A stretch of 35,212 nucleotides of DNA from positions 1 to 35,212 of the forward strand of contig CAJBVW010000219.1 of the NCBI GenBank assembly GCA_903959175.1, written 5' to 3'. Made by a program: the position numbers and the translations under genes. Below are positions 1 through 35,212 of this stretch, in pieces (within the stretch, counting starts at the first letter, position 1; every line of letters begins with the position of its first letter). This stretch comes from an uncultured Pseudomonadota bacterium. Its GTDB lineage: Bacteria; Myxococcota_A; UBA796; SXON01. The notes under the pieces were generated by a model. The model made no database searches. It saw only the letters and a program-made list of their open reading frames with translations, and was not told the DNA's origin.

Positions 1-117
1 CTCGCGCTCTTCGACGCCCACCCCTTCGACGTGTACGGGAAGGTCCAGCGCACCTGGATCGACGGAACCGTCGTCTACGATCGTCGCACGGAGGGCACCC
101 CCGATGGCGTCCGTTAG
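1..117 (+). CDS. Amidohydrolase family protein, C-terminal end only
   Basis: The window opens inside this frame, and only the last 38 residues are visible. They end with a Trp-Ile-Asp-Gly-x-Val-Val-Tyr segment preceded by a Gly-Lys-Val, which is the typical closing beta-strand of amidohydrolases of the imidazolonepropionase-like group ('v..tWvdG..VY'). The stop codon (TAG 115-117) lies inside the next gene, which begins at 104, so the two are probably translationally coupled and cotranscribed. The catalytic metal site would lie upstream of the window, so activity cannot be judged. The family call rests on a short tail and on the amidohydrolase-like neighbour. Confidence 0.6.
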   Translation, partial: LALFDAHPFDVYGKVQRTWIDGTVVYDRRTEGTPDGVR

Positions 118-1360
118 TCGCCGCGCGCTCCTCGTCGGAGCCGCCGCCCTCGCCCTCGCGCCGCGCGCCCGCGCGTCCACGCTCACGCTCTCCAACGCGC
201 GCATCCTCCTCGGCGACGGCACCGAGGTCCGCGGCGGGATCTCCGTAGAAAACGGGCGTGTCACCGCCGTCGGCCCCGCCGTCACCGGCGGTGAGGACCT
301 CCGCGGGGGCGTCCTCTACCCGGGCGTCTACCTCTCTGGCGCCCCGCTCGGCCTCTGGGAGGTAGACCTCGAGGCCGGCACCCACGACGACACCGAGGCC
401 GGCGGCACCAACGTGCCCCAGGCGCGCGTGATCGACGCCTACAACCCGCGCTCCGCCGTCATCGACGTGTGCCGAACCGGCGGTATCCTCGGCGCCCTCG
501 TCACCCCCTCCGGCGGCCTGCTCGCAGGCCAGGCGGCGTGGATGCGGACCTTCGGCGACACCGTGGCCGACGCGCTCATCGCCGCCCCCGCGGGCCTCTG
601 CTTCGGCCTCGGCGCCTCCGGAAAGGGCGGCCCCGGCGGGCCCACCTCGCGCATGGGCGTCGCGATGGCGATCCGGGACCTCCTCGAGGCCAACCCCGCG
701 CCCGTGGTCCCCGCGCCCGCGAAGGGCAAGAAGGCGAAGGAGCCGCCGAAGGAGGAGAAGCCTCCGACCGGCTACCAGGCCGCGCTCCACGCCCTGCGCC
801 GTCGGGAGACCAAGGCCATCTTCGCCGCCGAACGCGCCTCGGATCTGCTCGTCGCCATCGAGCTCGCCGCCGCCTACGACCTCGACGCCGTCATCCTCGG
901 CGGGGCCGAGGCGCACCTCGTCGCGAAGGAGCTCGCCGCCGCGAAGATCCCCGTCCTGCTCGGCGCGGTCACGACGCAGCCCTCCTCCTTCGATACGCTC
1001 AACGCCTGCTACGAGAACGCCGCGCGCCTCCACGCGGCCGGCGTCCCCTTCGCCTTCCGCGTCGGCGGCCCCCACAACGCGCGCGACCTGACGACGGAGG
1101 CCGGCATCGCCGTCGCCTACGGCCTCCCCTGGTCGGCGGCGATCGCGGCCCTCACCGGCAACGGCCCCGGCTTCTGGAACCTGAAGGTCGGGCAGCTCCA
1201 TCCGGGCTTCGAGGCCTCCTTCGTCCTCACCGACGGGGACCCCCTCCAGCCGCGCACGCGCGTGCTCCGGCACTGGGGCCGGGGCGTGGAGATCCCCGTC
1301 GCCGACCGTCAGACGGAGCTTTACGCGCGCTTCAAGGGGCCGAAGCCCATCCTGCGGTGA
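104..1360 (+). CDS. Amidohydrolase-like exported protein, probably catalytically degenerate
   Basis: 418 residues. The N-terminus has an SRRALLVG stretch followed by an Ala/Leu-rich segment and Ala-Arg-Ala, which resembles a twin-arginine or Sec signal ending near residue 25. The rest follows the amidohydrolase plan: an N-terminal beta-sandwich strand (LTLSNARILLGDG), a 'GGVLYPG' turn, and a C-terminal 'LTGNGPGFWNLK.GQLHPGFEASFVLTDGDPL' region that matches the usual end of the family (broken here by dots). The His-x-His metal motif expected just after the PG turn is absent; the sequence there reads VYLSGAPLG. A Lys/Pro/Glu-rich insert lies near residues 204-223. It overlaps the preceding amidohydrolase by 14 bp, so the pair may act together, with this member being structural or having altered chemistry. 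Family membership is fairly sure; loss of activity is inference. Confidence 0.7.
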   Translation: MASVSRRALLVGAAALALAPRARASTLTLSNARILLGDGTEVRGGISVENGRVTAVGPAVTGGEDLRGGVLYPGVYLSGAPLGLWEVDLEAGTHDDTEAGGTNVPQARVIDAYNPRSAVIDVCRTGGILGALVTPSGGLLAGQAAWMRTFGDTVADALIAAPAGLCFGLGASGKGGPGGPTSRMGVAMAIRDLLEANPAPVVPAPAKGKKAKEPPKEEKPPTGYQAALHALRRRETKAIFAAERASDLLVAIELAAAYDLDAVILGGAEAHLVAKELAAAKIPVLLGAVTTQPSSFDTLNACYENAARLHAAGVPFAFRVGGPHNARDLTTEAGIAVAYGLPWSAAIAALTGNGPGFWNLKVGQLHPGFEASFVLTDGDPLQPRTRVLRHWGRGVEIPVADRQTELYARFKGPKPILR

Positions 1361-1392
1361 CGAACCGGGCCCCGATGGGGTACAACTCGCGG

Positions 1393-2892
1393 ATGCGCCT
1401 CGCCCCCTTCCTGGTCCTCCTCGTCGCCTGTCAGGACAACAAGGTAGGCGTCTACAACACGCCGCCCGCGGTGAGCATCGTCTCGCCGGCAGACGGCGCC
1501 GCGCTCGATCCCGGCACCCTCGTCGAGCTCCTCGGCGCGGCCAACGACAGCCAGGACGCCCCCACCGCGCTCGCCGTGGTGTGGGAGAGCTCGATCGACG
1601 GCGTCCTCGGCACCGACCCGCCGGACGGGGACGGCAACGTCTACTTCGCGACCGACCGCCTCACCTCCGGCGACCACGTCATCACCCTCACCGCCGTCGA
1701 CACCGACGCGGAGAGCGCGTCCACCAGCGTCGCCGTCTCCGTGGCGCCCGGCTCGAACACGGAGGGTTCGCCCACGATCGTGCTGCTCGGCCCTACGGAC
1801 GGGCAGGTCTTCACCGCGTCCGAAGCGGTGAACCTCGTCGCTGCCGTCACCGACGGGGAGGACGCCTTCGACGCCCTCTCGGTCGAGGTCATCGACGTAC
1901 CGGACGGCTCCCTCTGGACCGGGGGCCCCACCGCCACCGGCTCGCTCACCGTGCCGCTCACGCTCACGCCGGGCGCCCACCACCTCACCGTCAACGCCGT
2001 CGACAGCGACGGGAACACCGGCACTGCGGCCGTCTCCTTCGAGATCCTCGCGGACGGCCGGCCCACCGTCGCGATCGACACCCCCGCCGACAGCGCCGTG
2101 TTCGACTTCGGCGAGGCCGTCTCCTTCCGCGGCGTGGTCGGGGACGACGAGACCGCCGTCGAGCTGCTCGGCCTCACCTGGGCCAGCGACACCGTCGGCG
2201 TCTTCGGGACGAACCCCGCCGACTCCTCCGGCGCCACGTCCACCGCGTACGCGCTCCCCGTCGGCATCCACACCGTCACCCTCACCGCGACCGACGCCAC
2301 GGGCCTCACCGGCTCCGACGCCATCGTCATCACCGTGGAGGACCCCCTCGACCGCGACGACGACGGCGACGGCTACACCGAGAACGGCGGCGACTGCGAC
2401 GACGCCGACCTCCGCTCCAACCCCGGCGCGACCGACCTCTGCGACGACATCGACAACGACTGCTCCGGCTACGTCAACGACGCCGACTGGGACACCTACG
2501 AGCTCAACGAGAGCGCCTCCACCGCGCGGAACCTCGACGAGATCGACGCCTCCTTCGGGTGGAGCAACTCCTCCCTCACGCTCTCCGGGCTCACGTTCTC
2601 CGCCGACACCGACGAGGACTGGTTCCAGTGGGACGCGGACGACGAGATCTGGGACAACATCTCGATCACGGTGACGGCGTCCGGCCTGCCCGCGCGCGGG
2701 AGCTACGTCCTCGAGCTCTACGACGGGGACGGGAACCTCGTCGACTCCGACTCCGGCACGTCCTCGCTCTCGGTCAACCACGAGGGCGAGCTGTTCGACG
2801 ACGACGAGGACGACTGGAGCATCCGCATCTACCCGACGACCTGGCCGGCGAGCTCCTGCAGCTCGACCTTCTCGGTCACGATCCGGTCGTAG
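1393..2892 (+). CDS. Lipoprotein with Ig-like repeats and a MopE-type metal-binding motif
   Basis: 499 residues from the ATG at 1393; an in-frame ATG at 1375 is the alternative. The start MRLAPFLVLLVAC gives a compact lipoprotein signal with Cys13 as lipidation site. About three Ig/cadherin-like units follow, each opening with a 'P.v.I..P.dGa.f' strand and ending with 'H.vTLTA.D..G'. Next comes an Asp-rich motif (DDDGDGYTENGGDCDD, then NPGATDLCDDIDNDC), the putative metal-binding repeat first known from MopE-like proteins and common in myxobacterial surface proteins. The last ~130 residues look like a bacterial pre-peptidase C-terminal type beta domain ('DTDEDWFQWDADD'). Probably an outer-membrane or surface lipoprotein; the ligand is unknown. 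No Shine-Dalgarno is evident before 1393, but a TACAAC box lies 6 nt upstream. It overlaps pgsA tail to tail by 17 bp. Confidence 0.75.
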   Translation: MRLAPFLVLLVACQDNKVGVYNTPPAVSIVSPADGAALDPGTLVELLGAANDSQDAPTALAVVWESSIDGVLGTDPPDGDGNVYFATDRLTSGDHVITLTAVDTDAESASTSVAVSVAPGSNTEGSPTIVLLGPTDGQVFTASEAVNLVAAVTDGEDAFDALSVEVIDVPDGSLWTGGPTATGSLTVPLTLTPGAHHLTVNAVDSDGNTGTAAVSFEILADGRPTVAIDTPADSAVFDFGEAVSFRGVVGDDETAVELLGLTWASDTVGVFGTNPADSSGATSTAYALPVGIHTVTLTATDATGLTGSDAIVITVEDPLDRDDDGDGYTENGGDCDDADLRSNPGATDLCDDIDNDCSGYVNDADWDTYELNESASTARNLDEIDASFGWSNSSLTLSGLTFSADTDEDWFQWDADDEIWDNISITVTASGLPARGSYVLELYDGDGNLVDSDSGTSSLSVNHEGELFDDDEDDWSIRIYPTTWPASSCSSTFSVTIRS

Positions 2893-3481
2893 CCGCCTTG
2901 GCCGCCGCGCGCTGATTGTACTTCCAGAAGCCCCAGAAGTACTCGGCGCCGCTCGCGAGGGAGAAGAACATCGAGACCCACAGCAAGAGGATGCCGACGC
3001 TGTGGGCGTCGATCCCGATCGTGTGGTAGTGCCAGAGGAGGAAGCCGAGGGCGGTCGACTGGTAGGCCGTCTTGAACTTGCCCATGCTGCCGGCGGCGAT
3101 GACCATGCCCTCGCTCATCGCGATGGAGCGCAGGCCGGAGATCGCGAGCTCGCGGCTCTCGAGGACGACGACCATCCACGCGGGGACCCACCCGTGGGGG
3201 ATGAGCATGACGAGCGTGGTGATGACCATCAGCTTGTCGGCGAGCGGGTCGAGGAAGGCGCCGATGGTGCTCTGGAGGTTCCAGAGGCGGGCGAGGTAGC
3301 CGTCCACGATGTCGGAGAGCATCGCGCCGACGAAGATGACGCAGGCGAGGACGGCCTCGTTGCGGGTCGGCTCGTCCCACAGGAGGGCGACCATGACGGG
3401 CACGAGCGCGCACCGGACGACCGTGATGGTGTTCGGGAGGTTCCAGAACCCCTTGGACTTGAACCAGGCCGGCAGGGTCAA
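2876..3481 (-). CDS. pgsA: CDP-diacylglycerol--glycerol-3-phosphate 3-phosphatidyltransferase
   Basis: Makes phosphatidylglycerol phosphate from CDP-diacylglycerol and glycerol-3-phosphate, the committed step to phosphatidylglycerol and cardiolipin, in the inner membrane. The CDP-alcohol phosphotransferase signature D-G-x2-A-R-x8-G-x3-D-x3-D is complete: DGYLAR, then G in STIGAF, then DPLAD. The N-terminal 'NLPNTITVVRC' and several hydrophobic helices fit PgsA. No ATG or GTG occurs before the conserved region without running deep into the upstream gene, so I chose the TTG at 3481. It has GAGGG about 7 nt upstream and gives 201 residues, normal for the family. The transglycosylase upstream stops 10 bp before this start, so the two are probably one operon. 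PgsA versus another CDP-alcohol transferase cannot be fully separated by eye. Confidence 0.85.
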   Translation of the reverse strand: MTLPAWFKSKGFWNLPNTITVVRCALVPVMVALLWDEPTRNEAVLACVIFVGAMLSDIVDGYLARLWNLQSTIGAFLDPLADKLMVITTLVMLIPHGWVPAWMVVVLESRELAISGLRSIAMSEGMVIAAGSMGKFKTAYQSTALGFLLWHYHTIGIDAHSVGILLLWVSMFFSLASGAEYFWGFWKYNQRAAAKAATTGS

Positions 3482-3491
3482 CGACGGTCCC

Positions 3492-4088
3492 TCAACGCGA
3501 GACGGGGCGCGTATCCCGGAAGTGCGCGTAGAGGCCAAGAACGCGGGCAACGTACGTCGTGGTCTCCTCGTAGGGCGGTACGCCCCCGTAGCGGCGCACG
3601 GCCGTGGGGCCCGCGTTGTAGGCGGCGATCGCCAGGGTGTAGCTGCCGAACGCCGCGACCTGCCGGGCGAGGTAGGTGGCGCCGGCCTTGATCGACTGCT
3701 CGCCGTCGAAGGGGTCGGTGAGGCCGAGGGCACGGGCGGTCGTGGGGATGATCTGCATGAGGCCCTGCGCGCCCGCTGGGGAGACGGCCGCGGGGTTCAT
3801 ACGGCTCTCGGCGACCGCGACCGCCTTGATGAGCTCGGCGGGCAGCCCGTTCGCGGCGGCGGCGAAGAGGAAGGCGTCGTCGTAGGCGTCGAGGTTGGCG
3901 ATGCGGTCGAGGCGCGGCATCGGGACGCCGTTCGGCAGCGTGCGGCCGGGCTCGGTTTCGCTCCACCAGAGCTCGAAGCCGGCGTGCCGCGGCGAGTCGG
4001 TGAGCACCGCGGTGCCGTCGGGCGCGACGTAGGTGTAGAGGTCCCGCGCGTCGCTGGGAGGGGTCACGAGCGCGAGGAGGAGCATCAC
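3492..4088 (-). CDS. Lytic transglycosylase (SLT domain), periplasmic
   Basis: 198 residues. Cleaves the glycan strand of peptidoglycan, forming 1,6-anhydro-muramic ends. An N-terminal hydrophobic stretch (residues 1-10) looks like a short signal peptide. A DUF4124-like strand follows (YTYVAPDGTAVLTDSP, residues 18-33), then a Slt70-type catalytic domain from about residue 72: AVAESRMNPAAVSPAGAQG with catalytic Glu94, GLMQIIPTTA, and AIAAYNAGPTAV. This is the usual ES..NP...S..GA.GLMQ / AYNAG pattern. The start is GTG at 4088 with ATG three bases on. No Shine-Dalgarno is visible, but TACGCT lies 7 nt upstream of the GTG. It is probably cotranscribed with pgsA. Confidence 0.87.
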   Translation of the reverse strand: MMLLLALVTPPSDARDLYTYVAPDGTAVLTDSPRHAGFELWWSETEPGRTLPNGVPMPRLDRIANLDAYDDAFLFAAAANGLPAELIKAVAVAESRMNPAAVSPAGAQGLMQIIPTTARALGLTDPFDGEQSIKAGATYLARQVAAFGSYTLAIAAYNAGPTAVRRYGGVPPYEETTTYVARVLGLYAHFRDTRPVSR

Positions 4089-4095
4089 GCCCCCG

Positions 4096-4101
4096 AGCGT
4101 A
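4096..4101 (-). promoter_or_regulatory. Candidate -10 box (TACGCT) for the transglycosylase gene
   Basis: TACGCT on the minus strand ends 7 nt before the GTG start at 4088, in a leader with no Shine-Dalgarno. This geometry would place transcription initiation at or next to the start codon, giving a leaderless mRNA. No convincing -35 is seen. Several other start codons in the window show the same arrangement. Confidence 0.3.
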
Positions 4102-4367
4102 CCAGAGATCGAGGTCGGGACGGTCGCGGACGGCGCGGATCGGGGCCCCTGAAAACTATTTTCTCAAGGCCGGATCCGCAGTAGGCCAATCGAAGCGGGG
4201 TGACACTCCAATACAGTGGAGCCGGGGGTCTCCGGGCGGAACCGGCGGGCGACCGGCTGGGCGAGGGGCGGGGCGGCGTGGGATCGGAGCGCGCTCGACC
4301 TGCGACGAGTACGTGGCGGTGGGGGTCGTAGCGGGGGATGAGTCGATCGTCGCCCGGCTCGGGTGGC

Positions 4368-4388
4368 TGGCAGGGGGACGCCCTGCCA
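4368..4388 (+). repeat. Perfect 8-bp inverted repeat with 5-nt loop in the phosphatase leader
   Basis: TGGCAGGG (4368-4375), loop GGACG, CCCTGCCA (4381-4388). It lies 65 bp before the ATG of the metallophosphoesterase and could form a stable RNA hairpin or be a protein-binding dyad. There is no U-tract, so a simple terminator is unlikely. Confidence 0.5.
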
Positions 4389-4453
4389 CACGACCGCGGA
4401 GGAGCTCACCGCCCCAGGGGCGAGCCCTGTCCGCTCCCAATGGAGACAACCCC

Positions 4454-5470
4454 ATGGTCGCACCGAATGCCAAGTTTCTCACGACGCTGATCGTGCTCCT
4501 CGTCGGCTGCGGTACGCAGCCCGACTCGTCGGAAGGCACGGGCGGGGACGGCCTCGGGCGCGCCCATCCCGCGAGCCCGGAGCAGCCCGCCTCTCCCGAC
4601 GGAGACGCCGACACGGACACGGACGCCGACACGGACGCCGACACCGACACGTCCCCCGGCGCCGATGCGAGCGGGCCGATCCGCTTCGTGGCGCTCGGCG
4701 ACGCCGGCACCGGCAGCTCCGACCAGTACACCGTCGCCGACGCGGTCGCGACGGTGTGCGCCAGCAAGGGCTGCGACTTCGCCCTCTACCTCGGGGACAA
4801 CATCTACAGCGACGGCGTCACGGACGTCGGGGACTCCGCGTGGGAGGACAAGTTCGAGGTCCCCTACGCCGCGCTCGAGTTCCCGTTCTACGCGGCGCTC
4901 GGCAACCACGACTACGGCGGCAACGGCGGCGCCTTCGAGGTCGACCGCGCCAACACCCAGGTCGAGTACAGCAGCTACTCGGACAAGTGGGTGATGCCGG
5001 CGACGTTCTACAGTCACGTCCAGGGCGACGCGACGTTCATCGCCCTCGACACGACGGCGCTGGATTGGGGGCGCGGCGAGGAGCAGCAGGCGTGGCTCCC
5101 CGGTGTCATCGCCGCGGCTGACACCCAATGGAAGATCGCGTACGGACACCACCCGTACATCTCCAACGGCGACCACGGGGACGCGAACGACAACTTCGGT
5201 CCCTTCTTCGAGGACAACCTGTGCGGTCAGGTGGACGTGTACCTGTGTGGGCACGACCACCACCTGGAGTGGCTCGAGCCGACCTGCGGCACGGAGTTCA
5301 TCATCTCCGGCGCGGGGGCGAAGCTGCGCGGGGTCGGGGGGGCGAACCCGGACTTCTACGCGGCCGCCCAGCTCGGCTTCATGTGGGTGGAGATCGACGG
5401 CGACACCTTCACGGGCGTCTTCTACGACGAGAACGGCGACGAGCTGTTCCGCCGGAGCTTCCAGAAGTAG
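4454..5470 (+). CDS. Purple acid phosphatase-like metallophosphoesterase lipoprotein
   Basis: 338 residues from the ATG at 4454, which has GGAGA 7 nt upstream. MVAPNAKFLTTLIVLLVGC is a lipoprotein signal with Cys19. A spacer rich in Asp/Thr/Ala (about residues 50-70) is encoded by a 6-bp tandem repeat. The catalytic domain then shows the calcineurin-like metal motifs in order: ALGDAGTG, LGDNIY, GNHDYGG, GHHPYIS and GHDHHLEW. The GDNIY...GNHDYGGN spacing and the 'KWVMPATFY' stretch resemble tartrate-resistant (purple) acid phosphatases. The likely role is phosphomonoester hydrolysis at the cell surface or in the periplasm. The substrate is unknown. Confidence 0.85.
   Translation: MVAPNAKFLTTLIVLLVGCGTQPDSSEGTGGDGLGRAHPASPEQPASPDGDADTDTDADTDADTDTSPGADASGPIRFVALGDAGTGSSDQYTVADAVATVCASKGCDFALYLGDNIYSDGVTDVGDSAWEDKFEVPYAALEFPFYAALGNHDYGGNGGAFEVDRANTQVEYSSYSDKWVMPATFYSHVQGDATFIALDTTALDWGRGEEQQAWLPGVIAAADTQWKIAYGHHPYISNGDHGDANDNFGPFFEDNLCGQVDVYLCGHDHHLEWLEPTCGTEFIISGAGAKLRGVGGANPDFYAAAQLGFMWVEIDGDTFTGVFYDENGDELFRRSFQK
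4602..4650 (+). repeat. Asp/Thr/Ala-coding tandem repeat in the phosphatase linker
   Basis: A degenerate 6-bp unit (GACACG / GACGCC) repeats about eight times and encodes the D-A-D-T-D-T linker between the lipidation Cys and the enzyme domain. The same kind of repeat occurs in the formylglycine-enzyme-like lipoprotein at 11804-11893. Confidence 0.7.
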
Positions 5471-5535
5471 TCCCGGCCCCTCCCGCGTGGAACCTTCCGC
5501 CCGGGCGGGGGCCCCCTGGGTTAGCGCGGGCTGCC

Positions 5536-7239
5536 ATGCGGTGGCTCCTCCCCTGGTTCCGGCCCCACGCGGGGCGGCTCGTCGTCTACGAGGCGCTCCT
5601 CTTCGGCGCCACGACCCTCTCCCTGTCGAGCTCCTGGCTCGTCGCGCGCGCCCTCGACGTCGACGTCGCGGGGGGCGACCGCGCCGGCCTCGCCCGCACG
5701 GCGGCGCTCTACGCGGCGGCCGTGGTCGGCGCCGGCGTCCTCACCTGGACGGCGCGCGTCGGCATCGAGCGCGTGGCCCAGGACGTGATGCGCGGGGTGA
5801 AGGAGCGGCTGTTCGCCCACCTCCTCGACCACGACCTCGCCTTCCACGACCAGCACCCGCCCGGGCGGCTGATGAGCCGCGTGCAGGGCGACACCGAGGC
5901 CCTCCGCACCCTCCTCTCGGAGGTCATCCTCCAGGCCGGGCCGGACGCGCTGCTCTTCCTCGGCCTGCTCGGCGTGCTCGCGTACGAGGCGCCCCTGATG
6001 GCCGGGCTCGTGGCCGCGACCCTCCCGATCTACGCCGTCCTCCTCTACGGGTTCCGCCGCGTCTCCCCCGCGCGGTTCCTCCTCGCGCGCGAGATCGCCG
6101 CCCGCCTCTCGGGCTTCGTGTCGGAGCACCTCCGCGCGCTGCCGCTCCTGCGCGCCTACGGCCGCACCGACTGGATGCTCGCCCGCGCCGAGGCCCTCTC
6201 CGAGGAGAAGTTCGAGGCCGACTACCGCGCCGGCATCGCGATGGTGTGGTTCTTCAACACGCTCTTCGCCGTGCGCTCGCTCGCCTACGCCGCGATCCTG
6301 TGGGCGGGCGCCGTCGCCGTCGCGAAGGGGGCGCTCACGCTCGGCGTGCTCCTGATGGCGCTCGACTACCTCCGCAAGATGTTCGAGCCCTTCCTCCGCC
6401 TGCAGTTCCACATCGTGACGCTGGAGAAGGCGCGCGCGGGCGAGCGCCGGATCCGCGAGATGCTCGCGCAGGCGCCCACCATCCGCGCCCCGGCCGACCC
6501 CGCGCCCTGGCCCGCCGCCGGCCGCCTCGCCGAGGGCCTCCGCATCGAGGACGTGCACCTCGCCTACACGCCCGGGGTGCCCGTCCTCCGCGGGATCTCC
6601 CTGTTCGTGCCCGCCGGCAAGCACGTCGCCCTCGTCGGCGCCACGGGCTCCGGCAAGTCCACGCTCGTGCAGCTGCTCTTCCGCTTCCGCGACCCGGACG
6701 CCGGCCGCGTCACCGTCGACGGCATGGACGTGCGCGCGCTCGACCCCGCCGTGCTCCGCGCGCACGTCGGCCTCGTGCAGCAGGCCGTCCACGTGCTCCC
6801 GGGCACCGTCGCCGAGAACCTCGGGGTGGACGCCCCCCGCGCCGCCGCGCTCCTCGCGGACGTGGGGCTCTCCGGCCGCCTCGCCCCCGACACCCTCGTC
6901 GGTGAGGGCGGCGCCGCCCTCTCCCGCGGTGAGGCCCAGCTCCTCTGCTTCGCGCGCGCCGTCGCGACGGACCCCGAGGTGCTCGTCCTCGACGAGGCGA
7001 CCGCCGCGATGGACCCCGCCACCGAGGCCCGCATCCAGGCGCTCCTGGCCGCGCGGCCCGGCCGCACGCGCGTCACCGTGGCGCATCGCCTCCGCACCGT
7101 CGCGGACGCCGACCTCCTCTACGTCATCGACCACGGCGCGGTCCTCGAGGCCGGCACCCACGCGGAGCTGCTCGCGCGGGGCGGCCGCTACGCCACGCTC
7201 TGGCGCGCCCAGCTCGCGGCGGAAGGGGCGGCGGCGTGA
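5536..7239 (+). CDS. ABC exporter half-transporter, subunit A (permease fused to ATPase)
   Basis: 567 residues from the ATG at 5536. An N-terminal transmembrane domain (about residues 15-310, six predicted helices) precedes a nucleotide-binding domain. That domain has Walker A GATGSGKST (368-376), Q-loop VGLVQQ, signature ALSRGEAQ (about 461-468), Walker B VLVLDEAT with catalytic Glu487, and switch His517 in VAHRL. The signature is LSRGE rather than LSGGQ. The next gene overlaps by 4 bp and encodes a second half with a canonical signature but Asp instead of Glu after Walker B. The changes are complementary, so the two probably form a heterodimer with one degenerate ATP site. Substrate unknown (lipid, peptide or drug exporters are possible). 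Confidence 0.88.
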   Translation: MRWLLPWFRPHAGRLVVYEALLFGATTLSLSSSWLVARALDVDVAGGDRAGLARTAALYAAAVVGAGVLTWTARVGIERVAQDVMRGVKERLFAHLLDHDLAFHDQHPPGRLMSRVQGDTEALRTLLSEVILQAGPDALLFLGLLGVLAYEAPLMAGLVAATLPIYAVLLYGFRRVSPARFLLAREIAARLSGFVSEHLRALPLLRAYGRTDWMLARAEALSEEKFEADYRAGIAMVWFFNTLFAVRSLAYAAILWAGAVAVAKGALTLGVLLMALDYLRKMFEPFLRLQFHIVTLEKARAGERRIREMLAQAPTIRAPADPAPWPAAGRLAEGLRIEDVHLAYTPGVPVLRGISLFVPAGKHVALVGATGSGKSTLVQLLFRFRDPDAGRVTVDGMDVRALDPAVLRAHVGLVQQAVHVLPGTVAENLGVDAPRAAALLADVGLSGRLAPDTLVGEGGAALSRGEAQLLCFARAVATDPEVLVLDEATAAMDPATEARIQALLAARPGRTRVTVAHRLRTVADADLLYVIDHGAVLEAGTHAELLARGGRYATLWRAQLAAEGAAA

Positions 7240-8942
7240 TCCTGACGTGGCGCTGGTTCCGGTACGTGTGGCGCGGGCACGGCGGCGCGATGGCGTGGCT
7301 GCTCGTCGGGAGCGCGCTCACGGCGCTGCTCTACGCGGCCTTCGCGTGGTCGTGGAAGGTCATCATCGACGCCGCGCAGGGCGGCGAGCTCACGCGCGCG
7401 GCGCTCACCTGCCTCGCCATCGGCGTTGGCCAGGGCGCCCTCTACATCGGCGTGCAGGGCACCCGGACCCGCGTGAACGAGCGCATCCAGCAGGCCGCCC
7501 GCCGCCGCGTGCTCGCCGCCGTCGCCGCCGCGGAGCCCGGCGCGCTCGCCGCGTGGCGCACGGGGGACCTCGTGACGCGCCTCACGGACGACGTGAGCAC
7601 CGAGAAGCTCGCGTGGTTCCTATGCAGCGGCGTGTTCCGCGCCTACGAGGCCCTCCTCATCGTGGTCGCCTGCGTGGTCGGCATGGTCGCCATCGATCCC
7701 GGTCTCACGCTCTGGTCGATGGCGCCGCTGCCGCTCCTCGTGCTCTCCCAGCTCGTCGCGGGGCGGGAGCTCGGGCGGCGCGCGGACGACGTGCAGCAGG
7801 CCGTCTCGCGCGTCGGCGAGGTCGTCCAGGACGTGTTCGACGGCGTGCGCGTCGTGCAGGCGCGCAGCTCCGGCGCGGGGGGCCTCGGCGCCCTCGCCCG
7901 GCGGGCGTTCGCGACGGCGGCGGGCGCCCAGGTGGAGGCGGAGGTCCGCAACGCCCGCCTCTTCCACTTCCACATGGTCGAGTTCGGCTACGGCTGGCAG
8001 ATCACGCTCGCGGCGCTCCTCTACGCGGGCGGCGTGCGCGTCATCGACGGCACCCTCGGCATGGGCGACTTCGTGGCCTTCAACGGCTTCGTGATGACGC
8101 TCGTGTTCCCGATGTTCGACTTCGGTTCCTTCATCGTCCGCTTCCGCCAGGCCTCCGCCTGCCTCGGCCGCCTTCAGGCCCTCGCCGAGCTCCCGGCTGC
8201 CCCGGCCGCCCCGCGCGTGGACGCCTTCGCCCTCCCCGCCGTCCTCGACACCCCGCACCTCCGCCTCGACCTCGGCGCGCCCCTGGTCCTGCGCCCGGGC
8301 CAGCTCGTCGCGGTCACGGGCCCCGTCGGCGGCGGCAAGTCCACGCTCCTCGCGGCGCTCGCGGGCCAGGTGCGGCTCGTCGGCGGCGCGCCCCCGCTGC
8401 CGGCGCCCGCGTGGGTCCCGCAGGACCCCGTCATCCTCTCCGTCACCGTGGCCGAGAACATCCTCCTCGGCGGCGCGGCCGCGGGGGAGGGGTGGCCCGA
8501 TCTGCTCGACGCCGCCTGCCTCACCGACGAGGTCGGCCGCTGGCCCGACGGGGTCGGCACCGCCGTGGGCGAGCGCGGCGTGACCCTCTCGGGCGGCCAG
8601 CAGCAGCGCGTCCAGCTCGCGCGTGCCCTCGCCTCGAACCTCCCCGTGCTCCTCCTCGACGACGCCACCTCCGCGCTCGACGCCGACACCGAGGCCCGCT
8701 TCTGGGACCGCCTGGACCGCGCCGGCCGCGTGGTCGTCGTCGTCACGCACCGGCCCGCGACGCTCGCCCGGGCGGACGTGGTGCTCTACCTGCGCGCGGG
8801 GCGGGTGGAGGCGCGCGGCACGCACGCGGCCCTCGTCGCGACCCATGCCGCGTACGGGGTGGCCTACGGGGATGCCCGTGAGGCGACGCCCCCGCCCCCG
8901 CGCCCTACGCCGGGCTCACCCGCCCCGCCTCCAGCGCCCTGA
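7236..8942 (+). CDS. ABC exporter half-transporter, subunit B (permease fused to ATPase)
   Basis: 568 residues. The GTG start at 7236 overlaps the TGA of subunit A (GTGA), indicating translational coupling. The transmembrane domain covers about residues 15-310. The ATPase domain has Walker A GPVGGGKST (362-370), WVPQDP Q-loop, canonical LSGGQ (451-455), Walker B VLLLDDAT with Asp476 in place of the catalytic Glu, and THRPATL switch His. In known heterodimeric exporters (for example TM287/288) one composite site is inactive. Here Asp476 would pair with the LSRGE signature of subunit A in that inactive site, while Glu487 of A pairs with LSGGQ of B. The last ~20 residues are Pro-rich, and the 3' end overlaps the convergent selenoprotein gene by 38 bp. 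Confidence 0.88.
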   Translation: MILTWRWFRYVWRGHGGAMAWLLVGSALTALLYAAFAWSWKVIIDAAQGGELTRAALTCLAIGVGQGALYIGVQGTRTRVNERIQQAARRRVLAAVAAAEPGALAAWRTGDLVTRLTDDVSTEKLAWFLCSGVFRAYEALLIVVACVVGMVAIDPGLTLWSMAPLPLLVLSQLVAGRELGRRADDVQQAVSRVGEVVQDVFDGVRVVQARSSGAGGLGALARRAFATAAGAQVEAEVRNARLFHFHMVEFGYGWQITLAALLYAGGVRVIDGTLGMGDFVAFNGFVMTLVFPMFDFGSFIVRFRQASACLGRLQALAELPAAPAAPRVDAFALPAVLDTPHLRLDLGAPLVLRPGQLVAVTGPVGGGKSTLLAALAGQVRLVGGAPPLPAPAWVPQDPVILSVTVAENILLGGAAAGEGWPDLLDAACLTDEVGRWPDGVGTAVGERGVTLSGGQQQRVQLARALASNLPVLLLDDATSALDADTEARFWDRLDRAGRVVVVVTHRPATLARADVVLYLRAGRVEARGTHAALVATHAAYGVAYGDAREATPPPPRPTPGSPAPPPAP

Positions 8943-9450
8943 GGATCTCCTCGGGGTCCGCGTGGTCCCCCGCGGCGTCGCTCCGCTGCTCGTACACGAC
9001 GCTCCCGCCGGGCAGGATCACGAAGGCGCCGCCGAGCTGCCAGGGGTCACCCTGGGTGCGGCCCTGGTGCTCGCCGGTCTTCGCGGCGCGGACGGCGTTC
9101 GCGATGGTCCGCAGGTTCACCGCGGCGGCGACCCCGCGGCGCATCCCGGCGGCGCGGTAGGCGCGCATGCGTGGATCCACCAGTACGGGGAAGGACAAGT
9201 GGCGCTCCTCCCGGAAGGCGCGGGCCTCGTCGGGGGTGCCGTTCCCCACGACGACGAGCTCGGCGCGGAGGGCGCGGAAGCGGTCGAGGTACCCGGACAG
9301 CGAGCGGACCTGCTCGCGGCAGAAGATTCAACCGAAGTGGCGGATGAACACGAGCACGACGGGGCGGTCGCGCCAGAGGGCGGCGAGGGGGACCTCGGCG
9401 CCGTCCACGTCGAGGACGGACAGCGGCGCGAGATCGTCGGAGAGCGACAC
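8905..9450 (-). CDS. Selenocysteine-containing PRXL2C/AAED1-type peroxiredoxin-like protein
   Basis: One frame runs from the GTG at 9450 (GGAG 5 nt upstream) to TAG at 8905-8907, interrupted only by TGA at 9328-9330. Read as selenocysteine it gives 181 residues with Sec41. The context is FIRHFG-U-IFCREQ, matching the 'FvRHF.C..CrE' active site of the AhpC/TSA_2 (PF13911) family, which includes human AAED1/PRXL2C; UGA replaces the first Cys and Cys44 is kept. Homology continues on both sides: 'LWRDRPVVLVF' before, and 'FPVLVDPRMRAYRAAGMRRG' and 'GDPWQLGGAFVILPGG' after. So this is neither two genes nor decay. A stem-loop fitting a bacterial SECIS follows the UGA. The expected role is a thiol/selenol peroxidase or redox protein. 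A conventional gene caller would truncate it or start it near 9249. Sec insertion is inferred. Confidence 0.85.
9300..9317 (-). promoter_or_regulatory. Candidate bacterial SECIS element downstream of the in-frame UGA
   Basis: On the minus strand the UGA (9330-9328) is followed after 10 nt by GCGAGC-AGGUCC-GCUCGC. This is a perfect 6-bp stem closed by a six-base loop whose second base is G. Bacterial SECIS elements bind SelB as a hairpin inside the reading frame, with a small apical loop carrying a G in the first positions, roughly 16-37 nt from the UGA. This element fits both rules. In a GC-rich coding region short stems are common, so the position after the UGA is the key evidence. Confidence 0.7.
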
Positions 9451-9529
9451 GGAGGCTCCAGGTCGACCAGAAGGTGCGCACCGCGGCGGCGTTCGCCAAG
9501 GCCCCGCCACCGCCCCGAGGGCCCGCGGA

Positions 9530-10465
9530 TCAGCCGCCGAGCACCTGCGCGAGCTCGTCCCACTCGCGCTTCGAGAGGCCGCTCTGCTCGAGGGTGACGG
9601 CCTCGCCGGCGAGGCGGCGGCGCACGACGTCGAGCATCTGGCGCGAGAGGGTGACCGCGCCCACGCGGTAGTCCTGGAAGGCCTCCCACACCAGCGGCAC
9701 CCACGCGGCGGTCAGGGCCGCGATGGCCTCGCCGTAGACGCGGATCTCGTACTGCGCGTGCGGGTCGATGCGCAACGAGAGGAAGTGCAGCAGGTTGTGG
9801 AGGTCGATCTTCCAGTACCACTGGGTGTAGTAGTTGACGCCCAGGTTCATCCGCGCGAGCTCGCGGGCGAGGTGGTGGGTGTCGAGCAGCGCCTCGTAGG
9901 TGTCGTAGGACTGCTCGGCGTCGCGACGCAACAGGCGCAGCACCTCGGCGGAGGTGTCGGCGTCGAGCTCCTCGCCGCGCCCCTGCTTGTTGTTGGTGGA
10001 CTGGACGGCGAGGTCCTCCGGACGCGGGAGGTAGAACTCGCGGTCGAGGATGGAGTAGCGGCCGGAGTTCTCGTTCACCGAGGCGGTGCGGTGCCGGATC
10101 CACTGCCGCGCCACGAAGATGGGCAGCTTGACGTGCAGCTTGAGCTCGCACATCTCGAAGGGCGTCGTGTGGCGGTGGCGCATGAGGTAGCGGATGAGGC
10201 CGCGATCCTCGCTCACCTTCTTGGTGCCGCTGCCGTACGAGACGCGCGCCGCCTGCACCACCGCGCCGTCGTTCCCCATGTAGTCGACGGCCCGCACGAA
10301 GCCGTGGTCGAGGCACGGGAGCGGCGTGAACAGCATCTCCTCGAGCGCCGGCACGGTGGGGCGGCGCGTCTCGAACCGGTGCGCCTTCTGCTCGGCGAGG
10401 GCGGCGCCGTCCTCTGCGGACAACGATGCGGGGGGCGGCAGAGCGGGGGGCGTGGAGGGGGGCAT
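9530..10465 (-). CDS. thyX: Flavin-dependent thymidylate synthase ThyX
   Basis: 311 residues. Converts dUMP to dTMP using methylene-tetrahydrofolate, FAD and NADPH. The ThyX signature RHRxxSxNExSxR is intact as [13 protein letters not shown] (about residues 124-136). Supporting segments are [39 protein letters not shown] and the '[10 protein letters not shown]' helix. It is somewhat longer than typical ThyX because of a Pro/Ala-rich N-terminus of about 30 residues, so the true start may lie further in. It runs divergently from the TPR gene at 10507. No thyA-type gene is in the window. Confidence 0.95.
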
Positions 10466-10475
10466 CGGTGCGTGC

Positions 10476-10481
10476 TAACAT
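10476..10481 (+). promoter_or_regulatory. Candidate extended -10 promoter for the TPR gene
   Basis: TGC-TAACAT (10473-10481) is an extended -10 like sequence in the short space between divergent thyX and the TPR gene. It would give a leader of about 20 nt that includes the CCGGAG ribosome site before 10507. No clear -35 is seen. Confidence 0.3.
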
Positions 10482-10506
10482 CGTCGCCCCGTCCCGCCGG
10501 AGCGTC

Positions 10507-11682
10507 ATGGCCACCGAGATTGAATCCCCAGAGGCGCTCGCCGATCGCGCGCTCAAGGCCCTCTCCGAGGAAAATCCTCGCGAAGCGCGCAAGCACCTCC
10601 TCGCGGCGCTCGAGGCCGCCCCGGATCGCGCCGACCTGCTCAACGCCCTCGGCTTCGTGCACCTCCAGCTCGGGGAGCCCGAGCTCGCCAAGCCCCTGCT
10701 CGAGCAGGCCGTGGCCGCGCTCCTCACGGACGTAGCGGCGCACCCCGAGCGCAAGGCGCAGGCCGACACGATGCTGGAGGGCTTCCTGCTCTCCCTCGCC
10801 GCCGCCAACGAGGACCTCGACCTCCCCGCTGAGGCCGTCGCCGTCTACCGCCGCGTGCTCGCCGCCAACCCCGGCCAGCCGCGCGCCCAGCAGGGCATCG
10901 CGTTCCTCTACTTCGCGTCCGGCCAGCTCGCCGAGGCCCGTCGCGAGCTCGCTCGCTACGTCGAGGAGGATCGCGACGAGAACCCCTTCATCGAGGGCGC
11001 CGAGGCCTACCTCCAGGAGGTCGTCCGCTTCCTCCGCGAGGACATCCACCCGCGCGAGCTCCTCAACGCCCACCACGGCAGCTACTGCCAGATGTTCGAC
11101 CACTACGCGGCCGAGCAGGCGAAGAACGGCTGGATCGCCGAGGCCGCCCGCATGAAGCGCGCGCCGGACGGCCGCGTCGTCCCCATCATCCCCGAGGGTG
11201 CCCGGCCCTACGCCGCGATCCGCGTCGATCTCGTGAACCCCTCCACGTCCGAGGTCGGGCAGGTCGGCGATCAGCCGATGGTCGTCGCCCTCGCGGACTA
11301 CCAGGCGCTCGCCCGCTCGCCCGCGCTCTTCGCGTGGCGGGAGCGCGCGTTCGACCTCTACGTGTCGACGCAGGCCCCCTGGGACCAGCTCCCCATCCAG
11401 ATCCTCTTCGCGGGCAGCGGCGCCATCGACGACGCCGACGCCGTCATCGGCGACTGGTACATGGCCGGCTGGGACGGCGCGTGGGGCACCCGCGACGGCG
11501 GCCGCATGCACTACATCTCCGACCCCGACGTGCGTCGGGACGGCCGGGCGCTCGTGTACCACGTCGACATGGGCCGGGCCTCGGTCGCGGCCATCGAGGA
11601 CCTCATCCGTCGCCTCGAGGGGCTGCACGGCACGCACCGCATCGCGCAGGTCATCCTCGGCCGCGGCCACCTCGGCGGGTAG
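10507..11682 (+). CDS. TPR-repeat protein with unknown C-terminal domain
   Basis: 391 residues from the ATG at 10507, with CCGGAG just upstream. Residues about 1-170 form helical repeats typical of tetratricopeptide proteins ('ARKHLLAALEAAPDRADLLN', 'AVAVYRRVLAANPGQPRAQQ'), a protein-interaction scaffold. The rest (about 185-391) has no motif I recognise. It contains well-ordered aromatic segments such as HHGSYCQMFDHYAAEQ and YISDPDVRRDGRALVYHVD. There is no signal peptide or membrane segment, so it is probably cytoplasmic. It is divergent from thyX with no evident functional link. Confidence 0.65.
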   Translation: MATEIESPEALADRALKALSEENPREARKHLLAALEAAPDRADLLNALGFVHLQLGEPELAKPLLEQAVAALLTDVAAHPERKAQADTMLEGFLLSLAAANEDLDLPAEAVAVYRRVLAANPGQPRAQQGIAFLYFASGQLAEARRELARYVEEDRDENPFIEGAEAYLQEVVRFLREDIHPRELLNAHHGSYCQMFDHYAAEQAKNGWIAEAARMKRAPDGRVVPIIPEGARPYAAIRVDLVNPSTSEVGQVGDQPMVVALADYQALARSPALFAWRERAFDLYVSTQAPWDQLPIQILFAGSGAIDDADAVIGDWYMAGWDGAWGTRDGGRMHYISDPDVRRDGRALVYHVDMGRASVAAIEDLIRRLEGLHGTHRIAQVILGRGHLGG

Positions 11683-11713
11683 GATTTCGCTGCACAACGG
11701 CGGCACCCACGCG

Positions 11714-11719
11714 TACTGT
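11714..11719 (+). promoter_or_regulatory. Candidate -10 box (TACTGT), possible leaderless start
   Basis: TACTGT ends 6 nt before the GTG at 11726, and there is no Shine-Dalgarno between them. A start site about 7 nt after the box would coincide with the GTG. No -35 was identified. Confidence 0.3.
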
Positions 11720-11725
11720 GCGCGG

Positions 11726-12805
11726 GTGACCCTCCCGCTGCTGCTCCTGACCTTCCTCGGCTGCACGGGCACGCCCGTCTCCGACCGCGCCGACACGTCG
11801 GCGGACGCCGACACCGACACCGATTCGGACACGGATACCGACACCGATTCGGACACCGATACCGATTCGGACAGTGACGCCGACACCGACACGGGATCCG
11901 GCGAGGTCGACGCCGACGGCGACGGCTACCCCGCGTGGTCCACCGCCCTCGATCCGGCCCGCGCCGACTGCGACGACGCCGACCCCGACGTGACGCCCGA
12001 CACCGAGGTCTACGTGCCCGCCGGCGCCTTCATCCGGGGCGACGACGGCGACGCCCTCGCCGCGCCCGCCCGCTCCATCACGCTGTCCGACTACTGCATC
12101 GACCGCCTCGAGGTCACTAACGAGGCCTTCGTGGGGCTCCTCCAGGAGCGCGAGGATCGCGGCCTCCACAACGTGGACGACCTTGGCCAGGCCCTCTTCG
12201 ACCTCGCGGACGCCGACGACTCCTTCGCCGAGCGCGTCCTGTACGGCGACGGCGTGTGGTCGGTTTCGCCCGGCTACGAGCGGCACCCCGTCGTCGAGGT
12301 GTGGCACTGGTCCGGCGCGCTCTACTGCGAGGCGAACGGGAAGTCGCTCCCGACGGAGGCGCAGTGGGAGAAGGCGGCGCGCGGGGCGACCGACGCGCGG
12401 ATCTGGCCCTGGGGCGCCGAGGATCCCGACTGCGCGCGGGCGAACTTCGCCTACTTCGTGGCGGACGCGATCGTGCTCTGCGTCGGCGACACCGCCGAGG
12501 TCGGCAGCTACGACAACGCCTCGCCGTACGGCGCGCTCGACCTCGCCGGCAACGTGGCGGAGTGGGTCTCCGACTGGTTCGACGCCGACGGCTACCAGAC
12601 CGACGCCGACACCGATCCCACCGGCCCCGCCGAGGGCGAGCCCTTCACCGACCCGATGGGCACCTTCATCGCGCGCGTGGCCCGCGGCGGCACGTTCCTC
12701 AACGTCCCCACGTTCATGCGCGTCAGCAACCGGGCGCCAGAGCCCGAGGACGCGACCAGCAACGGCGTCGGCTTCCGGTGCGCGCGCCCGCTCGTCGCGG
12801 AGTGA
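11726..12805 (+). CDS. Formylglycine-generating-enzyme-like (SUMF1/FGE-sulfatase domain) lipoprotein
   Basis: 359 residues, GTG start. MTLPLLLLTFLGC is a 13-residue lipoprotein signal lacking a basic n-region. An Asp-Thr/Asp-Ser linker (about residues 25-60) comes from a tandem repeat and leads to a short Ca-like DADGDGYP motif. The FGE-sulfatase domain spans about residues 90-355: VPAGAFIRG, DYCIDRLEVTNEAF, SLPTEAQWEKAARGA, YGALDLAGNVAEWVSDWF, RVARGGTFLN and GVGFRCAR. True FGEs oxidise a sulfatase Cys, but many bacterial members of this fold are non-catalytic or act on other substrates. No sulfatase gene is in the window, and the C-terminal Cys pair of true FGEs is not evident. I therefore call fold, not activity. 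Confidence 0.83.
   Translation: MTLPLLLLTFLGCTGTPVSDRADTSADADTDTDSDTDTDTDSDTDTDSDSDADTDTGSGEVDADGDGYPAWSTALDPARADCDDADPDVTPDTEVYVPAGAFIRGDDGDALAAPARSITLSDYCIDRLEVTNEAFVGLLQEREDRGLHNVDDLGQALFDLADADDSFAERVLYGDGVWSVSPGYERHPVVEVWHWSGALYCEANGKSLPTEAQWEKAARGATDARIWPWGAEDPDCARANFAYFVADAIVLCVGDTAEVGSYDNASPYGALDLAGNVAEWVSDWFDADGYQTDADTDPTGPAEGEPFTDPMGTFIARVARGGTFLNVPTFMRVSNRAPEPEDATSNGVGFRCARPLVAE
11804..11893 (+). repeat. 6-bp tandem repeat coding an Asp-Thr/Ser linker
   Basis: About 15 copies of a degenerate 6-bp unit (GACACC / GATTCG / GATACC) encode alternating Asp with Thr or Ser. Synonymous changes (GAC/GAT, TCG/ACC) break the repeat at DNA level while the protein pattern is kept. A shorter relative is in the phosphatase gene at 4602-4650. 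Confidence 0.8.
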
Positions 12806-12829
12806 GGGCGGAGTGAGGGCGGATCGCGC

Positions 12830-13558
12830 CTAAGAGCGCGGGTTCTCGGCGGCCCAGGTCGCGAAGCGGCGCATGACCGTCTGGATCTCCAAGGTGTCCG
12901 GCGCGGCGGCCATCTCGCGGTCGGTCGCGGCGGCGGCGGCCTCGTCCGGCGAGTAGTGGGTCCGGTAGTAGGTCCAGCGCTCGAAGGTCGTGGCCTTGTT
13001 GAGCTCCGGGTGGAACTGCGTGGCCCAGAAGGGCGCGTTGTCCACCTTGAAGGCCTGGTTGTGGATCTTCCGGCCGGTGCAGAGGAGGGTCACGCCAGCG
13101 GGCAGGCGGTCCACATGGTCGTGGTGGCCGAGCTGGGCGATGAACGTGCGCGGGAGCGGGCCGAAGAGGGGGTCGTCCGTGGCGGCGTCCGTCAGGTCGA
13201 TCGGGAAGGCGCCGAGCTCCTGGCGGGCGTCGTCGTTGTTGACCTCGCCGCCGAGGGCCAGGGAGAGGCCCTGGAAGCCGAAGCACGAGGCCCACGCCGG
13301 CACCTTGTGGTCGACGACGCGCACGAGGAAGTCGAGCATCTGGCGCACCCACGGGTGCGGGTCGAGCACGGAATAGGCGCCGGAGCCGCCGAAGAAGAAC
13401 ATGCGCGCCTCGTCGAGGAGGCGGTCGTCGAGCGGCGCGGTCGAAGCGTGCACGATCTCAAGCGAAGCGAGCCCGGTGGTGTCCCGGAAGCAGCGGAGCT
13501 CCTGCTGGGCCATGGGATCGTGCGGATCGCGGAGGGAGATGAGCAGGTCGCGCGGCAT
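12830..13558 (-). CDS. Class I glutamine amidotransferase-like protein (GMP synthase GATase-type)
   Basis: 242 residues. A type 1 glutamine amidotransferase fold with the full catalytic triad. Cys92 sits in the nucleophile elbow ASCFGFQGL, and His183 and Glu185 are in TQFHPEL. The oxyanion-side 'FFFGGSGAYSV' (about 54-64) is also typical. It lacks a synthetase domain, so it resembles stand-alone GuaA-like GATases that hydrolyse glutamine or gamma-glutamyl compounds. Its acceptor or partner is unknown. The Phe after the Cys (CFG rather than CLG) is common in such stand-alone proteins. No ribosome site is obvious before the ATG. The 3' end faces the FGE-like gene with a 24-bp gap. Confidence 0.85.
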   Translation of the reverse strand: MPRDLLISLRDPHDPMAQQELRCFRDTTGLASLEIVHASTAPLDDRLLDEARMFFFGGSGAYSVLDPHPWVRQMLDFLVRVVDHKVPAWASCFGFQGLSLALGGEVNNDDARQELGAFPIDLTDAATDDPLFGPLPRTFIAQLGHHDHVDRLPAGVTLLCTGRKIHNQAFKVDNAPFWATQFHPELNKATTFERWTYYRTHYSPDEAAAAATDREMAAAPDTLEIQTVMRRFATWAAENPRS

Positions 13559-13720
13559 CCGCCGCGTCTATCCCGGGCGCCGGGCCGCCGCCGGGTCGGT
13601 GCGCCGCCCCCCGTCGTGTGGTCGCCGATTCGCTGTAAGGTCCGCGGACCCCCGTCGTTCCGGTGGCACCTTCGCCTCGCCGCCTCGCCTTCCCGGCCGA
13701 ACGAACCTCCGGAGCCACCG

Positions 13721-15868
13721 ATGTTGACCCTCCTCGCCCTCTTGTCCTGCCAGCCCGTCACCGAGGCCAAGACCCCCGGCATCGCGGAGGCGAAGCCCGC
13801 GCCCGTGGTCGAGGACGAGCCCGTGCGCCCCGTGCGGATGCCCACCGGCGACGTCATCGTGCGGGAGTGCTACGGCGGCAACGAGCGCGAGATGGCGCGC
13901 CGCAGCTCCGGTCGCCCGCCCCCGCCCCCGCCGGCGCCGCCCACCTCGGTGGCGAGCGCGCCGGCCTCGGCGCCGATGGGCACGCTCGGGACGACCTCGG
14001 ACTACGCCTCCGGTGACGGCGGCGCCGCGGGCTACGGCGGCCTCGGCACCCAGAGCTCGGCCGGCATCGGCGGCGCCGGCCCCTCGCCCGCCAAGGCCGC
14101 CGCGGGCGCGAAGAGCCCCGTCCCGCGCACCCGCGCCGCGCCCGCCGAAGAGGCCGAGGCGTCTCCGCTCGCCGACGCCACCGCGAACGACGCGCCCGCT
14201 CGCTCGATGACCGATGCGAGCGAGAGCAAGAAGAAGGAGGACAAGTCCAGCCGCGCCGATGAGAAGGCCTCCGACCGGGACGAGTACGCCGCCTACAACA
14301 AGGACGCGAACCTCGACTGGGGCGCCACCGTCTACCTCTCCAACGACGACTCCATGAGCCTCGCGAGCGCCCAGCGCCTCCTCTGGGCCATCCAGAACAA
14401 GGCCCCGGTCACGACCTCCCAGGTGCGCCCGCACGAGCTCCTCAACTACTTCAGCTTCGAGACCGACCCCGTCCGGAAGGGCGAAACCTTCTCGGTCAAG
14501 GGCTCCGCCGAGCAGACCGCCCCGGACGTGCTCACCTTCGCCTTCGCGGTGAAGGGCGTGACCCCGGCCCGCGAGCCGCTCGACCTCACGATGGTCCTCG
14601 ACCGCTCCGGCTCGATGTCCGCCGAGGGTCGCATGGAGTACCTCCAGCGCGGCCTCACGAAGATGGCCGACCAGCTCGTGCGCGGCGACCGCGTCGATCT
14701 CGTCCTCTTCGACGACCAGGTCTGCACCCCGCTCGAGAACTTCGTCGTCGGCCGGGACGATCCCTCGCTGCTCAACGACGCCATCGCCCGCCTCGCCCCG
14801 CGCGGCAGCACCGACGTCGACCTCGGCCTGAAGGAGGGGTACCGCATCGCCAACGCCCGCAACGGCGGCGAGAGCGACGGCCGCAACCGCCGCATGATGC
14901 TCATCTCCGACGCGCTCCTCAACACCGGCGACATCAACCCGAACACCGTCACCGAGGTCGCCAAGGCCTACGAGGAGTCGGACATCCGCCTCACCGCCGT
15001 CGGCGTCGGGCGCGACTTCAACGACAAGGTGCTCGACATGCTCACCGAGAAGGGGAAGGGCGCCTACGTCTACCTCGGCTCCGAGGCCGTCGTGGACCGC
15101 GTCTTCGGCGTCGGCTTCCCCTCGCTCGTACAGACCATCGCGCACGACGTGCGCTTCGCGCTCGACCTCCCGCCGAGCCTCGCCATGAAGAAGTTCTACG
15201 GCGAAGAGTCCAGCACCAACAAGGAGGATGTGCAGCCCATCCACTACTACGCGGGCACGACCCAGCTGTTCCTGCAGGACCTGCAGATGAACGGCCGCCC
15301 CGTCGGGAGTGACCCGGTGACGTTGACCGTCGAGTGGAAGGACGTGAAGAGCGGCGCCGCTCGCACCCAGGCGTTCACCACCACCGTCGGCGCGCTGCTC
15401 GAGAGCGACCCCCGCAACATGCGGAAGGCCCGCGCCCTGATGAGCTGGACCGACCTCATCCTCGCGCGCACCCTCGGCGGCTCGCCCTGCGGAGCGCCCT
15501 TCGGCGCCTGGCAGGACCGCGTGAACACCCTCGGCGAGGACGCCGAGATCCAGTGGCTCGACGGCCTCACCAGCCCGCTCTGCGGCGCCACCCCGGTGCC
15601 CCCGAAGCCCGCCGCGCGCGGCGTCGCCTTCAAGGTCAAGGTCGACAGTGACCTCCCCATCGCCGAGGTCGGACTGACCTGCTCCGGCCGCACCCAGACC
15701 GAGGCCCTCTCCGGCAGCGACACCATCGCCCGCTTCGCCAGCGCCACCCCCGGCGGCTGCACCCTGACCCTCCAGGGCAACGTGCCGATGGCCACGAAGA
15801 TCGAGGTCCCGGCCACCGGCGGCGAGGTGCGCTGCACGGTGCGCGGCGGCCGGATGAGCTGCGGGTAA
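13721..15868 (+). CDS. VWA-domain lipoprotein (YfbK-like)
   Basis: 715 residues. The ATG at 13721 has GGAG 6 nt upstream (13711-13714). MLTLLALLSC is a very short lipoprotein signal. A low-complexity Pro/Ala/Gly/Lys region follows (about 65-190). A YfbK-type N-terminal domain comes next (about 200-285, ending PHELLNYFSFE), then a von Willebrand A domain (about 288-460) with an intact metal-ion site DRSGS (294-298), Thr in GSTDVD, and the Asp in MLISDALLNTGD. The tail from ~600 contains six Cys and probably forms a small disulphide-stabilised beta domain. The role is likely protein binding at the envelope. The 162-bp upstream gap holds TAAGGT (about 13636) but no clear promoter. Confidence 0.83.
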   Translation: MLTLLALLSCQPVTEAKTPGIAEAKPAPVVEDEPVRPVRMPTGDVIVRECYGGNEREMARRSSGRPPPPPPAPPTSVASAPASAPMGTLGTTSDYASGDGGAAGYGGLGTQSSAGIGGAGPSPAKAAAGAKSPVPRTRAAPAEEAEASPLADATANDAPARSMTDASESKKKEDKSSRADEKASDRDEYAAYNKDANLDWGATVYLSNDDSMSLASAQRLLWAIQNKAPVTTSQVRPHELLNYFSFETDPVRKGETFSVKGSAEQTAPDVLTFAFAVKGVTPAREPLDLTMVLDRSGSMSAEGRMEYLQRGLTKMADQLVRGDRVDLVLFDDQVCTPLENFVVGRDDPSLLNDAIARLAPRGSTDVDLGLKEGYRIANARNGGESDGRNRRMMLISDALLNTGDINPNTVTEVAKAYEESDIRLTAVGVGRDFNDKVLDMLTEKGKGAYVYLGSEAVVDRVFGVGFPSLVQTIAHDVRFALDLPPSLAMKKFYGEESSTNKEDVQPIHYYAGTTQLFLQDLQMNGRPVGSDPVTLTVEWKDVKSGAARTQAFTTTVGALLESDPRNMRKARALMSWTDLILARTLGGSPCGAPFGAWQDRVNTLGEDAEIQWLDGLTSPLCGATPVPPKPAARGVAFKVKVDSDLPIAEVGLTCSGRTQTEALSGSDTIARFASATPGGCTLTLQGNVPMATKIEVPATGGEVRCTVRGGRMSCG

Positions 15869-15891
15869 CGAGGCGCGGTAGGTGGGCGGGC

Positions 15892-16689
15892 ATGAACCCT
15901 CGCGCCGCCCACAACCTCAACGCTCTCCGCGAGCGCATCGCGAGCTGGGCCACCCGCCACCACCTCGACGAGCTGCGCGCGAACGTGCGGCGGTTCCTCG
16001 GGAAGGCGCCGAGCACGGAGGAGGAGGCGCGGCGCGCCATCGCCTTCGCCATCGTGACCGCCCCGCCGGGCGGCACCTCCTTCATCGACCGCTTCCACGC
16101 CCAGGCCGGGCACCTCCCGCGCGCCGAGCGGGCCGTGTTCGACGAGTGGGCGCGCACCCGCTTCGCGCTCTTCCGCGTCGTCGCGGTCACGGCGGGAGAG
16201 GGCGTCGAGGCCCACGACGTGCTGTCCGACCGCACGCTCCACATCGTGGAACGCGAGGGCTCCAAGCAGATGGAGGCCGACATGTGGTTGGCCGCCTTCG
16301 TCTACGAGGTCGACGGGCGCTGGGCGCTCGAGGGCACCATCGCCGGGGTGCCGCCCGGGCCGCGGCTCGCCGCCGTGCAGGCCGCGCTCGGCGTCTACGC
16401 CACCCTCGGGGTCGATCCCGCTGCCGCGGGGCCGTCCGTCACCCGGCAGGTCGCCAACGCCGTGTTCGAGGCCCTCGCCGCCGCCCCTCCCGCCGAGCCG
16501 GCCGCCGGGATCCCGGACGACGTGTTCACCCGGCTCGACGCCGCGTGGCCGGACACGCCGCTCCCCGCCCTCGGGGATCTCACGCCGCGCGAGGCCCTCG
16601 CGCGGGGCCGCCGCGCGGAGCTCTGGGCGCTGTCGACGAGCCCGGACGGGGACGTCTGGCCGGCGGCTGAGGCGCTGCTGAGCGGCTGA
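15892..16689 (+). CDS. Conserved-looking protein of unknown function
   Basis: 265 residues starting 23 bp after the VWA gene, so probably in the same transcript. No signal peptide or membrane helix. The middle (about 60-160) has alternating helix and strand patterns. Near the C-terminus 'DTPLPALGDLTPREALARG' resembles the W..tPlPaLgg.TPReA motif found at the end of several SEC-C-associated and antitoxin/MbcA-like proteins, although the Cys/His zinc knuckle of SEC-C is absent. I do not assign a function. Confidence 0.6.
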   Translation: MNPRAAHNLNALRERIASWATRHHLDELRANVRRFLGKAPSTEEEARRAIAFAIVTAPPGGTSFIDRFHAQAGHLPRAERAVFDEWARTRFALFRVVAVTAGEGVEAHDVLSDRTLHIVEREGSKQMEADMWLAAFVYEVDGRWALEGTIAGVPPGPRLAAVQAALGVYATLGVDPAAAGPSVTRQVANAVFEALAAAPPAEPAAGIPDDVFTRLDAAWPDTPLPALGDLTPREALARGRRAELWALSTSPDGDVWPAAEALLSG

Positions 16690-16699
16690 TCGTGGGTCC

Positions 16700-17140
16700 T
16701 TACGCCGGCTCCATCCGCTCCAGCGCCTCGGATCGCGGCAGCGCCTGGGACGCCGCGTCCAGCCCGTCCAGGATCGCGTCCCGGGCCGCGTCCGGCAGGG
16801 TCCCGAGCACCCGCGCGGCGGCCTGCGCCCGCATCTCCACGAGCTGCGCGACGAAGTCGCGGCCGCGCTCCGTCAGGCGGATGCCGTCCGGCGCCTCCAC
16901 GACGAGGCCGTGCCCGTCGAGCGAGCCGATCACGATGTCGGCGTCTCCCTCGCCGACGAGGGCCTCGACGGCCGCGCGCCCGACGTGCTCGCCGGGGGCG
17001 AGGAGGAACAGCACCGCGAGGTCGCGGATCGTGAGGTCCTTCGCGCGCTCGAGCGCGGCCAGCTCGACCGCGATGTCGGGCCACGCGGTGGTCATGCGGT
17101 TGCCGATGGTGCGGAGCTTGTCCAACAGGTTGGTCTGCAT
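16700..17140 (-). CDS. Predicted MarR-like winged-helix protein
   Basis: 146 residues from the ATG at 17140 (MQTNLLDKL). A TTG at 17191 would add 17 residues but has no ribosome site. The pattern 'LTIRDLAVLFLLAPGEHVGRAAVEALVG...IVIGSLDGHGLVV...IRLTERGRDFVAQLVEMRAQ' matches a MarR-type helix-turn-helix followed by a beta-wing (TERG) and a long C-terminal helix. The likely role is DNA-binding regulator. It is divergent from the host-attachment-family gene, and a dyad lies between the two (17278-17298), so it is a natural candidate to bind there. The MarR call is from pattern only. Confidence 0.6.
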   Translation of the reverse strand: MQTNLLDKLRTIGNRMTTAWPDIAVELAALERAKDLTIRDLAVLFLLAPGEHVGRAAVEALVGEGDADIVIGSLDGHGLVVEAPDGIRLTERGRDFVAQLVEMRAQAAARVLGTLPDAARDAILDGLDAASQALPRSEALERMEPA

Positions 17141-17273
17141 TCTCTGGATGTGGGCTCCCGCGGGGGCCGCGGCCGTCACGGGGTGTGTCAAATTGCACGG
17201 ATCGGTGTGCGTTCTGCGCGCCCGGGGCGGCCCCGTTCAGCGGAAGGTGCTGTCTCTCCCGGCGAAGTCGGGC

Positions 17274-17289
17274 TGGCCCACCCTTTGCA
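17274..17289 (+). promoter_or_regulatory. Candidate sigma-54 (-24/-12) promoter
   Basis: TGGCCCACCCTTTGCA matches the TGGCACG-N4-TTGCW consensus closely, with exactly ten bases between the GG (17275-17276) and the GC (17287-17288). The predicted start is near 17300 and the ATG at 17324 follows a GGAG, so the layout is coherent. It would need an enhancer-binding activator; two are encoded at 31545 and 33026, though no link to this site is shown. Confidence 0.65.
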
Positions 17290-17298
17290 GAAGGGTGG
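17278..17298 (+). repeat. Perfect 8-bp inverted repeat overlapping the -12 element
   Basis: CCACCCTT-TGCAG-AAGGGTGG. The dyad covers the -12 GC of the sigma-54 promoter candidate and runs to its start site. A protein bound here would block transcription. It may also act as a hairpin if transcription begins further upstream. Confidence 0.55.
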
Positions 17299-17323
17299 TC
17301 ATCCCCCTCACGGAGTTGAATCA

Positions 17324-17773
17324 ATGGCTATGCACTGGGTTGTGGTAGGCGATGCGGCGAGCGCCAAGATCTACGAGTCCGACGCGCTCCTCCAGGAGCT
17401 CACCCTGGTCGACGACATCCGCGTCTCGCACGATCGGGTCCAGCACCTCGACGCGAACGGTCACTCGACGACGCACCTCCCCGGCTCCGGTCAGGCTGGC
17501 GCCCAGGCCGAGCACGACCCCCACAAGATGACGGAGGAGCGCTTCGCCCGCGCCGTCGCGCAGACCATGAACGAGGCCGACGGCCACCACCGCTTCGAGC
17601 GCCTCATCGTCGTCGCGCCCCCGCGCTTCCTCGGTGACCTCCGCGCCGCGCTCTCCCACACCGCGAGCAAGCGCGTCGTGGCGAGCATCCACCACGACTG
17701 GACGCGCCTGTCCGGGCGTGACCTCGCGGAGCAGCTCCGCAAGAACATGCCCTCCGACGCCGGCATGCCGTAG
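17324..17773 (+). CDS. Host-attachment-family protein (PF10116-like)
   Basis: 149 residues. The ATG at 17324 has CGGAG 8 nt upstream. The sequence matches the 'protein required for attachment to host cells' family: an N-terminal strand 'HWVVVGDAASAKIYE', a His/Gly-rich loop with 'DPHKMTEERFARAVAQTMNEA', and a C-terminal 'FERLIVVAPPRFLGDLRAAL...VVASIHHDWTRLSGRDLAEQL'. The family was named from plant-associated bacteria, but it is related to the release-factor-like baeRF group and its molecular role is not established; the name should not be taken literally. Preceded by a sigma-54 promoter candidate, which suggests conditional expression. Confidence 0.8.
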   Translation: MAMHWVVVGDAASAKIYESDALLQELTLVDDIRVSHDRVQHLDANGHSTTHLPGSGQAGAQAEHDPHKMTEERFARAVAQTMNEADGHHRFERLIVVAPPRFLGDLRAALSHTASKRVVASIHHDWTRLSGRDLAEQLRKNMPSDAGMP

Positions 17774-17800
17774 CATGCGCTGGGGGCGGTGAAGGGCACG

Positions 17801-18820
17801 ATGATCCAACGTCCGATCCTCCTCGCCGCCGCCGCCCTGCTCGGGGTGATGGCCCTCGGCACCTACGGCTACGTCGCCATCGAGGGGTGGACCCCCTTCG
17901 ACGCCTTCTGGATGGTGGTGATCACCCTCACCACCATCGGCTTCGGCGAGGTCCACCCCCTCTCCGACGCCGGCCGCATCTTCACCCTCGGCGTCATCCT
18001 CGCCGGCGTGAGCATCGGCACCTACACGATGACGCAGGTGACCCAGCTGGTCATCGAAGGCAAGATGGGCGAAGCGCTCGGCGCGCGCCGCAGGAGACGA
18101 CGCATGGACGCGCTTCGGGACCACTACATCGTCGTCGGCTACGGACGCCTCGGGCAGACCATCGTGGAGGAGCTGCTCGCGAGCGGCTCCACCGTGTGCG
18201 TCATCGAGAAGGACGCCGCCTCCGTCGCGCGGGTCGAGGCCCTCGGCCACGCCGCCGTGCGGGGGGACGGCGCCAACGACGACGTCCTGCGCGCCGCCGG
18301 CATCCTGCGCGCGCGCGGCATCGCCATCGCGGTGTCCTCCAGCGCGGAGGCCGTGTTCGTCACGCTCTCGGCGCGGGAGCTGAACCCCGAGCTGAACATC
18401 GTCACCCGCGTCGCCGACAGCGAGCACGCGCTCAAGGCGAAGCGCGCCGGCGCGTCCAGCGTCGTGAGCCCGCACACGATGGGCGGCTGGCGCATGGCCC
18501 ACGGCCTCGTGCGCCCCCACGCGTCGAGCTTCCTCGACCTCGCGACGCTCGCCTCCCACGCGGAGCTCCTCCTCGAGGAGTTCGAGATGCCCCCCGGCTC
18601 GGCGCTCGCGGGCCGCAGCCTCGGCGACCTCCGCCTCGGCGAGCAGCTCGGCGTGCTGATCGTGGCGATCCGCCGCTCGAGCGGCGCGATGATCCCCACG
18701 CCGTCGGCGAACGAGGTCCTCGCCGCCGGTGACGTGCTCATCGCCATCGGCGCCCCCGCGAAGGTGCGGGCGCTCGGGCTGCGGATGGAGATCGTCCCGC
18801 GGGCCGCGCGCGTCGGCTGA
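17801..18820 (+). CDS. Two-helix potassium channel with RCK (TrkA-N/TrkA-C) domains
   Basis: 339 residues from the ATG at 17801 (AAGGG just upstream); a GTG at 17789 is an alternative. Two membrane helices (about residues 4-25 and 54-76) flank a pore helix and filter ITLTTIGFGEV. The canonical potassium filter is T-x-G-Y/F-G; here it is TIGFG. A cytoplasmic TrkA-N Rossmann domain follows, with GYGRLGQ at about 113-119 and the NAD-site acid 'VCVIEKD'. A TrkA-C domain closes the protein ('LGVLIVAIRRSSGAMIPTPS'). The MthK-like plan suggests a ligand-gated potassium channel in the inner membrane. It lies 27 bp after the host-attachment-family gene, so both may answer to the same sigma-54 promoter. 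Confidence 0.9.
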   Translation: MIQRPILLAAAALLGVMALGTYGYVAIEGWTPFDAFWMVVITLTTIGFGEVHPLSDAGRIFTLGVILAGVSIGTYTMTQVTQLVIEGKMGEALGARRRRRRMDALRDHYIVVGYGRLGQTIVEELLASGSTVCVIEKDAASVARVEALGHAAVRGDGANDDVLRAAGILRARGIAIAVSSSAEAVFVTLSARELNPELNIVTRVADSEHALKAKRAGASSVVSPHTMGGWRMAHGLVRPHASSFLDLATLASHAELLLEEFEMPPGSALAGRSLGDLRLGEQLGVLIVAIRRSSGAMIPTPSANEVLAAGDVLIAIGAPAKVRALGLRMEIVPRAARVG

Positions 18821-18830
18821 AGTCCGGAGC

Positions 18831-19058
18831 TTATTTGCTCACGGCCTCGTTCTGCTCCTTCAGATCTTCGGTCACGAAGTCGAGGAGGGTGGTGGAGAGC
18901 TCGATGATCTGCTGATGGGAGAAACCCTCCGTGCGGAGCTTCCGGTAGAAGCTGCGCGCCACGGAGCGGTTCCGGTTCCGGTACAGGTCCTGGAGTTCGT
19001 TCTGGGGCTGCATGGGAGATCCTCCGGCGACGGATGGGTGGGTTCGCTTCGTAGCCAT
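18831..19058 (-). CDS. Small protein of unknown function (75 aa)
   Basis: The ATG at 19058 (MATKRTHPS) has GGAG 6 nt upstream. A second in-frame ATG at 19013 (MQPQNELQ), preceded by GGAGG, would give 60 residues. The body 'SVARSFYRKLRTEGFSHQQI' and the following 'IELSTTLLDFVTEDLKEQ' looks like two or three amphipathic helices, with a possible helix-turn-helix-like middle. Codon bias and two good ribosome sites support a real gene. An AT-rich dyad sits upstream. Function unknown; a small DNA- or protein-binding regulator is one possibility. Confidence 0.65.
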   Translation of the reverse strand: MATKRTHPSVAGGSPMQPQNELQDLYRNRNRSVARSFYRKLRTEGFSHQQIIELSTTLLDFVTEDLKEQNEAVSK

Positions 19059-19089
19059 AGCAAGCTCCGTGCCGCGGCGGTGCGGAGTG

Positions 19090-19116
19090 GGAAATGTACG
19101 TAGTACGCTGGTTTCC
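19090..19116 (-). promoter_or_regulatory. Nested dyad in the promoter region of the small-protein gene
   Basis: GGAAA (19090-19094) and TTTCC (19112-19116) flank GTAC-GTA-GTAC (19096-19106). On the minus strand TGGACA and TACGTA are spaced by 17 nt here, a plausible -35/-10 pair for the gene starting at 19058, so the dyad could be an operator. Confidence 0.4.
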
Positions 19117-19153
19117 GCATGTCCAGCGCGTAAAGGGATGCGCGGTTGGGCGC

Positions 19154-19183
19154 GCGAGGTGCGTAAGCCCCTACGCACCTCGC
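19154..19183 (-). terminator. Perfect 12-bp inverted repeat, probable terminator of the FAD-oxidoreductase transcript
   Basis: GCGAGGTGCGTA-AGCCCC-TACGCACCTCGC. Twelve paired bases with a six-base loop begin 35 bp after the stop of the minus-strand oxidoreductase gene. There is no U-tract on either side, so it is an L-shaped or tail-less terminator, an mRNA-stabilising hairpin or a protein site. The position favours a 3'-end role. Confidence 0.5.
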
Positions 19184-19217
19184 CCTGTTCCCCCCGCGAT
19201 CGCCGCCGGCGGACGGC

Positions 19218-20330
19218 TCAGCCGGTAAGCAGCCCGAGGCCCACGGCGCCCACGGCAGGGAGCGCGCGCATCGGGCTCCAGAACCCCGTGTTCACCGCCA
19301 GGAACCCCGCCATCCCGCTCGGGAAACGCCGGAGCGCCCGCACGACGCGGCGCCGGAGCCACGGGCGCTCGGCCACCTGCAGGAGCAGCCCCGTGAACAG
19401 GAGGTGGCGGCGGGTGATCCGCGCCCAGTCGGCTTCGTAGCGGGCGGGCGCCTCGGCGACCGTGGCGGCGACGAGCGCCTCGGCACCCTCGAACGCGAGC
19501 GAGAGCCCCTCGCCGGTGAGCGCGTCGAGGTAGCCGGCGGCGTCTCCCACGAGGAGGACGCGGCCCTGCGTGCGGCGCGCGACGGAGACGCCGAAGGGGC
19601 CCGCCCCGCGGACGACCGAGTCGGGCTCGCCGAGGCGCGCGGCGAGCGCGGGGAAGCGCTGGAGGAAGGCGGCGTGATCGCCCTTCCCGTCCCGCCACAG
19701 GAAGGCGACGCCGATGCGCTCGGGCCCGACGGGGGTGACGTACGCCTCCACCCCGTCGCCCCACCACACCTCGACCTTGTCGCTCCAGGGCGCGGTGTGG
19801 AAGTGGCGACGCACCCCGAGCCGCCGGCCCTTCGTCGTCATGGGCGTCGCGGCGATGCCGGCCTGGGCGCGCACGCGGCTGTGGAGCCCGTCCGCCGCCA
19901 CGAGCCAGCGCGCGCGTACCGGACCGCGCGAGGTCTGGAGGGTGACCCCCGTCGTGTCCTCCGTCCACGCGCCCGCCTCGGTGCCCTCCCAGCGCGTCAC
20001 GCCGAGGGCCTCGGCCCGCGCGATGAGCGCCTCCGAGAGGGCGAGCCGGCGAACGCCGAGGCCCGGCCCTTCGGGGAAGTCGGCCTCCGCCACCACGTCC
20101 CCGTCGACGTAGCGGATGCCGGCGAAGGGGTGGCAGCCCCACGCCGGGGGCTCGACGCCGAGGGCGCGGAGGCGCGCGACGCCGGGGGGCATGAGGCCCT
20201 CGCCGCAGGCCTTGTCGACCGGGCCGTGGCACCGCTCGATCACGACCGCGGTGCGCCCCGCCAACGCAGCCTCGATCCCGACGGTGAGCCCGGCCGGACC
20301 GCCGCCGACGATGGCGTAGTCGACGTTCAC
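19218..20330 (-). CDS. FAD-dependent oxidoreductase (geranylgeranyl-reductase / aromatic hydroxylase type)
   Basis: 370 residues from the GTG at 20330, which starts directly at the first strand; an upstream ATG at 20381 would add 17 residues. The dinucleotide-binding motif is VGGGPAGLTVGIEAALAG (about 7-24). Other family marks are the second FAD motif 'VLLVGDAAGYLDALTGEGLSLAFE', the 'WLVAADGLHSRVRA' (GD-like) segment, and a C-terminal hydrophobic tail. This is the p-hydroxybenzoate hydroxylase/geranylgeranyl reductase superfamily. It follows the fatty acyl-AMP ligase gene by about 76 bp. In Streptomyces griseus the srs phenolic-lipid operon pairs a type III PKS with a methyltransferase and an FAD hydroxylase, so hydroxylation of an alkylresorcinol product is a reasonable role. 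That assignment is inference. Confidence 0.85.
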   Translation of the reverse strand: MNVDYAIVGGGPAGLTVGIEAALAGRTAVVIERCHGPVDKACGEGLMPPGVARLRALGVEPPAWGCHPFAGIRYVDGDVVAEADFPEGPGLGVRRLALSEALIARAEALGVTRWEGTEAGAWTEDTTGVTLQTSRGPVRARWLVAADGLHSRVRAQAGIAATPMTTKGRRLGVRRHFHTAPWSDKVEVWWGDGVEAYVTPVGPERIGVAFLWRDGKGDHAAFLQRFPALAARLGEPDSVVRGAGPFGVSVARRTQGRVLLVGDAAGYLDALTGEGLSLAFEGAEALVAATVAEAPARYEADWARITRRHLLFTGLLLQVAERPWLRRRVVRALRRFPSGMAGFLAVNTGFWSPMRALPAVGAVGLGLLTG

Positions 20331-20406
20331 CGGGCGCGGACGAGCATGCGGTGGACTAGCGTGCTCGCCGTGCCCGCGCATCCGGCCGTGCCCGTCGCGA
20401 CCCTGC

Positions 20407-22134
20407 TCATCCGCCGAGCCGCGCCTTCCAGTGCGCGAGCGTACCTTTCGCGAGGGCCCCCGCGAGGCGCCAGGCGGTGACCTGGTCGGGGGGGAGGAGC
20501 TCGCCGGCGAGCCAGCGGCGGAGGGCCTCGCCGCGCCGGATCTTGCCGGAGGAGGTGCGCGGGAGCGTGCCCGGCGCGAGGAGCACGACGAGCGCGGGGT
20601 CGAGCCCCGTGGCGGTGAGGATCGCGGTGGAGCACCGCTCCGCGAGCGGGGTGGGCCCCTCAGGTGCGTCCGCCTTGACCTCCACGAACACGACGAGGCC
20701 CTCCTCCTCGGCGCCCTCGGCCCGCCACGCGACGGCGGCGGCGCAGCCCGTGCGCACGCCCTCCACGGCGTCGACGGCCTGCTCGATCTCGTGCGGGGCG
20801 TGGTTCTGGCCGCGCAGGATGACGACGTCCTTGGCGCGGCCGGTCAGGTAGAGCTCGCCCTCGTGCAGGAAGCCGAGGTCTCCGGTGTCGAGCCAGCCGT
20901 CGACCATCGCCTCCGCGGTGCGCTCGGGCTGGTGGAGGTAGCCGGCGAAGAGGGACGGTCCGCTCACCTTCACGGGGCCGACGCGGCCCTCCGGCACGTC
21001 CACCGCCATGCCGGGGAGGGGGGTGCCGACGCTCACGAGCTCGACCCCGTCCGCCGCGGGGACGGCGCGGCCCTCGGCCAGCGCGGCGCGGTCGAAGCGG
21101 GTCGTGCGGAAGGGTTCGTCCAACGCGGAGAAGGTGACCGCGAGGGAGGCTTCGGCGAGCCCGTACACGGGCGTGAGGGCGTCGGGGCGCAGGCCCCACG
21201 CGGCGAAGCGGTCCACGAAGCGGCGGAGAGTGGCGGGCGAGACCGGCTCGGCGCCGTTGAGGGCGTAGCGCCAGCGGGAGAGGTCGACGCCGTCCATCTC
21301 GGCGTCGGTCACGCGGTCCACGCAGAGGGCGTAGGCGAAGTTGGGCGCGGGGCTGATGTGGGCGCCGGTGCGGCCGAGGGCGCGCAGCCAGAGCCCCGGC
21401 CGGCCGATGAACACCTCGGGGCCGAGGAGCGTGAGGTCTCCCGCGCGGAGGAGGGCCACGAACACGGCGCCGACCAGCCCCATGTCGTGGTAGAGCGGCA
21501 GCCAGCTCACGCCGGCCTGGTCCTCGTCGCCGGGCGCGATGAGGCCGAGGATGGCGCTCGCGTTCGCGATGACCGCGCGGTGCTGCAAAGCGACGGGTTT
21601 GGGGGCCACGGTGGTCCCCGACGAGAACTGCACGAACGCGAGGGCGTCGCCCGAGACGGCGGCGTGGTGGGGCTCCCCGGTCACGTCGGCGATGTCGACG
21701 GCGCCGAGCGGCGGGCGCGCGAGGGCGACGGCCTCGCCGAGGATGCGCCACGTCCGGGCGTCCGTGAGGAGGAGGCGGACGCGCGCCGCGGTCATCATCG
21801 CGGCGGTGCGCGCGTGGTACTCCGTGAGGCGGCCGAGGCGCACCGGGGGGTAGAGCGGCACCGGGACCGCGCCGGCGAGCACGGCGCCGAAGAAGGCGTC
21901 GAAGAAGGCGGGGCCGGTGGGGAGCACGATGCCGACGGTGTCCCCGGGGCGGACGCCGCGCGCGAGCATGCCGCCGGCGGCGCGGCGGGCGCGCGCGTAC
22001 ACGTCGGGCCAGTCCACCCGGGTCTCGCGCTCGTGCCGGTCGAGGAAGCGGAGGCCGCGGCCGGTGTCGGCGGCGGCGGCGGCGGCGAGGGCGGCGCCCA
22101 GCGTGGGAGCGGGGCCGCGGGGATCGGCGTGCAT
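20407..22134 (-). CDS. Fatty acyl-AMP ligase (FAAL)
   Basis: 575 residues from the ATG at 22134. Adenylates a fatty acid and passes it to an acyl carrier protein rather than to CoA. Motifs in order: FVQFSSGTT (P-loop), SWLPLYHDMGLVG, the FAAL-typical SPAPNFAYALCV, NGAEPVSPATL, PVYGLAEASLAVTF, DTGDLGFLHEGELYLTGRAK, VVILRGQNHAPHEIE and the C-terminal catalytic Lys in LPRTSSGKIRRGE. The 'PNFAY..C' and 'GRAKDVVI.RG.NH.P..IE' forms separate FAALs from acyl-CoA ligases. No Shine-Dalgarno is visible; TATATC lies 5 nt before the ATG. Its expected partner is the ACP at 24586-24864, with the type III PKS as final acceptor. It is separated from them by a plus-strand gene and a DUF4239 gene. Confidence 0.92.
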   Translation of the reverse strand: MHADPRGPAPTLGAALAAAAAADTGRGLRFLDRHERETRVDWPDVYARARRAAGGMLARGVRPGDTVGIVLPTGPAFFDAFFGAVLAGAVPVPLYPPVRLGRLTEYHARTAAMMTAARVRLLLTDARTWRILGEAVALARPPLGAVDIADVTGEPHHAAVSGDALAFVQFSSGTTVAPKPVALQHRAVIANASAILGLIAPGDEDQAGVSWLPLYHDMGLVGAVFVALLRAGDLTLLGPEVFIGRPGLWLRALGRTGAHISPAPNFAYALCVDRVTDAEMDGVDLSRWRYALNGAEPVSPATLRRFVDRFAAWGLRPDALTPVYGLAEASLAVTFSALDEPFRTTRFDRAALAEGRAVPAADGVELVSVGTPLPGMAVDVPEGRVGPVKVSGPSLFAGYLHQPERTAEAMVDGWLDTGDLGFLHEGELYLTGRAKDVVILRGQNHAPHEIEQAVDAVEGVRTGCAAAVAWRAEGAEEEGLVVFVEVKADAPEGPTPLAERCSTAILTATGLDPALVVLLAPGTLPRTSSGKIRRGEALRRWLAGELLPPDQVTAWRLAGALAKGTLAHWKARLGG

Positions 22135-22171
22135 CGGGGGATATAGCGCGCTGTACGGTTGGGCGCATCGC

Positions 22172-22188
22172 TGGCACGGTTCGTGCTT
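22172..22188 (+). promoter_or_regulatory. Candidate sigma-54 promoter upstream of the DUF2330 gene
   Basis: TGGCACGGTTCGTGCTT has an exact TGGCACG half, the required ten bases between GG (22173-22174) and GC (22185-22186), and GTGCT for TTGCW. The predicted start is near 22198, 26 bp before the ATG at 22224, which has a GAGG ribosome site. The core GCACG-GTT-CGTGC is also a palindrome, so a protein-binding dyad is an alternative or additional reading. Confidence 0.55.
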
Positions 22189-22223
22189 AGCCCATCCACC
22201 CGCACGGTTCTCCGAGGCCCCCC

Positions 22224-23336
22224 ATGACACTGGTGTCGTTGTTCTTCTCCCCCGCGCTCGCGTGTGGTGGTTTCGCCCCCCAATCGGGCGCCCTCGCGGC
22301 GTCCGACGCGCAGCAGGCCCTCTTCGACCTCGGCGCGGAGAGCATCTCCGTGACCTACCGCGCCCATTACACCGGGAACGCCGACGACTTCGCCTGGGTC
22401 CTCGCGGTGCCGGGCCGCGTCGACGCCGTCGCCGAGGGGGACGGCGATCGCCTCGACGCCATCGCGTTGGCGTCCACGCCCCAGGTCGAGATCGACCCCG
22501 CGGTCGACAGCGGGGGCGGCTGCGGCTGCGGCGCCCAGAGCAAGGGCGGCCTCACCAACGACCGCGCCTTCGGCGGCGACACCGGCGTCGAGGTCACGGG
22601 GAGCGGCCTCGCCGGCGACTACGCCTACACCACCCTCGCCGCGTCCGACGCCGACGGCCTGGTCCAGTGGCTCACGGACCACGGCTACGACGTGTCCCTC
22701 CTCGAGGACGCTATCGCCGCCTACGTCGCGGACCCGCTCGACTACGAGTTCGTGGCCGTCCAGCTCGTCCCCGACGCCCCGGACGTCTCCGACAACGGCG
22801 TCGACCTCGTCCCCCTCCAGATCACCTACGGCCCCGCGAGCGACGGCGCGCTCCACGCCGTGTTCCCCGCGAAGCTCGGGGCCACCTCCAGCGTGGAGAC
22901 CGTGCGCACCGAGATCTTCGTGCTCGGCGAGGGCACCGCGGCGCTCTCCGGCTGGGACCCCGTCGCCAACCCCGACGAGGCGGACGGCCACACCTGGGAC
23001 GCCGTCGCCCCCGACTACCACGACCCCTCCGGCGTCTACTACCAGCACCTCCTCGCGTACGGCGGCGCCCAACGTCGGATGTGGCTCGCGTTCGCGGACA
23101 CCTACTCGGATGAGGGCACCGAGCGCTGGCTGACCCGCTACGACGCGATCGTGTTCCCGGCGACCAACACCGTGGACCCCGTCTTCACCGACTCGGACGA
23201 CCACACCCCCGCGAGCACCGTCATCTACCTCATGGAAGAGAGCGCCTTCGAGGACGCCTACCCGGGCGACACCGCCGCGGTGCTCGTCGTCGGGCTGGTC
23301 GGCCTGCTCGGTTGGCGTCGTAAAACGCGCGCGTAG
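22224..23336 (+). CDS. DUF2330-family exported membrane-anchored protein
   Basis: 370 residues from the ATG at 22224 (GAGG 6 nt upstream). A short signal precedes an Ala-Cys-Gly-Gly-Phe motif (about residues 13-17), which is the characteristic N-terminus of DUF2330 proteins. The middle has 'AHYTGNADDFAWVLAVPG', again typical, a Cys/Gly cluster GGGCGCG, and a long beta-rich domain. The C-terminus ends with a membrane helix (AAVLVVGLVGLLG) followed by WRRKTR, an anchor of the kind seen in sorted myxobacterial surface proteins. Function unknown; probably exposed on the surface or in the periplasm. It lies between the two blocks of the PKS-type cluster on the opposite strand. Confidence 0.8.
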   Translation: MTLVSLFFSPALACGGFAPQSGALAASDAQQALFDLGAESISVTYRAHYTGNADDFAWVLAVPGRVDAVAEGDGDRLDAIALASTPQVEIDPAVDSGGGCGCGAQSKGGLTNDRAFGGDTGVEVTGSGLAGDYAYTTLAASDADGLVQWLTDHGYDVSLLEDAIAAYVADPLDYEFVAVQLVPDAPDVSDNGVDLVPLQITYGPASDGALHAVFPAKLGATSSVETVRTEIFVLGEGTAALSGWDPVANPDEADGHTWDAVAPDYHDPSGVYYQHLLAYGGAQRRMWLAFADTYSDEGTERWLTRYDAIVFPATNTVDPVFTDSDDHTPASTVIYLMEESAFEDAYPGDTAAVLVVGLVGLLGWRRKTRA

Positions 23337-23341
23337 GCCCG

Positions 23342-24118
23342 TCAGTCGAGGCTGCGCTGGAGCCGGAGCATCGCCTCCTGGGACACCCGGATCCAGCCGT
23401 CGCGGGGATGGTCGAGGTCGAGGATGACGACGAGGATCCCCGCCATCAAGGTCGCGAGGAGCAGCATCGCGGCGCGGTGGGGGCCCCGGAACAGGCCGAA
23501 GCCGAACGCCACGGTCGCCACGCCGACGACGGTGAGGACGATCTGGAGCGCGAGGATCGGGCCGGGGACCCGCGCGTCGTGCGCGACGATGCGGCCCGCG
23601 GCGAGGTCGATCGCGTCGTTCAGGGAGCTCACGAGGAGGGACAACGGGAGCGAGCCCGGGCTCGCGACGGCGGCGCCCTCGGCGATGCCCCAGATCCGCG
23701 CCTGGAGGGCCTCTCCCGCGCGGATCTGGGCCTCGATCGCGCCGCGATCCTCGCCCACCTCGTAGTACTCCACCCGCGTGGCGACGTAGTCCCGGAGGAG
23801 GGCGCGGGCCTCGGTGCGCGCGCCGGGGGCGAGGGCGTCCGTGCGGAGCCAGGTTGTCCCGATGGCGTTGGCCTCCTGCGTCACGAGGTCGCGGCGCGTG
23901 TCGAAGCGCGCGAGGGCGATGGAGAAGCTGAACGCGAGGAGTAGCCCCACGAGGCCGATCACCGCGCCTTGGAGCGCCCCGATCTGGCTGCGGAAGCGGT
24001 CGTCGATGGTCGGCTCGAGGCGCGCGCCGAGGCGGCCCGCGAGCTCCCCGAAGGCCGCGGCGAGGACGAAGGTAGCCCCGGCCACGAGGGGCGGGTCGAG
24101 CAGGGCGAGCGACGGCAT
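23342..24118 (-). CDS. DUF4239 (bestrophin-like) membrane protein
   Basis: 258 residues. Two N-terminal membrane helices (about 10-28 and 47-70), a soluble helical middle of about 100 residues, and two C-terminal helices (about 188-207 and 215-233) reproduce the DUF4239 plan. Diagnostic segments are 'QIGALQGAVIGLVGLLLAFSFSIA', 'RRDLVTQEANAIGTTWLR' and 'HPRDGWIRVS'. A GGGGGAGG ribosome site precedes the ATG at 24118. The function of the family is not established; relation to bestrophin-type channels has been proposed. It ends 5 bp from the convergent DUF2330 gene. Confidence 0.85.
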   Translation of the reverse strand: MPSLALLDPPLVAGATFVLAAAFGELAGRLGARLEPTIDDRFRSQIGALQGAVIGLVGLLLAFSFSIALARFDTRRDLVTQEANAIGTTWLRTDALAPGARTEARALLRDYVATRVEYYEVGEDRGAIEAQIRAGEALQARIWGIAEGAAVASPGSLPLSLLVSSLNDAIDLAAGRIVAHDARVPGPILALQIVLTVVGVATVAFGFGLFRGPHRAAMLLLATLMAGILVVILDLDHPRDGWIRVSQEAMLRLQRSLD

Positions 24119-24175
24119 CCGGTCCGGGCCTCCCCCGGAACCTACGCGCGCAACCCGCTCCCGGCCGAGGTGCGA

Positions 24176-24562
24176 TCAGGCCTTCGGGTCGGCCGCTTCG
24201 GCGGCGGCCTGCTCGGCGACCTTCCGGTGGACCTCGGCCATGTCGAGCGCCTTGACCTTCGTGAGGAGGTCTTCGACGGCGGCGGCGGGGAGCGCGCCCG
24301 GCTGCGAGAAGAGGAGGACCTTCTCGCGGAAGATCATCAGCGTCGGGATCGAGCGGATGCCGAAGGTTCCGGCGAGGGCCTGCTCGGCCTCGGTGTCGAT
24401 CTTGCCGAAGACGACGTCCGCGTGGCGCTCGGAGGCGGCCTCGAACGTCGGCGCGAACGCACGGCAGGGGCCGCACCACTCGGCCCAGAAGTCCAGGATG
24501 ACGATGTCGTTCTCCTGGATGGTGCTGTCGATGGTCTCGGCGGTGATGGCGCGGGTGGACAT
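24176..24562 (-). CDS. Thioredoxin-like protein with C-terminal extension
   Basis: 128 residues from the ATG at 24562 (GAGG 5 nt upstream); ATG 24580 is an alternative. The active site WAEWCGPC has Cys30 and Cys33, and the cis-Pro segment IRSIPTLMIF and 'GALPAAAVEDLL' complete the fold. About 20 extra Ala/Glu-rich residues follow the last helix. No signal peptide, so a cytoplasmic dithiol reductase. It begins 23 bp after the ACP gene and is likely the last gene of the PKS-methyltransferase-ACP transcript. Its place there could be chance or could serve redox maintenance of the PKS active-site Cys. Confidence 0.93.
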   Translation of the reverse strand: MSTRAITAETIDSTIQENDIVILDFWAEWCGPCRAFAPTFEAASERHADVVFGKIDTEAEQALAGTFGIRSIPTLMIFREKVLLFSQPGALPAAAVEDLLTKVKALDMAEVHRKVAEQAAAEAADPKA

Positions 24563-24585
24563 GGCGGCCTCGTGGGGCATGGTCC

Positions 24586-24864
24586 TTAACCCGGCGGCGT
24601 TCCCTCGGCGGGATCGGCGGGGCCGGCGCCCATCCGCTTGCGGAGCACCGCGACGAGGTCTCCGACGCAGGCGATGTCGGCCTCGTCGCCGTCCTCGAGC
24701 ATCACCGCGAAGTGGTTCTCCAGCTCCGCCACGAGCGTGAGCAGCCGCACCGAATCGAGCCGGAGGGCCTCGACGAGCGGGGTCGCGTCGGTGAGCTCGC
24801 CCTCGAAGCCGAGGTGGGTGCGGGCGACGTGGGCGATGCCCTCGCGGAGCGCGGCGTCGGTCAT
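24586..24864 (-). CDS. Stand-alone acyl carrier protein
   Basis: 92 residues. A four-helix ACP with the phosphopantetheine site in LRLDSVRLL (Ser38) and an acidic helix II/III region. GGGAGG lies 5 nt before the ATG. The start overlaps the methyltransferase stop (ATGA), so translation is coupled. The sequence departs from the housekeeping FabD/FabF-linked AcpP (DSLDTVE), which fits a dedicated pathway carrier. It is the natural receiver of acyl groups from the fatty acyl-AMP ligase at 20407-22134 and donor to the type III PKS two genes upstream. It has a 20-residue Pro/Gly-rich tail. Confidence 0.9.
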   Translation of the reverse strand: MTDAALREGIAHVARTHLGFEGELTDATPLVEALRLDSVRLLTLVAELENHFAVMLEDGDEADIACVGDLVAVLRKRMGAGPADPAEGTPPG

Positions 24865-25373
24865 GGGGACCTCCCGAGGGCGTGATCCTCGACACGGATG
24901 CGGGCGCGGAGGAGGAGGGCGTTGAGCACGGTGAAGGTGAGCGCCGTGATCCACGCGCCGTGGATGAGGGGGAGGGCGATCCCCTCAGTCACCACCGCGA
25001 GGTAGTTGGGGTGGTTGAACCAGCGGAAGGGGCCGCCGGCGACTGGGGCGAGGCCCGGGATGACGATGACGCGGGTGTTCCAGCGCGGGCCGAGGGTGGT
25101 GATGACCCACCACCGGAGCGCTTGCGACGCCACCGCGAGGACGAGGCAGGGGATGCCGACCCCCGGGTTCCACGCGCGGTCGAGCAGGAGGACCTCGGCC
25201 ACCGCGCCGACGAGGAAGCCCGTGTGGAGCACGACCATCGCCGGGTAGTGGCCGCGCCCGTGCTCCACGCCGCCGTGCGCGAAGCTCCACGCCGCGTTGC
25301 GCCGCGCCACCACGAGCTCCGCGAGGCGCTCCAGGCCGACCAGCGCCATCACGCCGAGGAACAACGTCACCAT
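24861..25373 (-). CDS. Isoprenylcysteine carboxyl methyltransferase-like membrane protein
   Basis: 170 residues from the ATG at 25373, overlapping the PKS stop by 7 bp. Four to five membrane helices and the C-terminal signature RWFNHPNYLAVVTEGIALPL, which is the SAM-binding region of the ICMT family. Bacterial ICMT-like proteins next to type III PKS genes (BpsB in Bacillus, SrsB in Streptomyces) O-methylate alkylpyrones or alkylresorcinols. The same job is inferred here: methylation of a phenolic or pyrone hydroxyl at the membrane. Confidence 0.88.
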   Translation of the reverse strand: MVTLFLGVMALVGLERLAELVVARRNAAWSFAHGGVEHGRGHYPAMVVLHTGFLVGAVAEVLLLDRAWNPGVGIPCLVLAVASQALRWWVITTLGPRWNTRVIVIPGLAPVAGGPFRWFNHPNYLAVVTEGIALPLIHGAWITALTFTVLNALLLRARIRVEDHALGRSP

Positions 25374-26425
25374 CGCAGGAGGACCAGCTCGGAGCAGAAG
25401 CCGGGGCCCATCGCGATGAGTAGGCCGTAACTGCCGGGTGGAGGCGGGTTTTCGAGGGCCTCCCGCAGGACCATCAGGACGGATGCGCTGGAGAGGTTGC
25501 CGACCTCCCGCAGGCTGCGCCAGGTGCGCTCCAGTGCGCCCTCGGGGAGCGGGAACACGGCCTCCATCGCCTCGAGGACCTTCGGCCCGCCGGGGTGGGC
25601 GATCCAGGTGGCGATGTCGGGGTAGTCGAGGCCCTGGTCGGCGAGGAAGCGGTCGACGTCCCCGCGCAGGTGGCGCGTGACCATGTCCGGGACCTCGGCC
25701 GAGAGCACGATCTTGAAGCCGTCCGTGCCGATGTTCCAGCCCATGACGCCCTCGGTGTCCGGGTAGAACACGCTGCGGGTCGCGACGACGTGGGGGCCGG
25801 CGAGGCCCATCGCGGCGGCCCGCCGCTCGCCCGTCATCACCACGCACGCCGCGCCGTCTCCGAAGAGGCCGCTGGCGATGAGGTTGGGGATGGAGAGGTC
25901 CTCCTTCTGGAGGGTGAGCGAGCAGAGCTCGACGGAGAGGAGGATCGCGACGTGGTCGGGGAAGCCGCGGAGGTAGTCGGAGACCCGCGCCACGCCGGCC
26001 GCGCCGGCCACGCAGCCGAGGCCGAAGATCGGGGTGCGCTTGATGTCCGGGCGGAAGCCGAGGCGGTTGACGAGCCGCGCGTCGATCGAGGGGGCGGCGA
26101 TTCCGGTGACGCTCACGAACCAGATGGCGTCGACGTCGGCGGGGGTCAGGCCGGCGCGCGCGAGGGCGTCGGAGACGGCGGCGGCGCCCACGTCGGTGCC
26201 GACGCGCACGAAGGCGTCGTTCGCCTCGGTGAAGCCGCGCAGCTGCAGGTAGTCCCCGATGGGGAGCGCGAGGTGGCGCCCGCCGACGAGCACGTTGCGG
26301 TGGAGCTGCTCGATGCGCCCCACGTTGTGGTACCGGGCCGCCCACGCGGCGCGGAACGCGGCGATGAGGGTGTCCTGATCGGCGTAGTGCGGGGGAAACG
26401 CCCGACCGACCGTCGCGATGTGCAC
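25367..26425 (-). CDS. Type III polyketide synthase (alkylresorcinol/alkylpyrone type)
   Basis: 352 residues, GTG start with GGAGGG just upstream. A homodimeric ketosynthase that extends an acyl starter with malonyl-CoA and cyclises it. The catalytic triad is complete: Cys138 in GLGCVAGAAG, His277 in WIAHPGGPKVLE and Asn310 in VGNLSSASV. The C-terminal 'GLLIAMGPGFCSELVLL' is the GFGPG-type loop, here AMGPG. The best matches by pattern are bacterial alkylpyrone/alkylresorcinol synthases that use long fatty starters. First gene of a tightly overlapped run PKS-ICMT-ACP-(thioredoxin). The product is probably an amphiphilic phenolic lipid or pyrone placed in membranes or cyst coats, as in Azotobacter; this is inference. 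Confidence 0.93.
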   Translation of the reverse strand: MHIATVGRAFPPHYADQDTLIAAFRAAWAARYHNVGRIEQLHRNVLVGGRHLALPIGDYLQLRGFTEANDAFVRVGTDVGAAAVSDALARAGLTPADVDAIWFVSVTGIAAPSIDARLVNRLGFRPDIKRTPIFGLGCVAGAAGVARVSDYLRGFPDHVAILLSVELCSLTLQKEDLSIPNLIASGLFGDGAACVVMTGERRAAAMGLAGPHVVATRSVFYPDTEGVMGWNIGTDGFKIVLSAEVPDMVTRHLRGDVDRFLADQGLDYPDIATWIAHPGGPKVLEAMEAVFPLPEGALERTWRSLREVGNLSSASVLMVLREALENPPPPGSYGLLIAMGPGFCSELVLLRW

Positions 26426-26545
26426 CGTCCCTCCGAGACGCGCCGCCCCTATTGCGGCAGAGGCGGCAGCGCGAACGGGGCCGGGTAGGGGGCGCTACGG
26501 AGGCGGCGGTCACCCGCGGCGCGCTATGCTGCGCGCGGAGGCGTG

Positions 26546-27082
26546 ATGGGGCTCTGGGCGATGTTGTCCGCCTCGGCTGCGGCGACGGTCCTCGGGTTCG
26601 GGCCCGGGGACAGCCGTCTGTCTTTCGAGCTCGCGTCCAGCCTCCATCCGATCGAGGGCCAGGCGCTCGCGTACTCCGGCAGCCTCGACACCGACGCGCT
26701 CACCGGCACCCTCACGGTCGGCGCCAGCGCGCTCACCACGGGGCTCGGCCCGCGCGACAGCCGCATGGGCGTGTGGTGCCTCGAGGTCGCGCGCTTCCCG
26801 ACGATCGCGCTCGCCGTCGCCCGCATCGAGGGAGACCTCGTCGCCCTCCGCAGCGGCGTCGGCACCGGCCGCGTCTCGCTCCTCGGAACACTCACCATTC
26901 GCGACGTCGCCCTCGCCGTCGCCGTGCCCGCCACCTACGCGTGGGAAGGGCAGAAACTCCGCATCAAGGGACGCCACGACATGAAGTGGACCGACTGGAA
27001 CATCCCCGACCCCTCCATCCTCCTCTCGACGGTGCGCCCCGAGATGGCGGTTGTGTTCGACCTCGTGGCGGGTCCGTCGTGA
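26546..27082 (+). CDS. YceI-like lipocalin-fold protein
   Basis: 178 residues from the ATG at 26546 (GGAG 5 nt upstream). A weak signal-like start (MGLWAMLSASAAATVLGFG) leads to a beta-barrel pattern: 'PGDSRLSFELASSLHPIEG', 'GTLTVGASALTTGLGPRDSRM', 'FPTIALAV' and 'LLGTLTIRDVALAVAVPATY'. These match the YceI family, which binds long isoprenoid or fatty-acid-like ligands in the periplasm. It overlaps the crotonase gene by 4 bp (GTGA). TATGCT at 26525-26530 could be a -10. Confidence 0.75.
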   Translation: MGLWAMLSASAAATVLGFGPGDSRLSFELASSLHPIEGQALAYSGSLDTDALTGTLTVGASALTTGLGPRDSRMGVWCLEVARFPTIALAVARIEGDLVALRSGVGTGRVSLLGTLTIRDVALAVAVPATYAWEGQKLRIKGRHDMKWTDWNIPDPSILLSTVRPEMAVVFDLVAGPS

Positions 27083-27906
27083 GCGAGCGTGTATTCGGGA
27101 CCCTCAAGGTCCGCCTCGAGGACGAGATCGCGTGGCTCGATCTCGACCACGGCAAGGCCAACGAGATGGGGAAGACCGAGATCGGCGCGTTCGAGGCGCT
27201 GTCGAGCTGGCTCGAGGGCGGTAACGCGCGGGTGCTCGTGACCTCGTCCCGCCGCGTCTCCGGGCGGGGAACGCCCATCTTCATCTCCGGGGCGAACGTC
27301 ACCGAGCGGACGACCTGGGACACGCAGTCGATCAAGCGCCATGTGCGCTGGCAGCGCGCGATCCTCGCCCGCCTGCGCCGCGCGCCGGTGTTCCACGTCG
27401 CCGTCATCCACGGCATCGCGCTGGGCTGGGGAACCGAGTTCATGCTCGCGTGTGATTGGCGCATCGCGACGCCCGGTGCGCGCTTCGGCCTCCCGGAGAC
27501 CAGCCTCGGCATCGTCCCGGGCGCCGGCGGCGCGAGCGAGCTCGCCACCCTCATCGGGCTCCCGCAGGCCCTCCGCCTCGGCATGACCGGCGAGCAGGTG
27601 GACGCCGAGGAGGCCCACCGCATCGGCCTCGTGGACGAGCGCGTGGCGGACGTCGACGCCGGTCTCGCCCGCGCCGCGGCCCTCGCGGAGATGGTCAAGC
27701 GCCGCTCGCCGACGGCGGTGGCCGCGTTCAAGGCCGCCGCGCTCGCCGCCGGGGGCCGGAGCGAGGAGGAGCGGCGCCGCCTCGAGGCCGAGGCCTACGA
27801 GCACTGCGTCGACACGGGCGAGGCCGCGATCGGCCGCGCCAGCTTTGCGGACGTGGTCGCGGGCGGCCAGGCGCCGTGGGGCCCGTTCCAGGCGTGGCGG
27901 CACTGA
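27079..27906 (+). CDS. Enoyl-CoA hydratase/isomerase (crotonase) family protein
   Basis: 275 residues, GTG start overlapping the YceI-like stop. Crotonase fold with oxyanion-hole segments 'GTPIFISGANVTE' and 'HGIALGWGTEFMLACDWRIA', and 'FGLPETSLGIVPGAGGASEL' carrying the C-terminal catalytic Glu (PETSLG). The first catalytic Glu common in hydratases (GxxxxGGGxE) is present as GWGTE. Probably acts on an acyl-CoA thioester, in the cytoplasm. Longer loops than typical lie around residues 55-80. Specific substrate unknown. Confidence 0.88.
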   Translation: MSERVFGTLKVRLEDEIAWLDLDHGKANEMGKTEIGAFEALSSWLEGGNARVLVTSSRRVSGRGTPIFISGANVTERTTWDTQSIKRHVRWQRAILARLRRAPVFHVAVIHGIALGWGTEFMLACDWRIATPGARFGLPETSLGIVPGAGGASELATLIGLPQALRLGMTGEQVDAEEAHRIGLVDERVADVDAGLARAAALAEMVKRRSPTAVAAFKAAALAAGGRSEEERRRLEAEAYEHCVDTGEAAIGRASFADVVAGGQAPWGPFQAWRH

Positions 27907-28220
27907 TGCTCGTCTGGCTGCTCCTCGCCTGCCACACGAAGGACCTCGCCGGGTGTGCCACCCTCGGGGATCCCATCGCGCGCGAGGAGTGCCGGTACGA
28001 CTTCATCAAGCCGTTGCTCGCGGACGAAGCAGCGTTCAAGGCGGCGATCGACTCGATGACGGACGCCCCCTCGCGGGACCTCGTCCTCCTCCGCCTCGCG
28101 GTGGACAACCCCGAGCGGGCGCAGTCCCTGTGTGGGCTCGTGCGGCTCCCCGCGACCCGCGAGAAGTGCGACAAGGTGATCGGCCGGCCGCACATCGCGG
28201 GCCCCCGCCCCTCGCCGTGA
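27906..28220 (+). CDS. Small lipoprotein of unknown function
   Basis: 104 residues; the ATG shares its A with the crotonase TGA. MLVWLLLAC is an extremely short lipoprotein signal with Cys9 and no basic n-region. The mature part has five further Cys (for example AGCATLG, EECRYD, LCGLVRL, KCDKV), spaced like a small disulphide-stabilised helical domain. The next gene is a similar lipoprotein, and the Cys pattern (EEC, then L.gLV) is loosely shared, hinting at a related pair. No family recognised. Confidence 0.6.
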   Translation: MLVWLLLACHTKDLAGCATLGDPIAREECRYDFIKPLLADEAAFKAAIDSMTDAPSRDLVLLRLAVDNPERAQSLCGLVRLPATREKCDKVIGRPHIAGPRPSP

Positions 28221-28224
28221 CCCC

Positions 28225-29226
28225 GTGATCTGGCTGCTCCTGGCGTGCGCGGGCGGCGGCTCCACCGTCGCGCCCGAGGTGCGCGCGCTCCCGCCCGGCG
28301 CCGGACCGGAGGTGTGCGCGGAGGAGCCCTTCGAGCAGCTCCGCGTGGCCTGCTACGTGGAGGCCGCGGCGCGCGCAGGCCGCGAGGGCGACGCCGAACG
28401 CGCCGAGGCCGCGTGCGGCGCCGTAGGGGAGGGGACGTGGCGCGACGAGTGCCACTTCCGCGCCGGCGAGGAGCTCGGCCGCGCCGGGAAGGTCGTGCCC
28501 GCCCTGGCCCATTGCGGGCGCGCGGGGCGCTTCGCGACGTTCTGCACCACGCACGTCGGCTGGGGAATCCCCGCGAGCGACGAGCCGCTCGCCGCCTGGC
28601 TCTCCGGGGTCTCCGCGCTCCCGACGGACCTCCAGGCCGAGGGCACCGACATCCTCCGCGCGCGGTGGTGGTTCAACCACAGCTTCGGGACGGGCACGGC
28701 CGACCCCGCCGTCGCCAAGGCCGCCCCCGCGGACGACGCCCCCCACGCGCGCGGCGCCTGGGCGCTGGAGGCCATCCGGCTCACCGGCGGCGATCGCGCG
28801 GCGGCGCGCGCGGCGTGGGACGCGGGCACCATCCTGACCGGAACGGCGCTCGAACGTCGGCTCGGCAGGTACGACGCGCCCTTCCGCGTCACCGGCGAGG
28901 ACGCACTCCCCCGCGTGTGGACCTTCGGCGGCAGCCGCCGCTTCGTCGGCGAGACCCCCGACGAGGACGTCGACATCGCCCTGCTCGAGGGCCTCTACTT
29001 CCGCGAGCAGGTCGGCGCCGACGCCTTCGCGCCGTCCCTCACCGATCCCCGGCCGCGCGTGCGCTACACCGCGCTCCGCTGCTACCGCACGCTCCCCTCG
29101 GCGGACGCCGCGGCGGTGCTCGGCGCGATGGCGGCCGACCCCGACCCCATCGTGCGCGCGCACGTGGCGGACGCGCTCAAGTACAAGACGTGGAAGGGGA
29201 AGCGGAACGCGCCCGGCCTGCGCTGA
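28225..29226 (+). CDS. Lipoprotein with Cys-rich domain and C-terminal HEAT repeats
   Basis: 333 residues; the GTG at 28225 follows the previous stop by 4 bp. MIWLLLAC gives a lipidation Cys at residue 8. Residues about 30-125 hold repeated Cys in helical hairpins (VACYVEAAARAGREGDAERA, AACGAVG, DECHFRAGEEL, ALAHCGRAGRF), similar to Sel1/TPR-like units. A middle helical region follows, and from about 275 there are HEAT repeats ('SLTDPRPRVRYTALRCYRTL', 'MAADPDPIVRAHVADALKY'). Probably an envelope scaffold; exact role unknown. Cotranscribed with the two genes before it. Confidence 0.7.
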   Translation: MIWLLLACAGGGSTVAPEVRALPPGAGPEVCAEEPFEQLRVACYVEAAARAGREGDAERAEAACGAVGEGTWRDECHFRAGEELGRAGKVVPALAHCGRAGRFATFCTTHVGWGIPASDEPLAAWLSGVSALPTDLQAEGTDILRARWWFNHSFGTGTADPAVAKAAPADDAPHARGAWALEAIRLTGGDRAAARAAWDAGTILTGTALERRLGRYDAPFRVTGEDALPRVWTFGGSRRFVGETPDEDVDIALLEGLYFREQVGADAFAPSLTDPRPRVRYTALRCYRTLPSADAAAVLGAMAADPDPIVRAHVADALKYKTWKGKRNAPGLR

Positions 29227-29244
29227 GCGTGCTCTGGAGGGGCG

Positions 29245-30030
29245 CTACTCCGCGTCCATCCCCGTCGCGAGCCCGCGCTCCTCGGCCTCGTCCGGCGTCG
29301 TCCAGTGGATGCAGGTCACCGGGCAGGCATCGATGGCGTCCTGGATGAGGTCCATCGGGCCATCCTGGGCGATCGGCGTCGCTTTCCCGTCGTCCGGCAG
29401 GTAGTAGACCTTGTCCGTCTGCTCGACGCAGGTGCCGCAGCTGATGCACTCGAACTGGTCGATGGTGAGCACCTTCCCGTCGGCCTTCGCGCGGGAGGAG
29501 TCGTTGTCGACGGGGCCCCAGTACGCGGCGCCGTCCTCCGCGCGGTTCACGCCCTCGCCGCCGGTCACCGAGTCGACCGAGCGACCGTTCGCCTTGGCGC
29601 GCGCGACGTAGGACGCGATGTCCGTCGAGCCCATGTCGGCGTGGAGCGCGCGGGTCGTCACCTTGCCGGCGGCGGCCGCGGCGGCGGCGAGGGAGGCGAC
29701 GGAGGGCGCGGTGGCGGCCACGGGTTCGGCGGAGGGGGGAGCCGCTTCCTCGACGGGCGCGGCGAATACGGGGGCGGGCGGCGCTTCCACGACCGGCGCG
29801 GCGATCACGGGGGAGGGCGGCGGCGCCTCCGCCACGATCGGGGCCACGACCACCGGCGCGGCGACCACCGGGGCCGTCGGAGCGGGGCGCGCCGGCGCGG
29901 GCGCCACGGGCCGCGGCGGCGCGGTCGGTGGCGCGACGTAGGCATCCGCGGCGTCGACGCGGCGGCCCTTGATGTCCTCGACGACGCCCTTGATGCGGGT
30001 CTTGAGGTTCGACTTGAGGTTCCCGAACAT
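29245..30030 (-). CDS. [4Fe-4S] ferredoxin domain protein with long Pro/Ala-rich N-terminus
   Basis: 261 residues. Residues about 33-120 are Pro/Ala/Val-rich with no fold, then a short helical segment, and the C-terminal ~75 residues are a single-cluster ferredoxin: FECISCGTCVEQ (C-x2-C-x2-C), then 'DAIDACPVTCIHW' supplying the fourth Cys. An Asp/Glu-containing linker separates the two. This is a soluble electron carrier. The next gene (4-bp spacing) is a [2Fe-2S] ferredoxin, so the pair probably forms a relay. The long linker is unusual for small ferredoxins and may tether the domain to a partner. Confidence 0.85.
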   Translation of the reverse strand: MFGNLKSNLKTRIKGVVEDIKGRRVDAADAYVAPPTAPPRPVAPAPARPAPTAPVVAAPVVVAPIVAEAPPPSPVIAAPVVEAPPAPVFAAPVEEAAPPSAEPVAATAPSVASLAAAAAAAGKVTTRALHADMGSTDIASYVARAKANGRSVDSVTGGEGVNRAEDGAAYWGPVDNDSSRAKADGKVLTIDQFECISCGTCVEQTDKVYYLPDDGKATPIAQDGPMDLIQDAIDACPVTCIHWTTPDEAEERGLATGMDAE

Positions 30031-30033
30031 CGG

Positions 30034-30351
30034 CTAGCTCTCCGGGAGCACGAGGCGCGCGACGGGCCGCCCGTCGATGAAGTGCGACTGCACGATCTCG
30101 CGCACGTCCGCGGCGGTCACCGCGCCGTACCAGGTGTTCTCGGGGTAGACGACGAGCGTCGGGCCCGCGCGGCAGGGGCCGAGGCAGCTCGAGCTGTTGA
30201 CCTTCACCGTCTCGAAGAGCTCGAGGCGCTCGACCTCGTCGTTGAGCGCGAGCAGGACGTCGCCGCAGCCGCGCTCGCCGCACGAGCCCTTCGGGTGGCC
30301 AGGCGGGCGCTTGTTGGTGCAGACGAAGACGTGATGCTTCCAGGTTGGCAT
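30034..30351 (-). CDS. Thioredoxin-like [2Fe-2S] ferredoxin
   Basis: 105 residues from the ATG at 30351 (MPTWKHHVFVC); ATG 30360 adds three residues. Cluster ligands follow the family pattern: first Cys in HHVFVCTNKRPPGHP, second in KGSCGERGCG, and the last two in SSSCLGPCRAGPTLVVYP. These proteins resemble the NuoE/HoxE [2Fe-2S] domain and shuttle electrons. The gene begins 77 bp from the divergent histidine-kinase gene and is followed by the 4Fe-4S ferredoxin gene, with which it is likely cotranscribed. Confidence 0.92.
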   Translation of the reverse strand: MPTWKHHVFVCTNKRPPGHPKGSCGERGCGDVLLALNDEVERLELFETVKVNSSSCLGPCRAGPTLVVYPENTWYGAVTAADVREIVQSHFIDGRPVARLVLPES

Positions 30352-30428
30352 GGCCGTCATCCTACTCGGGGAGAGGGGGGCGTGTCCGTAAGCTACCCCT
30401 TCGACTCCGGGACGGGTGATACTCCCGG

Positions 30429-31514
30429 ATGGCCGCACCCCGCCGCCCCGGCCTCGCGCTCAAGCTCGGCTCCCTCCTCACCCTCGCGGTCGTGGGGGTG
30501 ATGCTCCTCACCTCCGTGTTCACGCGCGCCTACGACGGCAGCGGCGACACCGCCTGGGTCGCGCTCGCCCTCGCCGTGGCCCTCGCCTTCGCGTTCGCCT
30601 TCGCCGCGGCGCTCGACTGGCTCGTGGTTCGCCCGCTCGTGCGCCTCGCGCGGCAGGTTCGCCGCATGGAAGAGGCCGACCTCGCCGAGCCCTTCGTCGC
30701 GACCGGCATCGACGAGCCGCGGGAGCTCGGCGAGGCGCTCGAGCGGCTCCGTACGCGCGTCCTCCTCGAACAGGAGGGCCAACGCCGGCTCAACGCCGAC
30801 CTCGAGCAGCGCGTGCAGGAGCGCACCCTCGCCCTCGCGGCGGCCCAGCGCGAGCTCTCGGACGCGGAGCGCCTCGCGAGCGTCGGCCGGCTCGCCGGCG
30901 GCGTGGCGCACGAGATCAACAACCCCGCGGGCGTCATCCTCGGGCGGGCCAGCTTCCTCCGGGAGATCCTGCAGGAGTCGGGCGGGGACCCCGAGCTCGT
31001 GGCGGACCTCGCGGTGATGGAGCGGCAGGCGGAGCGCATCCGCCAGATCACGGGCTCCCTCCTTCGCTTCGCGCGGAAGACCACCGGCGAGCGGCGCCCG
31101 GTGGACCTCGCCGACGTCGCCCGCGACGCCATCGCCCTCGCGCGGCTCGAAGCGCGCGCCCGCGGCGTCGAGCTGACGGGCACGCTCGCCCCCGCCCCGG
31201 TCCTCGCCGACCCGCACGCGCTCGAACAAGTGGCGTATAACCTACTCCGAAACGCGATCCACGCCGCGCGCGCGACCGTCCGCGTCCGCACCGGCCCCGA
31301 GGGCCTGGTCGTGGAGGACGACGGCGCCGGCGTCGCCCCCGAGCACCTCCCGCGCGTGTTCGAGCCCTTCTTCACCACGAAGGCGCCGGGCGAGGGCACG
31401 GGCCTCGGCCTCGCGGTGGTCCACGGCATCGTCGCGGAGCACGGGGGCCGGATCACCGCGGAGAACCTGCCCGACGCGGGGGCGCGCTTCGTGGTGAGCC
31501 TGCCCGCGCCGTAG
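30429..31514 (+). CDS. Sensor histidine kinase (HAMP, NtrB-like core)
   Basis: 361 residues. Two membrane helices (about 8-31 and 42-66) leave only about 10 residues outside, so there is no external sensor domain. A HAMP-like region (about 65-115) and coiled coil precede the H-box AGGVAHEINNPAGVI with phospho-acceptor His161. The ATPase has N-box NLLRNAIHAA, G1 VEDDGAGV, F-box FEPFFTTKAPGEGTGLGLAVV. It is of the class that pairs with NtrC-type regulators, and the next gene is one (30-bp gap). With no external domain, the signal may be membrane state or a protein partner. No Shine-Dalgarno before the ATG; GATACT lies 5 nt upstream. Confidence 0.93.
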   Translation: MAAPRRPGLALKLGSLLTLAVVGVMLLTSVFTRAYDGSGDTAWVALALAVALAFAFAFAAALDWLVVRPLVRLARQVRRMEEADLAEPFVATGIDEPRELGEALERLRTRVLLEQEGQRRLNADLEQRVQERTLALAAAQRELSDAERLASVGRLAGGVAHEINNPAGVILGRASFLREILQESGGDPELVADLAVMERQAERIRQITGSLLRFARKTTGERRPVDLADVARDAIALARLEARARGVELTGTLAPAPVLADPHALEQVAYNLLRNAIHAARATVRVRTGPEGLVVEDDGAGVAPEHLPRVFEPFFTTKAPGEGTGLGLAVVHGIVAEHGGRITAENLPDAGARFVVSLPAP

Positions 31515-31532
31515 GGCGCGCCGTTCCTCTGT

Positions 31533-31538
31533 TACGAT
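31533..31538 (+). promoter_or_regulatory. Candidate -10 box (TACGAT) for the response regulator
   Basis: TACGAT ends 6 nt before the ATG at 31545, preceded by TGT (extended -10 like). No ribosome site is present in the 30-bp gap, so an internal leaderless promoter is possible beside read-through from the kinase gene. Confidence 0.3.
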
Positions 31539-31544
31539 CGCGCC

Positions 31545-33014
<1,470 letters not shown>

Positions 33015-33025
33015 GCTCGCGGCCG

Positions 33026-34405
33026 ATGTCCGAGATCACCAGTACGATCGCGAGCGCCGGAGCCCGGCAGATCCACCTGCGGCGCGCCCGGGTGTCCTGC
33101 GTGGAGGGCGCGAACGCAGGGAGCGACTGGAAGATCGAGCGGGACGTGATCCGCATCGGCTCGCGCGAGGACAACGACATCCGCCTCGGAGACACGACCG
33201 TCTCCCGCCTCCACGCCGAGATCGTGCGCGGCCGCGAGGGCACGATCCTCCGGGACCTCGGCAGCACGAACGGCACCTTCGTCGGCGCGGTGCGCGTCCG
33301 CGAGGTGTACCTCGCGCCGGACACCCGCTTCCGCGTCGGCAACACCCACCTCGTCTACAGCCCGGCGGACGAGATCATCGACGTCGTCCCCTCCGAGAAC
33401 GACCGCTTCGAGGGCCTCGTGGGCCGCGGCCTCGCGATGCGCGAGGTGTTCGGCATCCTCGAGCGCGTCGCCCCGACGGACCTCACCGTGCTCGTCACCG
33501 GCGAGACCGGCACCGGCAAGGAGCTCGTCAGCCGCGCGACGCACAACCGCTCGACGCGCAAGAACCGCCCCTTCGTCGTGTTCGACTGCGGCGCCGCCAC
33601 CGAGAGCCTCGTCGAGTCCGAGCTGTTCGGCCACGAGCGCGGCGCGTTCACCGGCGCCATCGCGGTGCGCGAGGGCCTCTTCGAGGTCGCGGACGGCGGC
33701 ACCATCTTCATCGACGAGATCGGCGAGCTCCCGCTCGAGCTCCAGCCGAAGCTCCTCCGCGTGCTCGAGCAGCGCGAGGTCCGCCGCGTCGGCGCCACGA
33801 AGGTCCGCCAGGTGGACGTGCGCGTCGTCGCCGCCACCAACCGCAACCTCCGGGACGAGGTCGCCGCCGGCCGCTTCCGCGAGGACCTCTACTACCGCCT
33901 CGCCGTCGTCGAGATCCGCCTGCCCGCGCTCCGGGAGCGTCGCGAGGACGTGCCGCTCCTCGTCGAGCACCTCCTCCATCGCGCCGAGCACTCCCAGGGC
34001 GGCGGGCGCGGCGTCCGCGGCCTCGCGCCGGAGGTCCGCGCGCTCTTCGACGCCTACCACTGGCCCGGGAACGTGCGCGAGCTCAACAACGTCATCGAGC
34101 GCGCGCTCCCGTTCACCGACGGGACGACCATCACGCTGGACGCGCTCCCCGAGGCCCTCCGCGCCTCACGGCCCGTCGCGCCCGCCGTGCCCCGCCCGAG
34201 CCTCCCGGCCGACACCACGCTCTCGAGCCTCCCCCTCAAGGACGCCAAGGACGCGCTGATCGAGGAGTTCGAGCGGCACTACCTCGTCGACCTCATCGAC
34301 CGCCACGACGGGAACGTCTCCCGCGCCGCGCGCACCGCGGGCATGGACCGCAAGTCCATCACCCGGCTCCTCAAGAAGCACCAGATCCGCTACCGGGACG
34401 TCTGA
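33026..34405 (+). CDS. FHA-domain sigma-54-dependent transcriptional activator
   Basis: 459 residues. An N-terminal FHA domain (about 35-115: IRIGSREDNDIRLGD, VSRLHAEI, LRDLGSTNGTFV) replaces the receiver. The sigma-54 ATPase has Walker A GETGTGKE (159-166), GAFTGA (206-211) and Walker B GGTIFIDE (225-232). The C-terminal Fis helix-turn-helix 'NVSRAARTAGMDRKSITRL' is nearly the same as in the gene before, so the two may be paralogues with similar sites. FHA domains bind phosphothreonine, so this activator should respond to a Ser/Thr kinase, the arrangement typical of Myxococcales. No such kinase is in the window. No Shine-Dalgarno is evident. Confidence 0.95.
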   Translation: MSEITSTIASAGARQIHLRRARVSCVEGANAGSDWKIERDVIRIGSREDNDIRLGDTTVSRLHAEIVRGREGTILRDLGSTNGTFVGAVRVREVYLAPDTRFRVGNTHLVYSPADEIIDVVPSENDRFEGLVGRGLAMREVFGILERVAPTDLTVLVTGETGTGKELVSRATHNRSTRKNRPFVVFDCGAATESLVESELFGHERGAFTGAIAVREGLFEVADGGTIFIDEIGELPLELQPKLLRVLEQREVRRVGATKVRQVDVRVVAATNRNLRDEVAAGRFREDLYYRLAVVEIRLPALRERREDVPLLVEHLLHRAEHSQGGGRGVRGLAPEVRALFDAYHWPGNVRELNNVIERALPFTDGTTITLDALPEALRASRPVAPAVPRPSLPADTTLSSLPLKDAKDALIEEFERHYLVDLIDRHDGNVSRAARTAGMDRKSITRLLKKHQIRYRDV

Positions 34406-35125
34406 ATGTCCATCATCGTTGCAAGTGTTCTGGCGGGTGTGGGCGTGGTGGTCACCGCGGTGTGCACGGTGCTGGGCGCCCGCGCCTTCGGGAACGCGCG
34501 CCTCCTCGCCGAGGCCGCCCCGACCGCCGCGAACGCGCTCGACGAGGGCCTGCACGAGGTCGCCGGACGGCTGGTCGCGGAGGGGGAGATCCTGGCCCCG
34601 CTCACCGGGCGTCCCGCAGCGTTCTACCGCTTGTTGTTGGAGCAGCGCCGTCGTAACCGATGGGAGACCGTCCTCGACCAGCGGGACGGCGTGCCGAGCG
34701 CGGTGGAGGACGACACCGGGCGCGTGGCCCTCCTCCTCGCGAACGCCGACGTCGTCGTCTCCGCCGCGGATCGCATCCGCACCGGCATCTACACGGTGCC
34801 GAGCGCGGAGCTCAACACGCTCCTCGCGCGCGTCGCCACCCCGATCGTGGCGCCCGCCGGCCCGTTCCTGCGGTGGCGCGAGGAGATCCTCCTCCCCGGG
34901 GATCGCGTCTTCGCCGTCGGGAACGCCCAGCCCGAGCCCGACGCGGAGGGCCCGCCGGTGTGGGCGCTCCACGCGCAGGAGGGCGCTCCGCTCCTCGTGT
35001 CGGATCGCGAGGAAGCCGAGGTCGTCCGCCATCAACGGCGCGCGGGTCAGCGCTGGGCTGCGTTCGCGCTCCTCGGGGCGGCGGCGGCGGCGCTGGGCGG
35101 CTGGGGCCTGCTCCCGCTCCTGTAG
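34406..35125 (+). CDS. GIDE/MUL1-like membrane protein
   Basis: 239 residues; its ATG directly follows the TGA of the FHA activator. One helix at each end (about 3-28 and 217-239) encloses a beta-rich domain with 'LTGRPAAFYRLLLEQRR...WETVLDQ', 'VEDDTGRVALLLANADVVV' and 'LRWREEILLPGDRVFAVG'. This is the pattern of the GIDE domain (PF12483) known from mitochondrial E3 ligase MUL1/MAPL, where it lies between two helices; the RING finger is missing, as in other bacterial members. Function in bacteria is unknown. Cotranscription with the activator suggests membrane-stress or lipid-linked signalling. Confidence 0.7.
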   Translation: MSIIVASVLAGVGVVVTAVCTVLGARAFGNARLLAEAAPTAANALDEGLHEVAGRLVAEGEILAPLTGRPAAFYRLLLEQRRRNRWETVLDQRDGVPSAVEDDTGRVALLLANADVVVSAADRIRTGIYTVPSAELNTLLARVATPIVAPAGPFLRWREEILLPGDRVFAVGNAQPEPDAEGPPVWALHAQEGAPLLVSDREEAEVVRHQRRAGQRWAAFALLGAAAAALGGWGLLPLL

Positions 35126-35127
35126 GC

Positions 35128-35211
35128 CTACGGGCGGGTCCCGATCCAGGGGCGACCGGGGAACACGCCGCGATCGAGCGACGCGATCGTGTCGTCGACG
35201 CGGAGGCCGGC
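35128..35211 (-). CDS. C-terminal end of an unidentified gene
   Basis: The last 27 codons of a minus-strand frame that continues beyond the window end, stopping with TAG 3 bp from the convergent GIDE-like gene. The tail includes VDDTIASLDRG and GRPWIGTRP. Third-position GC bias agrees with neighbours. Too short for a family call. Confidence 0.45.
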   Translation of the reverse strand, partial: AGLRVDDTIASLDRGVFPGRPWIGTRP

Positions 35212-35212
35212 C

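Follow-up and report, generated by a model that had tools for sequence, protein, structure and literature searches.

We analyzed a stretch of DNA of 35,212 nucleotides, hereafter named the window, and conclude that the site upstream of its Host_attach-family gene is a real sigma-54 promoter, and that this promoter, together with an upstream enhancer, is probably part of a small oxygen-linked regulon under the control of a globin-coupled histidine kinase and an NtrC-type regulator. This conclusion relies on the conservation of the promoter element among orthologs, on an enhancer motif obtained from the promoters of a cbb3 oxidase locus in this genome and in its relatives, and on the small number of sigma-54-like sites in the window's genome at which this motif is found.

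A Conserved Sigma-54 Element Precedes the Host_attach Gene

The gene located at 17324..17773 on the forward strand encodes a 149-aa protein of the Host_attach/baeRF family 12 (Pfam PF10116, E = 5.3e-30; PF18856, E = 9.1e-27), with scores above both Pfam cut-offs (105.2 bits for a cut-off of 26.7, and 94.8 bits for a cut-off of 27.7, respectively). A sigma-54 -24/-12 element, TGGCCCACCCTTTGCA (17274..17289, forward strand), starts 50 nt upstream of the ATG at 17324 and matches 10 of the 12 letters of the sigma-54 consensus. As the original prediction had stated, the spacing is exactly GG-N10-GC, a letter-for-letter match with the GG at 17275-17276 and the GC at 17287-17288. A GGAG sequence at 17312-17315 lies ahead of the ATG, and given that transcription usually starts about 12 nt from the GC of the -12 element, the start is predicted at 17300 (approximately ±1, forward strand), leading to a leader of about 24 nt. 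The sigma factor itself, RpoN, is encoded in the genome (PF00309, 57.7 bits). The motif TGGCNCN5TTGC occurs once in the window, for 0.22 occurrences expected, and appears at least once in 20 of 100 window shuffles, so that the sequence by itself is not decisive, while conservation is.

A Host_attach protein is present (E<=1e-8) in 17 of the 71 genomes of the class to which the window's genome belongs. We scored all 27 family matches, 22 of which were obtained at E<=0.001 (58 genomes) and 5 at E<=1e-8; two of the 27, L016 and L023, are fragments of the same locus. At 17 of the 27 matches we found a sigma-54 element that agrees with the consensus at 9-11 of its 12 letters, located 42-63 nt upstream in 16 of these 17 and 154 nt upstream in L015, where the match begins inside the gene. 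Such an element is carried by each of the eight close orthologs whose sequence includes the start of the gene (L002-L009, window included), with 9-11 letters of 12 and at a distance of 42-53 nt; the single elements in L004 and L005 fall within the shuffle range (209 and 227 of 1000). The ninth close ortholog, L010, which misses its N-terminal half, has no element. It is one of 10 family matches lacking a sigma-54 element of at least 9/12, of which four (L010, L016, L022 and L066) leave out the start of the gene and three (L017, L018 and L019) belong to the three genomes of the genus as second copies, L019 being the second Host_attach-family copy in the window's own genome. Judged by this conservation at the sequence level, the element is a real and conserved sigma-54 promoter of the Host_attach gene.

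Enhancer-Like Dyads Shared with Promoters of a cbb3 Oxidase Locus

Dyads resembling TGTG-N8-CACA, often in pairs, were first noticed upstream of the promoters of the Host_attach family, and palindrome enumeration on 12 of these promoters alone gave nothing above shuffles. We then enumerated palindromes, with no motif given, in a training set of 27 ccoN and regulator promoters from cbb3 loci, 2 from the window's genome and 25 from relatives. TGTG-N8-CACA ranked first among 4-bp arms in this set, being exact in 10 of the 27 promoters (shuffle maximum 5, in 100 shuffles) and present with at most one mismatch in 21 (shuffle maximum 15). A matrix seeded with TGTG-N8-CACA was built from 44 sites of these 27 promoters only, and then applied to the Host_attach promoters, with a pair score defined on two sites 20-24 bp apart. 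The pair score reached p<=0.004 in 8/8 Host_attach orthologs and the single best site p<=0.002 in 6/8 (p=0.028 in L006 and p=0.184 in L004), in tests that treat related sequences as independent, so that these p-values are overstated. In several orthologs a single strong site accounts for the pair score (17.9 and 1.7 for the two sites of L005), and both members of the pair score at least 6.7 bits in L003, L004, L007, L008 and L009. Among four paralogs, L021 and L023 have an enhancer and L014 and L020 have none.

In the window, the enhancer-like dyad UAS1, TGTGTCAAATTGCACG (17184..17199, unstranded), is located 90 bp before the sigma-54 element and scores 14.9 bits with the matrix from the 27 ccoN and regulator promoters, a value reached by 0 of 500 shuffles. 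A possible second dyad, UAS2, TGTGCGTTCTGCGCGC (17206..17221, unstranded), is degenerate: only its left half fits, and alone it scores -2.7 bits. We retain it as a candidate because of its position, 22 bp from UAS1, given that pairs are 22-23 bp apart in other orthologs. The pair score of the window is 12.2, a value reached by one of 500 shuffles, and it comes from UAS1. The promoter layout proposed in the original prediction had missed the dyad at 17184-17199, which links this promoter to the cbb3 oxidase/globin-kinase locus. Its expectation of a conditional, sigma-54-dependent activation of the Host_attach gene is by now well supported, by the element in 8/8 orthologs, by RpoN and by this upstream dyad.

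A Globin-Coupled Kinase and an NtrC-Type Regulator at the cbb3 Locus

In the window's genome, the cbb3 locus lies on contig C145, in the order regulator, convergent kinase, ccoN, ccoO, ccoP, a gene that we take to be ccoG-like, and a P-type ATPase gene. The regulator displays a receiver, a sigma-54 AAA+ domain and a Fis helix-turn-helix, that is, an NtrC-type architecture, and the kinase harbors Protoglobin, PAS, HisKA and HATPase domains. The two genes are adjacent, with no hybrid kinase between them at this locus. The best PDB match to the globin part of the kinase is 5ohe, entitled "Globin-coupled histidine kinase" (E 1.1e-33), which is presumably AfGcHK. The His and the Tyr that align with positions 99 and 45 of 5ohe, both of which have roles at the haem, are kept, and position 15 is Trp. 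We compared 20 regions around globin proteins of relatives and found kinase, regulator and ccoN together in 13 of them, and the kinase accompanied by either the regulator or ccoN in 4 more. A sigma-54 element of at least 11/12 was found in 14 of 16 ccoN upstream regions and in 13 of 16 regulator-divergent regions, own genome included; these 14 and 13 regions make up the training set of 27 promoters.

Regulator and Host_attach genes also tend to occur together. The regulator (E<=1e-120) is found in 46 of the 71 class genomes, that is, in 15 of the 17 genomes with Host_attach vs 31 of the 54 without it (Fisher p=0.017, kinship ignored); G021 and G056 have Host_attach and no regulator match at this threshold. 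In genome G061, an enhancer-bearing Host_attach gene is followed, after about 1.2 kb, by a regulator ortholog (60%); this Host_attach gene shares its enhancer with a divergent sigma-54 site and is about 2.6 kb from a protoglobin-STAS gene. In G003, about 13 kb separate an enhancer-bearing Host_attach paralog from a regulator copy, and the sigma-54 site upstream of that copy also bears the enhancer. As side observations on these two genomes, the G061 gene near Host_attach and the regulator (L181 5658-6671) encodes a Protoglobin domain fused to a STAS domain, and G003 has three regulator copies (L182 1909, L183 and L184), one of them directly behind an enhancer-bearing sigma-54 site.

The last helix of the regulator reads mostly [ST]RYALRYR in this class and [ST]RDQxRYR in six members of family f12, which is in keeping with a different site in f12. 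Near distant regulator homologs of that family (L195, L196, L198 and L200), possible TGNGGAAAT-type dyads replace TGTG-N8-CACA, which may reflect a parallel drift of the enhancer and the recognition helix.

Four Enhancer-Bearing Sites in the Genome, and Alternative Activators

With strict patterns, the genome has 51 sigma-54-like sites (30 TGGCMCN5TTGC and 21 CGGCACN5TTGC), and we scored the region upstream of each; for one of them, L223, a nearby contig end leaves little sequence to score. Enhancer scores of at least 14.9 bits were found at four of the 51 sites, the other 47 reaching at most 4.8. The four are the sites of ccoN (L040), the regulator-divergent region, a universal stress protein gene (L055) and the Host_attach gene of the window; the first two belong to the matrix training set and the last two lie outside of it. 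At the first three of these sites the dyads come in pairs. The ccoN and universal stress protein genes are judged as targets by their enhancers only. Gapped pattern searches in the same genome returned the two C145 promoters together with L201, L204 and L205. We rejected L201 and L205 as further members, given the low scores at their places (1.8 bits for L208 and 4.8 bits for L213). The enhancer motif and the sigma-54 element together predict regulon members from sequence.

TGTG-N8-CACA has the same half-site spacing as the sites of CRP/FNR-family proteins, and a protein of this type might bind the dyads while the sigma-54 activator acts elsewhere. Fnr is indeed named as a cbb3 oxidase regulator in the accessible text of a study of Myxococcus xanthus (PMC11841059). 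We nonetheless consider this unlikely, since the sites are mostly paired 21-23 bp apart and stand ahead of sigma-54 elements at about 45-120 bp, in many cases next to the gene of a sigma-54 activator, and in the scan of the 51 sigma-54-like sites the motif marks only a small gene set. A sigma-54 activator other than the one on C145 could also drive the promoter, for instance one of the two encoded side by side in the window (31545-33014 and about 33.0-34.4 kb, both on the forward strand). Both carry a sigma-54 activator domain and the first, a response regulator, also has a receiver, but in many genomes the enhancer motif is shared with promoters adjacent to the gene of a different activator, which makes such a role for another activator quite improbable.

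The 8-bp inverted repeat CCACCCTT-TGCAG-AAGGGTGG (17278..17298, unstranded) overlaps the -12 element, and the original prediction read it as a means of local repression by a MarR-like protein encoded by the facing gene. The repeat is exact, as described, but its significance did not hold: the window contains 15 perfect 8-bp inverted repeats with a loop of 3-8, vs 9-32 in 20 shuffles, and in the comparison of the intergenic region among relatives the GG/GC element is conserved while the dyad is missing from the equivalent position of 11 other family promoters, whose longest arms there are 3-5 bp. The facing gene has no MarR family match at E<=1 in a Pfam search, and no tblastn match to it was found at other Host_attach loci (E<=1e-3; flanks of about 1.5 or 4 kb), so it is not a conserved neighbor. 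Given the chance frequency, the lack of conservation and the lack of a Pfam MarR match, we regard both the dyad and the facing gene as incidental; the repeat is most likely a coincidence, and its reading as an operator, which we rejected, is very improbable. Finally, it is scarcely credible that the sigma-54 element is itself a chance match and that the gene uses another promoter: such motifs do arise in shuffles of the window, as described above, but the position is conserved at 8/8 orthologs, with enhancer sites.

A Predicted Lone Middle Domain Encoded Next to a Potassium Channel

A sequence search of the PDB with the Host_attach protein gave no match at E<=1. An AlphaFold2 model was built from 8 sequences (pLDDT 81.3, pTM 0.77). 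The best fold match is the ribosome hibernation factor Balon (8rd8, Foldseek E 4.6e-6), and the Balon structures 8rdv and 8rdw align with Z 12.7 and rmsd 4.2 over 126 residues, corresponding to Balon 120-264. The next folds are Msmeg1130 (Z 12.4) and Rv2629 (Z 11.8), followed by eRF1/aRF1/Pelota at about 11, and then by acetate and propionate kinases at Z 7-8. The predicted fold is nearest to the middle domains of Balon, Msmeg1130 and Rv2629, with eRF1/aRF1 close behind, and because Balon leads eRF1 by about 1 Z unit only, the safe statement is that the model depicts a lone middle domain of the eRF1/Pelota/Balon type. Balon has a three-domain aeRF1 architecture; the Host_attach protein is a single domain whose entire 149-aa model aligns to Balon 120-264 only. 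It lacks the two flanking domains of Balon, and is a candidate for binding to the ribosome.

Three baeRF-1 families are reduced to the core domain, and the baeRF-1 clade has been proposed to insert into the ribosomal A site (PMC6514570, accessible text). Rv2629 and Msmeg1130 are induced by hypoxia and inhibit translation, according to the accessible text of PMC10901736. Based on the fold likeness, the A-site proposal and the hypoxia induction of Rv2629 and Msmeg1130, we propose that the Host_attach protein likely acts on ribosomes when oxygen is short.

The next gene (17801..18820, forward strand, with an alternative GTG start at 17789) encodes a potassium channel with TrkA-N/TrkA-C domains (PF07885, PF02254 and PF02080), and is likely the second gene of a Host_attach operon. 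Within the fetched flanks, the channel gene adjoins Host_attach in 2 of the 8 orthologs only, those of the window and L003. Other neighbors of Host_attach include a universal stress protein, a PEP synthase-like enzyme and a Nuo51-type protein in L026, and a cation P-type ATPase in L024. None of the papers listed in our literature searches linked the Host_attach family to sigma-54 or low oxygen. The accessible parts of the Burkholderia literature searched contain nothing on the Host_attach protein family, and the words "cytochrome" and "attachment" do not appear in the accessible main text of PMC12316311, which deals with sigma-54 regulons. The role proposed above would give a testable function, as a low-oxygen, ribosome-directed protein, to members of a family whose name is "required for attachment to host cells".

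Other Sigma-54 Features in the Window

Downstream of the channel gene, a 60-aa protein with no Pfam match over cut-off is encoded at 18834-19013 on the reverse strand, and features upstream of its gene were noted with it at 19060-19074 (reverse strand) and 19159-19178. The protein is found in 60 of the 71 class genomes. Among the best 20 of these 60 loci, all 20 display a sigma-54 element of 10-12/12 letters, 46-70 nt upstream of the gene. A different dyad, GTGCGTA-N6-TACGCAC, often paired, lies upstream of the element, and GCGTA-N6-TACGC is exact in 15 of the best 20 loci (shuffle maximum 4, in 60 shuffles). From these sequence comparisons, the gene apparently belongs to a second, separate class-wide sigma-54 system. 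Concerning the two activators of the window, the second (about 33.0-34.4 kb) apparently has an FHA-like N terminus, and a histidine kinase-like ORF (30429-31514) precedes the two; both observations were made by eye.

Proposed Mechanism and Comparison with Known Systems

We infer a mechanism in which the globin-coupled histidine kinase would sense oxygen and control the adjacent NtrC-type regulator encoded beside the cbb3 genes. The active regulator would bind TGTG-N8-CACA dyads, mostly paired, and drive RNA polymerase-sigma-54 at ccoN, at the regulator-divergent site, at the universal stress protein gene and at the Host_attach-potassium channel pair, presumably transcribed as a two-gene operon and activated at low oxygen, where the Host_attach protein would act on ribosomes. 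As for the sign of this response, the NmpU homolog of Anaeromyxobacter is reported to be active with oxygen, and NmpU and NmpS work reciprocally in the Nmp system (PMC11841059, accessible text). No NmpS-like inverter was seen in the cbb3/globin-kinase cluster, so that low-oxygen induction is argued from the target genes and, given the activity of the Anaeromyxobacter homolog with oxygen, is a tentative choice of sign. On a broader and tentative reading, which may well prove too far-reaching, the system would directly couple oxygen shortage to high-affinity respiration by cbb3 and to the silencing of translation, through a Balon-like protein of one domain produced along with a potassium channel. 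It would then independently parallel the mycobacterial hypoxia regulon, and use TGTG-N8-CACA as an enhancer code of its own.

Rv2629 belongs to the DosR regulon of mycobacteria, and DosR, to our knowledge, is not a sigma-54 activator; it is unrelated to the NtrC-type regulator described here. The likeness lies in the hypoxia control of universal stress proteins, which is proposed here and is found under DosR, as given in the accessible text of PMC2914252.

The closest comparison is with NmpRSTU of M. xanthus, which comprises the protoglobin kinase NmpU, the hybrid kinase NmpS and the NtrC-type regulator NmpR acting with sigma-54, and in which NmpR targets include a cbb3 oxidase with a P-type ATPase, a universal stress protein, hemN and hemerythrin (PMC11841059, accessible text). 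A word search of the accessible main text of the same paper returned no host attachment, release factor or potassium targets. Both systems link a protoglobin kinase to an NtrC-type regulator, sigma-54 and paired enhancers, and both have as targets a cbb3 oxidase with a P-type ATPase and a universal stress protein, here by enhancer only. The enhancers differ: the NmpR consensus is GCGCA-N5-TGCGC, with sites mostly 14-15 nt apart (PMC11841059, accessible text), whereas here we find TGTG-N8-CACA in pairs 21-23 bp apart, start to start. Within 200 bp upstream of the window element, the best match to GCGCA-N5-TGCGC is 7/10, and a scan of the sigma-54 sites (>=11/12) of 36 loci gave a match of at least 9/10 at L184 and L185 only; we thus rejected the published NmpR consensus as the enhancer of these promoters. 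The gene layout also differs, in that NmpS stands between NmpU and NmpR, as far as the accessible text describes it, while here kinase and regulator genes are neighbors, with none between them in the cluster. Taken together, these comparisons suggest a counterpart of the Myxococcus oxygen-utilization circuit in another class, one that appears to be uncultured, where the genes are more simply arranged and the enhancer is different.
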